From NCBI RefSeq assembly GCF_000025625.1, contig NC_013922.1, forward strand, positions 930,001-994,000: a stretch of 64,000 bases of DNA, given 5' to 3'. Under the pieces are notes generated by a model. It made no database searches. It was given only the letters and a program-made list of their open reading frames with translations, and was not told the origin of the DNA. Made by a program: the position numbers and the translations under genes. This document shows, piece after piece, positions 1 to 64,000 of the stretch. The stretch is from Natrialba magadii ATCC 43099. Lineage in GTDB: Archaea > Halobacteriota > Halobacteria > Halobacteriales > Natrialbaceae. Numbering within the stretch: position 1 is the stretch's first letter; each line of letters begins with the position of its first letter.

Positions 1-295
1 CCTCGAGTGCGAGCCAGGAGAGGGTAGTGAGCATAGCGGCCCTTCTTTGGAGAGATGTATAGAGGCATCGCCGAGTTCGGGGATGGGGACGGTGTCACGG
101 GAGTGGAGTGCGGGCGGTGGGATTGCGGGAGTGGAGTGCGGGCGGTGGGATTGCAGGAGTGGAGTGCGGGCGGTGGGATTGCAGGAGTGGAGTGCGGGCG
201 GTGGGATTGCAGGAGTGGAGTGCGGGCGACGAAAGAACAACTGTCCACGGTAGTTGCCTGTCACGTTTATGTGACGACCGCCCGTAGCGACCAGC
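1..295. other. no gene seen; low-complexity upstream region
   Basis: I see no convincing gene here. The open frames on both strands are repeats translated in several frames. The stretch holds a 28-nt tandem array (101-228) and, at about 262-269, a TATA-like box (GTTTATG) some 29 nt before the ATG of the next gene, which fits a leaderless promoter. Confidence 0.6.
101..228. repeat. 28-nt tandem repeat, about 4.6 copies
   Basis: Copies begin at 101, 129, 157, 185 and 213, exactly 28 nt apart. Each opens with GAGTGGAGTGCGGGCGG and the last is truncated. Copies are nearly identical with no spacers, so this is a minisatellite and not a CRISPR array. A 28-nt period cannot keep one reading frame, which argues against it being coding. 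Confidence 0.95.
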
Positions 296-1006
296 ATGGC
301 ATTTCGCGTCGACGAACGCGCAAGCGAGTTTCAGGTGATCGACCGCTTCGATGGTGGTGTCGGCTGGATCGCCCATCCCGACGAGCGCATGCAGCGTGCG
401 AGCCACGCCCTCGTCGTCGACAGCGATCAGACCCGGAGCGCGTCGGGCAAGGATGTCTGGGTTTTCGACCCGGTCGACGCGGAGGGACTCGACCAGTTGC
501 TCGCCGAGTACGGCGAGGTCGCCGGCGTGGTCGTCCTGCTGGACCGACATACGCGCGACGCAGCAGCGATCGCGAACCGCCACGACGTACCGGTCTACCT
601 GCCGGCCGCGTACGAGGGCGTCTCGGACGAGATCGATGCCCCGGTCGCACGCTTCTCCAGCGAACTCTCCGATACCGGATTCGAGGCCCATACGGTGGTC
701 AACAACCGATTCTGGCAGGAAGTTGCGATCTACGATCCCGAACGCGGAACCCTGCTCGTCCCTGAAGCAGTCGGCACGGTCTCGTACTTCCTCGCCGGTG
801 ACGAACGCCTCGGTGTCCATCCGATGCTCAGACCCGTCCCACCGACGGACGCCCTGAGCGGGTTCGCCCCCGAGCGCGTCTTCGTCGGCCACGGCGCAGG
901 AGTCACCGAGTCCGCAGCGGTTGCACTCGAGGAGGCACTGTTGAACGCCCGGCGTGGTGCACCGCGGGTGTACGCTGGTGCGGTGTGGCGGTTGTTGCCG
1001 GTGTAG
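296..1006 (+). CDS. conserved-looking haloarchaeal protein of unknown function
   Basis: A 236-residue soluble acidic protein. I do not recognise a specific enzyme. The layout resembles a shortened metallo-beta-lactamase-like fold, with an early 'HPDERMQRASHALVV' segment and a late 'RVFVGHGAGV' segment, but the HxHxDH metal motif is absent, so any such link is weak. It starts at the ATG at 296, with a TATA-like box about 29 nt upstream as expected for a leaderless haloarchaeal mRNA. Codon use and acidity match neighbouring real genes. The next gene follows on the same strand after, or slightly overlapping, its end. Confidence 0.7.
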   Translation: MAFRVDERASEFQVIDRFDGGVGWIAHPDERMQRASHALVVDSDQTRSASGKDVWVFDPVDAEGLDQLLAEYGEVAGVVVLLDRHTRDAAAIANRHDVPVYLPAAYEGVSDEIDAPVARFSSELSDTGFEAHTVVNNRFWQEVAIYDPERGTLLVPEAVGTVSYFLAGDERLGVHPMLRPVPPTDALSGFAPERVFVGHGAGVTESAAVALEEALLNARRGAPRVYAGAVWRLLPV

Positions 1007-1599
1007 TACGACGGGTGCCCACGGTTCTCGTCGGGGAGTTTTGGGCTGGACTTGGGGTTGGATCTGTGCCTGGGTATAGGCCTGGGTCTGCGCCTGGACT
1101 CGGGTCTGGTTCGGGTCTGGGTTTGCCGGGGCGTACATCTAACTACGCGCTCCACGTAGATGCCGCCGACATGGTATACATCACCCGCGCGCTCGTTGAC
1201 GTCCTGCTTGATCTCGCCAGTGATGCCGACCCGGACCGCGTGACTACTGGCGTCTCGGTGACGCCCGCGGGCGAGCTTGCGGGTGGCGGTGCGGGCGCGA
1301 TCCCGCCAGACACGCCCGTCTTCACCGATTTTTACCTCCCCGATCCCGGGAACGCGATCAACGCTGTCTTTGGGGTCGATCTCTCGACACCTGCGCGGCA
1401 GGCCCAGGGCCGGTTCGTCTCGCACCCGCTGCGGGAACTCGAGGTGACGAAACGCGACGACCTCGCACAGGTGGTCTTCGTCGCGGTGCCGCCGTGGACG
1501 GACGACGAGGATTCCTTCGGTGCGTTCGACCGGTCGGGGAACCGCAAGCCACTCGAGATTATCGACGCCGAGCCCCCAGAGCAGTCGCTATCCGGCTAA
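985..1599 (+). CDS. hypothetical protein, start uncertain
   Basis: The open frame gives up to 204 residues with no family I can name. The part after about residue 47 ('RTSNYALHVDAADMVYITRALVDVLLDLA') looks like a real acidic globular protein. The first 46 residues translate a G/T-rich repetitive tract (about 1040-1125) and overlap the previous gene by 22 nt. The true start is therefore more likely a TTG at 1123 or the ATG at 1171. It may be co-transcribed with the gene before it. A motif 'RFVSHPLRELEVTKRDDLAQVVFV' region suggests a compact beta-rich fold, but I infer no function. Confidence 0.55.
   Translation: MAVVAGVVRRVPTVLVGEFWAGLGVGSVPGYRPGSAPGLGSGSGLGLPGRTSNYALHVDAADMVYITRALVDVLLDLASDADPDRVTTGVSVTPAGELAGGGAGAIPPDTPVFTDFYLPDPGNAINAVFGVDLSTPARQAQGRFVSHPLRELEVTKRDDLAQVVFVAVPPWTDDEDSFGAFDRSGNRKPLEIIDAEPPEQSLSG
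1040..1125. repeat. G/T-rich degenerate short repeat
   Basis: Degenerate hexamer-like units (GGGTCTG, CCTGGG, GGTTGG) run through this stretch. In the frame of the downstream gene they encode a Gly/Ser/Pro-rich segment, probably a non-native upstream extension. Confidence 0.6.
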
Positions 1600-2084
1600 C
1601 CGCAGGCGCTGACCGCAGAAGTTGACGGGTCGAAGATGCAAACGCGTCCGCCGAGACGGTAAGCAGACCAACGATCTGTGTCTCCGACAACACTCATACT
1701 CCGTAAAATAGTCGATTTGTGGCCGCAGTGGTGAGAACGACACCAGCAGCAGCAGCAGCGGCAGCGAAAGCAACAGCAACAACAACAACAACAGCAACGA
1801 CGACGACCGCCATCAGCCGCTGTACAGCAGTCTCACCAGCCGCTGGCGACAACGTCAACCGCCACTCGGCACGCCGCCGCCGATAATTCGGTCGATGATA
1901 CCCCGACGTCCCGTCTCGCTGCGTTCGTCCTCCTCATCACGGTCTGACGATGGGAAGCTCGGAACGTGTGGCATGATTCGGTCGACCTCCGTGTGGGAAT
2001 ACAGTCTCGAGTCGGAAAATAGCATTGCCGAGCGCTGTTCGCCCCCCTCCGCCCCCCCCACACTCTCTTCGGTGCGCACAAGGA
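1600..2084. other. no gene seen; CAG/CAA low-complexity DNA
   Basis: Open frames here are short and low complexity. Both strands of 1743-1812 translate as homopolymers (Leu or Gln/Ser). I see no family match and no clear start signal. From about 2039 there is a C-rich run just after the stop of the minus-strand regulator, possibly part of its transcript end. Confidence 0.6.
1743..1812. repeat. CAG/CAA/CGA triplet repeat
   Basis: An imperfect run of CAG, then CAA, then CGA triplets. It lies between genes and neither strand gives a plausible protein. Confidence 0.85.
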
Positions 2085-2294
2085 CTACTCGAGATACCCG
2101 AGCCCACGAAGCTGTTCGGTGATCTCTTCGAACTCCGCCTCCGTGAGTTCGCCCTGTTTCTGGTGTTGGATGACGATGCTTCGCAGCAGGAACCGGACGA
2201 GGTCGCTCGTGCTCTGAAAGCTCGTTCCTTCGATGGTTTCGTCGACTCGGTTGGCGAGATCCTTCGGGATCGAAACCGTCGTGTACTCGGTCAT
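2085..2294 (-). CDS. ribbon-helix-helix (CopG/MetJ-type) DNA-binding protein
   Basis: A 69-residue protein beginning MTEYTTVSIPKDL. The N-terminal 'TTVSIPKDLANRVDE' strand followed by two helices ('STSDLVRFLLRSIV') is the classical ribbon-helix-helix fold, which dimerises and binds DNA through the paired beta strand. The C-terminal 25 residues are Glu/Gln-rich. The ATG at 2294 is chosen because the RHH strand starts at once. The same frame stays open far upstream, but that extension runs antisense to aglJ and is Arg-rich shadow. It is divergent from the DUF5789-like gene with about 150 bp between, so it may regulate itself or that gene. Confidence 0.85.
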   Translation of the reverse strand: MTEYTTVSIPKDLANRVDETIEGTSFQSTSDLVRFLLRSIVIQHQKQGELTEAEFEEITEQLRGLGYLE

Positions 2295-2443
2295 AGTCGA
2301 TACTCCGTCGCGGGCGTCAAATGCGTATCGCCACCGAGAGATGTCTCCGGTTTCTGCATTCGAACCATAACACATCCAATTCAGTCCGGAAAACCGCACG
2401 AACTCCGTAGCGGTTTTTATATTCCGGCAGTCTACACCATGGT

Positions 2444-2773
2444 ATGGGAGTCCGGCCACCATCGAGCGGAGACGACGACGACCCGGAGAGTGTGGAGTTT
2501 GGAATCGCCGCTGTCGATGCGCACCTCCGAACTGCAGACCTCTCGTTTCCGGCAACGAAAGACGACGTCGCAGCAGAGCTCGGCCACGAGCGAATTCCGT
2601 ACGACGTCCACGGGAACGACGTGGCGCTGGGCGAGATGCTCGACGAGGTCCAGGCGCGCGAGTTTCGCTCGAGACAACAGCTACTGAACGAGTTGCACCA
2701 GCCGTTCGAGGAGTATCGCCAGGAGCATTCGGGTGGGATGTTTCAACAGGTCCGGTCGATGCTGCCGTTCTGA
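2444..2773 (+). CDS. DUF5789-like small haloarchaeal protein
   Basis: A 109-residue acidic protein with the layout I associate with the haloarchaeal DUF5789 family: a core 'LSFPATKDDVAAELG' helix-turn segment, a 'DVALGEMLDEVQAREFRSRQQLLNEL' helix and a C-terminal 'MFQQVRSMLPF'. The family function is unknown. The start at the ATG at 2444 follows a short AT-rich stretch ('TTTTTATATTCC' near 2414-2425) that may be its TATA box. It is divergent from the RHH regulator. Confidence 0.75.
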   Translation: MGVRPPSSGDDDDPESVEFGIAAVDAHLRTADLSFPATKDDVAAELGHERIPYDVHGNDVALGEMLDEVQAREFRSRQQLLNELHQPFEEYRQEHSGGMFQQVRSMLPF

Positions 2774-2863
2774 GTCTCTGTTCCTGCACGCTGTCGTCGG
2801 GCGGTGAACGCGATACGTATCGGACAAATGTCCCCAGAGAAGAGAGATGGGACCGTCGTTCGA

Positions 2864-3874
2864 CTACTCGTCGCGCTGCTCGCTGCCTTCGTCTTCGTAC
2901 TCGAAGGCGCGATCCGACTCGTTTGCCGGACGCTGATCGCGTGCGTTTCGCGTAATCTGTTCGAGTCGTCGACGCTGCTCGCGATGTAAGGTCACGAGCA
3001 TGTCCGAGAGGACGCCGAACATGAGTAGCTGTACGCCGAGCAAGATGGCGGCGGCGGAGACGAGCGCGAGAATCTCGTGGCCAACGCCGTACTGGAGCCA
3101 GCGCCAGAGCACGTAGGTCGCAATTGCGCCACCTGCTGCGATGCCACCGACGCCGAGGCTCCCGAAGTAAAACAGCGGGTTGTTCGTCTTCGCGAGCGAG
3201 TACAGTGCGAGGATGATCGTCCCGCCGTCTTTGATCGGGTGGAGGTTCGTCTCTGATTCCTCCGGGCGAGCGCTGTAACTGACCGGGACGACCGTGGTTT
3301 CGACGCCGTGTTTCACACACTCGACGGCGAGTTCGGTCTCGATCGTAAAGCCGTCCGAGTCGAGTGAGAGTCGGTTGAACGAATCGACGGTGAACGCGCG
3401 GTACCCAGAGAGGATGTCCTCGTAGTCCGCACCGTGAATGAACCGGAACGAGCGGTTGATGAGGCGGTTCCCGACGCCGTTCAACGCCTTCATCGCGTCG
3501 TCGTCCATGTCGGCGAATCGGTTGCCGATGACGTGCTCGTAGCCCCGGGCGAGTGGTTCGAGCATCGTCTCTGCGTCCGTCGGATCGTACGTGCCGTCGC
3601 CGTCGAGCATCAGGACGTAGGGCACGTCGATGTAGGACACTGCCTCGCGGACCGCCTGCCCCTTGCCCTCGCCGGACTGGGTCAGTACCTGTGCACCGTG
3701 TTCGTGGGCAATCTTGCGAGTGTCGTCCGTCGAGCCGCCATCGATGACGACGACGTTCGTATAGCCGAGTTCCTGAAAGTCGTCGACCACGTCACCGATC
3801 GTCGCCGCTTCGTCGAGGGTTGGAATGAGGATGCAGACGTCCTCGGCCGAAATCTCGCGCCGCTCGTCGGTCAT
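2864..3874 (-). CDS. aglJ: dolichol-phosphate hexosyltransferase AglJ (GT2)
   Basis: A 336-residue GT2 glycosyltransferase. It starts with the nucleotide-sugar fold 'VCILIPTLDEAATIGDVV', has the DxD-type site 'LMLDGDGTYDP' and ends in two membrane segments ('LFYFGSLGVGGIAAGGAIA' and 'ILALVSAAAILLGVQLL') plus a charged tail. This matches haloarchaeal AglJ, which adds the first sugar to dolichol phosphate on the cytoplasmic face for S-layer N-glycosylation. The frame stays open to 3940, but the ATG at 3874 has a GGAGG about 10 nt upstream and the longer version lacks one, so I prefer 3874. It lies downstream of aglM on the same strand. Confidence 0.9.
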   Translation of the reverse strand: MTDERREISAEDVCILIPTLDEAATIGDVVDDFQELGYTNVVVIDGGSTDDTRKIAHEHGAQVLTQSGEGKGQAVREAVSYIDVPYVLMLDGDGTYDPTDAETMLEPLARGYEHVIGNRFADMDDDAMKALNGVGNRLINRSFRFIHGADYEDILSGYRAFTVDSFNRLSLDSDGFTIETELAVECVKHGVETTVVPVSYSARPEESETNLHPIKDGGTIILALYSLAKTNNPLFYFGSLGVGGIAAGGAIATYVLWRWLQYGVGHEILALVSAAAILLGVQLLMFGVLSDMLVTLHREQRRRLEQITRNARDQRPANESDRAFEYEDEGSEQRDE

Positions 3875-4078
3875 GGTGAGCACGCCTCCGGTCTCGGAGG
3901 CCGGATCGACCGACTCTGCACGAGTTCCGTCATACTCCATCGCTCGTCACTCGTCGTGCGGTATGCAAAAGGATACTGATACGCTGGTTTGGTGTCGCCA
4001 TCGTCGCCGCTGGTTTGCTGTCGCGGGCCGGCGCCACGACACCACTATGCCGCTCGTTTTTGGTCCCGACAATACCGA

Positions 4079-4121
4079 CCTCGACCTCAACCTCAACCTC
4101 AACCTCGATCTCGACCTCGCT
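4079..4121. repeat. hexanucleotide repeat (CTCAAC/CTCGAC)
   Basis: About seven units of CCTCAA or CCTCGA-type hexamers end at the stop codon of aglM. They lie outside any gene I can support. Confidence 0.8.
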
Positions 4122-5580
4122 ACCAGGTCAGACCCTCGTACACCTCGAGGTCGCGCGCATCAACCTCGATCCGCCGGCCGTCGACGACCACTCGCTGCGC
4201 CATTCCATCGAACGACAGCTCGTCGAACTCCGGCCAATCGGTTGCAACGACTGTGCCGTCCGCATCGGCCAGGGCATCCGCCGATGAGGCAGCGAACTCG
4301 AGTGCCCCGTCGAATCGCGTCTCCCCGTACTGCTCTCTGACGTTGTCCATCGCGACCGGATCGTAGGCGACGACGGTCGCACCACGCGTTTGGAGTTCGT
4401 CGATCACGTCGAGCGCGCGGGACTTGCGGATATCGTCGGTGCCGGGCTTGAACGAGAGTCCCAGGACGGCGATCCGCGCGGAATCAAGTGAAACGTGGTC
4501 TGCGAGCAGGGAGACCAGCCGGGTTGGTTGCTCGTCGTTGACTGAGACGACGGCGTCGAGCAAGTCGGGGTCGTAGCCCTGCTCGCGAGCGCCGGCCCGA
4601 AGCGCGGCGACGTCCTTGGGGAAACAGGAGCCACCCCAGCCGAGTCCCGACCGCATGAAGCGGGCCGAGATGCGGTCGTCGAGACCGACCGCCTCGAGGA
4701 CCTCGTAGGCGTCAGCGCCGTACTCCTTGGCGATGTTGCCGAGTTCGTTCACCAGTGAGACCTTCGACGCGAGGAATGCGTTGTTCGCGTACTTGATGAG
4801 TTCGGCCTCGCGCACGTCGGTTTCGACAAGGTCCGTTTCCTCGCGTTCGAGGATGGGCGCGTAGAGGTCGCGAAGCGTCGCAGCAGCGGCGTCGCTCGTC
4901 GCACCGACGACGACCTTGTCGGGTTCGAGGAAGTCCTGCACGGCGGTTCCCATCCGCAGGAATTCGGGGTTCATCGCGAGATCGAGACCCTCACCGATCG
5001 CGATGCCGGACTCGCGCTCGAGGATGGGGCCGACGACGTCTTCGGTGGTGCCGGGGAGGACGGTGCTCTTGACGACGACGAGGTGGTCGTCCTCGTTTGA
5101 TTTCTCTGCGAGTGCGCGGCCGAGTGACTCCGAGCCGGCACGCATCGGCGCGAGGTCGAGACTGCCGTCCTCGGCCTGTGGCGTCGGGAGACAGAGGAAC
5201 GTGACGTCAGTCTCGCGAACGTCGGCGTAGTCGGTCGTCGCGCGCAGGTTCCCGCTCGCATTGGAACCATCGGGGCCGTGGTGGTCGGTGTCGGGACCGT
5301 CGTGGTCGACATCGGGACCGGCGTGTTCTGCATCGGAACCGTCGTGGTCGGCATCAGGACCGGCGTGTTCTGCATCGGAACCGTCGTGGTCGGCATCAGG
5401 ACCGGCGTGTTCGGCGATCCGCTCTGCCAGTCCGGACTCGTGAATCGGTGCCTCGCCGGCGTTGATCGTCTCGACGATTCTCTCGTCGATTTCGACGTTG
5501 ACGACCTCGTGGCCGAGGTCCGCGAGGCAGGCGGCGATCGTCGTTCCGACGTAGCCGCTGCCGATGATAGAGACGTGCAT
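4120..5580 (-). CDS. aglM: UDP-glucose 6-dehydrogenase AglM with internal repeat insertion
   Basis: 486 residues, longer than the usual 425-440. It oxidises UDP-glucose to UDP-glucuronate with two NAD+, supplying the hexuronic acids of the N-linked glycan. Seen: the N-terminal Rossmann motif 'IIGSGYVGTTIAACLA', the central 'EAELIKYANNAFLASKVS' helix, the catalytic cysteine in 'GSCFPKD' and the C-terminal UDP-binding domain 'LGLSFKPGTDDIRKS'. Odd: residues 57-105 are a tandem repeat of EHAGPDADHDGSDA-type 14-mers inserted between 'GLAERI' and 'GNLRATTDYAD', a loop of the NAD domain. It lies between orc1 and aglJ, all on the minus strand. Confidence 0.93.
   Translation of the reverse strand: MHVSIIGSGYVGTTIAACLADLGHEVVNVEIDERIVETINAGEAPIHESGLAERIAEHAGPDADHDGSDAEHAGPDADHDGSDAEHAGPDVDHDGPDTDHHGPDGSNASGNLRATTDYADVRETDVTFLCLPTPQAEDGSLDLAPMRAGSESLGRALAEKSNEDDHLVVVKSTVLPGTTEDVVGPILERESGIAIGEGLDLAMNPEFLRMGTAVQDFLEPDKVVVGATSDAAAATLRDLYAPILEREETDLVETDVREAELIKYANNAFLASKVSLVNELGNIAKEYGADAYEVLEAVGLDDRISARFMRSGLGWGGSCFPKDVAALRAGAREQGYDPDLLDAVVSVNDEQPTRLVSLLADHVSLDSARIAVLGLSFKPGTDDIRKSRALDVIDELQTRGATVVAYDPVAMDNVREQYGETRFDGALEFAASSADALADADGTVVATDWPEFDELSFDGMAQRVVVDGRRIEVDARDLEVYEGLTW
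5262..5412. repeat. 42-nt in-frame minisatellite inside aglM
   Basis: A 42-nt unit (14 codons) is present in two near-perfect and at least one diverged copy, with shorter 15-18-nt subunits (GACCGTCGTGGTCG) inside it. The period is a multiple of three, so the AglM frame is preserved. See the AglM entry. Confidence 0.9.
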
Positions 5581-5646
5581 ACTGGTAGTCGTACGCGAGC
5601 AGACGAGCGACTGCGATTAGTCGTTTTTGGATCGGGAAGACGGCAG

Positions 5647-7026
5647 TTAGCCGTCGAGAATCGTCTCCATCTGTCGGCGCATCCGCGCGTCGATCGGAAT
5701 CTTCGCACACCGGTCGTCGAGGCCGATCGTCTGCAGGATGAGACTCGAGTCGTCGAGCAGCGAGAGCTGAAGGTAGGTTCCCTCCCGATAGCCGTCGCTC
5801 GTCCGCTTCATGTCGATGATCTTCAGCGTTTCGTACTCGCGCAACTGGTCCGTAATTCGCTTCTTCCCGAGGACGTTCGCGTCGATCGCTTCTGCAAACG
5901 CCCGGTAGACGCGGTACATCTCCGTCGCCTTGAACGCCGACCGGTCGGTAAATTCGTCCATCGTCGCGAGCGCGGCGATAGCGATCTTTGCCTGTGTCGG
6001 GCAGCCACGGATTAGATCCTGAATACGCGTGACTTCGGCGTCGTCGTTCGCGACGCGGACGTGTTCCTCGCGAACGCAGTCGGCGTCGTTGTCCCGTGCG
6101 ACCTCGCCGGCGAGTCGGAAGAGGTCGATCGCCCGTCGGGCGTCGCCGTGTTCCTGGGCAGAGAAGGCTGAACAGAGCGGGATTACATCATCCGAGAGGA
6201 CGTCATCTCGGTAGGCGTCACGCCGTCGAGTGAGGATATCACCGAGCTGGTTCGCATCGTAAGCCGGGAAAACGATCTCGTCCGGTGAGAACGAACTCTC
6301 GACGCGAGTGTCAAGCCGATCGCCGTACTTGAGATCGTTGCTGATCCCGATGACCGTGATGCTCGCGTCGACGTCGTTCTCCTCGCCGGCCCGGGAGAGT
6401 TGCATCAGGAGTTTGCTGTCGTCGGCGTCCTCCGGTGGGACGTTCTGGACGTCGTCTGGGGGCGCGAGCCGGTCGATTTCGTCTAACACGACGATGATCG
6501 CATCGTACAGTTCGTCGATGACTTGCCACAGGCGGTCGTAGTACGCTCCCGTTGCAATACCCGAATGCGGAATTGTGATCCCGGTTTCCTCTGGCTCGTT
6601 GAGTCGCTTTGCGAGGTGGATGACGGTCTGGACCTCGGAACGGCGCTGGGCGCAGTCGATAACCGCGCGACCGATCCTGACGTCGTTCTCCTCGCCGCGT
6701 TCGACGACTTCTCGGCTGACGTAGCGAGTGACGAGTGTCTTTCCCGAACCGGACTTGCCGAGCAGGAGTGTTCCCTTCCCCGTCCCACCAGAAATCGTCG
6801 GCTTCAGTCGCCGCGCGACGGTTTCGATCTGATTGTTCCGCCCGACGATCTTGTTCTGATCGGGCACGTGATCGATCCGCAGCAGATCCTCGTTCGCGAA
6901 AATGCGATCCTCTTCGTCGAGAACCGCCAGCGGATCGTCGCGAGATTCAGAGCGAGAGTGAGCAACCGCCCCGTGCTCGGCCGCGAACTCGCCGAGCGTT
7001 GCTCCCCCCTCCGTCGACAGTGTCAT
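5647..7026 (-). CDS. orc1: Orc1/Cdc6 replication initiator
   Basis: 459 residues. AAA+ initiator that binds ORB sites and recruits the MCM helicase. Seen: Walker A GKSGSGKT at about 90-97, Walker B LDEID at 181-185, a sensor-1 Asn in 'GISNDLKY', the 'GDARRAIDLFRLAGE' lid with its sensor-2 arginine, and a C-terminal winged helix (about 370-459). The ATG at 7026 is chosen because upstream codons in the open frame read Arg/Ser-rich non-coding DNA and an ORB-like repeat lies at 7028-7047, directly before this start. It should therefore be autoregulated by Orc1 binding. The origin-like region lies immediately upstream, a standard archaeal pairing. Confidence 0.95.
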   Translation of the reverse strand: MTLSTEGGATLGEFAAEHGAVAHSRSESRDDPLAVLDEEDRIFANEDLLRIDHVPDQNKIVGRNNQIETVARRLKPTISGGTGKGTLLLGKSGSGKTLVTRYVSREVVERGEENDVRIGRAVIDCAQRRSEVQTVIHLAKRLNEPEETGITIPHSGIATGAYYDRLWQVIDELYDAIIVVLDEIDRLAPPDDVQNVPPEDADDSKLLMQLSRAGEENDVDASITVIGISNDLKYGDRLDTRVESSFSPDEIVFPAYDANQLGDILTRRRDAYRDDVLSDDVIPLCSAFSAQEHGDARRAIDLFRLAGEVARDNDADCVREEHVRVANDDAEVTRIQDLIRGCPTQAKIAIAALATMDEFTDRSAFKATEMYRVYRAFAEAIDANVLGKKRITDQLREYETLKIIDMKRTSDGYREGTYLQLSLLDDSSLILQTIGLDDRCAKIPIDARMRRQMETILDG

Positions 7027-7027
7027 A

Positions 7028-7047
7028 CACCGCCTTTCAAATGAATT
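7028..7047 (+). promoter_or_regulatory. ORB-like repeat 1
   Basis: CACCGCCTTTCAAATGAATT begins 2 nt upstream of the orc1 start codon, so bound Orc1 would cover its own translation or transcription start. Confidence 0.75.
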
Positions 7048-7167
7048 CGGTTTAGTTCTTTCTTTCTCACCGATCTTCGAACGAGAGGGACTCGAGTACT
7101 CCTCTCGTGTCACACGAGCGGAATACGGCAACCTAACTGTTGGATGTGGTCGATACGGCGAGACTGA

Positions 7168-7187
7168 CACCGCATTTCAGATGAATT
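7168..7187 (+). promoter_or_regulatory. ORB-like repeat 2
   Basis: CACCGCATTTCAGATGAATT, followed by GGGG. Forward orientation. Confidence 0.8.
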
Positions 7188-7241
7188 GGGGCCACAGTGT
7201 GGTGCTGGTTCCGCTGGTGGCTGTTGGAGAGGGGAGACCCA

Positions 7242-7261
7242 CACCGGGTTTCAAATGATTT
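7242..7261 (+). promoter_or_regulatory. ORB-like repeat 3
   Basis: CACCGGGTTTCAAATGATTT, preceded by GGGGAGACCCA, an extension shared with repeat 4. Confidence 0.85.
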
Positions 7262-7339
7262 CGTGAGTGGATGAGGTGGGGGTCGGTGGACAGCTGAGGT
7301 GGTGGGACTCGAGTTGTGACGGCGAAGACGGGAGACCCA

Positions 7340-7360
7340 CACCGGATTTCAGATGTAATT
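7340..7360 (+). promoter_or_regulatory. ORB-like repeat 4
   Basis: CACCGGATTTCAGATG followed by TAATT, preceded by GGGAGACCCA as in repeat 3. Confidence 0.85.
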
Positions 7361-7404
7361 CCCGAGATGGCCCGGTGGTATGGTGGGGAGAAGGAGTGAC
7401 GAGC

Positions 7405-7516
7405 TAGTGCTGTAGAACAAGGAGTGTCGAAATAGCGTTGTAGAACAAGGTGTGGTAAAATAATGCTGTAGAACAAGGGGTGACGAAATAGTGCTGTGGG
7501 AGCACGAGTAGCAGAA
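7405..7516. repeat. 28-nt iteron-like array inside the origin
   Basis: Four adjacent units start at 7405, 7433, 7461 and 7489, exactly 28 nt apart. The first three share TAGNGNTGTAGAACAAGG and a GAAA or AAAA end; the fourth is diverged. They lie between ORB 4 and ORB 5. The core is unlike the ORBs, so a second binding protein or a structural role is possible. Confidence 0.9.
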
Positions 7517-7593
7517 CAGGGGAACGGCCTGATAGAAGAAGGACCTGGACAGAAGCTGTTGACGAGTGGAGAACAGCGTGTCGGTTGCCACTG

Positions 7594-7613
7594 AAATCAT
7601 CTGAAACCCGGTG
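7594..7613 (-). promoter_or_regulatory. ORB-like repeat 5 (inverted)
   Basis: The reverse complement reads CACCGGGTTTCAGATGATTT. It marks the left edge of the AT-rich region. Confidence 0.85.
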
Positions 7614-7659
7614 TTCCGAGTGAGTGGATCCACATCTACAATGCTTGGACAGTCATCTG

Positions 7660-7830
7660 GTGACATATAAATCAAACACTATTCCACTCTGTGAATTTCG
7701 GTATCCCTGTCATTGTCGTCTGTTACTTCTTTCTACTGGACTAGTAGTAGTACTAGATAACCTGTATAGTAATAGTTATAATAATGTTTCAAATTTGTCG
7801 ACATCTTACCGCTCAGATATCCGCATTTGA
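7660..7830. other. AT-rich probable duplex unwinding element
   Basis: This stretch is clearly AT-rich against its surroundings (for example TATAGTAATAGTTATAATAA near 7765-7784). It contains a symmetric ACTAGTAGTAGTACTAG with two CTAG tetramers, a sequence generally rare in haloarchaea. A partial ORB core TTTCAAAT lies at 7787-7794. Its position between inverted ORBs fits the unwinding element. Confidence 0.75.
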
Positions 7831-7923
7831 GCGCCCCTGATGCCAATATTCGGCATCTGCGTCCGACTCTACCACAATCTCCACCTCACACCCCACCCCT
7901 TACCCCACCCCTCACGTCCGCTG

Positions 7924-7944
7924 CATTTCATCTGAAATCCGGTG
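7924..7944 (-). promoter_or_regulatory. ORB-like repeat 6 (inverted)
   Basis: The reverse complement reads CACCGGATTTCAGATGAAAT plus G. GTGGGGGC follows on the plus strand, equivalent to the G-string that accompanies many haloarchaeal ORBs. Confidence 0.85.
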
Positions 7945-8090
7945 TGGGGGCGTCAGTATTCGTCGTTCGAGTACTCCTCGTCTCGAAACAACCCTCACGG
8001 CGAAGATGACGCCGTCATTCAGAACCCTGGCTGTCGTGCCGTCTGCAAGGAGAGATCGGTAACTCTACTCGAGTACGGTTGTGCGTCCGC

Positions 8091-8828
8091 TCACTCAGTC
8101 TGGCTGGCCACTGGTGAGTCCCCCTGGAGACGCTCCGTGGCAGTCTCCTGGTCTTCGGGATAGCCGACGTCGATGCGCCAGCCGTCCATACGAATTGCGT
8201 CGATCGTTCGGCCGGACTGGATGAGGAGGTCGATCGCGTCGGGGAGTTCGTACTCGCCGCGGTCGCTGGGCTGGACGAGGTGGCAGGCGTGGAAGATCGC
8301 GGGGGTGAAGGTGTAGAAGCCGGTCATGACGAGGTTCGATGGGGGTTCGTCGGGCTTCTCGACGACTTCGACGATCTCGCCGTACTCGTTCGTATCGAGG
8401 ACGCCGTAGCGCGAGGCCTCCTCGTAGGGGACTTCTTCGACGAGGAACGCTGCGTCGGCTCGCTCCTCTTGCTGGCGGTTGACTACGTCGCCGAGGTTGC
8501 CCCGGAAGATGTTGTCCCCGAGCATGAGCATGAAGTCGTCGTCGATGTGCGGTTCTGCCTGCAGGATGGCGTGGGCCAGACCCAGTTGCTCGCGCTGGTG
8601 GGCGTAGGTGATCGGGACGTCCTCGTACTCGTCGCCGTAGCGTTCGATGATCTGCTCTTTCTGATAGCCGACGACGACGATGAACTCCGTCGCACCGATC
8701 TCGAGAAGATTGTCGAAGACATCTTCGATAAGCGGCGTTCCGTCGACTTCGACGAGGACCTTCGGTTTGTCCTCGGTCAGGGGCCGGAGGCGGGTTCCCT
8801 TGCCCGCGGCCAGTACGACTGCTTGCAT
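8091..8828 (-). CDS. aglF: UTP--glucose-1-phosphate uridylyltransferase AglF
   Basis: 245 residues. It makes a UDP-hexose from UTP and hexose-1-phosphate, the substrate of AglM. Seen: the nucleotidyltransferase signature LAAGKGTRLRPLTEDKPK near the N-terminus, 'LMLGDNIF' for metal and nucleotide binding, 'VVEKPDEPPSNLVMTGFYTF' for the sugar pocket and 'GWRIDVGYPED' near the end. There is no C-terminal hexapeptide domain, as in AglF and RmlA/GalU-like proteins. It is divergent from the glmU-like gene and lies at the right-hand edge of the replication origin. Confidence 0.92.
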   Translation of the reverse strand: MQAVVLAAGKGTRLRPLTEDKPKVLVEVDGTPLIEDVFDNLLEIGATEFIVVVGYQKEQIIERYGDEYEDVPITYAHQREQLGLAHAILQAEPHIDDDFMLMLGDNIFRGNLGDVVNRQQEERADAAFLVEEVPYEEASRYGVLDTNEYGEIVEVVEKPDEPPSNLVMTGFYTFTPAIFHACHLVQPSDRGEYELPDAIDLLIQSGRTIDAIRMDGWRIDVGYPEDQETATERLQGDSPVASQTE

Positions 8829-9044
8829 ATAGCTAGTGATCCGATGGAAGTCCTATATGTCTTCGGGCATCGTGATTGTCCAGTTTTATCGGTGCTCCTC
8901 TTTTGGTGGTGCTGGTGTACAACCGGAGACCGTTCTTCATTCACGATTCACTCACGAGACAGACCGATGCAAATCTCGGTCGTGGTCTGTCACCCTGAGC
9001 CTGCCTACCAGCAGTTATTCAAGGACACTCGGGCAAGAGCATCT

Positions 9045-10220
9045 ATGAGCGAAGAGACCGTGCCGGCCGTCGTACTTGCGGCTGGTGAGGGTCGTCGGCT
9101 CGATCCACTAACGAACCGACGACCGAAACCCATGGTTCCGGTCGCGAACCGACCGATACTTGACTACGTCGTCTCGGCACTCGCGGGTGCCGGTATCGAT
9201 CGCATCGTCCTCGTCGTGGGCTACCGACAGGAACGAATCAGGAACTACTTCGGCGACGGCGACGACTGGGACGTCGACATCGAGTACGTCGTTCAGGAGA
9301 CACAGCTCGGGACCGCCCATGCGGTCTTGCAGGCCGAGGAGGTCGTCGACGGCCCGTTCCTCGTGCTCAACGGCGACCGGATCGTCGATCCCGCACTCGT
9401 CTCGCAGGTCCGCGACGCGGTCGCAACCGACGCCGACCGTCCCGTCCTCTCGGTCACCCGATCGGCTCACGCGAGCGACTACGGCGTCGTCTCCCTCGAG
9501 GGCAACCGCGTCACCGGAATCACCGAAAAGCCGATCGCCCCCGCCCGTTCAGAACTGATTAACGCGGGCGTCTACGGCTTTGCGAACGACATCTTCGAAG
9601 CGATCCGGGAAACGCCGACAGAAGAAGGCGAGCTCGCAATCACGACGACACTCGAGACCATCCTCGCTGATCGGTCCGCCAGCGCCGTTCAGGAGCACGA
9701 CATCTGGCTCGACGTCTCCTATCTCTGGGACCTGCTCGACGTCAACGCGGCGATTCTCGGCGACGACGAGTTCGAAACCACGCAGGAGTCGACACTCGAG
9801 GGCGAGGTTGCGACGGACACGGCGATCGGGACCGCCGTCTCACTGGGTGCCAACGCGACCGTCGGCGGTAGCACCGCGCTCGGTGACAACGTCACGATTC
9901 AGCCGAACGCGGTCGTCTCGAACGCGGTCGTCTTTCCCGACGCAGTCATCGAATCCGGTGCCGTCGTCCGGGACGCCATCGTCGCGAGCAACGCCAGAAT
10001 CGGTGCGAACACGACGATCGCAGGCGGAACGAGTACCGTTGTCGTCGACGGCGAGGTCCACGAAGACGTCGACTTCGGCGGCGTAATCGGGGACAACGCC
10101 ACCCTCGGCGGCGGCGTCACCGTCGATCCCGGAACCGTCCTCGGCGACGATGCCGTCGTCGACGCCGGCGCACACGTCACCGGTCGAATCGAACCCGATG
10201 CGGTCGTCAGGAGGGGGTAA
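9045..10220 (+). CDS. glmU: bifunctional sugar-1-phosphate nucleotidylyltransferase/acetyltransferase (GlmU type)
   Basis: 391 residues. The N-terminal domain carries the nucleotidyltransferase signature ('LAAGEGRRLDPLTNRRPKPM', 'LVLNGDRI'). From about residue 245 there is a left-handed beta-helix of hexapeptide repeats ('GANATVGGSTALGDNVTI', 'IGDNATLGGGVTV'). This pairing predicts acetylation of glucosamine-1-phosphate and its uridylylation to UDP-GlcNAc. The frame is open back to 8280, but that is antisense to aglF. The ATG at 9045 places the signature about 7 residues in; an ATG at 8967 is possible. Two nucleotides separate it from glmS, so the two form an operon for UDP-GlcNAc synthesis. 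Confidence 0.9.
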   Translation: MSEETVPAVVLAAGEGRRLDPLTNRRPKPMVPVANRPILDYVVSALAGAGIDRIVLVVGYRQERIRNYFGDGDDWDVDIEYVVQETQLGTAHAVLQAEEVVDGPFLVLNGDRIVDPALVSQVRDAVATDADRPVLSVTRSAHASDYGVVSLEGNRVTGITEKPIAPARSELINAGVYGFANDIFEAIRETPTEEGELAITTTLETILADRSASAVQEHDIWLDVSYLWDLLDVNAAILGDDEFETTQESTLEGEVATDTAIGTAVSLGANATVGGSTALGDNVTIQPNAVVSNAVVFPDAVIESGAVVRDAIVASNARIGANTTIAGGTSTVVVDGEVHEDVDFGGVIGDNATLGGGVTVDPGTVLGDDAVVDAGAHVTGRIEPDAVVRRG

Positions 10221-10222
10221 TC

Positions 10223-12037
10223 ATGTGTGGAATCGTCGGCTACGTCGGTGACGGTCCCGTCGGATCGATCGTCCACAACGGACTCGAAAACCTCGATTAC
10301 CGCGGCTACGACTCGGCAGGCATCGCGCTCGTCGACCGCGACTCCGCCGACCTGGCCATCACCAAACGCGAAGGCGAAGTCAGCGGCCTCGACGTGCCGT
10401 CCGTCTCGAGTGCAACCTGTGGCATCGGCCACACGCGCTGGTCGACCCACGGCCCGCCGACCGATACCAATGCCCACCCGCACACGGGCATGACGGGCGA
10501 GGTCGCCGTCGTCCACAACGGCATCATAGAGAACTACGCGGCCCTCAAGGACGAGCTCATCGCAGACGGCCACGAGTTTACGAGCGACACCGACACCGAG
10601 GTTGTCCCACACCTGCTCGAACAACAACTCGAAGCGGGCCACGATCTCCAGTCGGCACTCGAGTCCGTCGTCGACGAACTCGAGGGGAGCTACGCAATCG
10701 CCGCCGTCGAGGCAGGTTCAGACCGAATCGTCGCGACGCGCCACGAGAGTCCGCTGGTCGTCGGCCACGGCGACGGAACTGCCTTCCTCGCCAGCGACGT
10801 CACCGCGTTCTTAGAGCACACGCGCGATGTCACGTACCTACAGGACGGCGACGTTGTCGTTCTGGACGACGGCGAAGTGACGATCACACAGGATGGGGAC
10901 CCTGTCGACCGCCCCATCGAAACCGTCGACTGGGACGCCAACGCCGCCGAAAAGGGCGGCTACGACCACTACATGCTCAAGGAAATCCACGAACAGCCCA
11001 CCGCGCTCCGGCAGGCGCTCTCGGGACGCGTGAACCTCGACGACGGAACCGCCGACCTCGACCTCGAGTTCCCGCCCGGATTCCTGGAGTCACTCGAGGA
11101 GATCCAGCTCATCGCCTGTGGCACCTCGTACTACGCCGCCCAGTACGCGGCAGGGCTACTCGAGAGCGTCGCTGACGTGCGCGCGTCGGCCCAACTCGCG
11201 AGCGAGTACACGTTCAACGGCGGCCGCGACCCCTGGCGGACGCTTACTGTCGCCGTCACCCAGAGCGGCGAGACGGCCGACACGCTCAGCGCGCTGCGCC
11301 GCGCCAACGGCGCTGGCGTGCGGACGCTCGCAGTGACGAACACGCTCGGTAGCACGGTCACGCGGGAGGCCAACGACAGCCTCTTTATCCGTGCAGGCCC
11401 GGAAATCGGCGTCGCTGCGACCAAGACGTTCGCCTCGCAGGTCACGACCCTCGCACTGCTCTCGATCTTCGTTGCCCGAGAACGCGGCACGCTCTCGGCG
11501 GCCGACGCTCGGAGTGCACTCGCAGACCTTCGCGGCCTCCCCGGCGCAGTCCAGCAGGTGCTCGACGAAGCCGAGACAGTCCGCGAGGCGGCCGAAACCT
11601 ACGTCGACGCCTCGGCGTACTTCTTCGTCGGCCGGACCTACGGCTATCCGGTTGCACTCGAGGGCGCACTCAAGTTGAAAGAAATCGCCTACGACCATGC
11701 GGAGGGGTTCGCTGCAGGCGAGTTGAAACACGGCCCGCTCGCACTCGTTACTGATGAGACGCCACTCCTTGCCGTCCTGACCGAGGGAACGCGACCGGCA
11801 GAGACGCTCAATAACGTTGCCGAAGCACAGACTCGCGGCTCGCCCGCGATCGGTATCGTCGACGGAACGGTCGAGACGAACGCGCTGGACGTTACGTTCG
11901 AGGTGCCATCACTTGGAACCGCGACGCCACTCGTGGCGAACGTCTATCTGCAACTGTTCGCGTACTACATCGCGGATCTGCAGGGTCGACCGATCGACAA
12001 GCCGCGGAATCTGGCGAAGAGTGTGACTGTCGAGTAA
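10223..12037 (+). CDS. glmS: glucosamine--fructose-6-phosphate aminotransferase (isomerizing)
   Basis: 604 residues, the usual length. It converts fructose-6-phosphate and glutamine to glucosamine-6-phosphate. Seen: the N-terminal nucleophile Cys2 in MCGIVGYVG, the glutaminase motif 'GIGHTRWSTHGPP', two SIS sugar-isomerase domains ('LIACGTSYYAA' with 'VTQSGETADT', then 'FFVGRTYGYPVALEGALKLKE') and the C-terminal 'FAAGELKHGPLAL' and 'PRNLAKSVTVE'. It sits 2 nt behind the glmU-like gene. It feeds amino sugars to the neighbouring glycosylation pathway. Confidence 0.97.
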   Translation: MCGIVGYVGDGPVGSIVHNGLENLDYRGYDSAGIALVDRDSADLAITKREGEVSGLDVPSVSSATCGIGHTRWSTHGPPTDTNAHPHTGMTGEVAVVHNGIIENYAALKDELIADGHEFTSDTDTEVVPHLLEQQLEAGHDLQSALESVVDELEGSYAIAAVEAGSDRIVATRHESPLVVGHGDGTAFLASDVTAFLEHTRDVTYLQDGDVVVLDDGEVTITQDGDPVDRPIETVDWDANAAEKGGYDHYMLKEIHEQPTALRQALSGRVNLDDGTADLDLEFPPGFLESLEEIQLIACGTSYYAAQYAAGLLESVADVRASAQLASEYTFNGGRDPWRTLTVAVTQSGETADTLSALRRANGAGVRTLAVTNTLGSTVTREANDSLFIRAGPEIGVAATKTFASQVTTLALLSIFVARERGTLSAADARSALADLRGLPGAVQQVLDEAETVREAAETYVDASAYFFVGRTYGYPVALEGALKLKEIAYDHAEGFAAGELKHGPLALVTDETPLLAVLTEGTRPAETLNNVAEAQTRGSPAIGIVDGTVETNALDVTFEVPSLGTATPLVANVYLQLFAYYIADLQGRPIDKPRNLAKSVTVE

Positions 12038-12150
12038 GGCGCACCCATATCCGTTTCTCTGTCTGACTTTACCGTCTGACCTTGCCTTCTGACTCACCGA
12101 TAGTTGTTCGTGAGAATCGGGGCCAAGAAGTATGTGAAGTGCGTGAACTC

Positions 12151-13590
12151 TCAGGACACGAGCGGAATCCGAACCGGCGAATTTGCAACGACCGTGGATC
12201 GGAACCGACGCGAAATCGTGAACAGCGTCGTAAAGTACGTGCCAGCTCCGACCGCAACGAGGAGGACGAGTATCACCACGTTCTGCTCGAGGATTCCGGT
12301 CGCTTCGATGGCGTTCTGGCCTCCGAACACGATTGCTGCCATTACGACGGCTGCACTGAGCTGCCGGGCAAGCTCACCGTACGGAATGTCGAACGCAACG
12401 AGCCGGTGGAGTTCGCGAAGCGAGAGTGACAACCCGATCGTTGCGGACAGTGCGGTCGCGATCGCTGCACCGAGCCAGCCGAGCCAGACGATCAGCACGA
12501 CGTTGAGCACGACGTTCGCAACGATGGCGACCGCGTTGACCCTGAATGCGACATCTGGCCTGTCGATTCCGTTGAGCACGTTGACGAGTTGCTTCTGGTA
12601 GCCACGAGCCAGTGTCGCGACGATTAACACGCCGAGGACGGCAGTTCCCTGGACAAACTCCGACCCGTACAGCAGAAGCAATCGATCGCCGAGCAGTATC
12701 GCACCGAACAATCCGGGAATGATGACTAACCCGCCGTACGTGAGTGCATCGCTGACGAGTGCAGAAACCGTTTCACTGTCACCTTCAGCGTCCGCAACGC
12801 TTAGTTCCGGAAACAGCGTCGCTTTCACTGCTGTGCCAAATACAGTGAGAAACTTCGCGATGCTCCAGGCGACCGAATAGATCCCGACGAGTGCGGGGGA
12901 GACTAACGCACCGAGAATAACGATGTCCACGTCGTTGAACGATCTCGACTCGAGATTCCCGAGCCACGAGTACTTCGCGTAGTCGAAGAGACTACGGAAG
13001 TGCTCAGTCGAGGGCCGTGCGAGCGTAACCGAGACAAATACCAGCGCAACCAGTGACGCGATCAAGATGCCGACTCCCTTGCCGACGATCATCCCCGTAA
13101 GCCCGAAGCCGGCGAACACGAGGCCAATCTGGATGACGGCTCGCGAGCCTGTCTTCAACGGATCGAGGAGTCCGTATATGTGAACCAGGTGCTCACCCTG
13201 TAGAACGGCAGTCAGAAGCGAGTGAACGAGTTTGAGGACGAGCAAGAAGACGACGAACACTGCGGCTTCCACTCCGACGTAGTCGTTGACCGCATCTCGA
13301 AAGACGATGACGCCGACCGAAAGCACAGCCGCAAGGATTCCGATAGCGATCGCACCTGCGGTAAAGTACGCAGACTGCTCTTCGCCCTCACTCAGGCGCT
13401 TCGTTATCGCCGACGAGATGCCGATCTTTCCGCCGAGTTCGAGCCATGCGACGAGTGCGAGAATTAACGCATAATAGCCAAGGATCTCAGCGCCGAGTAC
13501 TCGAGCGAAGTAGATCGTCGCGACGAAGCCAAGGGCTGCTTTTGCAAATTTAGAGACGAAGACGATGAAGGAGGTTTGGCCAATTCGCAT
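12151..13590 (-). CDS. Wzx/AglR-like polysaccharide flippase
   Basis: 479 residues with about 12-14 hydrophobic helices along its length, of the MOP/MATE-like polysaccharide transporter superfamily. The N-terminus 'SKFAKAALGFVATIYFARVLG' is the typical first-helix signature of Wzx-type flippases. It probably moves the lipid-linked glycan across the membrane, like AglR in Haloferax. The ATG at 13590 is preferred over an in-frame GTG three codons upstream. It converges on glmS with 113 bp between and sits with other surface-glycan genes. Confidence 0.85.
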   Translation of the reverse strand: MRIGQTSFIVFVSKFAKAALGFVATIYFARVLGAEILGYYALILALVAWLELGGKIGISSAITKRLSEGEEQSAYFTAGAIAIGILAAVLSVGVIVFRDAVNDYVGVEAAVFVVFLLVLKLVHSLLTAVLQGEHLVHIYGLLDPLKTGSRAVIQIGLVFAGFGLTGMIVGKGVGILIASLVALVFVSVTLARPSTEHFRSLFDYAKYSWLGNLESRSFNDVDIVILGALVSPALVGIYSVAWSIAKFLTVFGTAVKATLFPELSVADAEGDSETVSALVSDALTYGGLVIIPGLFGAILLGDRLLLLYGSEFVQGTAVLGVLIVATLARGYQKQLVNVLNGIDRPDVAFRVNAVAIVANVVLNVVLIVWLGWLGAAIATALSATIGLSLSLRELHRLVAFDIPYGELARQLSAAVVMAAIVFGGQNAIEATGILEQNVVILVLLVAVGAGTYFTTLFTISRRFRSTVVANSPVRIPLVS

Positions 13591-13828
13591 ATTACACACG
13601 TTGAGATCGTGCTATCCAGTCGTATGAGGGCACATTACAGCTAGTATCGTTGTAATCAGCACCACCATAAAATACCTGTTATTAGCTTATGACGTCTACC
13701 GCGTACGGATGAGCAACTTCGGTGAGAAATCAGGCCAGAAATGGCTGCCAGCACAGCGGTGCTGCCTGCCGATATCAAAGTAGAAGGAGGCCATGCTCAA
13801 ACAATGGATGTGCTACAATCACCAGCTA
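13591..13828. other. AT-richer intergenic stretch
   Basis: About 240 bp without a supportable gene, visibly richer in A+T than the surrounding coding DNA. It holds the promoter of the flippase gene and the end of the ParB-like gene. Confidence 0.5.
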
Positions 13829-14674
13829 TTAATTATCGAGCCAGTATCGATAGTCGGGATGGTCAAGCATGTCCCTGTTTTGGTAATGTTCCTCGCACTG
13901 TTCTACCCATTCTTTGTGTCTGACGATCACTGAGACTGGAACCCGATCCAAATCAAGCAACTGGGCGATTATCAGCCGGTGTCGATTATCGAGTAGCATC
14001 ATCTCCCCATCTCGAGCGATGTCAATCGAAATTTCGTTTATGCGTTCGTTCAGGAAACCGAACGGCTCGTCGAACGATGGGTTCGGCTCTCTGAGTTCGG
14101 ACTGGGTTCTATACCCGTGTGTAGCTATTGATTCGTAAAGCGAGTCGAGTCGCTGGCATCGACGGTCGATGTCAGCTACGGTTGTACAGCCATGCCATAC
14201 CTCGGTCCCTTCACTGACGTGCTCCTGCAGTGCCTCGTAGAGTTTGGTTTCCGTCCAGTCAATACCGTTGACAAAGTGACTTTCTAGTGACTCGTAGAGT
14301 ATTGTCTCATCAATATATTCCGAAACCATCTCTGTCTCGACGCCGACTTCCTTTTGGTCCCAGTCTCCGTTCTGTATGGCTCCAATGTCGTAGAGACTTT
14401 CCCGTCGAGATCGTATTCGAGGTGAGAAGGTTGTGATCGCGTCTGGATCGACGTACAACCGCTCAAGTGGTTTTATCGGAACATCGTACTTTCTGTAACC
14501 ACGACAATTTTTTATCCTGTACAGGGAAGGAGTGGTATGCCAATAGGACCGAGACGTAACTGCTGTCTGGAGTGCGGCATATTCAAGCGACCGATAGAGA
14601 ACGTGGCTGGCACCGAGCTTTTTGATTCTCTGCCACACCTTTTGAAGAAGAGCCGATATTGATCGTATGGACAT
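13829..14674 (-). CDS. ParB/sulfiredoxin-fold-like protein in surface-glycan locus
   Basis: 281 residues. The C-terminal part (about 229-250, 'LLDNRHRLIIAQLLDLDRVPV') is the short motif seen in ParB/Srx-fold proteins ('DGHHRLAIAKLLG'-like). It is not a chromosome partition ParB: it lacks the HTH and lies among glycosyltransferases. Proteins of this kind occur in polysaccharide clusters, where I know no established role. The N-terminal half is basic ('WQRIKKLGASHVLYR') and has no membrane segment I can see. Codon use is more A/T-rich than in the housekeeping genes around it, suggesting later acquisition. Confidence 0.65.
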   Translation of the reverse strand: MSIRSISALLQKVWQRIKKLGASHVLYRSLEYAALQTAVTSRSYWHTTPSLYRIKNCRGYRKYDVPIKPLERLYVDPDAITTFSPRIRSRRESLYDIGAIQNGDWDQKEVGVETEMVSEYIDETILYESLESHFVNGIDWTETKLYEALQEHVSEGTEVWHGCTTVADIDRRCQRLDSLYESIATHGYRTQSELREPNPSFDEPFGFLNERINEISIDIARDGEMMLLDNRHRLIIAQLLDLDRVPVSVIVRHKEWVEQCEEHYQNRDMLDHPDYRYWLDN

Positions 14675-14893
14675 GGTAAATTTATGCGGAGCCGTATCGT
14701 ACCCGTCGACTGGTTGCCGGTTCTAATTGGAGGTGTATATTCCTTATCAAGCTATGCTAGCGACTCCGATCAATTGCTAGCACGCTATAATTTACTAGTG
14801 TCGACACCTTCGCAGTAATCTCGAACACCTTAACAGAGCCCTATCTAATAATATACGAAACCTCTATACTGGTTTGATATTAACCTCCTCAGT
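14675..14893. other. AT-rich divergent promoter region
   Basis: About 220 bp between divergent genes. It is AT-rich, with several TAATA/TTTATA-like tracts (for example near 14845-14880) that could serve as TATA boxes, and includes CTAG tetramers. No gene is seen. Confidence 0.5.
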
Positions 14894-15637
14894 ATGGATC
14901 CCACTATTTCGGATTCGCTACCCCCCTCATTTCAGCGCCACATCTCTCACGAGGATCTCAAATCAAATTCTACGCTACAGTCCATTGATGATATACTGGG
15001 TCAGATAGAGATACTCAAGAACCACCAGAACTCGATTGAGGTCATCCTCGATATTGGTTGTAACCGTGGCGCGTTTGTGACCGCTCTCGGCGAATATCTC
15101 GGTGCAGACGTGGTCTACGGCATCGACATCGATTCCGAAATGCGCGAGATTGCATCCGAGAGGGGTATAACTGTCTTTGATACGAATATTGAGGAGGATC
15201 CGTTGCCATTGGGTGATTCAACAGTCGATCTTGTTCTTTCATTTGGTCTTCTAGAACATCTTCGTTACTATGACAATCTCTTCGAAGAAGTACGCCGCGT
15301 CCTGAGGAACGGCTGGTTCTGGGTGACGACACCTAACCTGGCTAGTTGGATCAATCGATTCGCACTGCTGACGGGACACCAACCTCGAAACGTCGAACTA
15401 TCCCAGCAACGAGCGACCGGCGTCTTACCAGTCTACAAGAAGCACAAGCCAGTCAATCACGTCCATGCACCGACCTACGGTGCTCTCATAGAGTTACTCG
15501 AGTACTACGGGTTTGAGCCAATTGACACTGCTGCGCTAACGCCATACCAACGGTCGCGTCTCGTCGCACTGTTAGATACCGTGTTTGGATTGCGAACCAG
15601 CTGGAGTCGGCGGGTTTCGGTGCTTACGAAACGATAG
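14894..15637 (+). CDS. class I SAM-dependent methyltransferase
   Basis: 247 residues. Motif I 'ILDIGCNRGAF' (about 51-61) and the acidic 'VVYGIDIDSEM' form the SAM site; 'LVLSFGLLEHL' is motif II/post-II of class I methyltransferases, and 'VRRVLRNGWFWVTTPN' is the post-motif strand. The substrate is unknown. Its position among glycosyltransferases suggests methylation of a sugar, comparable in role to AglP of Haloferax, but the sequence does not prove this. Codon use is more A/T-rich than in neighbouring core genes. Confidence 0.82.
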   Translation: MDPTISDSLPPSFQRHISHEDLKSNSTLQSIDDILGQIEILKNHQNSIEVILDIGCNRGAFVTALGEYLGADVVYGIDIDSEMREIASERGITVFDTNIEEDPLPLGDSTVDLVLSFGLLEHLRYYDNLFEEVRRVLRNGWFWVTTPNLASWINRFALLTGHQPRNVELSQQRATGVLPVYKKHKPVNHVHAPTYGALIELLEYYGFEPIDTAALTPYQRSRLVALLDTVFGLRTSWSRRVSVLTKR

Positions 15638-15658
15638 TGACCGTCTGCCTCCACGAAA

Positions 15659-16789
15659 TTAGAGCGACTCGAGTATCCGTCGGTATCGTTCAACAGCACC
15701 TTCGAAACTGAACTTTTGTTCGATCAGTGTTCGTCCGTTTTCGCTTACGGTTGCTAATTTCTCGTCTCGCTGAATCTGGCTTACTCGGCTCGCGATCGTC
15801 TCTGGGTCTGATTCACGCATCAAATAGCCGGTTTTGCCTTCTTTCACGACATCTGGTACACCGGACACCGGTGTTGCATAGACTGGTGTTCCACAAGCGA
15901 GCGATTCTAGGATTACGGTTGGCAGCCCCTCGGTCGGTTGGGACGGCAAGATCAGCAACTGTAGCTCGTTCAACTGTGCTGGAACTTCGTCGTGGTCGAC
16001 CCATCCAGAGACTTCTACCGTTCCCTGTTCAATTTCACTCTCGAGTTCGTTTTCGAGCCACCCACGAAGGTCACCATCGCCGATGAATCGGAACGTTATC
16101 TCATCAGGAACGGCTTGGGCAACTGCTGCGAGATTTCGAATGCCCTTCTCTTCGTCTAGTCGACCAAGGAATCCTACGACACAGTCTCGTTCTTCGAACG
16201 GAATAGTCGGCGAAAATCGCTCGGTATCGACGTATCGTGCACCGTGAGGATGGAGTGTTGGCTCAGCAGGGTCGAGTCCGAGCTGTTCTGCCATTGCGGG
16301 GGTGTACGTGATTATTCGGTGCGAGAGTGCGTATCCAACTCGTTCAAGTGCCCAAACCGATCCGGCGAGCACCCGTGCGATACTGGATGGGACACGTTGC
16401 TCCCACTGCAATCGAAGTGTCAGTGGAACATCTCCACGGGGCTCAAGGAGTACGGTTTTACCTACGATACGGGCCCACAGAATGGGGAGAACATACGCTG
16501 TCGCTCCGAAAAACAGGACAACATTCTCTTCCCGCTTGGTAACCACATGACACATCCGAAACTGGTTGAAAATAAACTGGATCGCTGCGACGAAAATCGA
16601 GTCATGCATGCCGGCCGCTGAAATCTCGTTTACCTCGTACTTTTCACGAATCTCCGATTCGTCCCGCAGATTCGTGGTCACAAGCGCAACTGTCGATATC
16701 GCCGCAATGATATCCAGCAGCGACTCGACGTGATTTTCACTAGCTGGGGCGAGCGGATGTGTAACGACGAGTACGTCCTCTTCGGACAT
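15659..16789 (-). CDS. GT4-family glycosyltransferase
   Basis: 376 residues with the GT-B fold. The C-terminal domain has 'VVGFLGRLDEEKGIRNLA', 'FIGDGDLRGWLENEL' and the donor-binding 'PTEGLPTVILESLACGTPVYA', the EX7E motif of family GT4. The N-terminal half holds a hydrophobic patch ('FFGATAYVLPILWARIVG') that may touch the membrane. It probably adds a hexose to the lipid-linked glycan; the sugar cannot be told. It is convergent with the methyltransferase gene and only 21 bp away. Confidence 0.88.
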   Translation of the reverse strand: MSEEDVLVVTHPLAPASENHVESLLDIIAAISTVALVTTNLRDESEIREKYEVNEISAAGMHDSIFVAAIQFIFNQFRMCHVVTKREENVVLFFGATAYVLPILWARIVGKTVLLEPRGDVPLTLRLQWEQRVPSSIARVLAGSVWALERVGYALSHRIITYTPAMAEQLGLDPAEPTLHPHGARYVDTERFSPTIPFEERDCVVGFLGRLDEEKGIRNLAAVAQAVPDEITFRFIGDGDLRGWLENELESEIEQGTVEVSGWVDHDEVPAQLNELQLLILPSQPTEGLPTVILESLACGTPVYATPVSGVPDVVKEGKTGYLMRESDPETIASRVSQIQRDEKLATVSENGRTLIEQKFSFEGAVERYRRILESL

Positions 16790-16905
16790 CAGTTCGCGTA
16801 GTGCTTTTCAAGACGTGGATAAATAGACCGTGGTACCCGAGTGAAATCCATTATGTACGATGTACGCCTCCTCTATGTTCGTCCTGCTTCAAAATTAACT
16901 TTTTC

Positions 16906-17838
16906 TCACTCGGCACTCGTTGTGAGGGATCGGGAAAGTGCATAGAGATATCCTAATCCAACAAACCCAGTCAGAATGAGCAACATGAGAAGTGTCGTCA
17001 CCGGCATCAGCGACCGAGAACGAATCGCCTTCCCTCCGTACGTGGGAACACTATGGGTGAACAACTCTTTGAGAAACGCTCCTTCTTCCCCACCGGAATC
17101 ATCGACAATCGACTCGAGTAGTCGCTTCGAATACCCTTGCTGAAACGCGCGTCGGAGGAGCCATCTCGGCTGAATCCGATGTTCGAACACTTTGTGCTCG
17201 ACCACTGCGTTGGAATTGTAGACAACTCCACTCCCGTACCGCTCCTGCATGCGGGCACAGAGCTCTGCACCTTCGGAGTGGAGATATCGGTCGCTGGTCG
17301 GACCCAACTCAGGGTCGAACCCACCGAGCGCGAGGAACACGTCACGGCGGAACGAAATGTTCGACTCGAACGTATTTCGGACCTCCTCGTGGTGGGTTGC
17401 AAAGTTCGGGTGTGTGACGCCAACGAGCCAGTAGAACTCCGCTGGAAGATACCACGGATTCCCCGCCCGCCAGTCACCAACGAGTCGCCCCCCTGCCGCG
17501 ATTGCGTCGGTGCTTTCGTACGTTTGAACGAGCTGTTCGACCCACTCTGGATCGGCTACGGCGTCGTCGTCGATGAACGCGACAACGTCACCGGATGCGA
17601 TTTCAGCGCCTCTCGTTCGACTGTACGAGACGCCGCGGTTGTCGTCATTGCAAACACAGACAACCGTCTCATCGTCGCCGAATCTCGAGCGAACACGGTC
17701 GAAGACATCCTCGTTTCCATCGACGACGAGGACGATTTCCACGGCATCGTACGTCTGGTCTTGTACGCTTTCGACGGCCTCGCAAAATACATCGAACCGG
17801 TCCATCGAATACGTACAGACGACGACGGAGACCTCCAT
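16906..17838 (-). CDS. aglG: glucosyl-dolichyl phosphate glucuronosyltransferase-like, AglG family (GT2)
   Basis: 310 residues. The GT2 domain starts 'VSVVVCTYSMDRFDVF' and has the DxD-type 'VVAFIDDDAVADPEWVEQL'. 'FYWLVGVTH' and 'NTFESNISFRRDVFLALGGF' are strongly reminiscent of Haloferax AglG, the hexuronic-acid transferase of the second pentasaccharide position. A single C-terminal membrane helix ('LMLLILTGFVGLGYLYAL') anchors it. The UDP-glucuronate it would use comes from AglM. It is divergent from aglB with about 110 bp between. Confidence 0.85.
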   Translation of the reverse strand: MEVSVVVCTYSMDRFDVFCEAVESVQDQTYDAVEIVLVVDGNEDVFDRVRSRFGDDETVVCVCNDDNRGVSYSRTRGAEIASGDVVAFIDDDAVADPEWVEQLVQTYESTDAIAAGGRLVGDWRAGNPWYLPAEFYWLVGVTHPNFATHHEEVRNTFESNISFRRDVFLALGGFDPELGPTSDRYLHSEGAELCARMQERYGSGVVYNSNAVVEHKVFEHRIQPRWLLRRAFQQGYSKRLLESIVDDSGGEEGAFLKELFTHSVPTYGGKAIRSRSLMPVTTLLMLLILTGFVGLGYLYALSRSLTTSAE

Positions 17839-17915
17839 TGAAGCCGTCTTTCGGTGATTGAGAGAAAAGGGTTTCTGTCCATCGCTGGTCCCAACCAGTC
17901 AGCGTTCCAGAAGGC

Positions 17916-17921
17916 TTATAG
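17916..17921 (+). promoter_or_regulatory. TATA-like box of aglB
   Basis: TTATAG lies about 30 nt before the ATG at 17948, fitting a leaderless or near-leaderless transcript. Confidence 0.5.
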
Positions 17922-17947
17922 ACGCGTTACATCTTCAGTAGGGCAAG

Positions 17948-20833
17948 ATGAGTAACCAAACGCAAGCGGAGCATTCTACCGAGGTTTCCGATACCTCGGG
18001 CGTCTACGCTTACCTTCGCCGGCAGTACCATATCCCTGGGATCATTGCCGTGGTTGCGTTTATGTTCTACGTTCGTTTCCAGAACTACGACGCATTCTAC
18101 GGCGAAGACAGTCTCTCCCTCCAGGCTGTCGACTCGTGGTACCACTGGCGGACGACAGAATGGGCAGTCGAGAATTATCCGAACATGATCCTCGTCGACC
18201 CGTGGACATCGTTCCCGGAAGGACACCTCTCTGGCCAGTTCGGAACGCTGTTCGACTTCATCGTCGCAACGGTCGCGATGATTATTGGACTTGGTGATCC
18301 AACACAGAACCAGATCCTTCTCGCGGCCCTGATCACGGTCCCCGCAATGGCTGCACTCGTCGCCGTTCCGACGTTCTACATCGGTCGCCGTCTGGGTGGA
18401 ACGGTTGGCGGTCTCGCTGGAATCGCAATTCTCGCCCTCGCGCCGGGGACCTTCCTCGCTCGCACTACCGCCGGCCAACTCCAGCACCACGTCGCCGAGG
18501 TGCTGTTCATGTCGCTCGCGATTCTCGCGATGATGGTCGCGCTGCGCACGGCAGAACAGGATCGCCCGATCTACGAACTCGTCAAGGCGAAGGAGTGGGA
18601 ACCGCTCAAGCGTCCTGCACTCTACAGCGCGTTAGCCGGTTTCGCGACCCTCCTCTATATCCTCTCGTGGCCGCCGGGTGTCGTTCTCGTCGGTATCTTC
18701 GGCGTCTTCTTCGTGATTCAGCTCTCACTGGACTTCCTCCGCGGTCGGTCTCCGGATCACATCGCGTTCGTTGGCGTCATCAGTATGCTCGTCGTCTCCG
18801 CAGGAACGGCGCTTCGGATTCAAGAATCCGGATTCAGTGCGACCGGCTTCGACTACTTCCAGCCCATCTTCCCGCTCCTCGTCGCTGGTGGCTGTGTGTT
18901 CATGGCGTTTCTGGCACGGCAGTGGGAAGAACAGGGGCTCGACCGTCGTGGTTACCCCGCTGCGATCGCTGGCTCGATCGTGCTCACGATCGTGGCGCTC
19001 GCGGTTGTTCTTCCCGATGTCTACAGCACGCTCATCTCGAACATCTCGGGACGAATCGTTCCGTTTGGACACGGTGCCTCGGCACTGACGGTTCAGGAGG
19101 TCCAACCGCCGAGCGATCCTGCGGATCACATGTTCTCTGAGTTCGGGCTCGCGTTCTACAGTGCCCTCATCGGGCTGGCGTTGCTCGTTCTCCGACCCGT
19201 GCTCGGACGCACGTTCCGCGCAGAGCATCTGCTCGTTACCGTCTGGTCGCTGTTCCTGATCAGCATGGCGCTGACGCAGGTTCGATTCAACTACTACCTC
19301 GTCGTGGCGGTTGCCGTGCTTAATGCGTACTTCGTCGCTGTTGCGATGAACTGGCTGACCCTCCCGGACAATCTCGATAGTCTCCGTGACATCGAAACGT
19401 ATCAGGTTATCGCCCTCGGGCTGGTCTTGATGATGCTGTTCGTTCCGTTGCTTCCACCGATGGCAGACTCACACGCGGCTGCGGCAGGTGGCAACACAGG
19501 ACCACACCCAGAATCTGTAACGTGGGAGGACTCGAACGAGTGGATGACAGAAAATACGCCCGAACCTGGTGACTGGGGCGATGCAACCAGTTCCGACGAA
19601 CTCGACTACCACGGCTACTACGAGTACGGCGAGGATGGTACCTTCGACTACCCTGACGGCTCCTACGGAGTTCTCTCCTGGTGGGACTACGGTCACCTGA
19701 TAAACGTCCAGGGTGAGCGCATGGCGCACTCTAACCCGTTCCAGTCCCACGCTGACTCGTCGTCGGCGTTCCTGACCGCACAATCCGAAGAGCGTGCAGA
19801 ACTGATCCTCGACGCGATCGCTGCCGGTGAGGAGCCGGCTGACGAAACAAACGAAGAACTACAGGACATCGTCGACCAGGCAGCGGGCGCTGACGACGAG
19901 ATCCGATACGTGATGATCGACGACGCGATGGCTGCGGGCAAGTTCTCGGCGATCACTGCATGGACCGGACCAGACCACAGCCACTACGTTACGCCGGAGG
20001 ACTACGACGGAACCGAACAGATCGACCGTGACGAGGTCACAGAAGTGTTCAACGACGTTCCGTACGACGATACGGTCCTCTCGTCGCTGTACTTCAACAA
20101 CGCAGTCGGCATGGAGAACTACCGCCTCGTCCACGAAAACGAAGAACACGAGACGCAGTTCATGAGTTACGCGATCATCGACTCTGACACCGATCAGGTG
20201 CTGACGGCGGAAGACGGTACGCCGCAAGTTCGACTCAACCAGGACCTGTCGAGTCAGCACACGCTCCTCGAACTGCAGCAGATCCAGCAGCATCCAAATC
20301 TCGAGTACGAAGAGATCGGACAGCGAGAGACTGCCTCGGTCAAGACGTACGAGCGCGTCGACGGTGCAACTCTCAGCGGAACGGTCGATGACGCTAACGT
20401 TTCCGCAGGGGACGTCGTCACCGCCTCGCTCGAACTCGAGACCAACACCGGAACCACGTTCAACTACACCCAGCAGGGTGAAGTCGACGAGAACGGTGCG
20501 TTCGAGCTGACGGTTCCGTACGCGACGGACGACGAACTCGGCGTCGAGGATGGCTACACGGACAGTGCTGTCGAAGCACTCGACGAGGAGTACGTCCTCT
20601 CGCTCACGACGACTGACGGCGAGGAGTTCACCGTTCACCAGGATGAACAGGCTGTTTCGGAGTCTGCAGTTATCGACGGTGAAACGATCGACGTCAACCT
20701 CGAGGAGGTCGAGGATGCGGACGAGGATCCAGCCGACGAGAACGATGAGGCAGCCGATGACGATGGTGAGTCGGACGACGACACCGTTGCTGACGACGAA
20801 GCAGCAGACGAAGAGACGGACACGGACACCTGA
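17948..20833 (+). CDS. aglB: oligosaccharyltransferase AglB (STT3 family)
   Basis: 961 residues. It transfers the glycan from dolichol phosphate to Asn in N-X-S/T sequons on the outer face of the membrane. The N-terminal half has about 12-13 membrane helices and the 'DSWYHWR' acceptor-side motif. The soluble domain begins near residue 510 and carries the signature WWDYGHLI at about 578-585, with 'NPFQSH' nearby. The C-terminus adds a beta-sandwich-like part and a Glu/Asp-rich tail (about 915-961), typical of haloarchaea. It is the last large gene of the agl locus. Confidence 0.97.
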   Translation: MSNQTQAEHSTEVSDTSGVYAYLRRQYHIPGIIAVVAFMFYVRFQNYDAFYGEDSLSLQAVDSWYHWRTTEWAVENYPNMILVDPWTSFPEGHLSGQFGTLFDFIVATVAMIIGLGDPTQNQILLAALITVPAMAALVAVPTFYIGRRLGGTVGGLAGIAILALAPGTFLARTTAGQLQHHVAEVLFMSLAILAMMVALRTAEQDRPIYELVKAKEWEPLKRPALYSALAGFATLLYILSWPPGVVLVGIFGVFFVIQLSLDFLRGRSPDHIAFVGVISMLVVSAGTALRIQESGFSATGFDYFQPIFPLLVAGGCVFMAFLARQWEEQGLDRRGYPAAIAGSIVLTIVALAVVLPDVYSTLISNISGRIVPFGHGASALTVQEVQPPSDPADHMFSEFGLAFYSALIGLALLVLRPVLGRTFRAEHLLVTVWSLFLISMALTQVRFNYYLVVAVAVLNAYFVAVAMNWLTLPDNLDSLRDIETYQVIALGLVLMMLFVPLLPPMADSHAAAAGGNTGPHPESVTWEDSNEWMTENTPEPGDWGDATSSDELDYHGYYEYGEDGTFDYPDGSYGVLSWWDYGHLINVQGERMAHSNPFQSHADSSSAFLTAQSEERAELILDAIAAGEEPADETNEELQDIVDQAAGADDEIRYVMIDDAMAAGKFSAITAWTGPDHSHYVTPEDYDGTEQIDRDEVTEVFNDVPYDDTVLSSLYFNNAVGMENYRLVHENEEHETQFMSYAIIDSDTDQVLTAEDGTPQVRLNQDLSSQHTLLELQQIQQHPNLEYEEIGQRETASVKTYERVDGATLSGTVDDANVSAGDVVTASLELETNTGTTFNYTQQGEVDENGAFELTVPYATDDELGVEDGYTDSAVEALDEEYVLSLTTTDGEEFTVHQDEQAVSESAVIDGETIDVNLEEVEDADEDPADENDEAADDDGESDDDTVADDEAADEETDTDT

Positions 20834-21113
20834 GCAGACGAATTGTCGAGGTGCTGTGCGTCGTTCGCTGATCTAGCAGATTGTTTGGACGCTGTTTTAG
20901 AGCGGTGCACTCTCCAATCAGCGTCTCATATTGCACTCCCGCTGTTCTTTCCCCCGAATTAGTGGGTGATTCCTGTTCGTTTCTGCTCAACTGTGTTTTC
21001 TCGTTAGAAGCGATTGCTAATCACCGTTCAATTTCATGTCACTTATTTCTGTAACATTGCATATGAAAGTATAAGATATATTTATTTCCAATGGTGGTAA
21101 CCATAGGAATGTA

Positions 21114-21248
21114 ATGTCCGTAACTGACAGCATGACGGATTACCTCGCCCAGCACCCACGAATGATCGGCGCACTGTTCACGCTGTGCATCTTGCTCAGC
21201 CAGGCAGGAACGGTCGTCGCAGGAACCAACTCACAAGTTGGTCCGTAA
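21114..21248 (+). CDS. 44-residue haloarchaeal small protein with one hydrophobic segment
   Basis: It starts MSVTDSMTDYLAQHPRM and ends QVGP. One helix ('IGALFTLCILLSQAGTVVA') looks like a membrane or signal segment. The pattern 'LxxHPRMIGxLFxLxLLLSQAG' recalls the small haloarchaeal DUF7503-type family, of unknown function. A TATA-like TTTATT at 21081-21086 lies about 30 nt before the ATG. Being only 45 codons it is easily missed. It stands alone after aglB on the same strand, 280 bp downstream. Confidence 0.75.
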   Translation: MSVTDSMTDYLAQHPRMIGALFTLCILLSQAGTVVAGTNSQVGP

Positions 21249-21328
21249 TCGTGGTACGGTAGATTGCTATCTGTATAATTGCACCGTCGTATTGAAACCA
21301 GAACTGAATCTGTTCTGTAGCGGTCTGT

Positions 21329-23647
21329 TCAGTCTTTCCCGAACGGACCGATTCCATCATTCCATGAAAGTGTCTCTTCCACTAGCATCGGTAACTCGTT
21401 CCAAGAGAGATATTCATACAAGTCAGTCTCGGTAACGCTGGAGAACGGTGTGCACCCGGGACTCAAGTGCCGATCTTCGACACATGGAAGGTTTGAGGCA
21501 GTCGCCGTTCCTAACTGGAACTCCTTCGTTGAATATGATTGAATAGAAAAGTCCAACTCCCCTGTATCACTGTGATTGAGTTTGACGACAGCGGGCGCAC
21601 CACCGTCGGACTGCGCAATATCGGCCGACCCATCGCCAACGATGAGATACTGCTCGCCGAGTGCCGTATTCTGCCGGGCGATCTCGAGTGCACCCCGAAG
21701 CGGGAAGCCCCGATTGAGCAAGCGGGCCATCGTCTCACCTGCTTCGACGGCGTCCTCGTTTGCGACATCGCCGTACGTACTGACGCCGCCGAACGCGCCG
21801 CGGCGGATCATCGCAAGCCCCTGCTGGTAGGAGCGACAGGCGTTCAGGAAGAAGACGCCAACGTCGACCGACTCGAGTGTTCGGATATCCAGATCGCCGT
21901 CGGGACAGCGCAGGCCGTCTTCGGTCGCGTGGCCGATGTAGTGGACGAAGTCGTAGCCGCCTTCGGTAAGGAGGGTCGCGAGACGGTTGCTGTCGACGCC
22001 GAACTCGGAGTCAATCTCGAAGGGGAGTTCGTCGCGGGTCCCGTAGGCGTCGTCGAGCAGGTCGTGCTCGTCGAGCATCTGGGCGTCGTTACAGACGAGG
22101 AGGAGTTCGATGGAGTCGTTTCGCGTGTCGCGGTCTAGCTGGTTCCGGTAGGCTTCAATCGTCGCTTTGGAGGCGTTTTGCGGGACGTTGTTGCCGAACC
22201 AGGCGTGTTCGACGGATTCGTCGGTAACGTCTGGAACGACGAACGCGGATTCGTCTGGCGGGGCAGCCGGTGATGGGGAGGGTGAGGGAGACGGAGAGCG
22301 CGAGGGTGTCTGGTCGCCACTGCTACTATCGGGTGGTACTTCGCTCGTCGACCGGACGAACTGCGCCTCAGCTGTCGCGGCTCCGGGCGGGTCAGACGGT
22401 GTTTCCCCGCTGGAGGGGCGCACGATACCCAGTTCGTTGACGATAAACGGCAACAACTCGATGCTCTCGGGCTCCGGTGGAACGTGTGCGGTCAGCGGCC
22501 AGCGAGGCGCGTGTGCCTCAATCTGCTCGAACGGAACCTCGAGGTACTGCGCCAATCGCTCGGGGAGTGGCTCGTCGTACACTGTCTCGAGTTCGAACGG
22601 CAACTCGGTTTCGAGTTTCGAGCGCTCGAGAAGATCGTACTGGAAGATGCCCTCCGTCCGCGTCAGACAGTCGAGGAAGAAGAACCGTTTGAGCAAGTCG
22701 GCGATTTCGTCGCCGAACGTCTCGTCACTCGGAAGTGGGTACGTAAACGTCGGCGTCTCGAGTGCGGGCTCGTCGCCGGGCTCGATTCGCGCGCCGAGGA
22801 AGAACGCGAGCGGCGCGGCCTGAAAGAGCGTGAGGTAGCGTGAGGGGACGGTGATCGTGATGCCGTCGGTCAGTGTTTCGGAGTCGGTGGCCGGGAGGTC
22901 GGGTGCGGCTGGTGGTGTCGTCTCCGCTGCGTTCACGTCCATTGTGTCCGCTGCATCGGTGTCTGAGACCGCCCTCATTCTGGCGCCAGTCTCTGGGCCG
23001 ATATCAGATTTCCTGACCGCATCCGGGATCTCGAGTGTCTCGCCGAGTTCGATGAGCGGCGGGTGGCCGCGAAGCGTTGGCCAGGTCCGCTCCGGTGAAC
23101 TCGTCTTCAGAGCGGAGGGAAACGCCGAGAGTGCCTGTGCCATCGACTCGATGTCTGGCGGTGTCGTGATCGTTCCCGCAGGTCGGTCGTGAAGCGATCG
23201 CGCGCCGAGCGTAACTGTCGTCTCGTGCTCGAGTTCGATCCGGACTGCCGTGAGGCCGATATCAACTGTCCCCGCGGTGTCGATCCGACAGTAGAGTTTG
23301 ATCGGACCGCTCAGTCCGATGAACTGCGGGCGGTCCTCGAGTGTGGTCTGTTCTCCGACGCCAACGTTCGACTCGGTTCGACCCGTTTCGTCGTGGACTG
23401 TCACGGAGTAGGGTTGATCGAATCGAAGTTCGTCGGTTGTTACCGTACAGGTTTTGTTGACGGGAAAGCAGAACTCCTGTGGATCGACTGTCGTCGGTGA
23501 GACCGCCGTCGACGTGCCGACGCGGAGATGCCGCTGCTCGATCGAATCGTGGAACTCGAGCCCTGGCCCTGGCCCTGGCCCTGACCCTGACCGTGAGCCT
23601 GACCCTGAACCTGACGGATCGGTGACTGCCGCGATCTCAATCGTCAT
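21329..23647 (-). CDS. CHAT-domain (caspase-like) protein
   Basis: 772 residues. The C-terminal third carries a CHAT-type clan-CD peptidase core: His573 in 'YDFVHYIGHATEDG' and Cys604 in 'VGVFFLNACRSYQQG', followed by 'RGAFGGVSTYGDV' and the closing 'GFPLRGALEIARQ' helix. The N-terminal 500 residues have no domain I recognise; they include beta-rich stretches, a Gly/Ser/Pro repeat near the start and a Ser-Pro repeat linker just before the peptidase part. CHAT proteins usually act as regulated proteases or scaffolds in conflict systems. It lies 84 bp downstream of the Orc1-like gene on the same strand, so the two are probably co-transcribed. The target is unknown. Confidence 0.8.
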   Translation of the reverse strand: MTIEIAAVTDPSGSGSGSRSGSGPGPGPGLEFHDSIEQRHLRVGTSTAVSPTTVDPQEFCFPVNKTCTVTTDELRFDQPYSVTVHDETGRTESNVGVGEQTTLEDRPQFIGLSGPIKLYCRIDTAGTVDIGLTAVRIELEHETTVTLGARSLHDRPAGTITTPPDIESMAQALSAFPSALKTSSPERTWPTLRGHPPLIELGETLEIPDAVRKSDIGPETGARMRAVSDTDAADTMDVNAAETTPPAAPDLPATDSETLTDGITITVPSRYLTLFQAAPLAFFLGARIEPGDEPALETPTFTYPLPSDETFGDEIADLLKRFFFLDCLTRTEGIFQYDLLERSKLETELPFELETVYDEPLPERLAQYLEVPFEQIEAHAPRWPLTAHVPPEPESIELLPFIVNELGIVRPSSGETPSDPPGAATAEAQFVRSTSEVPPDSSSGDQTPSRSPSPSPSPSPAAPPDESAFVVPDVTDESVEHAWFGNNVPQNASKATIEAYRNQLDRDTRNDSIELLLVCNDAQMLDEHDLLDDAYGTRDELPFEIDSEFGVDSNRLATLLTEGGYDFVHYIGHATEDGLRCPDGDLDIRTLESVDVGVFFLNACRSYQQGLAMIRRGAFGGVSTYGDVANEDAVEAGETMARLLNRGFPLRGALEIARQNTALGEQYLIVGDGSADIAQSDGGAPAVVKLNHSDTGELDFSIQSYSTKEFQLGTATASNLPCVEDRHLSPGCTPFSSVTETDLYEYLSWNELPMLVEETLSWNDGIGPFGKD
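22262..22312. repeat. hexamer repeat encoding a Ser-Pro linker in the CHAT gene
   Basis: On the minus strand it reads as Ser-Pro dipeptides. The period is a multiple of three and the frame is kept. Confidence 0.8.
23558..23622. repeat. CCTGGC/CCTGAC hexamer repeat in the 5' part of the CHAT gene
   Basis: About ten hexamers of CCTGRC type encode the Gly-Pro/Gly-Ser segment near residues 11-30. They are in frame. Confidence 0.85.
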
Positions 23648-23731
23648 GTCTTCTCCGGGATACTCATCTCATTCATGCCGATTGTTAAAAAGAGTACTAT
23701 CGGTCGTTCGAGTGGGGACTATTCTCGCGTG

Positions 23732-25096
23732 TTATGGCGTCTCGGTATCGATATCCGCTGAATTGAGCGCTTTGAAGACGAGCGTGGGGAATCGTGGTTC
23801 GACGGTACTTGGGCGGCGGCCGCTGCCGGTCGTTGGGAGCGGAACGCGTTCGATAACGCCGCGGTCGGCGAGTTCGTAGAGGAACCGTTTGACTGTCCCG
23901 TCGGTGAGTGTCGACCGCTCGGCGATGGCCACCGAAACCTCACGAATCGGTCTGTCTGCGGTGTCGACGTCGACGAGGTGTGAGAGCACTTGCTGGCGTG
24001 TGTCAGACAGTGCGAGCGTCCGGTCAATGTGAACGCCGTTGGCGGGGACCGCGTTGCGGGCGGCTTCGAGATGGGCGGTTTCGATCCGGGTTGCGTCGTC
24101 GTCGGCCGCAAGGCAGGCGGCACTAAAGAGCGCGGCGAGTGCGTCGTGTGCGTTGCCGTCGGCCCAGATGGCGAGTTCGCGCACGGATTCGTGGTCGAGG
24201 ACGCCTGCGGCGAGCCCGGTGGAGGCGCGGTCGGTGATGACGTCGACGAGTTCGTGGTGACGGTATGCTGGGACGGTGACGACCGAACCCAGGGGCTGTG
24301 GTTGTGACTGTGGCTGTGGCTGTGATGGTGACGACGACTGTGATGGTGACTGTGATGGTGACTGTGACTGTGACTGTGACGGTGGCTGTGTTTCGTCATC
24401 GCTGGTCGTCGTTCCGTTCTCGCTGGTATCAGTCTCGTTTTCGCCCTCGAACTGGTCTGCACCGCTGTTATCCTCGGAGCGAGTGGGCTGCCAGTTTGCG
24501 GGAGTCGACTGGCCAACCGCCATCGTCGCGACACTATCACTGACTGGTTCGAGGAGCTCCCTGGCTCGCTCGTACCGCAACGTTTCGGGCTCGTCGTGGT
24601 GGTCGATGGCGACGACAGCCCGACGGTCGTGGCGCGCGAGGCGTGCGGTCAGACGCTCTCGAAGGTCGTCCGTTCCGATGCCGCTCTCGGGAACCGGCTC
24701 TGCGGAAATAACCGAGAGAACGGCCTGGTAGAACGCGAAGGCGCTCTCGACGCGGCGGCCGTCGACGTAGACGAACCAGGTCACCGGGCCGTTGCTGCCC
24801 GCACGCGTCGTTGTCGCGATCGATCGACTCGATTCGCCGAGTCGGTCGTTGAGCGCATCGAACAGCGCGGTGACGATGGCAGACGTTCCGGATCCCGGCG
24901 GGCCGACGACAGCCACCGGCTCCGGCAGGTCGCCATCGAAGACGGGCTCGAGTTCGTCCAGCAGCTGTTCCAGGACGGGACCGCGCCCGACCGGTTCCGG
25001 GCGGTGGACGACGGGACTCAGGTGGTCGCGGTCGACCACCACCGTCCGTCCCTGGTGTGCCGACCGTCGTCGTGCGATACGCTCTTGTAAATTCAT
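23732..25096 (-). CDS. Orc1/Cdc6-like protein with degenerate ATPase site
   Basis: 454 residues with Orc1/Cdc6 layout: an AAA+ part, a lid 'GNAHDALAALFSAACLA' (compare GDARRAL in active Orc1) and a C-terminal winged helix ('VSVAIAERSTLTDGTVKRFLYELADRG', about 388-413). The Walker A reads GPPGSGTS (65-72), Thr replacing the invariant Lys; Walker B reads AVVAIDHHDE, and the sensor-2 Arg is His. It probably binds nucleotide poorly, so it is more likely a DNA-binding or scaffold protein than an initiator. Residues 212-268 are a Ser/Gln/Pro repeat linker. The start codon overlaps the glpC stop (TAATG). No ORB repeats are visible beside it. Confidence 0.8.
   Translation of the reverse strand: MNLQERIARRRSAHQGRTVVVDRDHLSPVVHRPEPVGRGPVLEQLLDELEPVFDGDLPEPVAVVGPPGSGTSAIVTALFDALNDRLGESSRSIATTTRAGSNGPVTWFVYVDGRRVESAFAFYQAVLSVISAEPVPESGIGTDDLRERLTARLARHDRRAVVAIDHHDEPETLRYERARELLEPVSDSVATMAVGQSTPANWQPTRSEDNSGADQFEGENETDTSENGTTTSDDETQPPSQSQSQSPSQSPSQSSSPSQPQPQSQPQPLGSVVTVPAYRHHELVDVITDRASTGLAAGVLDHESVRELAIWADGNAHDALAALFSAACLAADDDATRIETAHLEAARNAVPANGVHIDRTLALSDTRQQVLSHLVDVDTADRPIREVSVAIAERSTLTDGTVKRFLYELADRGVIERVPLPTTGSGRRPSTVEPRFPTLVFKALNSADIDTETP
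24296..24392. repeat. hexamer repeat encoding a Gln/Ser/Pro linker in the Orc1-like gene
   Basis: Units of TGTGAC/TGTGGC/GGTGAC type, in frame, encode residues about 236-268 on the minus strand. Confidence 0.9.
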
Positions 25097-26532
25097 TAGT
25101 TCGACTCCGTCGCTGTCGTGGTTCCCGCGTCTGCGTTCGAGCCACTCCCGGCCCCGCTCTCGGCTCTGTCACCACCAAGAGCCGCCTCGAGTACCTCGAG
25201 CGTGTGCTTGATTTCGTAGCCGGTGCCGTGTTCCATCTGCATCGAACAGGTCGGACACTCCGTCAGGCCGGTCTCGGCCTCGGCTGCGTCCATATGCTCG
25301 AACATCTCCTCGCCGATCTTCATCGACGTCTCGTAGTTCTCTGCCTTCCACCCGTAGGTGCCCGAGATGCCCGAACAGGAGTCTCCCACGTCTTGGGCGT
25401 CGATGCCGTCGATCGCATCCATCACTTCGATCGTCTGTCCATCGAGTCCCTGGTTACGTGAATGACACGGTGCGTGATATGCTAGTTCGTCGAACTCGTC
25501 GCCGACGGCCGTGTCCTCGAGTGCACCCGTCAGATCCTCGTGGACGCGGAGGTACTCGACGGCGTCCCAGGTGTTCGCGGCGACGGTCTCGGTGTCCTCG
25601 AAGTCGAACAGTTCGGGGTACTCCTGGCGGATCGACATCGAGCAGGAGCTACACGACGCAATGACGGCGGCTCCGTCCTCGATGGCTGCGGCGAGTTCGC
25701 GGACGTTCGTCTCGGCCGCACGGCGGGCGTCCTCGAGCATGCCGTTTGCGAACATCGGGGTACCGGAGCAGGACTGTTCGGGGACCATGACCTCGTAGCC
25801 GAAGTGTTCGTAGACGCGCACGAGTGCCTTCGCGACCTCGGAGGTGTTGTAGTTCGAGTAGCAGCCGTGGAAGTAGGCGATACGCTTGTCCTCGTTTTCG
25901 ACTTTTGCCCCGCCTCTGTCCGTCCACCACTCACGGAACGTCTCCGTCGCGAACTCGGGGAACTCGCGCTCGCTCGTGATTCCCAGAGTCTTCTCGCCGA
26001 GCCACTTCGTGACCGAGAGCCCCATCACGACGTTCGCCGTTCGCGGGAACATCGACGCCAGCGGGGCGAGACGGCGGTAGTTCGCGAGCAGCCGGTTGCG
26101 AAGGTACTCGCGCGAGAATTTGCTCATGTTCTCCTCGACGTACTCCGCCCGCGCCGTGTTGTGCATCTGCGAGAGCGGGACACTCGAGGGACAGGCACTA
26201 TCACAGCGCATGCAGTTCGAACACTTCATCACCGAGTCGTCGATGTCGTGATCGTCCTGGCGCTTTAGCCGCCACTGCTCCGGCCCCTGGAACTTCGGTC
26301 CGGGGAACTCGTCGTCGACCTCGGCGACGGGGCAGTTCGTGTCGCAGGTCGAGCACTTGTAACAGTTGTCCGCGCCCGGCCGGAGGTCCATCTCCTCGGC
26401 CTCGGGGAAGACCTGGACGGGTTCGAACTCGTCGTTACCGCTGTCGCTGTCACTGTCGCTCCCGTCTGCACCGCCAGTGCTCGGTTGCTCGCCCGGTGCG
26501 CCGTCGTCGATCCGTCGCTGTGCATCACTCAT
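25096..26532 (-). CDS. glpC: anaerobic glycerol-3-phosphate dehydrogenase subunit C
   Basis: 478 residues. The membrane-anchoring electron-transfer subunit that passes electrons from GlpA to the quinone pool. Seen: two 4Fe-4S motifs ('CYKCSTCDTNCPV' and 'CSNCMRCDSACPS') and two CCG-like cysteine-rich domains ('HGCYSNYNT...CSGTPM' and 'HAPCHSRNQG...CSGISGTYG'). The ATG at 26532 is chosen; the frame is open to 26847, but that part is Arg/Ser-rich and overlaps glpB. Both ends carry Ser/Asp or Gly/Ser-rich low-complexity tails. It is the third gene of glpABC. Confidence 0.93.
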   Translation of the reverse strand: MSDAQRRIDDGAPGEQPSTGGADGSDSDSDSGNDEFEPVQVFPEAEEMDLRPGADNCYKCSTCDTNCPVAEVDDEFPGPKFQGPEQWRLKRQDDHDIDDSVMKCSNCMRCDSACPSSVPLSQMHNTARAEYVEENMSKFSREYLRNRLLANYRRLAPLASMFPRTANVVMGLSVTKWLGEKTLGITSEREFPEFATETFREWWTDRGGAKVENEDKRIAYFHGCYSNYNTSEVAKALVRVYEHFGYEVMVPEQSCSGTPMFANGMLEDARRAAETNVRELAAAIEDGAAVIASCSSCSMSIRQEYPELFDFEDTETVAANTWDAVEYLRVHEDLTGALEDTAVGDEFDELAYHAPCHSRNQGLDGQTIEVMDAIDGIDAQDVGDSCSGISGTYGWKAENYETSMKIGEEMFEHMDAAEAETGLTECPTCSMQMEHGTGYEIKHTLEVLEAALGGDRAESGAGSGSNADAGTTTATESN

Positions 26533-26632
26533 AGCTCGGAGGGGGCTGTGTTGTGTGTCGTCTGGGGTGGTACTCGAGTCCGATTCATGATCAGTTGCTG
26601 TCGAAACCGAACGGGAGGGGATGAATACAGCA

Positions 26633-27982
26633 TCACTGACACGCCTCCCCGGCACGCGTGCCGGCGACGTAGCCCGTCGCGAGCGAGACGCCAGCGCCGG
26701 ACTTCTCGGCTGCGTAGTCGTAGTCGCCCAGCACGGCACCCGCCGCTCGCAGGTTCGAGAATTCTGGGTTATCGTCCGTACCGAGCGGCCGGAGCTCTTC
26801 GTCTGGAACCACGCCAAAGCGGGCGTAGGGCTGTTCGCCGAAGACATCGTCGACGAACCAGTCGTAGCGATCCGTCGCGTGTGGGACGTAGCAGTCGAAG
26901 ATCCCTTCGGTCACTCGCTCACGGTTCGATTCGACACCTTTCCCGACCAGCCCGCCCGTCGCGAGGACGTACTGGTCGGCCTCGTGTGGGATCTGGGCAC
27001 CGTTGCGGTCGACGATGACGTGGTCGATGGCAGCCGTTGTTGTCTCGTCCGCCGTCGAATTCTCCCCCGTCGAATCAGCCGCCACCGTCTCATAATCGAC
27101 CACCGGCACACCCGAGGTCACGCGAACGCCGGCCGACTCGAGTGCATCGTACAGCAGGTCCTCGAGCCGAAGACCGGGCAAACTCGGCGGCCCCATCGGG
27201 ACTTCGAAGACAGCTGCGCCGAGCGCGTCCGAGAGCGCTTCGCGGACGGCAGCTGGATGCGCATCTCCCAGAATCGCGGGGAAGCCGACGCGCGACTCCT
27301 CGTCGAGATGTGGGTTCACGGTCGCGGCGAGGGCCTCGCGCGCGCCGGTTTCGCCGGTCACGGAAGGCGTCTCGACGCGCTCGTCGTGATCCAGCAGATG
27401 TGCGTACCGCGTCACCTTCGCGTCGTCCCGGCCGATACCGGGGAACGAGAGTGTCACACCGCGCGCGTCGAACGGTGCGCCCGCCGCTTCGAGATGGGCC
27501 GCCGCGAGCGGGGCATCGAAGTCGGGCAGTGTCTCGAAGCCGACGAGGAGGGTGTCGCGGTCGTCGCTCGCCAGCCCCTCGGCCGTCGAGACCGGATACC
27601 GCGCGGTCGGCTTGACCGTGCCGCCGTGGGTCGGGACGAGCGCGTTCCTGTCGGTATGTGCGCCCGCGTAGGCGTCGCCGGCGATTTCGTCGAAGAAGGC
27701 GAGTGCGTCCCGGACGGCATCGATCCCGACGCGCTGGTAGGGGTGGCTTTCTGGGAGGGACTCGAGTGCGGTGTACGGGTCGGCGATGGGCTGTTGCTGA
27801 TCGTCAGTGGTGCCCGGCGCGTACCCCAGAACGTCGATCAGTCCGCTCGCGTGACGGAGAGTGCTCTGCTTATACGTCACCAGACGGATTCGCGCGTCTT
27901 CGGTCGTCTCCGCGGCGGCGAGCGCGGCGGTCGCGCCGGCGAGACCGCCGCCGATCACGAGCACGTCGTCGGTGATCGCCAT
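26633..27982 (-). CDS. glpB: anaerobic glycerol-3-phosphate dehydrogenase subunit B
   Basis: 449 residues. FAD/NAD-fold flavoprotein subunit: 'VLVIGGGLAGATAALAAAE' at the N-terminus is the dinucleotide-binding motif, 'STLRHASGLIDVLGY' is typical of GlpB, and a late 'LRAAGAVLGDYDYAAEKSG...SLATGYVAG' closes the FAD domain. Its start codon directly abuts the glpA stop, so the two are translationally linked. A gap of 100 bp separates it from glpC. Confidence 0.93.
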   Translation of the reverse strand: MAITDDVLVIGGGLAGATAALAAAETTEDARIRLVTYKQSTLRHASGLIDVLGYAPGTTDDQQQPIADPYTALESLPESHPYQRVGIDAVRDALAFFDEIAGDAYAGAHTDRNALVPTHGGTVKPTARYPVSTAEGLASDDRDTLLVGFETLPDFDAPLAAAHLEAAGAPFDARGVTLSFPGIGRDDAKVTRYAHLLDHDERVETPSVTGETGAREALAATVNPHLDEESRVGFPAILGDAHPAAVREALSDALGAAVFEVPMGPPSLPGLRLEDLLYDALESAGVRVTSGVPVVDYETVAADSTGENSTADETTTAAIDHVIVDRNGAQIPHEADQYVLATGGLVGKGVESNRERVTEGIFDCYVPHATDRYDWFVDDVFGEQPYARFGVVPDEELRPLGTDDNPEFSNLRAAGAVLGDYDYAAEKSGAGVSLATGYVAGTRAGEACQ

Positions 27983-29653
27983 CTAGGCACCTCCGTCGAA
28001 CTGTGCGTAGTCGAGCTGTGTCGATTCGCGGGCGGGATCGTTGTCTCGGTTCATCGTCGTCGCGTGCAGCGCGTAGTTCAACATCGCCTGCGAGAGCTGT
28101 TCGCCCCAGAGGGCGTGGCGCTCGCCCTTCCAGCGTTCCTGAAAGAGTTCGTCGAGCGCCTCGCGGACCGTCTCCTCGTCGTAGCGCGGATGGAGTTCGT
28201 TCGCCATGTTCTGACAGCAAAAGCCGCCCTGGCAGTTGCCCATGGAGGCGCGGGTGCGGATGCGGACGGCGTTCAGATCCGAACCGGACTGGTCGATCGC
28301 GTCCTGTATCTCGGCGCGGGTGACGCCCTCGCACTCACAGACGACCGGGTTTGGCTCGTTCGTCTCCAGTACGTCCGCGGCGCGGCTACCGAGGCGCTGG
28401 TTGCTCCGGCGGGCGATCGGTGATCGAAGACCGAAGTCGTCCATCCCCTCCTCGAGTACCCGCACGTCCTCGCTGCCGGGCAGGGGTTCGTCGGCGGTCG
28501 CACAGGCCGCACTAACGCCGAGTTTCGCACAGACGTGATCCGAAATCTCCTCGGCCATCGCGCGGTAGGTGGTGAACTTGCCGCCGACGATGCTCGACAT
28601 GCCGCTGACGCCGTCGCGCTCGTCGTGGTCGAGAAGGAAGAAATCCCGCGTGATGTCGGTCGAGTCCTGCGTGCCAGTTCCGGGCGGCTCGTACAGCGGG
28701 CGGACCCCCCAGAACGAACGGATGGTACGGGCCTCCTCGAGTATCGGCACGAGTTCGGTGAGGGTGTCGATCATCATGTCGACTTCCCATTGCTCTTCGG
28801 GGTAGTCGTCCGGATCCGAGACCTCCTCGTCCGTGGTGCCCAGGATGGCGGTCGTCTCGTGGGGGACGATGATGTCGGCGTCGCCCTTCGGCCGGCAGCG
28901 GTTAATCACGGTGTCGACCTGTCGGACGTTCATGATGGTCATGACGCCCTTCGAGGGTCGGACGGCCACGTCGAGGTCGGCCATCGCGCCGATCTGGCCG
29001 GCCCACGCGCCCGTCGCGTTGACGACGTATTCGGCGGTAATCTCCTCGGTCGTCCCGGGGGCCTTGTGCGTGCGCTTTCCGGGACCGGAGTCGTGTCGGA
29101 CCTCGACGCCGTAGATATCGTCGCCGTCGCGCAGCAGGTCGATCACCTCGGCATGAGTCTCGACGCGCGCACCGTGACGTTCGGCATCCAGTGCGTTCGC
29201 GACGCAGAGACGGAACGGGTCGACCGCACCGTCCGGAACCTGAATCGCGCGCGAGACATCGTCAGCGAGATACGGCTCGACTTCGCGCGCCTCGCGTCCC
29301 GAGAGCACCGTCGCTGGAATGTCGCAGTCACGACAGCCCTCGAGTTTCTCTCGAAAGTACTCGTCCGAGTCCTCGGGACGCTGGACGAACAGGCCGCCGG
29401 TCTCCTCGACGCAGTGGCTCGCGATTTCTCGGAGGACCTCGTTCTCCTCGATACATTCCGTCGCGCTGGCCTGGTCAGAGACAGCGTAGCGGCCGCCGCT
29501 GTGCAAGAGACCGTGCATTCGGCCAGTCGTTCCATCCGTGAGGGTCCCTCGCTCGACGAGTGTGACGTCGACGCCGCGCATCGCCAGATCGCGGGCGATG
29601 CCACAGCCGGTCGAACCGCCGCCGAGGACGAGGACCGCCGTATCGTGTGCCAT
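27983..29653 (-). CDS. glpA: anaerobic glycerol-3-phosphate dehydrogenase subunit A
   Basis: 556 residues. The catalytic FAD subunit that oxidises sn-glycerol-3-phosphate to dihydroxyacetone phosphate. Seen: '[18 protein letters not shown]' for FAD, '[15 protein letters not shown]' near the active site, '[12 protein letters not shown]' and a C-terminal BFD-like iron-sulfur domain with '[13 protein letters not shown]' and '[10 protein letters not shown]'. First gene of glpABC, divergent from glpK. On its own strand a TATA-like GATAAAATAAAG lies about 35-45 nt upstream. Confidence 0.95.
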
Positions 29654-29856
29654 CCCTTCGTTCGAGACAGTCGTTCGCCGCGACCTTTATTTTATCGACG
29701 GGAGTTAAGCGCCCATAACGAATGTCGGCTCTGTGAACATGGGACATAGATTGGTGCAGAGGCGGTTCGTGTTCAGCCGGAACGATAGAACGCTCTGCAG
29801 CACCATGCTCCACGGCGATTTGGGGTTGACTTCAGACGTTCACATCTGTTAGAATA

Positions 29857-29892
29857 CCACGATTTCGGTAACATTTATAATGATCGTCGTGG
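29857..29892. promoter_or_regulatory. inverted repeat around the TATA box before glpK
   Basis: CCACGA (29857-29862) and TCGTGG (29887-29892) are perfect inverted half-sites 24 nt apart. TTTATAA (29874-29880), a good TATA box, lies between them. This could be an operator for the glpK and/or glpABC promoters, which face away from each other here. Confidence 0.45.
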
Positions 29893-29945
29893 CTGTTTAC
29901 CAATAGCACGTAACCGACGGTAAATTCGGTGCGTGACCGATCCGG

Positions 29946-31538
29946 GTGACTACCGTGACAGACACAACATACGTCGGCGCAGTTGACCAGGGAACGACCG
30001 GCACCCGCTTTATCGTCTTCAATCACGATGGGCAGGTCGTCGCAAACGCATACGAAACGCACGAGCAGTTCTATCCCGAACCCGGCTGGGTCGAACACGA
30101 TCCGATGGAGATCTGGGAGAATACGAAGACTGTCATCATGCAGGCGCTTGGTCAGGCCGGTATCAGCCCCGAGCAACTCGAGGCCATCGGCGTCACCAAC
30201 CAGCGCGAGACCACCCTGCTGTGGAACGCCGACTCGGGCAACCCAGTCCACAACGCCATCGTCTGGCAGGACCGCCGGACTACCGAGCGCGTCGAGGAAC
30301 TCGAGACGAACGGCACGGTCGAGACCATCCGCGAGAAGACCGGCCTCGAACCGGACGCCTACTTCTCGGCGACCAAGGCCGAGTGGCTGCTCGACGAGGC
30401 AGATCCGATTAAGATGGAGCGCGCCCGCCCGGCAGACATCCGCGACCGCGCGGCGGACGGCGACGTGCTCTTCGGGACGATCGATAGCTGGCTGATCTAC
30501 AACCTCACGGGCGAGCACATCACCGAAGTGACGAACGCTTCGCGGACCATGTTATACAACATCCACGACCTCGAGTGGGACGACGACCTCCTCGAGGAGT
30601 TCTCGATCCCCGAAGCCATGCTTCCCGAGGTTCGACCCTCCAGCGACGACGAGACCTACGGCACGACCGATCCCGAGGGCTTCCTCGAGGCCGAGGTTCC
30701 GGTCGCCGGCGCGCTCGGTGACCAGCAGGCGGCCCTGTTCGGTCAGACCTGTTTCGACGCCGGCGACGCCAAGAACACCTACGGCACGGGCTCGTTCTTC
30801 CTGATGAACACCGGCAACGAGGCCGTCAAGAGCGACCACGGCCTGTTGACGACGATCGGCTTCCAGCGCTCGGGCGAGGACGTCCAGTATGCACTCGAGG
30901 GCTCCATCTTCGTCACCGGCGCGGCCATCGAGTGGTTAGAGGACATGTCGCTGATCGACAACCCCTCTGAAACGGCCGAACTCGCCCGCAGCGTCGACAC
31001 GACCGACGGCGTCTACGTCGTCCCGGCGTTCACCGGCCTCGGTGCGCCCCACTGGGATCAGCGCGCCCGCGGCACCATCGTCGGGATGACCCGCGGCACC
31101 CGAAAGGGCCACGTCGTCCGCGCGACACTCGAGTCCATCGCCTACCAGACCCGGGATGTCGCGGAGGCGATGGAGGCTGATTCGGGGATTGCGATGACGA
31201 CGCTGAAGGTCGACGGCGGCGCGGTGAAGAACAATTTCCTCTGTCAGCTCCAGTCGGACATCATCGGCTCGAAGATCGTTCGCCCGGTCGTCGACGAGAC
31301 GACGGCGCTCGGGTCGGCCTACGCGGCCGGCCTCGCAGTCGGTTACTGGGACGACGTCGATAGCCTACGAGACAACTGGCAGGTCGACTGGACCTTCGAT
31401 TCGAGGATGGACGATGCGGTAGCGGATGCCCAGTACGACCGCTGGCTCGACGCGGTCGACCGCTCGCTCGACTGGGCGCGGGACGGTTCTGACACGGAAG
31501 CCGGCAGTGACGCGAGCGACAGCGGTGGCGGTGTATGA
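29946..31538 (+). CDS. glpK: glycerol kinase
   Basis: 530 residues. Phosphorylates glycerol with ATP to glycerol-3-phosphate, the main entry of glycerol in haloarchaea. Seen: the FGGY-family N-terminus 'VGAVDQGTTGTRFIVF', 'GWVEHDPMEIW', 'TNQRETTLLW', 'AALFGQTCFDAGDAKNTYGTG' and 'GVYVVPAFTGLGAPHWD'. It begins at a GTG at 29946; a second in-frame GTG three codons later is equally possible. The last 20 residues are a low-complexity Ser/Asp/Gly tail. It overlaps the next gene by 4 nt (ATGA). Confidence 0.96.
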   Translation: MTTVTDTTYVGAVDQGTTGTRFIVFNHDGQVVANAYETHEQFYPEPGWVEHDPMEIWENTKTVIMQALGQAGISPEQLEAIGVTNQRETTLLWNADSGNPVHNAIVWQDRRTTERVEELETNGTVETIREKTGLEPDAYFSATKAEWLLDEADPIKMERARPADIRDRAADGDVLFGTIDSWLIYNLTGEHITEVTNASRTMLYNIHDLEWDDDLLEEFSIPEAMLPEVRPSSDDETYGTTDPEGFLEAEVPVAGALGDQQAALFGQTCFDAGDAKNTYGTGSFFLMNTGNEAVKSDHGLLTTIGFQRSGEDVQYALEGSIFVTGAAIEWLEDMSLIDNPSETAELARSVDTTDGVYVVPAFTGLGAPHWDQRARGTIVGMTRGTRKGHVVRATLESIAYQTRDVAEAMEADSGIAMTTLKVDGGAVKNNFLCQLQSDIIGSKIVRPVVDETTALGSAYAAGLAVGYWDDVDSLRDNWQVDWTFDSRMDDAVADAQYDRWLDAVDRSLDWARDGSDTEAGSDASDSGGGV

Positions 31539-32656
31539 TCGAGCAACTGTTCGACCTCGCCGAACTGATCGCTGCTTTCGCGGGCGGTGCGTTCGGTGCT
31601 GCACTCGGGCCGCTTCCGGCGTTCATCTTCACTGGCTTCATGGTGATCGCCGGGGAGGCGGCGGTGCTCGCCGACCCTGATGCCGCTGCGATCACCGATC
31701 AGATTGCGTTCGGACCGCCGTTCTCGCCTGCGATCTCTTTTGCCGGTGGTGTGGCCGCGACGGCCTACGCGGCCCGGAAGGGCTACCTTGACACTGACTA
31801 CGACTACCACGAGGCCAAGAACATCGCCTACGCGCTCGGGACGAAGCCCGACGTACTCGCCGTCGGCGGCGCGTTCGGTATCCTCGGCTACTGGCTCGTC
31901 ATCGCCTCAACTGAGTTGGGAATGCCCTACGACCCAATCGCGATGGGCGTCGTCCTCTCCGCGCTGTTTCACCGGCTGATTCTCGGCTACAGCATCATGG
32001 GAACGGTTCGCGGGTCGGGTGTCCTCGACATGACGCCGTTCGAGCGCGAGGAACGCCGAATGGCAACCGACGGCGGCCAGAATCAGGCTCACCCGGAGCG
32101 CGAAGCGCAGGCGGTAACCGACGCGTCGGCAACGCAGACGCCCACGCAGCAGGCTCGGCTTGCCGTCGAACCGTGGCTCCCACACCAGTACCGCTGGAGT
32201 CACGTCGCCATGATCGGCCTCGTCGCGGGTATCCTCGGTGCGTACGTTGGAATCGCGTCCGGCAGCGCCTTCCTCGGCTTCGGGATCAGCGCAGCCTCGC
32301 TGGTCTTCCTCAACTGCGGCGTCGAGAAGGTGCCGGTGACTCACCACATCACGTTGCCAGCGGCGACCGCTGCGCTCGCCGTCTCGCTCCCTGCTGAGGC
32401 AGCAGATGGCGCGCCAGTCGCCTACGACAGCGCCGCACTCCTCGCGAATACGGGACTCGAGGTCGCACTGATCGTCGGCCTCGTCTTCGGGACCATCTGC
32501 GCGCTCTTCGGTGAGGTCTTCCAGCGGACCTTCTATGCCCACGGCGACACCCACGTCGACCCACCCGCTGCGGCAATCGTCTTCGGGACCTTCCTGGTGG
32601 CACTGCTCTACGTCGCCGGTGTCTTCCCGACGACGGTCTGGGTCCCGTGGTTCTGA
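31535..32656 (+). CDS. GlpX-like membrane protein, possible glycerol facilitator
   Basis: 373 residues with about 7-9 hydrophobic helices and a 40-residue hydrophilic loop in the middle (about 175-220). Its start overlaps the glpK stop (ATGA), so it is translationally coupled. No aquaporin-type NPA motif is present, so it is not a classical glycerol facilitator. In Haloferax a similar gene downstream of glpK has been called glpX and proposed to help glycerol uptake; that role rests mainly on position. Not related to bacterial GlpX fructose-bisphosphatase. Confidence 0.75.
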   Translation: MIEQLFDLAELIAAFAGGAFGAALGPLPAFIFTGFMVIAGEAAVLADPDAAAITDQIAFGPPFSPAISFAGGVAATAYAARKGYLDTDYDYHEAKNIAYALGTKPDVLAVGGAFGILGYWLVIASTELGMPYDPIAMGVVLSALFHRLILGYSIMGTVRGSGVLDMTPFEREERRMATDGGQNQAHPEREAQAVTDASATQTPTQQARLAVEPWLPHQYRWSHVAMIGLVAGILGAYVGIASGSAFLGFGISAASLVFLNCGVEKVPVTHHITLPAATAALAVSLPAEAADGAPVAYDSAALLANTGLEVALIVGLVFGTICALFGEVFQRTFYAHGDTHVDPPAAAIVFGTFLVALLYVAGVFPTTVWVPWF

Positions 32657-32782
32657 TCGCCTCCCCGTCGTTGTCGGTCCTTTCTTCTCCCGTTGGTGTC
32701 GCCGACTCTCACTGACCTCGTTCAGCACTCGCTGTGAACTGCCGTTCGGTCCAAGAGTGAGCGGCGGCCGGTTCACCAGCGA

Positions 32783-33487
32783 TCACACGGACGCCGTCAG
32801 CCCCCCATCGACGCAGATGTTCTGCCCGGTCAGATAGCTTGCCGCAGGCGAGAGCAGATACGCGACCGCGTCCGCAATCTCTGTCGTCTGTGCCGGCCGC
32901 TCCATCGGAATTTGCGCTTTCGTCCCCTCGTCTACGTCGTAGCTATCGACGAATCCGGGCTGGACCGTGTTCATTCGGATGCCCGCCGCCGCGTACTGGT
33001 CGGCGTAGAGTTTGGTGAAACTCCCGAGGCCAGCCCGAAGCACCGACGAGACCGGAAACGCACTCGACGGCTCGAACGCTGAGAACGTCGAGATATTCAC
33101 GATCGACCCGTGACCCTGCGCTTCCATGATCGGTGTAACGAGTCGCGCCATCCGGACGGTATTCAACAGCACGAGGTCGAGTCCCTCGTGCCACTCCTCG
33201 TCAGTGATTTCGAGGAGGTCGCCGGACGGCGGGTGGCCCGTGTTGTTCACTACGGCATCGATACGACCGTACCGCTCGTGTGTCGCTTCCACGAGCGCTG
33301 CCAGGTCGTCAGGCTCCGTCACCGACCCTTCGAAGCCATCCCCGCCGAGGTCGTTCGCCACCTCGACGGCACTCCCTGATCGTGACAACAACACCGGCGT
33401 GTAGCCATCCGCAGCGAGTTTCCGGGCACACGCTTCGCCGATACCGCTTCCTGCCGCAGTCACGATTGCGACCTTCGTATCAGCCAT
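32783..33487 (-). CDS. short-chain dehydrogenase/reductase family protein, atypical active site
   Basis: 234 residues of Rossmann-fold SDR type. Seen: the cofactor motif 'TAAGSGIG' (10-17), 'VVNNTGHPP' (NNAG equivalent), the catalytic-Ser region 'IVNISTFSAF' and 'TGQNICVDGG' at the end. The YxxxK catalytic pair is not visible: the matching segment reads 'SSAFPVSSVLRAGL', as in some SDR members that use an altered site. The substrate is unknown. It stands alone, convergent with the glpK operon. Confidence 0.85.
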   Translation of the reverse strand: MADTKVAIVTAAGSGIGEACARKLAADGYTPVLLSRSGSAVEVANDLGGDGFEGSVTEPDDLAALVEATHERYGRIDAVVNNTGHPPSGDLLEITDEEWHEGLDLVLLNTVRMARLVTPIMEAQGHGSIVNISTFSAFEPSSAFPVSSVLRAGLGSFTKLYADQYAAAGIRMNTVQPGFVDSYDVDEGTKAQIPMERPAQTTEIADAVAYLLSPAASYLTGQNICVDGGLTASV

Positions 33488-33519
33488 ACAACTGCTACCA
33501 GTGCTGTCTTGATAAAATC

Positions 33520-33597
33520 ACTCGCAGCCAACAGTACTCGCAGCCAACAGTACTCGCAGCCAACAGTACTCGCAGCCAACAGTACTCGCAGCCAACA
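33520..33597. repeat. 16-nt tandem repeat, about 4.8 copies
   Basis: The unit ACTCGCAGCCAACAGT starts at 33520, 33536, 33552, 33568 and 33584, exactly 16 nt apart. It lies between the SDR gene and the transducer gene, so it is intergenic. Confidence 0.95.
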
Positions 33598-33704
33598 CGT
33601 ACTGACACTGCACACACGCGCTCTCCCAGCACACCACGGAAAACAGTTCCTCGAGAACCATCGGTAAAACTCCGCTTCCGACACCAATCGGAGCGGAAGT
33701 TCAG

Positions 33705-36671
33705 CTACGTACTCGAGTCGGTTGTGTCTGCGGCCTGCTCCGCAGCCTCGTTCTCGGTGTCGTCCTCAGCGCCGTCTTCGGCGTTGTCTGCAGGTTCTGT
33801 GTCGTCGGGTTCGCCGTCATCGTCGCTACCGTTGTCATCGTCGCTACCGTTGTCACCGTCGCTACCGTTGTCGCCGTCGTCACCGTCATCGTCGCTCCCA
33901 CTCTCATCACCCCCATCACTCTCTTCGTCACCTTCGAGTCCGGACTCGAGTGCACTCGGTTCCGACTCGTTCTCGCCAGCGGGGAGTGCGTGAGGGGCGT
34001 CGTCATCGTCGCTCTCTGCGCGTTCTCCGCCCGCATGGCTCTCCCGACCCTCCTCGAGTGCATCCGATTCGCCAGCATCCGCTGGCAGTGGTTCGGGGCC
34101 GTCTGGGTCGACGTACTCGAGTTCGGTGCCGGGCTGGTTGTCGTCGCTGTCGTCGCTGTCGGTGTCGGTGCTGGTGCTGGTGCTGGTGTCGGTCCGCTCG
34201 TCAGTCCCACCCGTCTCACCGTCACCGAGGTCAACAGCGGCTCCGTCGACATCGGTCGTGAACGCGGCGAGTGACTCCTGGAGCGTCACCGACTGCTCGG
34301 AGAGGTCGTCCGCGTTCTCGCTCACAGTCGAAATTGCAGCCGTTTGCTGCTCGACGGCGGCAGCGACGTCGCTCGCCTCGCTCGCCGTCTCGGTGCTGAT
34401 TTCGGTCACGTCGTCGACCATCGTGACCAGATCCTGCGTCGACGTGGCGATGCCGTCGGTTGCGTCGCTGATCTCCTGGACGCCGTGGTCGGCTTCGGTC
34501 ACCTCGGCTTCGATTTCGTGGAACGTCGTCGCGGACTGCTCGACCGTTTCGGTGCCCGCAACGACGTGTTCGCGCATCGTCTCCATCTCGTCGACCGTCT
34601 CGTCGGTCTGGGACTGGACGGTGTCGATGAGCTGGTCGATCTCTGCGGCGGACTCTTTGGTCTCTTCTGCGAGCTGTTTGACCTCGCTGGCGACGACAGC
34701 GAAGCCGTTTCCGGCACGGCTACTGCCACCGTCGCTCGCGCTCGCGCTCGCGTTGCTGGCGTGTGCCGCCTCGATAGAGGCGTTCAACGCCAGAATATTC
34801 GTCTGGTCGGCGATATCCGTGATGACGTCGATAATCTCGTCGATTTCGGCCATCGACTCGTCGAGGTCGCGAATCGACTCGAGTGTCGCCTCGGTTCGCT
34901 CCTCGATCGCTTCCATCTCGCTGACGAGGTCGCCGGCCGACTCGCGGCCGTCGTTGGCGCGCTCGGCCGCGTGCTGTGACGTTTCCGCGAGGGTGTCGGC
35001 GGTCGCTGCAATCTCCTCGATATTCGCGGAGATTCCCTGCACCTCGCCGGAGATGGTCTCCATGCGCTCGTGTTGCTGGTCCGCGTAGCCCGTAATCTGC
35101 TGGACGGACTCGCTGACCGTCTCGCTCGTGGACTCGAGTTCGGTCGCGCGAGCCTGGACGTCGTCGGTCGCCTCGGAGACATCGCCGGCGAACGTCGAGA
35201 CGGTGTCAACGGTGTGTTCGAGGTCGTCCAGCATCTCGTTGAACGTGGCGGCGATGTCGGCCATCGGCTCGCTCTCGGTGTCCGGATCGAGGCGCTGGGT
35301 CAGGTCGCCGTCAGCGCAGGTTTGCATGACGGCGCAGTATTCGGTCGCGGTCTGTTCGAGCTGCTCGTTCATCTCCTGGGCGTCCTGGCGGGCGCGTTCT
35401 GCGCGCTCTTTTGCCACTTCGGCCTCTTCGCGAGCCTCGTCGGCCTGTTCTCTGGCCTGTTCTGACTCCTCGCGGGCCTGCTCGGCCTGCGTTCGGGCCT
35501 GTTCGGACTCTTCAATCTGGTCGACCAGCGAGATACGCATGTCGTCGATCGAGCCGTAGAGGCCGCCGATTTCGTCGATACGATCGGATTCGACGGCGGT
35601 ATCGTACTCGCCGTTTTCGATCGCTGCTGCCCGGCCAGAGAGATCGCTGAGCGAGCGGGCCGTGTTTCGACCAAGGACGGTGCCAAACACGCCGATGACG
35701 GCGACGCCGACGAACGTGATCAGTAGTCCGAACTGGGTCGCAGTGTTGGCGAAACCGAGCGCGTTCGCTTCCGTCGTATGCACGAGGACGGTCCAGTCGT
35801 CGCTCGTCGTGTAGTAACCGGCAACGTAGCCGTCCGGATCGAAGTTGTACGGCTCGCTCTGGAGTGTTTCGCTCGGTGCTCCATCGACGCGAAGCGAGCC
35901 GCGGTTCTCGAGTTGGGCTGCCTCGAGGACGCCGTTTCGATCCTCGTAGGAGTCGAGGAACGACAGGGTTTCGTCGTCGCCGTCGTTGCCCAGATAGGCG
36001 TCGTCGCTGACGATCTGTCCGTCTTCGTTCAGGATCGTCACGACAGTTCCCGAGTCCGCAGCCGAGACCATCTCGGTCGAGCGCTCGGAGAGATCGAACG
36101 TGAACACGAGTGCCCCATCACCGCCGTCGACGCCGACGTAGTAGGACACGACTGGGTCTGCGTCCGTGGACAGTCCCAGCTGGTCCGGCATCAGGTACGG
36201 CTCCGTCTGCTGCACCAGATTCGTCGAGATGTCCTCATCGAGGTCTGCAGTGGCAGGGAACTCGAGTGCATCCAGATCGTCGGCGTCGGAGCCGATGCCC
36301 GTGATGATATCGCCAGATTCCGTGTCGACGTAGAGCGCGTTCATGCGCTCTTCGGGCATGTCGTAGTAAATCTCCTGGAGATAGTCGTCGACCTGTTCTG
36401 GATCGCCGCTATCGGTGACTGGGGCATCTGCCGTCGCAGCGACGAGGTTGTGATTCTGGGCGAGCCAGTTTTCCATGGCAATGCCTTCCTGGTAGGCTGC
36501 GTCCTGGCGCTCCTCGAGGGCGGTTTCTTCGACGTTCTCGGTGAGCAGCGTCGTCGAAACGAGCCCAAGCCCCCCGATCGTGAGCCCGAGGACGAGGAAG
36601 ACAACACCGAACTTCAATGCGTAACTTCGTCTGATGAACGACGGGATGAGACGCCGTCCCTTCCACACCAT
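33705..36671 (-). CDS. halobacterial transducer (methyl-accepting chemotaxis protein)
   Basis: 988 residues. TM1 at about 21-43, a large extracellular Cache-like sensor domain (about 45-305), TM2 at about 310-335, a HAMP segment, a long Glu/Ala/Arg coiled coil (about 385-435) and a signalling domain (about 470-775). The tip hairpin retains 'NILALNASIEAA' and 'GFAVVASEVKQLAEET', but about 12 extra Ala/Ser/Gly-rich residues lie between them (about 638-657). The C-terminal 200 residues are extremely acidic and repetitive (Asp/Glu/Ser/Gly). It would control CheA and the archaellum motor. The ligand is unknown and no che genes lie nearby. Confidence 0.92.
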   Translation of the reverse strand: MVWKGRRLIPSFIRRSYALKFGVVFLVLGLTIGGLGLVSTTLLTENVEETALEERQDAAYQEGIAMENWLAQNHNLVAATADAPVTDSGDPEQVDDYLQEIYYDMPEERMNALYVDTESGDIITGIGSDADDLDALEFPATADLDEDISTNLVQQTEPYLMPDQLGLSTDADPVVSYYVGVDGGDGALVFTFDLSERSTEMVSAADSGTVVTILNEDGQIVSDDAYLGNDGDDETLSFLDSYEDRNGVLEAAQLENRGSLRVDGAPSETLQSEPYNFDPDGYVAGYYTTSDDWTVLVHTTEANALGFANTATQFGLLITFVGVAVIGVFGTVLGRNTARSLSDLSGRAAAIENGEYDTAVESDRIDEIGGLYGSIDDMRISLVDQIEESEQARTQAEQAREESEQAREQADEAREEAEVAKERAERARQDAQEMNEQLEQTATEYCAVMQTCADGDLTQRLDPDTESEPMADIAATFNEMLDDLEHTVDTVSTFAGDVSEATDDVQARATELESTSETVSESVQQITGYADQQHERMETISGEVQGISANIEEIAATADTLAETSQHAAERANDGRESAGDLVSEMEAIEERTEATLESIRDLDESMAEIDEIIDVITDIADQTNILALNASIEAAHASNASASASDGGSSRAGNGFAVVASEVKQLAEETKESAAEIDQLIDTVQSQTDETVDEMETMREHVVAGTETVEQSATTFHEIEAEVTEADHGVQEISDATDGIATSTQDLVTMVDDVTEISTETASEASDVAAAVEQQTAAISTVSENADDLSEQSVTLQESLAAFTTDVDGAAVDLGDGETGGTDERTDTSTSTSTDTDSDDSDDNQPGTELEYVDPDGPEPLPADAGESDALEEGRESHAGGERAESDDDDAPHALPAGENESEPSALESGLEGDEESDGGDESGSDDDGDDGDNGSDGDNGSDDDNGSDDDGEPDDTEPADNAEDGAEDDTENEAAEQAADTTDSST
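34731..34757. repeat. GCTCGC hexamer repeat in the transducer tip
   Basis: At least four GCTCGC units, in frame, encode the Ala-Ser run within the tip insertion. Confidence 0.85.
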
Positions 36672-36855
36672 AGGTGCTAACGCCCAGCACCACTCTTAGT
36701 TCTTATCGCCACACAGGACATACCAGCCATAGTATAACTACCAGTACACATGCCTCAACCAGTATACGTTCTGTAAAATTCTGGTACGCTGTGGTGGTGT
36801 TGCAGTCGCCGATGGCAGTCAGACGTTTTTAGGTGCTGGTCCGCCATCTGCTCGT

Positions 36856-37527
36856 ATGTCCACGCCACCGCTGGTTCTCGATATCGACGGGACGTTGACT
36901 CGGCCTGACGGCTGGGGCATTGACTCGCGGGTGTTCGATCCGCTTCGCGAGTGGGACGCGCCGGTCGTGCTCGCCACCGGGAAGGCCTTTCCCTATCCGA
37001 TCGCGCTCTGTCACTTCATCGGCGTTCCAGAACTTGTCGTTGCCGAAAACGGTGGTATCGTCTACACCGGCGATGCGGTACACGTCACGGCCGACGCCGA
37101 CGCTGCACGAACGGTCGTCGCGGAGTACCGCGCCGCCGGCTACGACCTCGGCTGGGGTGACGACGATACCGTCAATCGCTGGCGCGAGACGGAGGTCGCT
37201 GTCAGTCGCGACCAGCCCGTCGAACTCTTGCGCGAACTCGCCACCGCGGCGGGACTCGAGGTGATCGATACCGGGTACGCCTACCACGTGAAGGATGCCG
37301 ATCAGAACAAGGGCGACGGTGTCAGGACGATCGCAGACCACGTCGGGTTCGACCTCGCGGATTGCGTCGCGATCGGCGACTCGATCAACGACGTTTCGAC
37401 GTTCGAAGTCGTCGGTCGGAGCTTCGCTGTTGCAAATGCCGACGACGCGGCACGAGTGGCAGCCGACGAGGTGCTCGCAGAGGCACACGCAGATGGGACG
37501 CTCACGGTGCTCGATCGAGTTCGGTAA
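36856..37527 (+). CDS. pgp: phosphoglycolate phosphatase (archaeal HAD type)
   Basis: 223 residues. HAD superfamily hydrolase with the nucleophile motif 'LDIDGTLTRPDGWG', motif II 'VLATGKAFP', the cap region, and motif III/IV 'NKGDGVRTIADHVG...CVAIGDSINDVSTF'. Length and 'VAENGGIVYTG' match the archaeal phosphoglycolate phosphatase group (Thermoplasma TA0175 type). It would dephosphorylate 2-phosphoglycolate; other small phosphate substrates are possible. It starts at the ATG at 36856, where the catalytic motif follows at once. Confidence 0.88.
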   Translation: MSTPPLVLDIDGTLTRPDGWGIDSRVFDPLREWDAPVVLATGKAFPYPIALCHFIGVPELVVAENGGIVYTGDAVHVTADADAARTVVAEYRAAGYDLGWGDDDTVNRWRETEVAVSRDQPVELLRELATAAGLEVIDTGYAYHVKDADQNKGDGVRTIADHVGFDLADCVAIGDSINDVSTFEVVGRSFAVANADDAARVAADEVLAEAHADGTLTVLDRVR

Positions 37528-37631
37528 GTGCGCGTTCGAGCGGGGTCGATGAGAGGCTCTGTGGGGGAGGCGTGTCAGCAGCGGCCGACGCCACGCAGAA
37601 CGCTTTTGCGTATCCCGGCGAAGGTCCACGT

Positions 37632-37958
37632 ATGGATGCAGTCGACGCGGCGATCGTGCTGTTCGGCGTCGCCGGGACGGTGCTGATATACGTCTATATC
37701 GGTCGCGATGCGACCCGAAACGACGTTTCGCGGTCGCAACTCTGGGCTGCAATCGCTGCAGTTCCGTTCCTGCTCGGGGTCGGCCTCTACCTGTTCGCAT
37801 CAGTCCCAACGACAGGCGTCATTATGACGGCGAACACCGGGCTCGTCCTGTACACGTTCGAACGCGAAATTGCGAACGAGGACGAGGAGCCGGCCGAGCC
37901 GGGTGAGTTGCCGCCCGGTCCGAACGTCGGCAGTAGCTCCGAGGAACACACGGAGTAA
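37632..37958 (+). CDS. small membrane protein, unknown function
   Basis: 108 residues with three hydrophobic helices ('AIVLFGVAGTVLIYVYI', 'LWAAIAAVPFLLGVGLYLF', 'GVIMTANTGLVLYTF') and an acidic Glu/Pro tail. No family recognised. The ATG at 37632 is preferred; the frame is open to 37362, but that part is Arg-rich and overlaps the phosphatase gene. It may be transcribed with the phosphatase gene upstream. Confidence 0.7.
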   Translation: MDAVDAAIVLFGVAGTVLIYVYIGRDATRNDVSRSQLWAAIAAVPFLLGVGLYLFASVPTTGVIMTANTGLVLYTFEREIANEDEEPAEPGELPPGPNVGSSSEEHTE

Positions 37959-38039
37959 TCCTCTGTATCACTGTGCCTCTGTTAATACAGCGCGCGACAC
38001 CACACGTCTTTTAGTGGTTCCTGTCCAAGCGAGAGCAAC

Positions 38040-39092
38040 ATGAGCGATTCCGCCGACGCAGGCGTCGACGTCGAGGTGGGGGGCGACGCCGATGCCGATT
38101 CAGGGACAGACGACGGTAACCGCGACGGTGGACCGGCACAGGTCTCGAGTCCGAACTATCACAGCGAGAACCACACTGCCGCCCAGACCTGCGGCTGGAC
38201 GGCCAACGCCCTGCGCGGCGAGGGCCGGTGTTACAAGAACATCTACTACGGCATCGAGTCCCACCGCTGCATCCAGATGACGCCGGTCGTGAAATGCAAC
38301 GAGCGCTGTGTCTTCTGCTGGCGTGACCACCAGGGCCACGCCTACGAGATGGACGACGTCGAGTGGGACGACCCCGAGGCCGTCGTCGACGCCTCGATCA
38401 AACTGCAGAAGAAGCTCCTGTCAGGCTTTGGCGGGAACGACGAGGTCCCACGGGAGGTTTTCGACGAGGCGATGGAACCCCGCCACGTCGCCATCTCCCT
38501 CGACGGCGAACCGACGCTGTATCCCTACCTGCCGGAACTACTCGCGGCGTTCCACGACCGGGACATCACCACGTTCCTCGTCTCGAACGGCACTCGCCCC
38601 GAGGTGCTTCGGGAGTGTGACCCCACCCAACTGTACGTCAGCGTCGACGCCCCCGAACGTCACACCTTCGATCAGGTCGTCAAGGCCGTCGAAGACGACG
38701 CCTGGGACCGCCTCCTCGAGACGATGGACGTCCTGCGGCAGAAAGAGGAAACCCGGACGGTCTTGCGGACGACGCTGGTCAAAGGCGAGAACATGCACCA
38801 CCCCGACTGGTACGCCGGCTTCTACCAGCAGGCCGACCCCGACTTCATCGAACTCAAAGCGTACATGCACGTCGGCCACTCCCAGGGACGACTCGACCGG
38901 TCGTCGATGCCCGACCACGAGGAAGTCGTCGAGTTCGCCGAATCTGTTGCCGAGTACATGCCCGAGTTCACCGAGTGCAAGGGCGTCCCTTCCTCTCGCG
39001 TCGCACTCCTTTCGAAGACGAGCGATACGTGGGTCCCGAAACTGAAGAAGGGCAGCGAGTTCTGGGCGCGCGATCCGATAACTGGTGACTGA
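38040..39092 (+). CDS. taw1: tRNA 4-demethylwyosine synthase Taw1 (TYW1)
   Basis: 350 residues. Radical SAM enzyme that condenses N1-methylguanine-37 of tRNA-Phe with pyruvate to form the tricyclic wyosine base. Seen: the radical SAM cluster motif CNERCVFC (Cys86, Cys90, Cys93) and three more Cys at 51, 64 and 77 spaced 13 and 13 apart, as in the second 4Fe-4S cluster of Taw1. 'FLVSNGTRPEVL' and 'YVSVDAPERHTFDQVV' are core barrel motifs. The first 35 residues are an acidic low-complexity extension. The ATG at 38040 is the only reasonable start. Confidence 0.94.
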   Translation: MSDSADAGVDVEVGGDADADSGTDDGNRDGGPAQVSSPNYHSENHTAAQTCGWTANALRGEGRCYKNIYYGIESHRCIQMTPVVKCNERCVFCWRDHQGHAYEMDDVEWDDPEAVVDASIKLQKKLLSGFGGNDEVPREVFDEAMEPRHVAISLDGEPTLYPYLPELLAAFHDRDITTFLVSNGTRPEVLRECDPTQLYVSVDAPERHTFDQVVKAVEDDAWDRLLETMDVLRQKEETRTVLRTTLVKGENMHHPDWYAGFYQQADPDFIELKAYMHVGHSQGRLDRSSMPDHEEVVEFAESVAEYMPEFTECKGVPSSRVALLSKTSDTWVPKLKKGSEFWARDPITGD

Positions 39093-39190
39093 AGCGGTAG
39101 TCGTCGATAAACACTCGACAACGCCATAACAGTTCTGTGATGCGTACCACATTCGGTACGCTTTTGACTGGTGCTGACAAAGCCCCGTCT

Positions 39191-39898
39191 ATGTCAACGA
39201 CAGCGGAATCTGCCGTCGGCCACGACGAACTTGCCGTCCTGAAGCTTCTCGCACTCGAGGGCGGACTCGCGGGCGACGTCAAAATCTCCTGTTCTCACCT
39301 CGCGGATCGCCTCGACGCCTCCAATCAGACCGCCTCCCGACGCCTTCAGCGCCTCGAAAGCGCAGCCCTCCTCGAGCGTGATACGGTCAGCGACGGTCAG
39401 TGGGTCGCCATCACCGACGACGGCGAGCGCGCACTCCACGCCGAGTACGAGGACTACCGTCGCATCTTCGAGGCAGACTCGGAAGTCGAACTCCAGGGGA
39501 CCGTCACCAGCGGCATGGGCGAGGGTCGCCACTACATCTCGCTGTCCGGCTACCAGCGCCAGTTCGAAGACCGCCTCGGCTACGAGCCGTTCCCCGGGAC
39601 GCTCAACGTCGACCTTCGAGCCGAGAGCGTTCGGCGTCGGAGTGCCGTCTCCTCGCTCGACCCCGTCCCGATCGACGGCTGGGAGGACGACGACCGTACC
39701 TACGGACCTGCGGTCTGTTACGCCGCAACGATCGAGACCGCCGACGGGCAGACCTACGAAAACGCTCACACCATCGCCCCGGAACGAACCCATCACGACG
39801 AGGACCAACTCGAGATCATCGCCCCCGAGAAGCTGCGGGACGAACTCGAGTTAGCCGACGATGACCACGTCACGATTTCGGTGGGTGATCGCGAATGA
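39191..39898 (+). CDS. ribK: CTP-dependent riboflavin kinase with N-terminal winged helix
   Basis: 235 residues. The N-terminal winged helix (about 10-80: '[25 protein letters not shown]') precedes a DUF120 kinase domain ('[16 protein letters not shown]', '[12 protein letters not shown]', '[13 protein letters not shown]'), the archaeal riboflavin kinase that uses CTP instead of ATP to make FMN. The ATG at 39191 is preferred over 39137, which adds 18 residues with no clear role. It overlaps ribB by 4 nt (ATGA), so synthesis and phosphorylation of riboflavin are coupled. The winged helix may let it act as a flavin-responsive repressor. Confidence 0.93.
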
Positions 39899-40626
39899 CG
39901 GGTCAGCACGCGGGGACAACGCCGAGCGAGACGAGCGGTTCGGGTGATTCGAACGCGAGTCTTGACACCGCCGGCAGGGAGGACGCCTCGGTGGACGACG
40001 CGCTGACGGCGTTGCAGGCCGGTGAGCCGATTCTCGTCCACGACGCGGCAGATCGGGAGGGCGAGACCGACCTCATCTATCACGCCGATGCCGTCACCCC
40101 CGACGCGGTTGCTCGACTCCGAAACGACGCTGGCGGGCTGGTCTGTGTCGCACTCGGCCACGAGACGGCAGAGGCGTTCGATCTGCCGTTCTACGGCGAG
40201 GAGGTCGATCATCCCGCGACCGCAGACCACCAGCTCGGCTACGACGAGCGCTCATCGTTTTCGCTGACGGTCAACCACCGGGACACCTACACTGGGATCA
40301 CGGACAACGACCGTTCGACGACGATTCAGGCACTCGGCGAGGCTGCGGCCGATCCTAACGCGGCTGCGTTCGCCGAGGAGTTCCGTGTTCCAGGCCACGT
40401 CCACCTGTTGAAGGGTGCACCGGACCTGCTGGCACAGCGTAAAGGACACACGGAACTCGGCCTCGCGCTCGCCGAGGCGGCTGCCCTTTCGCCCGCCGTC
40501 GTCGTCTGTGAGATGCTAGACGACGAAACGGGTGAGGCACTCTCACCGGCAGATGCGCGTGCGTACGCCGCGGATAACGAGTTCCTGTATCTGGAGGGAC
40601 GGACGGTTATCGACCGACTCGCCTGA
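39895..40626 (+). CDS. ribB: 3,4-dihydroxy-2-butanone-4-phosphate synthase
   Basis: 243 residues. Makes the four-carbon precursor of riboflavin from ribulose-5-phosphate. Seen: '[21 protein letters not shown]' (acidic metal-binding loop), '[14 protein letters not shown]' and '[13 protein letters not shown]' with the conserved His, then '[13 protein letters not shown]'. The first 38 residues are a Ser/Gly/Thr low-complexity extension. It is translationally coupled to ribK by the ATGA overlap. Confidence 0.94.
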
Positions 40627-40657
40627 GAATCGCCTCACGACGAATCTGGGAATTGTA

Positions 40658-40987
40658 TTACTCCGCTGGCACTACTGTTCCGCTGCGATAGACGGCATAC
40701 AGGACGAGGACAGCGATCGCGAAGTCGCTGCTGTGCTCGACGAGGTGATGAATCGTCATCGGGACGAGACCAAACACAGTCCCGAGTCCGACCAGCGACC
40801 GCGCGACGAGCAACCCGAGGACGATCGTGATCAACAGATATCGGGTCGTCCGACGTCGCGAGTAGGCTACAATCGCCGCACCAAAGAGGATCGTCGTGCC
40901 GGCGACCGCGAGACAGATCACTGCCAGTAAGACGGGTGCAAGTTCGGGTGCAAGCCACTCGGCCTCGAACGGGTTCGTATGGTTCAT
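40658..40987 (-). CDS. small membrane protein (DUF7471-like)
   Basis: 109 residues with three hydrophobic helices ('LAPVLLAVICLAVAGTTILFGAAIVAY', 'YLLITIVLGLLVARSLVGLGTVFG', 'FAIAVLVLYAVYRSG') and two histidines in 'MTIHHLVEHSSDF' that could bind a metal. The arrangement recalls small haloarchaeal membrane proteins that often sit next to a winged-helix regulator. The function is unknown. It is divergent from the double winged-helix regulator gene with about 320 bp between and may be controlled by it. Confidence 0.7.
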   Translation of the reverse strand: MNHTNPFEAEWLAPELAPVLLAVICLAVAGTTILFGAAIVAYSRRRTTRYLLITIVLGLLVARSLVGLGTVFGLVPMTIHHLVEHSSDFAIAVLVLYAVYRSGTVVPAE

Positions 40988-41071
40988 CGACGCGAAGCTA
41001 CGTGGGATGGTCTGGAACGAAACGACGTATGTGCTTCGGTCATCTCTTTTCCAGTGTGGATCGGGACACAG

Positions 41072-41104
41072 CCAGGCAATACAGCCAACCAGGCAATACA
41101 GCCA
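41072..41104. repeat. 16-bp direct repeat
   Basis: CCAGGCAATACAGCCA occurs at 41072-41087 and again at 41089-41104, a period of 17 bp. Two adjacent copies on the same DNA face could be regulator half-sites or a young tandem duplication. Confidence 0.85.
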
Positions 41105-41139
41105 CTACACTCACCACTACGACACTCACAATTTCCATA

Positions 41140-41158
41140 GTTCCCGACAACCGGGAAC
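41140..41158. promoter_or_regulatory. perfect palindrome, candidate operator
   Basis: GTTCCCG, a 5-nt spacer ACAAC, then CGGGAAC: 7-bp perfect inverted halves, centred about 150 bp upstream of both divergent genes. It suits binding by a dimeric regulator such as the winged-helix protein encoded next to it. Confidence 0.5.
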
Positions 41159-41307
41159 GAGCAAAACGGGTTATGGTGGTCGCGCCCATAGACGATGCTA
41201 CCTGTCTCGAGTTGACTCGATTCGCCTTCAGCCGATCCCTCCAATGCGTTCCCGTCCACGCATTCGCCGCTATCCACCCTCCGACACACCACTCAACCGC
41301 ACACACT

Positions 41308-41832
41308 ATGACCACAACCCGACGCCAGATCCGAACGCACGTGCAGGACAACGCCGGAATCCATTTCAACGAACTCGTCCGCGAGTCTGAGTTCGCACCA
41401 GGACAGGTCCAGTACCACATCCGCCGCCTGCTCGCTGCAGACGAACTCGTCCGCAGCGAGTTCTACGGTCGAACCCACTACTATCCTCCCGAGTACGACG
41501 AGTGGGAGCGCGCCACTCTCGCACTCTTTCGGCGTGAAACTGCCCGGGACATCGTTGTCCACCTCATCGAACACGAACCCGCAACTCCCGCGGCCGTCGC
41601 CGACACGCTCGGCATTGCACGGAGTACACTCGAGTACCATCTCGACCGACTCGTCGAACAGGGTGTCGTCGAGAAGACCTACGACGAGCGCAATCGCGTG
41701 ACGCTTCGGCTGGCGAACGCCGAGGGGACCGGCCGGTTACTATCGACAGTCGAGCCGACGGTGCCAGACCGACTGGTCGACCGGTTTACGCGGCTGGTGG
41801 ATGGATTGCTCGACGAACCAGCGAACGGATAA
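41308..41832 (+). CDS. transcription regulator with two winged-helix domains
   Basis: 174 residues. Two winged helices: residues about 3-60 ('GIHFNELVRESEFAPGQVQYHIRRLLAADEL') and 70-130 ('ATPAAVADTLGIARSTLEYHLDRLVEQGVVEK'), of the ArsR/MarR-like haloarchaeal type. The ATG at 41308 is chosen; the frame stays open to 40936, but that extension has no family look. It is divergent from the small membrane protein gene and precedes the lipoprotein/CopCD genes on the same strand. Confidence 0.82.
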   Translation: MTTTRRQIRTHVQDNAGIHFNELVRESEFAPGQVQYHIRRLLAADELVRSEFYGRTHYYPPEYDEWERATLALFRRETARDIVVHLIEHEPATPAAVADTLGIARSTLEYHLDRLVEQGVVEKTYDERNRVTLRLANAEGTGRLLSTVEPTVPDRLVDRFTRLVDGLLDEPANG

Positions 41833-42008
41833 CACGCTGCGTTACTCGCCGGTTGGTGCCTGGCATGGTCAGTCAAAGTCACTGCTCGCAGTCGTCGTCT
41901 CAGCGGCGGGCGTTCTCACGGTTGTGCTTCTCTGGCAGTCGAGAGTCGAACCACGCTTTCGACAGCCGTACCAGAACTACAAATAACATTACAGTCGGAG
42001 AGTGGCGT

Positions 42009-43265
42009 ATGGATCCCTCCACAGATCGACGACGATTCGTGCAGGCAATGGGCGGCGGATTTGCGGTTGCACTCGCCGGTTGTTTGAGTGACGACGAGGA
42101 AAACGGTGGGGAGAACGGTGGTGACGGGACTGCCACCGAGAACGGTGACGATGATGGAACCGGTGACGCCGACACCGAGGGCAGCGAGGGCCTCGTCTAC
42201 GCCTTCGCACCGGATCAAATCGCAATCATCGACCCCGAAGAGGGCGAACTCGTCGACGAGATTACTGACGGGATCGACGACGAAGGATGGGGTGACCCGC
42301 GAATTACTGCGGACTACAGCGAGATTTACGTCATTCGAGAGTCGCCGTCGCAGGTGCTCGTCATCGACACCGACACCCGCGAAGTGGTCGACGAAGTCGA
42401 CGTTGGCCCGGGGCCGACGCACATGTATCACCCGAACGACGACGAGATGTGGGTTCACTCGGACGACGAAGGCACGTTCTACGTTATCGACACTGACTCC
42501 CACGAGGTCACGGAGATCATCGAGTCGGGCCGCGAAAACGAGGGCCACGGCAAACTGCTCTACCACGAGGACTTTGGCTCGATGGGGTACGCGACGAACG
42601 TGAACGACCCTGGCGCGCCGGTGATCGACCTCGAAAACTACGAGCGAAGCGATTTCATCGAATTCGACGATGTCGACGATCAGGGCACCCATTACAAGGC
42701 GTACAGCCCCGAAACGGGGCTCGCGTACTTCGAATTCGGGGACGAGACCGTCGTTGTGGACACCGAGGACGACGAAATCGTCGACACACTCGACTTTGCG
42801 GGCGGTATGTACCTCTCGCCCGACGAGCAGGTGCTCGGCTTCCTCGACGGTGACAGTATCCGGTTCATCGACGCGACCAATGAGGACAGCGAAGAACTCG
42901 GCGTCGTCGACGTCGGTGAGGGTCCTGACGCGCTCCGCTATCACGAAGGTGAGGACGGTGCGCTGTACGCGGCGACCGCCCACACTCACACCGACGAGGC
43001 GTCGATTATCGACGTCGACGAACTCGAGGTCGTCGAGACGGTCGACGTCGGCGACATCGTCCGTCCCGAGGGCGCCCACCACTTCCACCGCTCCGGCGTC
43101 GCCGGCGGCGACTACTTCATTACTCCCGCCGACGAGGACGGAATCGTCGCGATCGTGGACATGGAAGCACAAGAGGTCGTCGACCACGTCGAGGTGGCGG
43201 AGGGTGTCGACACGGTCCAGTACGTCGGGGACTCGGGCGTCGGCTACTCCAGTCGACTCCGCTAA
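42009..43265 (+). CDS. Tat-exported lipoprotein with beta-propeller
   Basis: 418 residues. The N-terminus has a twin-arginine 'DRRRFVQAMGGGFAVALAGC' signal with a lipobox (Cys25), then an Asp/Glu/Gly-rich spacer (about 27-60). The rest is a series of about seven YVTN/YncE-like blades ('IIDPEEGELVDEI', 'VIDTDTREVVDEV', 'VIDTDSHEVTEII' and so on). Histidine clusters ('AHTHTDEAS', 'EGAHHFHRSG') could bind metal. The fold and a copper-resistance gene 3 nt downstream suggest a surface metal-binding protein like the zinc chaperone AztD, but that is an inference. The ATG at 42009 is chosen because it gives the intact Tat signal. Confidence 0.82.
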   Translation: MDPSTDRRRFVQAMGGGFAVALAGCLSDDEENGGENGGDGTATENGDDDGTGDADTEGSEGLVYAFAPDQIAIIDPEEGELVDEITDGIDDEGWGDPRITADYSEIYVIRESPSQVLVIDTDTREVVDEVDVGPGPTHMYHPNDDEMWVHSDDEGTFYVIDTDSHEVTEIIESGRENEGHGKLLYHEDFGSMGYATNVNDPGAPVIDLENYERSDFIEFDDVDDQGTHYKAYSPETGLAYFEFGDETVVVDTEDDEIVDTLDFAGGMYLSPDEQVLGFLDGDSIRFIDATNEDSEELGVVDVGEGPDALRYHEGEDGALYAATAHTHTDEASIIDVDELEVVETVDVGDIVRPEGAHHFHRSGVAGGDYFITPADEDGIVAIVDMEAQEVVDHVEVAEGVDTVQYVGDSGVGYSSRLR

Positions 43266-43268
43266 CCA

Positions 43269-45362
43269 ATGCGTGCGAGATCGTCGTTCACTGAACGCGA
43301 CGTTCCCCCTCGACGGTCGCTTCTCGCGGCGATACTCGCATGTCTCGTCGTCGCTGCGCTTGCGGTCGGACTCGTTGCGACGCCGGCTGCGGCCCACGCC
43401 TACCTGAGCGAATCGGACCCGGCGAACGGCGAGCAGGTCGACGACGTGCCCGAGGAGGTCACCCTCTTCTTCTCGGGTGATGGTGTCGTCAACGCCGATA
43501 TCACCGTCGAGGGGCCGGACGGTGAGGTCGTCTCGGCTGAACCGGAGATCGATCCCGACGACACGCAGGTCGTGCGCGTGCCGATCGAAGACGCCGACAC
43601 TGAGGGTGGTGCTGACGCGGACGGCGACGACGGTGACGCTGACGGTGCGGATGGCATGTACACCGTCGACTGGGAGGTCCTCGCTGACGACGGCCACACC
43701 ACCTCGGGCTCGTTCTTCTTCGCTGTTGGCGACGAACCGCTCGACCGTGACGCCGTTCTCGAGGGGTACGAAGACGACGAGACGGACGAGTCGGTCCCAC
43801 CCGTCGAAGCAGGTGCAAAAGCGCTGTTGCTCGTCGGCGTCGTCGGTCTGATCGGCATTCCGGCGATCACGACCCTCGCAGTCGGTCCCGTCTTCGCTCG
43901 TGCGGAGCGACGAGAGGCAATCGACCGCCGCCTCACGCGACTACTGGTCGGTGCTGCAGCACTCACGCTCGTCGGCGCGTTCGCACTCGGACTCGCCCGG
44001 AGTACGGCACTGGGACCACTCTCCGTCGAGACGATCACCCAATTTACGGAGACGCCACTCGGTCAGGCCTGGCTCGTCCAGTCCGTCCTCAGCCTCGCGT
44101 TGGTCGGGCTCGCGGTAGCGATGACTCGTAGACGACCTCCCCGTCGCACGTCGCTCGTCGGCACGTTTATCGGGGCGCTCGCCGTCGCGGGCACGATCGC
44201 GTGGACGAGTCACTCGGCGACTGCGATCGACCGATTCCAGGGTGCGGTCGTCGATTTCGTCCACCTCGTCGGTGCCGGACTCTGGGTGGGTGGCCTGGTC
44301 GTCCTCGCGTTCGTCGTCGTTCCCCACGTTCGCGCGGCTGACACCGACGACCGATCCGCGCTCCTCGCACGCACGATCCGCCGGTACTCGGTCCTTGCGC
44401 TCGTCGGCGTCACGCTCGTCGTGACGACAGGACTCGCCCTCGCCTCGTGGCATGTCCCGACTGCTGATGGTCTTACGGACACGTTCTACGGCCTCACACT
44501 GCTCGCGAAACTGGTTCTCATCGCCGCCGCGCTCGCACTCGGCGGCATCACCCGATTCGTCCTCCTGGGCCGACTCGAGTCGGCCCACGAAACTGGGACG
44601 ACTGGCGACGTACGGCCGGCGAGCACGGACGGCGGCGTCGACCGGGACGACGACTTCACCACGGGCTCTCGAATTGCTCACGCTGTTCGACTCGAGGTCG
44701 CACTCTTGATCGTCGTCGTGCTCCTCTCGGGTGTACTCACGTCTGCACCGACGGCCGCGGTTGCGGGCGTCGATGACGAAGTCACCGAGGCAACGATCGA
44801 GTACGAGTACGACGACGTGCTCGTCGAGGTGACGGCGCTCCCGGTCGTCGACGCAACGAACGAGTCGTTCACGCTCGAGGTGGACGAGCCGATCGTCTTC
44901 GAGGTCACGTTCCTCGACGACGAGGAGCCGGTTGAGTCGGACCAATCCGTCCGGTTGCTTGCAAGCAGCGAGGAGGGCACGGAGATGGAAGTCGGACTCG
45001 AAGCCCACGACGACGGCACGTACGCGACGGTTCAACCCCTTCCCGACGAGGGTCACTGGGATCTTCGCGTGACCGGCGCTCCCGACGGATCGTACGTGAG
45101 CGAGTGGATCGATGCAACTGCCGTTGCAGCGGGTAGTCACGACGAGCACGAGCACGATCATGACGACGAGCACAACGGCCACGATCACGACCACGATGAC
45201 CACGCAGACCATGCCCACGACGAGCCCGCGGATCAGGCCCACGACGATCACGACTCGAGTCCCGACACCGCCTTCGCGACGCTGTTGCAGTTCGGGGCCG
45301 TCGCCATCGCTGTCGTCGGCTCGGTTGCCGTCGTGATCGAGGCAACTCGCTTCCGCGAGTGA
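43269..45362 (+). CDS. CopC-CopD fusion, copper resistance/uptake protein
   Basis: 697 residues. A signal peptide (about 15-42) leads to a CopC-like domain beginning 'AHAYLSESDPANGEQV', its first mature His being a copper ligand in CopC, and including 'DDGHTTSGSFFFAVG'. An Asp/Gly-rich insert lies at about 115-130. A CopD-type membrane domain of 8 helices follows (about 180-470, with 'WTSHSATAIDRFQGAVVDFVHLVGAGLWVGG'), then an extracellular beta domain, a His/Asp-rich stretch (about 635-675) that could chelate copper, and a last helix. It lies 3 nt after the lipoprotein gene, so the two form an operon. Confidence 0.87.
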   Translation: MRARSSFTERDVPPRRSLLAAILACLVVAALAVGLVATPAAAHAYLSESDPANGEQVDDVPEEVTLFFSGDGVVNADITVEGPDGEVVSAEPEIDPDDTQVVRVPIEDADTEGGADADGDDGDADGADGMYTVDWEVLADDGHTTSGSFFFAVGDEPLDRDAVLEGYEDDETDESVPPVEAGAKALLLVGVVGLIGIPAITTLAVGPVFARAERREAIDRRLTRLLVGAAALTLVGAFALGLARSTALGPLSVETITQFTETPLGQAWLVQSVLSLALVGLAVAMTRRRPPRRTSLVGTFIGALAVAGTIAWTSHSATAIDRFQGAVVDFVHLVGAGLWVGGLVVLAFVVVPHVRAADTDDRSALLARTIRRYSVLALVGVTLVVTTGLALASWHVPTADGLTDTFYGLTLLAKLVLIAAALALGGITRFVLLGRLESAHETGTTGDVRPASTDGGVDRDDDFTTGSRIAHAVRLEVALLIVVVLLSGVLTSAPTAAVAGVDDEVTEATIEYEYDDVLVEVTALPVVDATNESFTLEVDEPIVFEVTFLDDEEPVESDQSVRLLASSEEGTEMEVGLEAHDDGTYATVQPLPDEGHWDLRVTGAPDGSYVSEWIDATAVAAGSHDEHEHDHDDEHNGHDHDHDDHADHAHDEPADQAHDDHDSSPDTAFATLLQFGAVAIAVVGSVAVVIEATRFRE

Positions 45363-45483
45363 CCGCCTTCACAGACGGAGCTGTGGGCTCTTCTCTCGGA
45401 CCACCGCCACCGCCACCGTCACAGGCAGGGATTGCCTCGGAAATCGCGAACACTTAGTACGGTGGCTTGCAACACACTCGATC

Positions 45484-46413
45484 ATGGGATTCGACGACAT
45501 GGACGTCGACACGATCTGGATGGACGGCGAATTCGTCGACTGGGACGACGCGCAGGTCCACGTCCTCACACACGGCCTCCACTACGGCAGCGGCATCTTC
45601 GAAGGTGCACGCTGCTACGACACCGAAAACGGCCCCGCAATCTTCCGCTGGGAGGAACACCTCGACCGTCTCTTCCAGTCCGCAAAGCCCTACGAGATGG
45701 AGATCGACCACTCACGCGAGGAACTCACCGAGGCGACGCTCGAACTCATCCGCCGGCAAGACCTCTCCTCGTGTTACATCCGCCCGGTCGCCTTCTACGG
45801 CTACAACTCACTCGGTGTCAGCCCCGAAGACTGCCCGACACGTACCGCCATTGCCGCCTGGCCCTGGGGTACCTACCTCGGCGAGGAAGCACTCGAGAAG
45901 GGGATCGACGTGATGGTCTCTTCCTGGCGCAAGCACGCCTCGAGTCAGGTGCCGACGAACGCCAAGACGACGGGGCTGTACGCCAACAGCCTGCTCGCGG
46001 GCGAAGAGGCACGCCGGAACGGCTACGCCGAGGCGCTGGTCCTCAACAAGGAGGGCAACGTCGCCGAGGGGCCGGGGGAGAATATCTTCCTCGTGCGCGA
46101 CGGCGAAATCTTCACGCCGGGACTCTCGGAGTCAATTCTCGACGGCATCACCCGCAACACGGTGATCACGCTCGCCGAGGATCTGGGCTATACGGTCCAC
46201 GACAACGTCTCCATCTCGCGGGGCGAACTCAACACGGCAGACGAACTGTTCTTCACCGGCTCTGCGGCCGAGGTGACGCCGATTCGGAAGATCGACAACG
46301 TCACCATCGGTGACGGCTCGCGCGGTCCAGTGACCGAGGACGTCCAGTCGCGGTTCTTCGATGTCGTCGAACGGACGACCGACGAGTACGACGAGTGGTT
46401 CCAGTACGTCTGA
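45484..46413 (+). CDS. ilvE: branched-chain amino acid aminotransferase
   Basis: 309 residues, typical for class IV PLP enzymes. It transfers amino groups to and from Val, Leu and Ile. Seen: 'WMDGEFVDWDDAQVHVLTHGLHYGSGIFEGARCY' (N-terminal region around the substrate gate), the PLP lysine in 'PTNAKTTGLYANSLLAGEEA' and 'GPGENIFLVRDGEIFTPG...ILDGITRNTVI' for phosphate binding. Stands alone between the CopCD gene and the convergent DUF502 gene. The ATG at 45484 is followed within a few residues by the conserved strand. Confidence 0.95.
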   Translation: MGFDDMDVDTIWMDGEFVDWDDAQVHVLTHGLHYGSGIFEGARCYDTENGPAIFRWEEHLDRLFQSAKPYEMEIDHSREELTEATLELIRRQDLSSCYIRPVAFYGYNSLGVSPEDCPTRTAIAAWPWGTYLGEEALEKGIDVMVSSWRKHASSQVPTNAKTTGLYANSLLAGEEARRNGYAEALVLNKEGNVAEGPGENIFLVRDGEIFTPGLSESILDGITRNTVITLAEDLGYTVHDNVSISRGELNTADELFFTGSAAEVTPIRKIDNVTIGDGSRGPVTEDVQSRFFDVVERTTDEYDEWFQYV

Positions 46414-46534
46414 GGTAGCTGCCCACTGTTGTTTCTGGAACCAGTTCGAGAATAGGTGCCGCGTTCAGTTTCTCCTCTGCCGTGACTGATGATCAGCGGC
46501 TGGCGTACTGGAAGACTCGCACACAGAAAACGGC

Positions 46535-47224
46535 TCAGTCGTCGTCGGACTGTGTCTTCTTCGCGCTGTTCTCGTCGATCACGTCGATCGGAACGCCCGC
46601 ATCCATGCCGCGCGTTCGGTCAGCATCACCGAAGCCCGCACTCAGTACCCGCGTAAGCGCCTCCTCCACGTCCTCATCTAGCTCAGTGATGCGCTCTGAC
46701 TGGACCTCGATGACGAATCCGGTCGTAATGTTCGGCGACGTCGGGAGAAAGAGCACCTCTCTGCCGTCTTCGGTGACTTTCCCCGTCTTGAACGCCGTCA
46801 TCCGGAGGCCGTCCCACACCTCGAGTTTGACCGGCGTCTGGAGCGAATCCTGCTTGCCGAAGGCGGTCTCTGCGGCCATCTTCGATGCGTTGTAAACGAC
46901 ACGCATAACCGGAACCCGGTTTGCGACGTTGTCGACGAGTCGCTCAACCAGACTGCCAAGCGTCGTCCGCATGAGATAGCCGACGGAAAACGTCAGGATC
47001 ACGAGGACAGTCAGTGCGACGACGACACGAAGGAACTGTGCGAGCTGCTCACGAGTCTGTTCACCGGAGATAAACGGCATCGGCTCGAGCGCCTCCGCCT
47101 CGAGAATGAGGCTGGGCGTAATGCCGGCGATGAGGCCGTAGAGCCAGTAGATGACGTAGAGCGTAATGAGGACGGGCCCGAGGACGATCAGGCCGCTCGC
47201 AAAGTCCCGCTTCCACGAAGCCAT
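46535..47224 (-). CDS. DUF502-family membrane protein
   Basis: 229 residues. Two hydrophobic helices ('GLIVLGPVLITLYVIYWLYGLI' and 'VVVALTVLVILTFSVGYLM') and a soluble domain with 'NRVPVMRVVYNASKMAAE', 'VFLPTSPNITTGFVIEV'-like text: the DUF502 pattern. Function unknown; the family is found in archaea and bacteria. The tail is acidic. It is followed by the proline dehydrogenase gene upstream on the same strand. Confidence 0.85.
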   Translation of the reverse strand: MASWKRDFASGLIVLGPVLITLYVIYWLYGLIAGITPSLILEAEALEPMPFISGEQTREQLAQFLRVVVALTVLVILTFSVGYLMRTTLGSLVERLVDNVANRVPVMRVVYNASKMAAETAFGKQDSLQTPVKLEVWDGLRMTAFKTGKVTEDGREVLFLPTSPNITTGFVIEVQSERITELDEDVEEALTRVLSAGFGDADRTRGMDAGVPIDVIDENSAKKTQSDDD

Positions 47225-47282
47225 GTCGACTCCCTCTCACTACGGGCTAATGAGCCCTTCCCTTTAGGTCACCACTTCGTCG

Positions 47283-48170
47283 CTACCGACCCACGATGGC
47301 CCGTAGCGCAAACCAGAGGTTCTCCTTTCGCTCCATAACGCGCCGATAGAAGTACGACTTCCAGCGCCCGCCATAGGGGACGTACTGCCAGACCTCGTGC
47401 TCCTCGGCGAGGTCGTACTGTGCGTCCTCTCGCACCCCCATCAGCATCTGAACCTCGAAGCCCGTGCCGTACTCCTCGTGGAGTTCGATGGCTCGCTCGA
47501 TCATCGCCGGATCGTGACTGCCGACCGCCACGCCGTCCTCGAAGTGCTCGAAGGCGTACTCGAGTAGCGCCTCGTATTCCTCGTTGACCCGCTGGGTGTC
47601 CGTGTAGGCCACGTCGGCGGGCTCGTCGTACGCGCCCTTGACGAAGCGGACCTTGCCGGGAACGTCGGCGAGCCGTTCGACGTCCTCGCGCGTACGCTTG
47701 AGGTTCGCCTGGACGCAGACGCCGACGCCGCCGTCGGCCCACGGGTCCGACGAGGATTGTGAGTCGTCAGAATCCTCGCCGCCGTAGTATTCGCGGGCGA
47801 GTTCCTCGTAGGCGTCGAGCGTCGCGTCGGTCGTCGTGTGGTCTTCCATGTCGATCCAGACGAAGACGCCGCGGTCGGCCGCCGTGGCGACGATGCCCTC
47901 GAGTTCCTCGCGGAAGACGTCTTCGCCCAGGTCGAGACCGAGCTGGGAGGGTTTGACGGAGATACAGGCGTCGAGATCGGCGTTTGCGATGTCTTCGACG
48001 AGCGAGCGGTACTCTGCGGCGTCGTCGCTTGCGGGTGCGCGGTCATCGTAGTGTTCACCGAGCAGATTGACGATTACGTTCACGTTCCGCTGATTGACGG
48101 TTCGAACGTGGTCGAGGGCCTCGGCGGGAGACTCCCCGGCGACGAACCGGTTTGCGATCGGCGGGATCAT
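47283..48170 (-). CDS. putA: proline dehydrogenase
   Basis: 295 residues. FAD-dependent (beta/alpha)8-barrel oxidising proline to pyrroline-5-carboxylate. Seen: 'ISVKPSQLGLDLG', 'FVWIDMEDHTTTDATL', 'VCVQANLKRTREDV', 'RFVKGAYDEPADVAY' and the C-terminal 'YVPYGGRWKSYFYRRVMERKENL' that closes the substrate pocket with two Arg. A Ser/Asp-rich insertion ('GGEDSDDSQSSSDP', about 127-142) sits in a loop. Divergent from carS. Confidence 0.93.
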   Translation of the reverse strand: MIPPIANRFVAGESPAEALDHVRTVNQRNVNVIVNLLGEHYDDRAPASDDAAEYRSLVEDIANADLDACISVKPSQLGLDLGEDVFREELEGIVATAADRGVFVWIDMEDHTTTDATLDAYEELAREYYGGEDSDDSQSSSDPWADGGVGVCVQANLKRTREDVERLADVPGKVRFVKGAYDEPADVAYTDTQRVNEEYEALLEYAFEHFEDGVAVGSHDPAMIERAIELHEEYGTGFEVQMLMGVREDAQYDLAEEHEVWQYVPYGGRWKSYFYRRVMERKENLWFALRAIVGR

Positions 48171-48408
48171 ACAGATATCCTCGTCACCCAGTCATAAGGA
48201 GTTTAATATCTCTCGCTGCCTGGTTCTCTCTGCTGGCGATTACTCTCTGATTGGTGAACGAATGGGCGCTAGTGCATCGGATTCGTGCCGGACCCATCAC
48301 CTCGGCGACGCGTTGTGGCGCTCGCGGATTCGCAGTCGAACGAACGTGTGCTCTCATCGCGGGCACGAATCACTGCCGGTTAAGGCGTTTCGGCGCATCG
48401 CGGCGAAT

Positions 48409-48954
48409 ATGGCAGTACTCGAGACAGTCGTGATCGCGTTCTGGGCGATGTTGCCGGCGTACGTTCCGAACAACGCGGCGGTGCTCGGCGGCGGCGGCCG
48501 ACCGATCGACGGCGGCCGGACACTGGGCGACGCGCGACTGCTTGGCGACGGCAAGACCTGGCGCGGAACAGCGTCGGGAATCACGGCAGGACTCGTCCTC
48601 GCAGGCGTGTTGACCCTTGTCGCCGACGACGTGAGCAGTGCGATTGGCTTTGCTGTACCGACGTTCGAGCCGCTCGCGGCGCTCGGACTCGCTGCCGGTG
48701 CGATGCTTGGCGACATCCTCGCCTCGTTCCTGAAGCGCCGCACCGGCCGCCAGCGCGGTGCGATGTTCCCCGGACTCGATCAGCTCGACTTCGTCGTCGT
48801 CTCGCTCCCGCTGACGGCGCTGCTCGCGACGGAGTGGTTCTTCACGTGGTTTACGTGGGACGTCATCCTCGTCGTCGTGGTACTGACGCCGATTCTCCAC
48901 GTGACGACGAACATGATCGCGTACAAACTCGGATTGAAGAACGAACCCTGGTAA
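48409..48954 (+). CDS. carS: CDP-archaeol synthase (CarS)
   Basis: 181 residues with five hydrophobic helices. It activates 2,3-di-O-geranylgeranylglyceryl phosphate with CTP, an archaeal membrane-lipid step. Seen: 'MLPAYVPNNAAVLGGGGRPIDGG', 'LLGDGKTWRGTASG', 'MLGDILASFLKRRTG' and 'FPGLDQLDFVVVSLPL', all typical. The ATG at 48409 gives the family start; the frame is open to 48094, but that extension overlaps the proline dehydrogenase gene in antisense and is not credible. Confidence 0.93.
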   Translation: MAVLETVVIAFWAMLPAYVPNNAAVLGGGGRPIDGGRTLGDARLLGDGKTWRGTASGITAGLVLAGVLTLVADDVSSAIGFAVPTFEPLAALGLAAGAMLGDILASFLKRRTGRQRGAMFPGLDQLDFVVVSLPLTALLATEWFFTWFTWDVILVVVVLTPILHVTTNMIAYKLGLKNEPW

Positions 48955-49016
48955 CGGAACAAATCGAGTACGATACGTTCCCGTTACAGTCCAATTCAAA
49001 CCTGGGAGCAACTGCC

Positions 49017-49559
49017 TTACGACGGTGTCGGCGGCAGCATCGCCTCGTCCATCCAGAACGACTTGACGGCCTTCCCGAGCGAGGCGAACTCGCCCGGTCC
49101 GTTCGGCTTCGTGAGGTAGGCGTTCGCGCATAGGTCGTAACTCCTGGCGATATCCTCGGTCGCCTCCGAACTCGTTAGCACGATAATAGGTAACGATGCG
49201 AGATCGGGGTCGCATCGAACCTCCTCGAGTACCTCGAAGCCGCTCGTTCGAGGTAGGTTGAGATCGAGCAAGACCAGGTCGACGGGAAGTGCTGAGTCGG
49301 TGTCGGTCTCGGCGTTCGAGTCCGAATCCGAGTCCGAATCCGAGTCCGAGTCACCCTCACTCTCAGTGTCAGCCCCGTCTCCGACGCGCTCTCGAAGGAT
49401 AGCAAGCGCTTCGTCACCGTCGCGGGCGGTGTGAAACGTCGTCTCGATATCGACGTCGCGAAACGCTTCCTGCGTGAGTCGGACGTCACCGGGGTTGTCC
49501 TCGACTAACAGTATGTGTACCGACTTGCGTGTCGATGGGGAGGAAGATTTCGTACTCAC
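49017..49559 (-). CDS. response regulator receiver protein with Ser-Asp repeat insertion
   Basis: 180 residues, a receiver-only response regulator of the Rcp1-like kind. Seen: the acid pair in 'LLVEDNPGDVRLTQEAF', the phosphorylated Asp in 'DLVLLDLNLPRTSGFEVL', 'PIIVLTSSEA' with Thr/Ser and the Lys in 'NAYLTKPN'. Odd: about 32 residues (62-93, mostly Ser-Asp and Glu-Thr pairs, from a hexamer DNA repeat) are inserted between helix 2 and the strand bearing the phosphorylated Asp, where family members are usually ungapped. It has no output domain; the kinase is not in this window. Confidence 0.9.
   Translation of the reverse strand: MSTKSSSPSTRKSVHILLVEDNPGDVRLTQEAFRDVDIETTFHTARDGDEALAILRERVGDGADTESEGDSDSDSDSDSDSNAETDTDSALPVDLVLLDLNLPRTSGFEVLEEVRCDPDLASLPIIVLTSSEATEDIARSYDLCANAYLTKPNGPGEFASLGKAVKSFWMDEAMLPPTPS
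49300..49366. repeat. hexamer repeat in the response regulator gene
   Basis: TCCGAATCCGAG-like hexamers, in frame, encode Ser-Asp and Glu/Thr pairs. Confidence 0.9.
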
Positions 49560-49591
49560 AGGTTACTAGCACAAAATCGGACTAGTCGGTT

Positions 49592-49613
49592 AAGGCTGTG
49601 TACAAACAGCCTT
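49592..49613. terminator. 8-bp perfect hairpin
   Basis: AAGGCTGT, loop GTACAA, ACAGCCTT. It lies between two minus-strand genes (hydrolase, then response regulator), so it may terminate the hydrolase transcript or act in the leader of the regulator. No U-run is visible. Confidence 0.4.
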
Positions 49614-49628
49614 GGTATGTGGGTCGCT

Positions 49629-49681
49629 CCCGGTCAGTTCCGGGTCGTGGCTACCGTGGATCAGAATCGGTTGAAACCGAT
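49629..49681. repeat. two small hairpins next to the hydrolase 3' end
   Basis: CCCGG/CCGGG (49629-49633 and 49640-49644) and ATCGGT/ACCGAT (49666-49671 and 49676-49681, loop TGAA). They lie in the same intergenic stretch as the 49592 hairpin and precede a 'CAGCCGATCA' direct repeat near 49691-49711. Confidence 0.55.
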
Positions 49682-49729
49682 CTCTGCCAACCCCAGCCGA
49701 TCACAGCCGATCACTGGTCGTGAGACCAA

Positions 49730-50686
49730 TCAGGAGCCGAGTTCCGCCCGAAGATCTCCGATAACATCGTCGTAGACGTCGTGAGTCCGCTCAATCTCCA
49801 TCGGCTCACGGGTCATGCCAAAGAACCCGTGAATCAGGTCGTCGTAGTTGCGATGAACCGTCTCCACGCCGGCGTCGTCGAGTCGGTCCGCGTAGGCCGC
49901 CCCGTCGTCTCGCAGCGGATCGAAGCCCGCCGTCACGACCGTTGCCGGCGGCAGTCCGGAGAGATCGTTCGCGAGTCGCGGCATCGCGTAGATGTTCCCC
50001 CGATCGAGTTCTCGATCGAAGTAGTGTCCCTCGAACCAGTCCATCTCATCGGTCGTCAGGATGTAGCCCTCGGCGTTCTCTTCGTAGGCATCCGTCCCCT
50101 CGACCGGCCCAGTCACTGGATAGAGCAGGAGCTGATAGGCGATGGCCGGCCCATCCTGATCGCGGCTGTAAAGTGCCGTCGCTGCCGCGAGGTTCCCACC
50201 AGCACTGTCACCCGCGAGCACGAGTCGGTCCGGGTCTGCGTCGAGCCCCGGTGCCGCATCGGCGGCCCACTCGAGTACGGCGTAGCAATCTTGCAGGCCG
50301 GCGGGGAACGGGTGTTCGGGTGCGAGCCGATAGTCGACACTGATGACGGGGTAGCCGGACTCGGAAGCGAGCTTTCGGCAGGTGCCGTCGTGCGTGTCGA
50401 TGCTGCCGATGACCCAGCCGCCGCCGTGGAAGTAGAGCACGAGCGGCTGGTCACCCCGCTCACCCGCCGGCCGTGGTTCGTAGACCCGGATCGGAACCTC
50501 GCCGTCCGGCCCGTCGATTGTCCGATCTGAGACGGACTCGAGTTCGATCGCTGGCTCGACGTCTCGCAGTTCGGCCATCAGCTGGCGGGCCGTTTCGACG
50601 GACACCTCGGTGAACGACGGTGCGTCGAAGGAATTGTAGAGGTCGAGGACGGCCTGGGCGTCGGGGTGAGGTTCGGCTGCGCGCAT
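49730..50686 (-). CDS. alpha/beta hydrolase (HSL/esterase-lipase family)
   Basis: 318 residues. Seen: the oxyanion motif '[11 protein letters not shown]', the nucleophile elbow '[11 protein letters not shown]' and a later 'GFDPLRDDG' (acid) and 'IHGFFGM' (His), together the catalytic triad of the hormone-sensitive-lipase-like family. Probable carboxylesterase with small ester substrates. The ATG at 50686 is chosen; the frame is open to 50902, but that extension is antisense to the pyrE start. Divergent from pyrE with about 110 bp between. Confidence 0.9.
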
Positions 50687-50795
50687 GGTGTCAACAGGGA
50701 GTACAGTATGGCCTCCCAAAAAGATACGTCGCGGTCGCGGCGTCGGCGACTCGGTTCCACACCGCTTATTTCGGTTCGTCTCGCCACTACGAGCA

Positions 50796-51347
50796 ATGAC
50801 GGGCGATACCCAGACTGAGGCCCAGACCCAGACACTCATCGACGCGCTTCGCGACGCCGACGCCGTCCAGTTCGGCGAGTTCGAGCTCGCCCACGGTGGC
50901 ACCAGCGAGTACTACGTCGACAAGTACCGCTTCGAAACCGACCCCGACTGCCTCGAAACCGTCGCCGAGGCCTTCGCGGACCGCATCGACTCCGACGACA
51001 AACTCGCCGGCGTCGCTCTCGGTGCTGTCCCGCTCGCCGCTGCGACCAGCGTCGTCGCCGGCGCACCCTACGTCATCGCGCGCAAACAGCGCAAGGAGTA
51101 CGGCACGGCCAACCTGATCGAGGGCGAACTCGAGGAGGGTGAGGAAGTGGTGGTACTCGAGGACATCGTGACGACGGGGACGAGTCTGGTCGATGCGATC
51201 GAATCGCTTCGGGAGGCGGGCGCGACGGTCGACCGCGCGCTGGTGGTCGTCGACCGCGAGGAGGGCGGCCGCGAGAACGTCGAAGATGCAGACGTCGAGA
51301 TGGAGGCACTGGTGACGGCGAGTGAGTTGCTGGCTGATCAGGACTGA
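50796..51347 (+). CDS. pyrE: orotate phosphoribosyltransferase
   Basis: 183 residues. Makes orotidine-5'-monophosphate in pyrimidine synthesis. Seen: '[21 protein letters not shown]' (the flexible substrate loop in archaeal PyrE), '[13 protein letters not shown]' and the PRPP loop '[18 protein letters not shown]'. The ATG at 50796 precedes a Thr/Gln-rich hydrophilic N-terminus. The short C-terminal part is normal for archaeal PyrE. Confidence 0.95.
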
Positions 51348-51368
51348 GGTAGCGGAGGAACTCGACGA

Positions 51369-51456
51369 ACTATAGTAGCCACTGCAAGTCACTGCACACC
51401 TGATCGCCAGCCTGCTCGGCGATCAGTGTGTAACTAGTTGCAGTTGTTCCTATAGT
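51369..51456. mobile_element. MITE-like palindromic element, short copy
   Basis: About 86-88 bp bounded by ACTATAG and its inverse. The two ends are imperfect inverted repeats: CTATAGTAGCCACTGCAAGT on the left and, read from the right end, CTATAGGAACAACTGCAACT. A related element lies at 58642-58840 in the opposite orientation. It codes for nothing and no clear target duplication is visible. Probably a non-autonomous transposon remnant mobilised by a transposase encoded elsewhere. Confidence 0.7.
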
Positions 51457-51489
51457 GACCTGTTGTGGAATCGACGTGCTACCGACCGG

Positions 51490-51846
51490 CTACGCGTCCC
51501 GTTTGGCCTTGTACCGACGGTAGATCCCCACCGAGAGGACCAACGCTCCCACTCCAGCGACTGCGAGTGATCCACCGACGACCCACTGGCCACGGAATCC
51601 GACCAGCATCGCACCGAGACTCGCTGCGAAGATTCCGCCGTGAACGAGGACCCCGACGGTGACGAACGCAAGCAATGTCGACCGATCGATCGACTCGAAC
51701 GTACTCGCAATGTCCTCATCGGCTTCTCCGCCTCCGGTGGAGCCGTCGCCGAAGGGATCGTCGAGCGAGTCATCCCCAAACGGGTCCTCGAACGGATCGT
51801 CGTCTGATGGGTCCAACACGTTGATTTGTTGGCGAGGTGGACTCAA
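51490..51846 (-). CDS. small membrane protein, unknown function
   Basis: 118 residues. The N-terminal 45 residues are Asp/Pro/Phe-rich ('DPFEDPFGDDSLDDPFGDG', a short internal repeat of DPFGD). Two hydrophobic helices follow ('LLAFVTVGVLVHGGIFAASLGAMLVG' and 'WVVGGSLAVAGVGALVLSVGIY'), then a basic tail. No family recognised. It lies between the MITE-like element and the thrS leader, transcribed on the minus strand. Confidence 0.7.
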   Translation of the reverse strand: MSPPRQQINVLDPSDDDPFEDPFGDDSLDDPFGDGSTGGGEADEDIASTFESIDRSTLLAFVTVGVLVHGGIFAASLGAMLVGFRGQWVVGGSLAVAGVGALVLSVGIYRRYKAKRDA

Positions 51847-51847
51847 A

Positions 51848-52221
51848 ACCGTTCGGCTGTCGTTTCTATCACTCAGTCCACCATTGGTTCCGGCTCATTC
51901 CGTTCTGTCTGCCCGGTTTCGTTTCGATCCCGTGTCCGTCGGAGCCCCCTCATCACAATGTTTTTATCCTGCACCGGACAAACCGTAGCTACGATGGTAG
52001 GTGTCCGCTTTACAGGGGCTTTCGCCCGCTTCTAACCCTCACCTACCGCTCGCTGTGTCGGCCGCGACCCACAGCAGAGCGGCAGACGTGCACGCCGCAC
52101 ACGGCCACGAACTCGGACTCGGAAACGGACGCGGACGCGGACGCGGTCAGGCGGACACCGATCCGAACTTCTCGCAGGGCCACCACCAACAGAAGTTCAC
52201 CAGTCACAACCAGCCAGAGCC
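51848..52221. other. upstream region of thrS; no full gene
   Basis: Apart from the leader structure at 51961-52047 it holds a GGACGC hexamer run near 52115-52140 and several short open frames that I do not support. The region from 52048 to 52221 shows no clear feature. Confidence 0.5.
51961..52047 (+). promoter_or_regulatory. thrS promoter and structured leader with 13-codon ORF
   Basis: A TATA-like TTTTTAT at 51961-51967 stands about 30 nt before an ATG at 51994, which opens a 13-residue reading frame (MVGVRFTGAFARF) ending at 52035. Overlapping it, GGTAGGTG (51996-52003) pairs with CACCTACC (52040-52047), and inside that GGGC TTTC GCCC forms a smaller hairpin. The RNA would start with a stem-loop enclosing the mini-ORF. 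The thrS ATG is 174 bp farther on. Confidence 0.5.
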
Positions 52222-54174
52222 ATGTCAGAATCAGACCCACAATCAGAGCCAGCACAGCTAACGGTCGTCCTCCCGGACGGCTCCGAACTCCACGTCGACG
52301 AGGGCGCAACGGTCGAAGACTGCGCCTACGAAATCGGCCCCGGCCTCGGCCGCGACACCGTCGCCGGCAAACTCGATGGCGACCTCGTCGCCAAGGAGCA
52401 ACCCGCCTACGATGGTGCCGAACTCGAGATCATCACGGACCAGTCAGAAGAGTACCTCGCCGTCATGCGTCACTCGGCCTCCCACTGTCTCGCACAGGCA
52501 GTCGAGCGCCACTACGACGACGTCGACCTCGCCATCGGCCCGCCGACGGACGAGGGCTTTTACTACGACTTCGACAACCTCGACATCGACGAGGACGACC
52601 TCGCGGCACTCGAGTCCGAAATCGCAGACATCGTCGACGAGGACTACGAGATCGAGCGTGAGGAAGTCTCGATCGAGGAGGCTGAAGAGCGTCTCGCGGA
52701 CGAGCCCTACAAGCTCGAACTCCTCTCCGAGTTCGCCGACGAGAACGAGCAGGTCACCTTCTACACGCAGGGCGAGTGGGAGGACCTCTGTGCGGGACCT
52801 CACGTCGATTCCACGGGTGAGATCGGCCCCGTCAAGCTCCTAGAAATTGCTGGCGCCTACTGGCGCGGCGACGAGGAGAACCCGATGCAGACGCGCATCT
52901 ACGGCACCGCGTTCGAAGACGAGAGCGATCTCGAAAACTTCCTCGAACGAAAACAGGAGGCCGAAAAGCGCGACCACCGCCGCATCGGCAACGAGATGAA
53001 CCTGTTCTCGATTCAGGACGTAACTGGTCCCGGCCTGCCGCTGTACCACCCGCCGGGGAAGACGGTCCTGAAGGAACTCGAGGACTTCGTCGAGGACCTG
53101 AACAAAGATGCGGGCTATGACTACGTCGAGACGCCCCACGTCTTCAAGACGGATCTCTGGCACCGCTCGGGCCACTACGAGAACTATCAGGACGATATGT
53201 TCATCTTCAACGTCGGCGACGACGAGTTCGGTCTGAAGCCGATGAACTGCCCCGGCCACGCCGCCATCTTCCAGGATCAGTCCTGGAGCTACCGCGACCT
53301 GCCGATCCGCTACGCCGAGAACGGCAAAGTGTATCGAAAGGAACAGCGCGGCGAGCTCTCCGGTCTCTCTCGCGTCTGGGCCTTTACGATCGACGACGGC
53401 CACCTGTTCATCCGCCCCGACCAGATCGAACAGGAAGTCGAGGAGATCATGGACATGATCATCGACGTGCTCGAGACGTTCGATCTCGAGTACGAGATGG
53501 CACTCGCCACGCGCCCCGAGAAATCCGTCGGCAGCGACGAGATCTGGGAGCACGCAGAGGAACAACTCGAGACCGTCCTCGAAAAGCGCAATCTCGAGTA
53601 CGATATCGAGGAGGGCGACGGTGCGTTCTACGGGCCGAAAATCGACTTCGCGTTCGAGGACGCCATCGGTCGCGCGTGGGACGGGCCGACGGTCCAGTTG
53701 GACTTCAACATGCCAGACCGCTTCGACCTCTCCTACGTCGGCGAGGACAACGAGGAGCACGAGCCGGTGATGATCCACCGCGCGCTCTACGGCAGCTACG
53801 AGCGGTTCTTCATGATGCTCATCGAGCACTACGAGGGCAAGTTCCCGTTCTGGCTCGCGCCGGAGCAGGTCCGCGTCCTCCCGATTTCGGACGCGAACCT
53901 GGGCTACGCCTACCAGGTCGCAAACGAGTTCGATGACTTCCGCGTCGAGGTCGACGACCGCGACAGCACCCTCGAGCGAAAGATCCGCGCGGCCCACGAC
54001 GACCGGGTGCCGTACCAGATCATCGTCGGCGACAACGAGGAAGAAGACGGCAACATCTCGGTCCGCGACCGCTTCGAGGACCAGGAGTACGACGTCGAAA
54101 TCGAGGACTTCCACGACCATCTCGTTGCCGAACGCGACGAGCAGCGCTCCGAGCCGGACTTCCTGCAGGACTGA
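52222..54174 (+). CDS. thrS: threonyl-tRNA synthetase
   Basis: 650 residues. N-terminal TGS domain ('[27 protein letters not shown]'), the second domain with '[15 protein letters not shown]' and '[13 protein letters not shown]' (the HxxxH and Cys/His site of the bacterial-type editing domain), class II catalytic motifs ('[15 protein letters not shown]', '[12 protein letters not shown]', '[26 protein letters not shown]', '[18 protein letters not shown]') and the C-terminal anticodon-binding domain ('[17 protein letters not shown]'). The ATG at 52222 is preceded by a structured leader. This is the bacterial-type enzyme with the N2 editing domain, as seen in some archaea. Confidence 0.97.
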
Positions 54175-54194
54175 GACGGGCTGCTGTCGCGGTC

Positions 54195-54824
54195 TCACTC
54201 CGTGAGTGTGGACTCCCGATCTCGTGCGCCAATGAGTTCGCGAATCGTTTCCACCCCGACGAACCGCGGCACGCGTTCGGCGTAGTGTTCGTACTCCCTG
54301 CCGTACTGCTTTCGGAGCCACGGCTCTTCGGCGAAGGGAAGTGTTAGCCACCAGCCGACGTAGATCACACAGAGGACGGCGACCAGCACCGAGTTCGCGA
54401 GCAGTGCAAAGCCGACGCTCGCAACGACGTAGCCAACGTACTGCGGATTTCGAGAATAGCGGTACCAGCCACCCGTTCGCAGTTCACCGGTCAATCCCGC
54501 GGTCTCCTCGCGACCCAGATCGAATCCGGATGCGATAGCCACGACGAATCCAGAACCGAACAGCACCAGGCCGACGAGCAACGACGGCAGCCGCGGCAGT
54601 CCGAGGCTGTTCCAGTCCAGCAGCGCGACGATCAGTACACTCACCGTAAATACCTGTGAGAGCGTCCACTGTGCATAGAATCGCCAGTCGCGCTCACCGG
54701 GCGGCCAGTAGTTCGTGGCACCGACTGCGCTGGCGACGACGCCGACGAAGTTGATGAGCAACGCACTCCCGCCAACAACGAAGACGATTGTCGATAGCGA
54801 CTCGAGTGAACTCGATTCCATCAT
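54195..54824 (-). CDS. isoprenylcysteine carboxyl/phospholipid methyltransferase-like membrane protein
   Basis: 209 residues with about five hydrophobic helices. The C-terminal half 'LRTGGWYRYSRNPQYVGYVVASVGFALL' and 'FAEEPWLRKQYGREYEHYAERVPRF' are the signatures of the ICMT/PEMT methyltransferase superfamily (RNPxY and EExxL/YxxY SAM-binding segments). The substrate is unknown. Two adjacent Met codons make the start 54824 or 54821. The frame stays open to 55415, but that extension is antisense to the next gene. Divergent from the HTH-10 regulator with 90 bp between. Confidence 0.85.
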   Translation of the reverse strand: MMESSSLESLSTIVFVVGGSALLINFVGVVASAVGATNYWPPGERDWRFYAQWTLSQVFTVSVLIVALLDWNSLGLPRLPSLLVGLVLFGSGFVVAIASGFDLGREETAGLTGELRTGGWYRYSRNPQYVGYVVASVGFALLANSVLVAVLCVIYVGWWLTLPFAEEPWLRKQYGREYEHYAERVPRFVGVETIRELIGARDRESTLTE

Positions 54825-54914
54825 GGGTGGCGATTCTGCCGGCCAGGCCCTCGACGTTCTCACGGACACACTAGTGTATTTATAAGCGACCGTGCCAACC
54901 TCGAGCAGACACCG

Positions 54915-55622
54915 ATGAAGTACCTCGACGTGTGCCTCTCCCAGCCCGACTGGATGCTCCACCCGATGCAGCGGTTCATCAGAGACACTGACGCAGTTCG
55001 GTACGAAGAACTCCAGGCCTGGAACGTCGACGCCCGAGATCCAACCCTCGAGTACGAACTGTTCTACGTCGAGGCGGATCGTGAGCCCTACGAGACAGCA
55101 CTCGAGAGCGTCGACTCGATTCGCTGGTACGACCTGACGACTGTCGATGACGACGCCTTTTACCTCTACGTCTGTCAGGAAACGCGTGATGAGGACGTTC
55201 GCTGGCGAGAGGCGCTTACCGCTCTGGATCTCGTCATCGTGCCACCGATAGCATACGACTCGACAGCCGCCTTCTCGGTAACAGTCGTCGGCACCAGCGA
55301 GAACTTGCAGACGATGCTCGAAATGCTTCCCGACGAGATCGATGTCGCTGTACGCGCGATCGGCGAGTACGACCGTCGGCATGCTCCCCTCGTTGCCGAC
55401 CTCACCGACCGTCAACTCGAGGCCATCACAACTGCAGTCGACGCCGGCTACTTCGAAGTCCCGCGTGAGGCCGGCGTTGCTGAGGTCGCCGACGAATTGG
55501 GCTGTGCCTCGAGTACGGCGTCGCGACTACTCCAGAAGGCGCAGGCACGTGTGATGCGGCGTCTGGTGCGGCGATACGGTCGAAAATGGTCGATCAATGG
55601 TTCGTCCATCCGTTCTCTCTAA
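54915..55622 (+). CDS. Bat-type HTH-10 transcription regulator
   Basis: 235 residues. A haloarchaeal Bat-like N-terminal domain ('DVCLSQPDWMLHPMQRFI' and 'FYVEADREPYETALESVDSIRWYDL') and a C-terminal HTH-10 domain ('LTDRQLEAITTAVDAGYFEVPREAGVAEVADELGCASSTASRLLQKA'). Such proteins respond to redox, light or metabolites through GAF/PAS modules; this one has no separate GAF/PAS. Possible target: the divergent methyltransferase gene. Confidence 0.86.
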   Translation: MKYLDVCLSQPDWMLHPMQRFIRDTDAVRYEELQAWNVDARDPTLEYELFYVEADREPYETALESVDSIRWYDLTTVDDDAFYLYVCQETRDEDVRWREALTALDLVIVPPIAYDSTAAFSVTVVGTSENLQTMLEMLPDEIDVAVRAIGEYDRRHAPLVADLTDRQLEAITTAVDAGYFEVPREAGVAEVADELGCASSTASRLLQKAQARVMRRLVRRYGRKWSINGSSIRSL

Positions 55623-55721
55623 CGGTCGGTTTCATTTCTCCCTCGAAAGCCCACGTTCGTGATGGTCTCTCACTCACGAAGAGATCGAAATCCCCATAGT
55701 TGCGGAATCGTGCATATCTAT

Positions 55722-56432
55722 ATGAACCGAGCCGAGAAGGCCGCCCTCCAGCTGCGGGCGGTCGACGTCTTGCGGATGCTGAAGGAGACGCGAACCTACG
55801 ACGAACTCGCCGAGACGACGGGTTTGCCCGCGGGTGACCTCAACCGATACGTCAACGGCCACGTCCTCCCCGGCACCGAACGCGCCCGTGAGGTCGTCGA
55901 CGACATCGGTCGCGAGGCCATCGCGGACGAACTCAACGCCCGCATTCGCGTCGACGATGAGGGGTACGTCGACAACTCCGGCACCGTCTTCGATCAGTCG
56001 TTCCTCGATCTCGTTGCACCCGTCGTCGCCAACGGCTTCGAGTTCGACCGACCGGACGTCGTCCTCACCGCCGCGACGGACGGGATCACACTCGCTGCCT
56101 CGCTCGCGAGCTACTACGGCACTCGCTGTGCCTACGCGAAGAAAAGCAAGGAAACCGCCGTCGAGGAGTTCATCGAGGCCCGCCAGCGCCTCCAGTCCGG
56201 TATCGAACTCACCTACTATCTTCCCGCCTCTGCCGTCGACGCTGGTGACTCTGTCCTCGTCGTGGACGACCTCATCCGGTCGGGTGAGACCCAGGAACTG
56301 CTCCTCGATATCGTCGAAACCTCCGAGGCGGAGGTCGCTGGCGTCTTCGCGCTCATCGCCGCCGGCGATGACGGAATCGAACGCGCACGCGAACGAACCG
56401 ACGCACCGGTTGGCGCGCTGACGACCGTCTAA
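55722..56432 (+). CDS. gfcR: transcription regulator GfcR, PRTase-type
   Basis: 236 residues. N-terminal helix-turn-helix ('TYDELAETTGLPAGDLNRYVNGHVLPG', about 24-50) fused to a phosphoribosyltransferase-fold domain with the PRPP-type loop 'SVLVVDDLIRSGETQELL'. This matches haloarchaeal GfcR, which controls sugar (glucose/fructose) degradation genes. The PRTase part is thought to sense a metabolite. The ATG at 55722 gives the family start. Confidence 0.9.
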   Translation: MNRAEKAALQLRAVDVLRMLKETRTYDELAETTGLPAGDLNRYVNGHVLPGTERAREVVDDIGREAIADELNARIRVDDEGYVDNSGTVFDQSFLDLVAPVVANGFEFDRPDVVLTAATDGITLAASLASYYGTRCAYAKKSKETAVEEFIEARQRLQSGIELTYYLPASAVDAGDSVLVVDDLIRSGETQELLLDIVETSEAEVAGVFALIAAGDDGIERARERTDAPVGALTTV

Positions 56433-56711
56433 CATCTATTCGCTGTTCCCGTCGCTACGCCCACGCCCCGTCTACTCGACTATGCGTTCTCGCGTCGCCG
56501 TTTCACACCGCCGTCGAGTACCTGCTCACGGTCTCGTCCGTGTGGATCCGGGTGGTCCCAATCGTGGCAGTCTACGTCCCGAGTGGCACGCTCGCGTTCG
56601 ACGTAGGCACTAAGCGTTCGTGTGAGGGACGGAGACGCGGGCACAGCAGTCGGCGTAGCTGTCTCAGAACGGCTGCTCAGTGCCTGCGTCGACGAGAACT
56701 GGTGGGACGAC
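56433..56711. other. no gene seen
   Basis: About 280 bp between gfcR and the usp gene. The open frames are arginine-rich and random-looking. Confidence 0.5.
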
Positions 56712-57146
56712 TTATCGGACGATCGTCACCGGTACCGGCGACCGCCGTGCAACGTTCTCGGCCACGCTGCCAAGCAGAATCCGGCTCGCACCTGTTCGGC
56801 CGTGACTACCGAGTGCAATGTGGTCGACGTCGTTCTCCTCGGCGTAGTTCACGATCGAGCGCGAGATGCCGCCGACGACGCGGTCGGTCTGGACCTCGAC
56901 CCCGTGCGTCTCTGCCTGTTCGCGGGCCGACTCGAGTAACTCGTCGGCACGATTCTCGTGGTGTTTCTGAATCTCTTCGTAGTTCGCCATCGCACCACCT
57001 TCGATCCCTGTTGCGGCGTAGAAGTCGCCCGGGTCGATGACGTGCAGTGCCGTAATCGTCGCGTCGGGGTACTCCTGGCAGGCGAACTCGAGTGCCTCGG
57101 TCGCGCGGTCGGACTCGTCGATTGGGACGAGGACGTGTTGTGGCAT
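56712..57146 (-). CDS. universal stress protein (UspA family)
   Basis: 144 residues. Starts MPQHVLVPIDESDRATEA, the N-terminal strand and Asp of the UspA fold. It has the ATP-binding G2xG9xG(S/T) motif 'GSHGRTGASRILLGSVAENV' followed by 'RRSPVPVTIV', so it should bind ATP or a nucleotide. Function in the cell is unknown. The ATG at 57146 is preferred over a GTG at 57155 since it matches the family start. Confidence 0.92.
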   Translation of the reverse strand: MPQHVLVPIDESDRATEALEFACQEYPDATITALHVIDPGDFYAATGIEGGAMANYEEIQKHHENRADELLESAREQAETHGVEVQTDRVVGGISRSIVNYAEENDVDHIALGSHGRTGASRILLGSVAENVARRSPVPVTIVR

Positions 57147-57355
57147 AGTGGCCACTACGGCTGACTGCGATTTAAACTCCGGGCCGTCCTCTCGGGTGGT
57201 GGGATGCCCGAGTGGGTTCGTGTTCCAGTGGAGTGGCTGAAGTGGCTGCCCGTCGTATGCCGGTCAGACCGTTGCAGTGACTGTCGCCGTCGCTGTGTGG
57301 CTGTAAGATCAACAACGCAAAACTCGAATTCGAGAGGGTCGAGAAATTCGAGAGC

Positions 57356-57946
57356 TTACTTCGCGCGACCCCGGCCGCCCGTGTTGGACGGTCGGACCTT
57401 CTCTGCGCCCTTGCCGCGGTTGTTGAGACCACGGTTGTCCTTGCCGGCGTTGGTGAGCCCACGGAACGCGCGGTTCGTGTGGGCGTCGTCGCAGATCCAG
57501 TTCAGGTCGTCGTCGTTCTGGATCGCAGGGTGTTCGGGATCCACGAGGATCACTTCGAACCACTTCTGGCTGCCGTCCTCGCCGACCCAGTAGCTGTTGA
57601 GGACGCGCAGGTTGGGGTACTTGCGCGACACGCGCTCTTCACCGATGCGCTGGATGTTCTTGCGCCGCCCGATGCGGTTGACACCCTGGCGCTTGGTTCG
57701 GCGACCGGCCTTGAAGCGTTGCTTGCGTGCAGTCCCCTTGCGGACCGACACGCGGGTCACGATGATGCCCTGCTTTGCCTTGTAGCCGAGTTCGCGCGCT
57801 TTGTCGAGGCGGGTCGGACGGTCGATGCGCTCGATTGCGCCCTGCTTTCGCCATTCCTGCTTTCGTTGCCACTGCAGTTCCCCGAGCTTACCGTCGTCGG
57901 GGTCCTTCCATGCCTCCTTGATGTGGGAGTAGAAGCTTTTTGCCAT
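57356..57946 (-). CDS. rpl15e: 50S ribosomal protein L15e
   Basis: 196 residues, as expected. Archaeal/eukaryotic large-subunit protein rich in Lys and Arg with 'FYSHIKEAWKDPDD', 'GIIVTRVSVRKGTARKQRF', 'VLNSYWVGEDGSQKWFEVILVDPEHPAI' and a basic Gly-Arg-Asn tail. Being basic, it contrasts with the acidic neighbours, as usual for ribosomal proteins. Single gene with its own promoter, divergent from nothing close. Confidence 0.97.
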   Translation of the reverse strand: MAKSFYSHIKEAWKDPDDGKLGELQWQRKQEWRKQGAIERIDRPTRLDKARELGYKAKQGIIVTRVSVRKGTARKQRFKAGRRTKRQGVNRIGRRKNIQRIGEERVSRKYPNLRVLNSYWVGEDGSQKWFEVILVDPEHPAIQNDDDLNWICDDAHTNRAFRGLTNAGKDNRGLNNRGKGAEKVRPSNTGGRGRAK

Positions 57947-58161
57947 TGATTGTCACCGCGGGCGTTTCCTGGTTCAATCCGAGCGTCGGATCACATCCCG
58001 TCCTGTGGCGGCGTCGAATGTGCCGAACAGGTGCCCGCTGGTGCCCGCGATCCAGCGAGTCAGTTTCACCTATTCAACTCCCGAGTATAAGGGCTTCGAA
58101 GCGGGCGGACCATGTTGTGCCGTACCGATGCGGTCAGTCCCGCTGTGACGATCAGGGTGAG

Positions 58162-58365
58162 TTATGCGATCTCTTTCCGTTCGAGTACTTCGTACTCCCG
58201 CGAGAGATCGTCCCACAACTGATCCACCGACTGCATTGACTCGACGTCCGCGAGTCGGTCGTGCAACTGCTTGGCCTCCGCCTCTGAGGCCGTCCCGACG
58301 TACACTGCCTCATCGATTACCGTTGCGAGCACGTGCTTTTGGTACTCGAGTGCTGTCTCTGACAT
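58162..58365 (-). CDS. small acidic helical protein, unknown function
   Basis: 67 residues, starting MSETALEYQKHVLATVI. Probably all-helical, with 'GTASEAEAKQLHDRLADVESMQSVDQLWDDLSREYEVLERKEIA'-type helices. No family recognised. The ATG at 58365 is preferred; an extension to 58410 adds 15 residues with no look of a real gene. Follows rpl15e upstream on the same strand about 215 bp away. Confidence 0.65.
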   Translation of the reverse strand: MSETALEYQKHVLATVIDEAVYVGTASEAEAKQLHDRLADVESMQSVDQLWDDLSREYEVLERKEIA

Positions 58366-58641
58366 CCCGAGTGAACGGATGACACAGTGACTGATAGCTA
58401 TGAACAGCACTAGACCGTTTCCACAGGACTAACAGGCTGCTAAGTGCCGACGAGTGTGATCAGTCACCCGAACGTACAGCTTGACGCATTGGCCGCCACA
58501 AATCCCGAGACGAGACACTGATATTTCACCTACTGAAACGGTTCGGTATCAGAGTAGACCTGGTTTTGTTTGCAGGAGTGTTCTGTACACACGGTAGTCT
58601 CTCACCGTTGCTAAGTTCGGTTTGTTCTGATTGTTGTTCCG

Positions 58642-58840
58642 CTATGGTAACAACTGCAACTCGTTACACGCTGATCGAACTTTCGCGGTTCTCACTCACT
58701 TCGTTCGCTCACGGGTCACGCTGTTCCCCGTTCGTTATTCCGCGTTTCTCACTCACTTCGCTCGCTCCGAACCGCGCTCGTTCCGAACCGCGCTGCCGTC
58801 ATCCGATCAGGTACGCAGTGACTTACAGTGGCTACTATCG
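58642..58840. mobile_element. MITE-like palindromic element, long copy
   Basis: About 199 bp. The left end CTATGGTAACAACTGCAACT and the right end, read inward on the other strand, CGATAGTAGCCACTGTAAGT match the two ends of the 51369-51456 element in opposite orientation. The middle differs: it holds two copies of TTCTCACTCACTTCG plus TCGCTC (about 58690-58708 and 58746-58764) and two of CCGAACCGCGCT. No transposase is encoded. Confidence 0.7.
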
Positions 58841-58934
58841 TGCTTGCTGTTTACAGACAATCCGGAACTACTCTCGGAGAGACGGGAGAACTAATCGTGG
58901 GCCTGACCAGTGTTCGCCCCCACAATATTAATTA

Positions 58935-58948
58935 TTAGCCCCGACTAA
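58935..58948. promoter_or_regulatory. DtxR-type operator motif before the regulator gene
   Basis: TTAGCCCCGACTAA, a TTAG-n6-CTAA palindrome with shared TTAGCC core. It lies between the AT-rich TATA area (58924-58937) and the ATG at 58957, a place where binding would block transcription. The same TTAGCCnnnnCTAA occurs at 59634-59647. Confidence 0.65.
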
Positions 58949-58956
58949 ACCTGGAT

Positions 58957-59442
58957 ATGGTAAGTGTCATAATGGAGGATTATCTTAAAGCGATTTACTA
59001 TTTGCAGTGGAATAGTAACAGGGCGAGAGTGCGGACATCAGAACTGGCCGCCCACCTCAATGTTACCTCTCCTACTGTCTCGAGTATGTACACAAACCTC
59101 TCGGAGAGGGGCCTGATCGAGCACAAAAAATACAAGGGCGCGGTTTTGACGACAGAAGGTGAACAGATCGCGCTGAACGTCCTGCGAAATTACTGGCTTA
59201 TCGAAGCCTATCTCACGACAGAGTTCGACTACCAGCTAAACGAGGTGGGTGACGAAGCAGACGTATTGGAACACCATCTCAGCGACCGCCTTGCAAACGC
59301 CCTCACAGAGACGCTGGGTAGACCAGATAGAACTCTTCACGGTGAGTCGGTCCCACGTCCGTCACTCGAGTCTTCTGCTCTTCATCGGAGCGATTTCCTG
59401 GCTCGGGCGGCGAAGAACCGTTCGTCTACACCCGAACAGTGA
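58957..59442 (+). CDS. DtxR/SirR-family metal-dependent regulator, short C-terminus
   Basis: 161 residues. Winged helix 'RVRTSELAAHLNVTSPTVSSMYTNLSERGLIEHKKYKGAVLT' and the helical metal/dimer domain 'IALNVLRNYWLIEAYLTTEFDY...EADVLEHHLSDRLANAL' fit the DtxR family, with Glu/His metal ligands in 'EADVLEHHLS'. The family's usual C-terminal SH3-like domain is missing: after 'LHGESVP' the sequence is unrelated and ends within about 35 residues. It should repress metal uptake when bound to Mn or Fe. It precedes the metal transporter operon and shares an operator motif with it. Confidence 0.85.
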   Translation: MVSVIMEDYLKAIYYLQWNSNRARVRTSELAAHLNVTSPTVSSMYTNLSERGLIEHKKYKGAVLTTEGEQIALNVLRNYWLIEAYLTTEFDYQLNEVGDEADVLEHHLSDRLANALTETLGRPDRTLHGESVPRPSLESSALHRSDFLARAAKNRSSTPEQ

Positions 59443-59633
59443 GTGTTCTGCGGTCGATTCGCAAGTCCTTCCCTACTCCTGGCATTGTTCCGAAACGCAG
59501 CGAACCCGTACGTGACAGACATCATCGGGGTCACAGTCTCACAGTCTGTTCTTCTGCGATTGGGGTGTCCTATGGCAGTATTGTCGTCAATGCGCGCGGA
59601 GCAACTAGTTACTAAGTTTGAGATATCCAAGGA
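59443..59633. other. possible decayed regulator 3' end
   Basis: I see no convincing gene. The short plus-strand frame (59443-59637) could be remnants of a longer C-terminus of the regulator, but it shows no recognisable SH3-like domain. Confidence 0.35.
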
Positions 59634-59647
59634 TTAGCCATATCTAA
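59634..59647. promoter_or_regulatory. DtxR-type operator motif before the transporter operon
   Basis: TTAGCCATATCTAA, same TTAGCC-n4-CTAA pattern as at 58935-58948. It lies about 20 nt upstream of the TATA-like box at 59668-59676. Confidence 0.65.
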
Positions 59648-59667
59648 TCTAGAAGATTGATACACAA

Positions 59668-59676
59668 TTTATTTTA
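59668..59676 (+). promoter_or_regulatory. TATA-like box of the metal transporter operon
   Basis: TTTATTTTA centred about 27 nt before the ATG at 59699, so the transcript would be leaderless and this ATG is the likely start. Confidence 0.6.
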
Positions 59677-59698
59677 CTTAGCAAATTCGAATATCGCC

Positions 59699-60661
59699 AT
59701 GGTCGATGATACGACTATGTCGAATCAGTATGCATTGACGCGGCGATCAGCACTCGCTAGCGCTAGCGGGCTGCTCGTTGGCGTTGCAGGCTGTCTTAGT
59801 GGAGACGACAACGAGGTGGACAGTGGTGACGGCGAAGCAGAGTACACTGTCTCCGCTGGATTCTTGGCCCTCTGGGATTTCACACGGCAGATCGCAGGTG
59901 AGCACATGAATGTCGTCGATCTGGTGCCCGTTGGCGAGCATGGACACGACTTCAACCCCGGCCCAAGCGTCGTCGCAGATGTCGAGGAGTCTGATGCGTT
60001 CGTGTATCTCCGTGATTTCGCGAGTTGGCAAGATGATACGGCAGCCGAACTCGAGAGCGAGGACGACGTTCACGTCATTGAAGCCGCGGAAGGCATCGAA
60101 TTCTTCGACAGCCCTGCCGAGGACGACGACGAGCACTTCTGGATGGATCCGGTGACCTGCCAGGAAGGGGTCGACAATATCGCGGACGCACTCTCGGAGA
60201 TCGATCCGGAGAACGCCGACGAGTATGCGGAAAACGCAGCGTCGTTCAACGAGGAACTCCAGGACGTCCACGAAGAGTTCGAGGATATCGTCGATCGTGC
60301 TGAGACCAGTGACCTGATCGTTGCAACCCACGACTCCTTCCAGTGGTGGCACGATCGATACGGCCTCGATATCTATTCTCCGATCGGTACCTCGCCGGAC
60401 AACGAAGCCACACCACAGGAAACCGAAGAGATCGAACGTATCATGGAAGAGAACGACATCGGACATGTCCTCTATGACGTCGGCGAGCCCGATGATCTCG
60501 CAAACTATCTCGCTGACGAAACCGATGCCGAAGTGCTCCCAATCTCACCAGTTGAGACGCAGTTGCCGGAGTACGACGAAGCAGATTGGGGGTACGTCGA
60601 TCACTATCGCGAGGTAAACTTCCCGACACTCGAAGAAGCCCTCGAAGCGAGCCCGAATTAG
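59699..60661 (+). CDS. metal ABC transporter substrate-binding lipoprotein (ZnuA/TroA type)
   Basis: 320 residues. Tat-like signal 'TRRSALASASGLLVGVAGC' with a lipobox (Cys32), then a cluster A-I binding-protein fold. Metal ligands visible: 'GEHGHDFNPGPSVV', 'EHFWMDPVTC' and 'VATHDSFQWWHDRYG'. It captures Zn or Mn outside the cell for the ATPase and permease downstream. The start at 59699 is chosen because the TATA box lies 27 nt upstream; the frame opens at 59657. The family's His-rich loop is reduced to a short acidic spacer. Confidence 0.92.
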   Translation: MVDDTTMSNQYALTRRSALASASGLLVGVAGCLSGDDNEVDSGDGEAEYTVSAGFLALWDFTRQIAGEHMNVVDLVPVGEHGHDFNPGPSVVADVEESDAFVYLRDFASWQDDTAAELESEDDVHVIEAAEGIEFFDSPAEDDDEHFWMDPVTCQEGVDNIADALSEIDPENADEYAENAASFNEELQDVHEEFEDIVDRAETSDLIVATHDSFQWWHDRYGLDIYSPIGTSPDNEATPQETEEIERIMEENDIGHVLYDVGEPDDLANYLADETDAEVLPISPVETQLPEYDEADWGYVDHYREVNFPTLEEALEASPN

Positions 60662-60721
60662 CGGGAAAGAGCAGAACGGAGAACACACAGACCAAGATAT
60701 GTCGCTATTGAACCATATATC

Positions 60722-61474
60722 ATGAGTGCCGTAATTCACGCCGAGAACGTTAGTTTCGCCTACGACGATCAGGTTGTCGTAGATGATATCACTCTCTCTG
60801 TCACTGAGGGTGACTTCCTGGGGTTGATCGGTCCAAATGGATCGGGTAAGACGACGCTCCTGAAGATTATGCTCGGGTTGCGACAGCCGGATACCGGCTC
60901 AGTTGAACTCTTTGGGACACCTGCGTCGGAGTTCACTGACGGTACCCGGCTCGGCTACGTTTCCCAGCAGTCTTCGGAAGCAGATTCGATGATGCCAGTT
61001 ACCGTCCGTGAAGTGGTCGAGATGGGACGATATCCCCACGTTGGTGTCCGTCGACTGTCGGAAGCGGATCAGAAAATCATCGACGATGCGCTTGCGAAAG
61101 TCGAAATTTCGGACCTCGCCGACAGACGGATCAGTCGCCTCTCCGGTGGACAGAAACAGCGGGCATACATCGCTCGCGCCCTCGCCTCCGAGGCTGATCT
61201 GTTGGCTCTCGACGAGCCGACGGTCGGCGTTGACGCCGAGTCTGTCGATCAGTTCTACACCCTCCTCGACGAACTCAACAGGAGTGGCATTACGATCGTG
61301 TTGATCGAGCACGATCTCGGCATCGTCACCGAACACGCCGATATGATGGCCTGTCTCGACTGCGAATTGTACGAACATTGTGAGACGGCCGAGTTCCTCG
61401 AGAGCGATGCGCTCGAACGAGCGTATAGTTCGGCTCGCGTGCTCAAATCGGCCGGATTCGCCACGGGTGACTGA
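60722..61474 (+). CDS. metal ABC transporter ATP-binding protein
   Basis: 250 residues. Walker A 'GPNGSGKTTL', Q-loop 'YVSQQS', signature 'RLSGGQKQR', Walker B 'LLALDEPTVGVD' and the H-loop 'LIEHDLG' are all intact. The late 'CLDCELYEHCETAEF' is a Cys/His cluster seen in Mn/Zn transporters of this group and may sense the metal. It lies 60 bp after the binding protein gene and 1 bp before the permease gene. Confidence 0.93.
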   Translation: MSAVIHAENVSFAYDDQVVVDDITLSVTEGDFLGLIGPNGSGKTTLLKIMLGLRQPDTGSVELFGTPASEFTDGTRLGYVSQQSSEADSMMPVTVREVVEMGRYPHVGVRRLSEADQKIIDDALAKVEISDLADRRISRLSGGQKQRAYIARALASEADLLALDEPTVGVDAESVDQFYTLLDELNRSGITIVLIEHDLGIVTEHADMMACLDCELYEHCETAEFLESDALERAYSSARVLKSAGFATGD

Positions 61475-61475
61475 G

Positions 61476-62549
61476 ATGTCGACTGAATGGGTAACAAAGT
61501 GGAATCCAACCGTTGGACTACTCGCTGGTATCCCCGTCCTGCTGGTTGGCTTTTACATTTTCGTCTACGTCCTCTTTCCACCGCTCTTCGAGAGTTTTTG
61601 GGGAGCGACCTGTGGAACTGTCGACACGTGGCTGGTTTGTAGCGGTTTCCTCCAGCGGGGGTTCACTGCTGGTATCCTCATCGGAATCACCGCTCCGATC
61701 GTCGGTGCCTACCTTGTTAACCGCCAGATGGCGTTGATCGGCGAGGCGCTGGCTCACATGGCGTTTGGAGGTGTCGCAATTGGATTGTTCGTCGGTGCTG
61801 CGGTTCCGAGTATGGATTATCCTCTCGTCTTCGCACTGATTGCAGCGACGCTCGCTGCGCTCGTGATGCAGTACATCGCGATCAAAACTGATGGCTACGC
61901 CGATATTCCGATCGCAATTATGCTCACCGGTGGGTTCGCACTCGGTGTTGCGGTAATCTCCTACGGAGTGACGTTTCACTCGACCGTCGATAGTTATCTC
62001 TTCGGCGACATTCTTTTCGTCCCGTTCGAGAACGTCCAGCTGATGGTTGGACTCACGTTGTTGGTAATCGGGGCGATCGCACTGACACACAAGCAACTGT
62101 TGTTCATCACGTTCGACCGCGAGGCCGCACGTCTGGCACGAATCAACGTCCGATTCTACGACACACTGCTGATCGTCCTGACCGCACTTGTCGTCGTCGC
62201 CGCGATGCAAATTATCGGCGCGATTCTCGTCGCCGGAATGCTCGTTATTCCCGTCGCAGCAGCGATGCAGGTCACGAACAGCTTTAACCGTGGTCTCCTT
62301 CTCTCTATTCTTCTTGGACAGGTCGCGGTCTTCGTGGGTATTTTTCTCTCGGCCGAATGGAACATCGCAACCGGTGCGATGATCATCCTCGTTGCGATCG
62401 CCCTCTATCTCTGGACGCTCAACGTCACGATCGGTTCGGTTATCATCCTCACCGCACTCTTCGCCTCGCTTGTGAGCTGGAATCTTGCACTCGGTGTTTC
62501 CTTCCTCCTCGCTGTCGTTGCTGTCTTCTGTCTGGTTCGGTTCCGCTGA
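61476..62549 (+). CDS. metal ABC transporter permease
   Basis: 357 residues with about 8-9 hydrophobic helices; family ABC-3 (ZnuB/MntC). The cytoplasmic coupling region 'NRQMALIGEALAHMAFGGVAIG', 'YADIPIAIMLTGGFALGVA' and 'FDREAARLARINVRFYD' are the usual family motifs. It forms the membrane channel of the transporter with the preceding two genes. It starts 1 nt after the ATPase stop (TGA.ATG), so translation is coupled. Confidence 0.93.
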   Translation: MSTEWVTKWNPTVGLLAGIPVLLVGFYIFVYVLFPPLFESFWGATCGTVDTWLVCSGFLQRGFTAGILIGITAPIVGAYLVNRQMALIGEALAHMAFGGVAIGLFVGAAVPSMDYPLVFALIAATLAALVMQYIAIKTDGYADIPIAIMLTGGFALGVAVISYGVTFHSTVDSYLFGDILFVPFENVQLMVGLTLLVIGAIALTHKQLLFITFDREAARLARINVRFYDTLLIVLTALVVVAAMQIIGAILVAGMLVIPVAAAMQVTNSFNRGLLLSILLGQVAVFVGIFLSAEWNIATGAMIILVAIALYLWTLNVTIGSVIILTALFASLVSWNLALGVSFLLAVVAVFCLVRFR

Positions 62550-63036
62550 TCATCATTTGTCCGAATATTCCTGACCGATATCTCACCGTCCAACTGTCAC
62601 TCAAACCGCTGCCTATGACCTGAGGGGCCCGCTTTAGCTACGTGAGTTCCACACCTGTTACCGGCCGAACTGGGTGAGAAAGGTGCGTTCTTGGCGGTTG
62701 TTTCTCTAGATCACGTCTGCAAGCCCGATTTCATATATCGACGTACGGTGTATCTGTCCCCCACTTTTGGTGGCTAGACGACGTTTTGTGCGATACCTCT
62801 CACATATGTGGTCGCTATCGAGACAGAAACGTCCCGAAAAACACCTCGTCACAGTAGTACTGGCCACTTGCCGGTGTCCCAGATTGCTTACCCCGGGAGT
62901 AGCGACCCATGCAGAAGAGCCCGTCTTACCGTTGTCTCACCTCGGATCACGGTCTCCATTGCACTCTACCAGCGCATCCAACTCGCGTTCTCTCAAGCAC
63001 AGGAGCATACCACCGCGCGCCGCCGATGTCTCCGCC
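62550..63036. other. gene-free region, no feature seen
   Basis: About 490 bp with no supportable gene, repeat or RNA gene. The short plus-strand frames here are low in acidic residues and look random. It lies between the transporter operon end and the rio2 stop. Confidence 0.5.
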
Positions 63037-63942
63037 TCACTCCTGACGAATCGTCTCGAACTCGCCGTCGATAATTTCGGTCGCGATCTCGTCGCCATCG
63101 AGTTCATCTGAAACGTGCTGTGGATACTTTCGCCGAAAGTACCCTACCGCGTTTCGGAGGTCGCGCCGGAGGAACTCCTCGGCGTTTTCGTGATCCGTCG
63201 GCACGGCCTGGGGCCAGTCGAAGATCGTGACGCCCCCTTCGTCCAAGAAGACGTTGTACTCGCTCATGTCGGCGTGGACGTAGCCGTGTTCGTACGCGCG
63301 TGCGATTTCGGAGACGAGCAGGTCGAGTACACCGAGTACCTGGTCGTCCTCGAGTTTCGTTCGCGAGAGCTCGACGCCGTCCATCTTCTCCATGACGATG
63401 GCGTGGCGGTTCTGGTCGATCGGCTGGGGAACCGCGACATCCGGGTACAGCTCTTCGAGAATCTCGTATTCGCGCTCGGCAGCCTTCCGGGCGGTGTACA
63501 TCCAGGAGACATGCTCCTTGTCGGACGTGTAGTCGCGTTCTTTCTGGACTTCGCGGAAGTTCGTATACCCCTCGCGGTGGTACTTCAGCGCGAGCGGTTT
63601 GTACGATCGAACCTCGTAGACGTCGCTCTCCTTGCCGACGCCCAGTGGCGAGCCAAACTCCGAGATCGTCTCGCGTTCGACGAGCGCCCGAAGCGCGAGG
63701 ATGTCGTAGCCCTCGAACTGCAGGGTGTACCCCTCGTACTGGATGGTTTTCTTCTCGACGAGCCCCCGTTTGAGACAGCGCTCGAGACGGTAGTCCACCT
63801 CCTCTTCGGTGAGACTCGAGAACTTTGGGAGCTTCTCGCGCTGGACCCACTCCGAGAAGCGCATCCCCTGTTCGACCCCCGAGAGGAGATAGAAATCCTG
63901 CTCCTCGAGCTCGGGCAACATTTCGGCGACGTTCCGCACCAT
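63037..63942 (-). CDS. rio2: RIO-type serine/threonine protein kinase Rio2
   Basis: 301 residues. N-terminal winged helix ('MVRNVAEMLPELEEQDFYLLSGVEQGMRFSEW' to about 85) then an atypical kinase: ATP loop 'SPLGVGKESDVYEV', the lysine in 'LALKYHREG', catalytic 'YVHADMSEYNVFLD' and metal-binding 'IFDWPQAV'. It acts in small-subunit maturation. The ATG at 63942 is preferred: it gives the family start and a TTTTTACG TATA-like box lies about 27 nt upstream on the minus strand. The frame opens 14 residues earlier. Confidence 0.92.
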   Translation of the reverse strand: MVRNVAEMLPELEEQDFYLLSGVEQGMRFSEWVQREKLPKFSSLTEEEVDYRLERCLKRGLVEKKTIQYEGYTLQFEGYDILALRALVERETISEFGSPLGVGKESDVYEVRSYKPLALKYHREGYTNFREVQKERDYTSDKEHVSWMYTARKAAEREYEILEELYPDVAVPQPIDQNRHAIVMEKMDGVELSRTKLEDDQVLGVLDLLVSEIARAYEHGYVHADMSEYNVFLDEGGVTIFDWPQAVPTDHENAEEFLRRDLRNAVGYFRRKYPQHVSDELDGDEIATEIIDGEFETIRQE

Positions 63943-64000
63943 ATAGTCGGCGTAGCCGCCGTGTACGTAAAAACGTCGTGACACGGCACACCGCCGAGGT

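Follow-up and report, generated by a model that had tools for sequence, protein, structure and literature searches.

In Natrialba magadii ATCC 43099, the gene for an AglM-type UDP-glucose 6-dehydrogenase carries a tandem repeat in the part that encodes its NAD domain, and this raises the question whether the repeat serves as a switch by which the surface glycan is varied, or is one product among many of a process acting on the whole genome. The gene lies in the window analysed here, a stretch of 64,000 nucleotides (positions 930,001 to 994,000 of NC_013922.1). The original prediction favoured the former view and proposed that slippage of a 42-nt minisatellite changes the length and perhaps the activity of AglM, and thereby the supply of UDP-glucuronate. 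We argue that the aglM array is probably a striking example of genome-wide, near-neutral in-frame loop expansion and not a dedicated glycan switch. None of the papers found discusses the N. magadii AglM insert.

The aglM gene and its repeat array

The N. magadii genome analysed here comprises 4,443,643 bp in four contigs, and the published size for ATCC 43099 is likewise 4,443,643 bp (PMC3403918). The Pfam domains UDPG_MGDP_dh_N, UDPG_MGDP_dh and UDPG_MGDP_dh_C were found in that order in the encoded protein, each above its gathering score, and among solved structures both sequence comparison and fold comparison (Foldseek) ranked the UDP-glucose dehydrogenase of Pyrobaculum islandicum (3vtf) first. 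With the AglM of haloarchaeal N-glycosylation (NF041297; Haloferax volcanii AglM) the protein shares full-length homology, all three domains, the NAD motif GSGYVG and the catalytic Cys motif GWGGSCFPKD, and it differs by a 49-residue repeat insertion in the NAD domain, which breaks the family match in two. Against NF041297 the protein scored 664.8 bits, just below the equivalog cutoff of 670, while two short-loop orthologues scored 680.7 and 685.2 and that of Natrialba sp. SSL1, which has an intermediate loop, 666.7; the shortfall thus tracks the length of the insert. Identity to the Natrialba orthologues is 85-95% over the alignment. We named the protein AglM from its 94-95% identity to orthologues and from synteny, and not from the cutoff. 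As the original prediction had stated, the catalytic and nucleotide-binding motifs are intact: GSGYVGTT, PTP and GWGGSCFPKD are invariant in the orthologue alignment, as are G7, G9, G12, C319, K322 and D323 across 36 sequences. N. magadii AglM should still make UDP-glucuronate. Glycosyltransferase, nucleotidyltransferase, GlmS-like and flippase-like genes surround aglM, making up a glycosylation gene neighbourhood, and the well-matched neighbours have the same lengths in N. magadii and N. hulunbeirensis (glycosyltransferase 360/360, Cdc6 509/509, nucleotidyltransferase 253/253). Right after the aglM stop codon and before the next glycosyltransferase gene we noticed a hexanucleotide array, AGGTCG/AGGTTG on the minus strand, with about seven copies (4076-4119).

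TRF reported the repeat with period 42, 2.9 copies and 96% match at 5291-5412, and in a fuller call with period 21 and 7.0 copies at 5268-5415. On the coding strand, from 5412 down to 5266, the units read EHAGPDA, DHDGSDA, EHAGPDA, DHDGSDA, EHAGPDV, DHDGPDT and DHHGPDG. Units of the type EHAGPDx alternate with DHDGSDx or DHDGPDx, which gives a super-unit of 42 nt, so that the array can be written as three 42-mers and one 21-mer. The predicted period of 42 nt therefore holds for the super-unit, and the basic unit is 21 nt (7 residues). The first and second 42-mers are identical (42/42), which suggests that the last duplication is recent; the first and third agree at 36/42 positions. The longest stretch of aglM to be repeated exactly measures 56 nt, and 200 codon shuffles of the gene never gave more than 14, which shows that the array is not due to chance. 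Being head-to-tail, in frame and beyond chance, it is a genuine coding minisatellite, as had been proposed. When the 33-nt core of the unit was searched with up to three mismatches, three sites were obtained, all in aglM, and none elsewhere in N. magadii or in 124 other genomes of the family; this confinement to aglM among 125 family genomes ruled out that the repeat is mobile or dispersed. Acidic residues make up 35% of the insert, which is devoid of Lys and Arg, and 19% of the remaining protein. The net charge of the insert is -17; it adds 17 acidic residues and contains 8 His in 48 residues.

Table 1. Features of aglM and repeat-encoded insertions in other N. magadii genes. Positions refer to the window, except those preceded by a locus label (L143, L144, L145, L150).
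Feature	Position	Strand	Evidence or remark
aglM-type UDP-glucose 6-dehydrogenase, 486 aa	4123..5580	-	stop codon 4120-4122
Seven tandem 21-nt units (7 aa each), loop insertion, residues 57-104/105	~5266..5412	-	TRF and unit comparison
Two identical 42-nt super-units (EHAGPDADHDGSDA twice), most recent duplication	5329..5412	-	42/42 identity
Non-repeat tail SNASGNL; (N)ASGNL common to two near relatives, marks older short insertion	5245..5265	-	N. chahannaoensis GPNASGNL, N. hulunbeirensis PDASGNL, SSL1 PSMSGNL, N. aegyptia TNL
Ancestral helix end (A)EHAG, in nearly all relatives; start of first repeat unit	5401..5415	-	relatives' sequences
Cdc6-like ATPase, long Pro/Ser/Gln-rich repeat insert between AAA domain and lid	23735-25168	-	absent in N. 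aegyptia, different in N. hulunbeirensis
DNA ligase, repeat-encoded loop insertion	L143:232-2061		short or absent in congeners
Arginase-family enzyme, repeat-encoded loop insertion	L144:18911-19963		short or absent in congeners
Aminotransferase, repeat-encoded loop insertion	L145:14446-15594		short or absent in congeners
P450, repeat-encoded loop insertion	L150:3272-4846		short or absent in congeners

Place of the loop in AglM and its length among relatives

We modelled AglM with AlphaFold2 from 36 orthologues. Residues 64-107, between helix 51-58 and strand 112-115, had pLDDT below 50 and almost no secondary structure, and the rest of the NAD domain was mostly confident, including the fold flanking the loop. 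The cofactor motifs (G7-x-G9-x-x-G12, the acidic end of strand 2, and P132-T133-P134) are at the C-terminal ends of strands. By the topology of the Rossmann fold, a loop that runs from a helix end to a strand start should lie at the edge of the sheet opposite the cofactor, and such a site would tolerate changes in length for that reason. The insert is thus an acidic, His-containing surface loop, disordered according to the model. The Haloferax AglM is a dodecamer (PMC5041007).

The original prediction held that the repeats separate two segments that are normally adjacent, and alignment to other AglM proteins bears this out, as AERIAEHAG and NLRATTDY adjoin, or nearly so, in almost all relatives. 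In N. aegyptia, N. asiatica and N. taiwanensis, as in most of the haloarchaeal AglMs examined, the loop between the conserved ESGL and LRATTDY spans 11 residues, a count from which homologues with a variant loop-end motif such as ATTEY were partly left out by the automatic measurement; two Natrinema homologues with ATTEY in place of ATTDY have an 11-residue loop by eye. A longer loop is present in N. hulunbeirensis, with 15 residues (EHAGPDASGNL), in N. chahannaoensis, with 18 (EHAGSDGPNASGNL), in Natrialba sp. SSL1, with 25 (DHAGPDADHADSDGPSMSGNL, two units), and in N. magadii, with 60. A tree computed from the gap-free columns alone unites the four in a supported clade (95/98), and within Natrialba the extension is confined to them. 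N. hulunbeirensis and N. chahannaoensis are haloalkaliphiles like N. magadii; the neutrophiles are N. aegyptia, N. asiatica and N. taiwanensis. Since the loop differs in length from one sister species to the next, the insertion is neither ancient nor fixed in the genus; the original prediction had named an ancient and fixed insertion as a finding that would speak against it. The two units of SSL1 plausibly represent an intermediate stage. The first repeat unit of N. magadii appears to have been copied from the ancestral EHAG helix end; that it starts with EHAG, and that the (N)ASGNL tail is common to two relatives, suggests that the insert arose from sequence already in place and did not come from elsewhere. 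At the same place, divergent Halorubrum, Natrinema and Haloterrigena homologues carry a separate insertion without repeats (EDGTGRL/ADGTGRL type, 15 residues), which implies that the site tolerates small insertions elsewhere too.

Repeat-encoded loops in other proteins of N. magadii

Several arrays of N. magadii fall inside conserved domains. The segment concerned has 61 residues in the DNA ligase of N. magadii against 26-43 in congeners, 51 against 23-27 in an arginase-family enzyme, 51 against 31-33 in an aminotransferase, and 66 against 30 in a P450, for which the comparison is with more distant P450 homologues only (about 50-62% identical). These four enzymes were picked for carrying arrays in N. 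magadii, hence the uniform direction of the comparison is partly ascertainment. The inserts differ in chemistry, being rich in Ser/Asn/Thr in the arginase-family enzyme, Gly/Asn/Ser in the ligase and Pro/Ser/Gln in the Cdc6-like ATPase. The same growth in all five proteins points to a genome-wide process that acts without regard to glycans.

Other repeats were also noticed in the window. A 28-nt array with 4.6 copies and 99% match is present at 100-228, and another with 3.8 copies and about 78% match at 7391-7497, near the Cdc6 gene, where the sequence is apparently non-coding. A response regulator (49020-49562, minus strand) has a run of (Asp-Ser)6 inside its receiver domain, and a CopC-CopD fusion (43269-45359, plus strand) ends in a long C-terminal tail that is rich in His and Asp, consists of imperfect repeats and possibly binds metal. 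A chemotaxis transducer (33708-36671, minus strand) contains a 42-nt heptad-like repeat after HAMP and Asp/Gly/Asn/Ser repeats in its tail, and a 16-nt array (33520-33603) follows just past its end.

Array density can be compared free of the ascertainment that affects the four enzymes. We counted as strong arrays those with a TRF score of at least 100, at least 2.3 copies and a period of 9-120. Twenty 20-kb samples of N. magadii (400 kb) yielded 26, or about 65 per Mb, and in 21 of them the period is divisible by three. The same filter gave 2 arrays for N. hulunbeirensis and 1 for N. aegyptia in 400 kb each (2-5 per Mb), in draft genomes (congeners 50-110 contigs) where arrays are possibly collapsed and under-represented, and 2-5 per 200-kb sample (10-25 per Mb) for four closed genomes of the family; all these densities refer to the samples and not to whole genomes. 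The repeat-richness of N. magadii is already known from surveys: in a survey of intragenic tandem repeats of prokaryotes (PMC6749651), only two Halobacteria exceed 20 satellites and N. magadii is one of them, and most repeats of this class are stated to have lengths divisible by three. The aglM array is like the satellites described there in that its unit is a multiple of three and it is intragenic, species-specific and of few copies, but differs in being located inside the catalytic core domain of a conserved metabolic enzyme and not in a surface or structural repeat protein. Loss of mismatch repair was considered as a cause of the expansion and rejected, as MutS and MutL homologues were found in all seven Natrialba genomes; a simple loss of repair need not be invoked.

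Origin and meaning of the AglM loop

Taken together, these observations make it likely that the AglM loop grew by in-frame tandem duplication at a tolerant site, as part of a genome-wide and in all likelihood near-neutral process. A haloalkaliphilic Natrialba lineage would first have gained a short extension of about 4-7 residues where the helix leads into the third strand of the Rossmann domain. In a second step, slippage during replication or unequal recombination may have copied a 21-nt EHAGPDA/DHDGSDA segment in frame, and later duplication of the 42-nt doublet would have led to the seven copies of N. magadii. Purifying selection would remove frameshifts, basic residues and disruptive insertions, so that only in-frame, hydrophilic and acidic growth remains. 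The functional effect of the insert is probably small.

That the insert is consistently acidic or polar could be a sign of positive selection rather than of neutrality. In that case the loop would have been selected in a haloalkaliphile of soda lakes because it improves solubility, the stability of the oligomer or the binding of metal, a reading that is in keeping with the net charge of -17, the want of basic residues and the 8 His in 48 residues, and with the restriction of the extension, within the genus, to the clade of N. magadii, N. hulunbeirensis, N. chahannaoensis and SSL1. Surface acidity has also been tied to salt dependence for haloarchaeal UDP-glucose dehydrogenases (PMC5041007). 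However, three relatives of the same clade manage with 15-25 residues, and the other expansions of N. magadii are of different chemistry. Such unlike compositions fit a mutational tendency better than one chemical purpose, and we regard selection for an acidic loop as unlikely.

The view that aglM is a contingency locus, in which slippage within the population tunes AglM activity, UDP-glucuronate supply and the surface glycan, is very unlikely in our judgement. Two identical 42-mers would favour slippage or recombination, loop length does vary among sister species, and the gene stands within a glycosylation gene neighbourhood. Bacterial simple-sequence-repeat contingency loci act by frameshift or promoter spacing. 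The aglM array resembles them as a tandem repeat inside a surface-glycan-related gene, but its unit is long, of few copies and keeps the frame. Whole units of 21 or 42 nt can indeed be gained or lost without frameshift, as the original prediction recognised, and for this very reason copy change cannot switch the gene off. Moreover, the loop is predicted to be disordered and to lie at the edge of the sheet remote from the cofactor motifs, and DNA ligase, the arginase-family enzyme, aminotransferase, P450 and Cdc6-like ATPase show expansions of the same kind. The part of the original prediction that concerned variation of the surface glycan thus finds no support here. That the copy number reflects a sequencing or assembly artefact is hardly credible, for although assemblies of short repeats can go wrong and the first two copies do not differ, the frame is kept throughout, the copies carry distinct substitutions (42-mers 36-42/42), the array spans just 147 nt, and related shorter insertions are present at the same locus in three separately sequenced species.

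We therefore return to near-neutral in-frame growth as the preferred explanation. A bolder form of it, to which we give only a slender chance, is that the process in N. magadii continues to lengthen, in frame, the exposed loops of housekeeping enzymes, and does so at such a rate that strains or even cells would carry length variants of many core enzymes, AglM included. AglM is a conserved enzyme whose loop has grown in steps across one genus (11, 15, 18, 25 and 60 residues), and other proteins of N. magadii offer parallel cases; together these provide a natural series for measuring the effect of repeat expansion on enzymes. They also advise caution, in that the rest of the genome should be checked before a repeat in a glycan gene is called a phase-variation switch.

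Follow-up and report, generated by a model that had tools for sequence, protein, structure and literature searches.

An extended, fast-changing hairpin turn in a chemotaxis transducer of Natrialba magadii

A methyl-accepting transducer of Natrialba magadii joins the two helices of its signalling hairpin by a turn of 19 residues, where the usual length is 7. Receptor tips are treated as among the most conserved protein interfaces. Judged by comparison of related sequences, the extended turn appears to be genuine and to evolve quickly within a single receptor lineage, rather than to be a defect. We consider it probable that it represents an old loop at the hairpin apex, with its length only loosely constrained, in an otherwise ordinary, probably functional haloarchaeal transducer. 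The single-gene result is modest, since the transducer belongs to a lineage in which long loops are the rule; the best-supported wider reading is that its turn is part of a more general haloarchaeal tendency.

Transducer gene and domain organization

The transducer gene (33705–36671, minus strand) was identified from its open reading frame and Pfam matches and encodes a methyl-accepting protein of 988 residues. It is probably Nmag_0937, as judged from the order among the transducers named in the genome paper (PMC3403918). The signalling domain (MCPsignal, PF00015; residues 563–758; 34398–34985, minus strand) scores 124 bits against a curated cut-off of 34.6 and is preceded by a HAMP domain (residues 333–383; 35523–35675, minus strand) with 45.8 bits against a cut-off of 25. 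Transmembrane segments were recognized by eye in the sequence only. Both conserved tip arms of methyl-accepting chemotaxis proteins, NxLALNAxIEAA and GFAVVAxEV, are present. The four neighbours inspected are not che genes and comprise a glycerol kinase, a protein without an NCBIfam match, an SDR-type oxidoreductase and a HAD phosphatase that is closest to phosphoglycolate phosphatases; neither the SDR nor the HAD protein reaches the curated cut-off of its best model.

The C-terminal tail (residues 810–988; 33708–34244, minus strand) is acidic, of low complexity and gap-rich in the ortholog alignment. It differs greatly in length among orthologs and contains an 18-bp array at 33816–33879 and a period-6 run at 34167–34188. 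At the other end of the protein, the sensory half (residues 1–402; 35466–36671) is 73% identical to a stretch of the same genome (L023, G000:C1:1279403-1280608) whose adjoining signalling domains carry another tip (EASRSASGEDEEG). This likeness suggests an exchange of sensory and signalling modules.

Structure of the hairpin tip

The turn between NASIEAA and GFAVV reads HASNASASASDGGSSRAGN and spans residues 637–655 (34707–34763, minus strand), as defined by translation and alignments. It thus has 19 residues in place of the canonical seven between EAA and GF, an excess of 12. The ortholog alignment delimits an N-side arm (residues 596–636; 34764–34886, minus strand) that ends in NILALNASIEAA and a C-side arm (residues 656–696; 34584–34706, minus strand) that begins with GFAVVASEVKQLAEET. 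An earlier note had described an insertion of about 12 residues at 34702–34763 in the tip of this transducer; the insertion is real and unusually long, its span was right to within two codons, and the estimate agrees both with the excess over seven and with a 12-column gap in the alignment to the Thermotoga maritima receptor structure 2ch7.

The 12 extra residues sit at the turn that joins the two helices, between the equivalents of Tsr Arg388 and Arg394, which we take to be His637 and Asn655 from a mapping onto the Tsr tip sequence. Of the Glu–Arg pair that forms the trimer lock in Tsr (E385–R388'), the transducer keeps the glutamate (Glu634) and has His637 in place of the arginine. Of 132 ordinary haloarchaeal tips, 20 likewise have histidine here, and only one has arginine at the Arg394 position.

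An AlphaFold2 model of residues 492–807, built with three sequences of 94–97% identity, is weak, with a mean pLDDT of 80.8 and a pTM of 0.48 (other four models, pLDDT 59–70). Two long helices (model residues 88–152 and 160–315) meet at the turn, and model residues 154–159 have pLDDT values below 50. With caution, the apex of the turn may be predicted to be disordered. A fold search with the model returned chemoreceptors at large r.m.s.d. followed by unrelated helical proteins and is uninformative on the turn.

The long loops are strikingly polar: none of the 331 residues in 27 distinct long loops is hydrophobic, whereas elsewhere in the domain the share is 25.2%. This count leaves out 17 loops that had been sorted by a polarity rule; with them it becomes 2 of 563. 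Hydrophobic residues are almost as scarce in seven-residue turns (2 of 560), so the extensions resemble additional material of the same turn. The lack of hydrophobic residues may reflect a G+C-rich codon bias or descent from the ancestral turn.

Conservation among orthologs

An ortholog is present in all seven Natrialba genomes compared, N. magadii included. In a family search, 10 of 125 genomes match the signalling region at 1e-40 or better, namely the seven Natrialba genomes and one each in three other genera. The six congeneric orthologs (L015–L020) have turns of 17, 21, 17, 14, 14 and 16 residues, all in frame, and those of the other genera (L037, L038 and L039) have loops of 10, 13 and 12 residues. 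Nine orthologs from nine other genomes have a long turn (10–21 residues), which therefore predates the genus. Its length has repeatedly changed; within the genus it ranges from 14 to 21 residues, with no fixed motif apart from the loop ends. One of the congeneric genes (L019, G001:C30:451850-454573) contains a TGA within the matched stretch; the tip lies within its open frame of 913 residues, and its tail may be truncated.

From HAMP through the signalling domain, the seven Natrialba orthologs have insertions or deletions at the turn alone; the two arms have none and keep most of their sequence. When all ten orthologs are compared from HAMP to residue 808, two sites vary in length: the turn and residues 402–408 (35448–35468) in the coil after HAMP, where a seven-residue difference separates Natrialba from the three other genera. 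Two further groups of gaps stem solely from the paralog L042, which was aligned and left out of the count. Among the Natrialba orthologs the nonsynonymous difference per pair-site is 0.330 in the loop, 0.056 in the N-side arm and 0.082 in the C-side arm, so that loop residues change four to six times faster than those of the arms; gaps amount to 0.175 in the loop versus 0 in the arms, and the synonymous difference is 0.142 in the loop versus 0.250 and 0.207 in the arms. These figures are raw pairwise shares, not dN/dS, and the alignment within the loop is unsure. The indel and codon counts exclude L042 together with L040 and L041, which are identical to L015 and L017, and a bacterial sequence (L043) was excluded from all counts.

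The pattern bears directly on whether the gene is damaged, that is, whether a slippage accident has uncoupled the receptor from CheA and left the gene heading to non-function. Such a history could be suspected since the lock arginine is a histidine and since turn length looks fixed in the bacterial class compared (19 places matched a scan for turns of 8–17 residues in 190 genomes, none of them genuine). However, long turns are common to nine orthologs, the arms are strongly constrained with the reading frame intact, and the same histidine occurs in the ordinary tips counted above. We rejected a damaged gene on the strong constraint of the flanking arms and regard this history as highly improbable. 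The suggestion that the insertion could impair coupling to CheA is likewise not supported, as the seven Natrialba orthologs keep a long, variable turn between strongly constrained arms.

The hexamer array

A period-6 array (CGCTCG, 3.3 copies) was located by repeat search at 34733–34752, without strand assignment, and encodes (Ala-Ser)n on the minus strand. It is a perfect run of 20 bp and covers part of the turn only. The array is one of six period-6 runs that reach 20 bp in the window, the whole 64 kb stretch of DNA that was analysed, and as such looks ordinary. The earlier note had named a GCTCGC hexamer repeat as the cause of the insertion. The array exists as described, and as a cause it fails, since sister genes are long-looped without it. 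In the top-scoring ortholog (L015) the loop, of 17 residues, is shorter by one Ala-Ser unit and has synonymous changes within the stretch, and L016 reaches 21 residues by a different insertion. The loops of L017 (17 residues), L018 (14), L019 (14) and L020 (16) are without the GCGAGC array, and a search for an array of the GCTCGC type in L016–L020 (loops of 14–21 residues) found none. An origin of the extension in the repeat is thereby ruled out; the repeat accounts for two residues at most. We infer that the extension is older than the array.

Short perfect G+C-rich repeats are error-prone, and on this general ground the extra residues might be an artefact of sequencing or assembly of the repeat. 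We attach almost no weight to this explanation: sister genomes that were sequenced separately are also long-looped, with L015 and L016 sharing the SNASAS start, and Sanger and 454 data underlie the finished N. magadii genome, for which an error below 1 in 100,000 is stated (PMC3403918). The same paper mentions simple sequence repeats that encode peptide repeats in general terms.

Turn length among haloarchaea

Of the 13 transducers found in the N. magadii genome, seven have a seven-residue turn, four have 9 or 10 residues and one has 19. The tip of the thirteenth (L013, G000:C1:1571271-1571795) is long and aberrant, reading ESA-RATGDSGAGAGTGNSSE-TMGIIASEV; its C-side arm is altered, and its turn has about 17 residues by eye. 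In a wider census of 155 tips, the 13 of N. magadii and 142 others, an equally long segment is far from the rule, a possibility that had been raised against the insertion: 132 tips have exactly seven residues. The other 23 exceed this length, with nine turns of 9 residues, three of 10, seven of 12, two of 13, the N. magadii turn of 19 and that of L013 at about 17. The census covers 155 of the 191 PF00015 matches in ten chosen haloarchaeal genomes; the 36 weakest matches were left out and may contain further odd tips. The share of long turns may be too high because five of the genomes (G138, G166, G213, G246 and G254) were picked after their long-loop matches were known. A regular expression missed 11 tips, which were read by alignment instead.

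Pattern scans of the class, which detect only tips spelled EAA...FAVVA, returned genuine turns of 19–28 residues in two of 391 haloarchaeal genomes, N. magadii and its congener G004 (sorted by eye from matches in 36), and 23 tips with turns of 13–18 residues, out of 54 places matched, in 19 of 382 genomes. One earlier scan matched 172 of 391 genomes, a figure that is unsorted and includes chance matches. In these scans the longest turn outside Natrialba has 17 residues (G374). This loop and those of G328 and G130 (15 residues) and G255 (13–14) carry an extension rich in Gly, Ala, Asp, Ser and Asn at the same turn, starting with RA. The 17 long tips outside Natrialba have 13–17 residues, are mostly richer in glycine than the N. 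magadii turn and were not all placed on the signalling-domain tree. Separately, the scan pattern also picked up a protein segment EAAxRHIxDDRRDxARQAxRRxFAVV that is common to seven genomes (G267, G209, G156, G322, G266, G241 and G307) and is not a receptor tip.

A FastTree phylogeny was built from 163 signalling domains with the turns removed and with L013 missing. The state `longer than 7' needs 13 changes on this tree (shuffled mean 28.7), of which eight are forced by starred branches; the changes may be gains or losses. The N. magadii transducer groups with its orthologs, with full support, in 11 rows that are all long; of these, L038 and L282 are the same gene. The first loop residue is Arg or His in 22 of 22 long tips versus 89 of 132 ordinary ones (Fisher p = 0.00055, relatedness ignored), which hints at selection at the loop base, but an independent-pairs test that allows for relatedness gives a median p of 1. 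No description of variation in haloarchaeal tip length was found in titles and the starts of abstracts among the top-ranked papers, a body of literature in which subscription papers are mostly absent.

Bacterial receptors

The bacterial comparison was made with the class of G415, a genome holding a Methylorubrum locus, and covers one class, one tip spelling and turns of 7 and 8–17 residues. The pattern with a seven-residue turn matches in 86 of 181 genomes of this class, often many times in each (26 in G415), and the pattern with turns of 8–17 residues matches at 19 places in 14 of 190 genomes. Three-frame translation of these 19 places in the 190 genomes revealed no genuine extended tip for turns of 8–17 residues. 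Three of the places are tips caught through an upstream out-of-frame start, two of them with a seven-residue turn and one with a frame break. Haloarchaea repeatedly change the length of the tip turn, whereas the scanned bacterial class shows no such change.

Functional implications

If the old apical loop is under relaxed length constraint, tolerance of its length could follow from geometry. The turn would project from the receptor trimer beyond the CheW/CheA ring, and because of this placement a polar bulge would be tolerated, the extra residues entering the solvent with the helix register unshifted. In G+C-rich sequence the loop would gain and lose length through replication slippage and small duplications that keep the frame, and selection would remove changes that break the frame or add hydrophobic residues. 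Kinase control would be expected to persist, and contacts near CheA P3/P4 or CheW would change mildly at most.

Tuning of CheA/CheW coupling by the turn is possible; the earlier note had also suggested tuning, of CheA coupling. In its adaptive form, loop length and charge would set the strength of coupling to CheA (P3/P4) or the CheW paralog used, and an adjustable loop would weight receptors in the array. The loop is bounded by positions for which models and simulations give contacts: the E385–R388' trimer lock brackets the turn (PMC8144572) and R394 contacts CheW E18 (PMC6954272) and CheA P4 E361 (PMC6746300). Transducer groups of Halobacterium salinarum differ in copurification of CheA, CheW1 and CheW2 (PMC3579733), and the N. 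magadii paper lists two CheW proteins (PMC3403918). The 8–13 or more changes of the long state on the tree and the invariable Arg or His at the first position of the long tips also fit such tuning. Against it stand the span of 14–21 residues inside one genus with only the loop ends fixed, the want of clear support for the Arg/His link in the test that allows for relatedness and the near absence of arginine at the R394 position from ordinary haloarchaeal tips anyway. We consider adaptive tuning unlikely, although it is a better candidate than damage or artefact.

A broader proposal is that the haloarchaeal chemoreceptor apex is a hypervariable module, in which lineages independently grow disordered polar turns below the CheA/CheW ring. 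We hold this to be a speculative idea, marginally less likely even than adaptive tuning. If true, such turns would set receptor weight or the choice of CheW paralog, in contrast to a frozen apex length in bacteria. With the natural variants as a series of insertions, the part of the tip that really touches CheA and CheW could be probed, and an ungapped tip model may misalign haloarchaeal receptors.

Comparison with known receptors

The signalling domain of the transducer corresponds to the two-helix hairpin of known receptors, including T. maritima 2ch7 (also 3ja6) and E. coli Tsr (1qu7), the latter a significant match. In the alignment with 2ch7 the tip arms are gapless beside the turn and the whole 12-column difference falls at the turn itself, which is RAGEAGR, seven residues, in 2ch7 and 19 in the transducer; a seven-residue gap lies farther up each arm, outside the tip. 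The haloarchaeal transducer HtrII of Natronomonas pharaonis has a tip that was modelled on Tsr, with an E355–R358' lock and stacking of F366 (PMC8144572).
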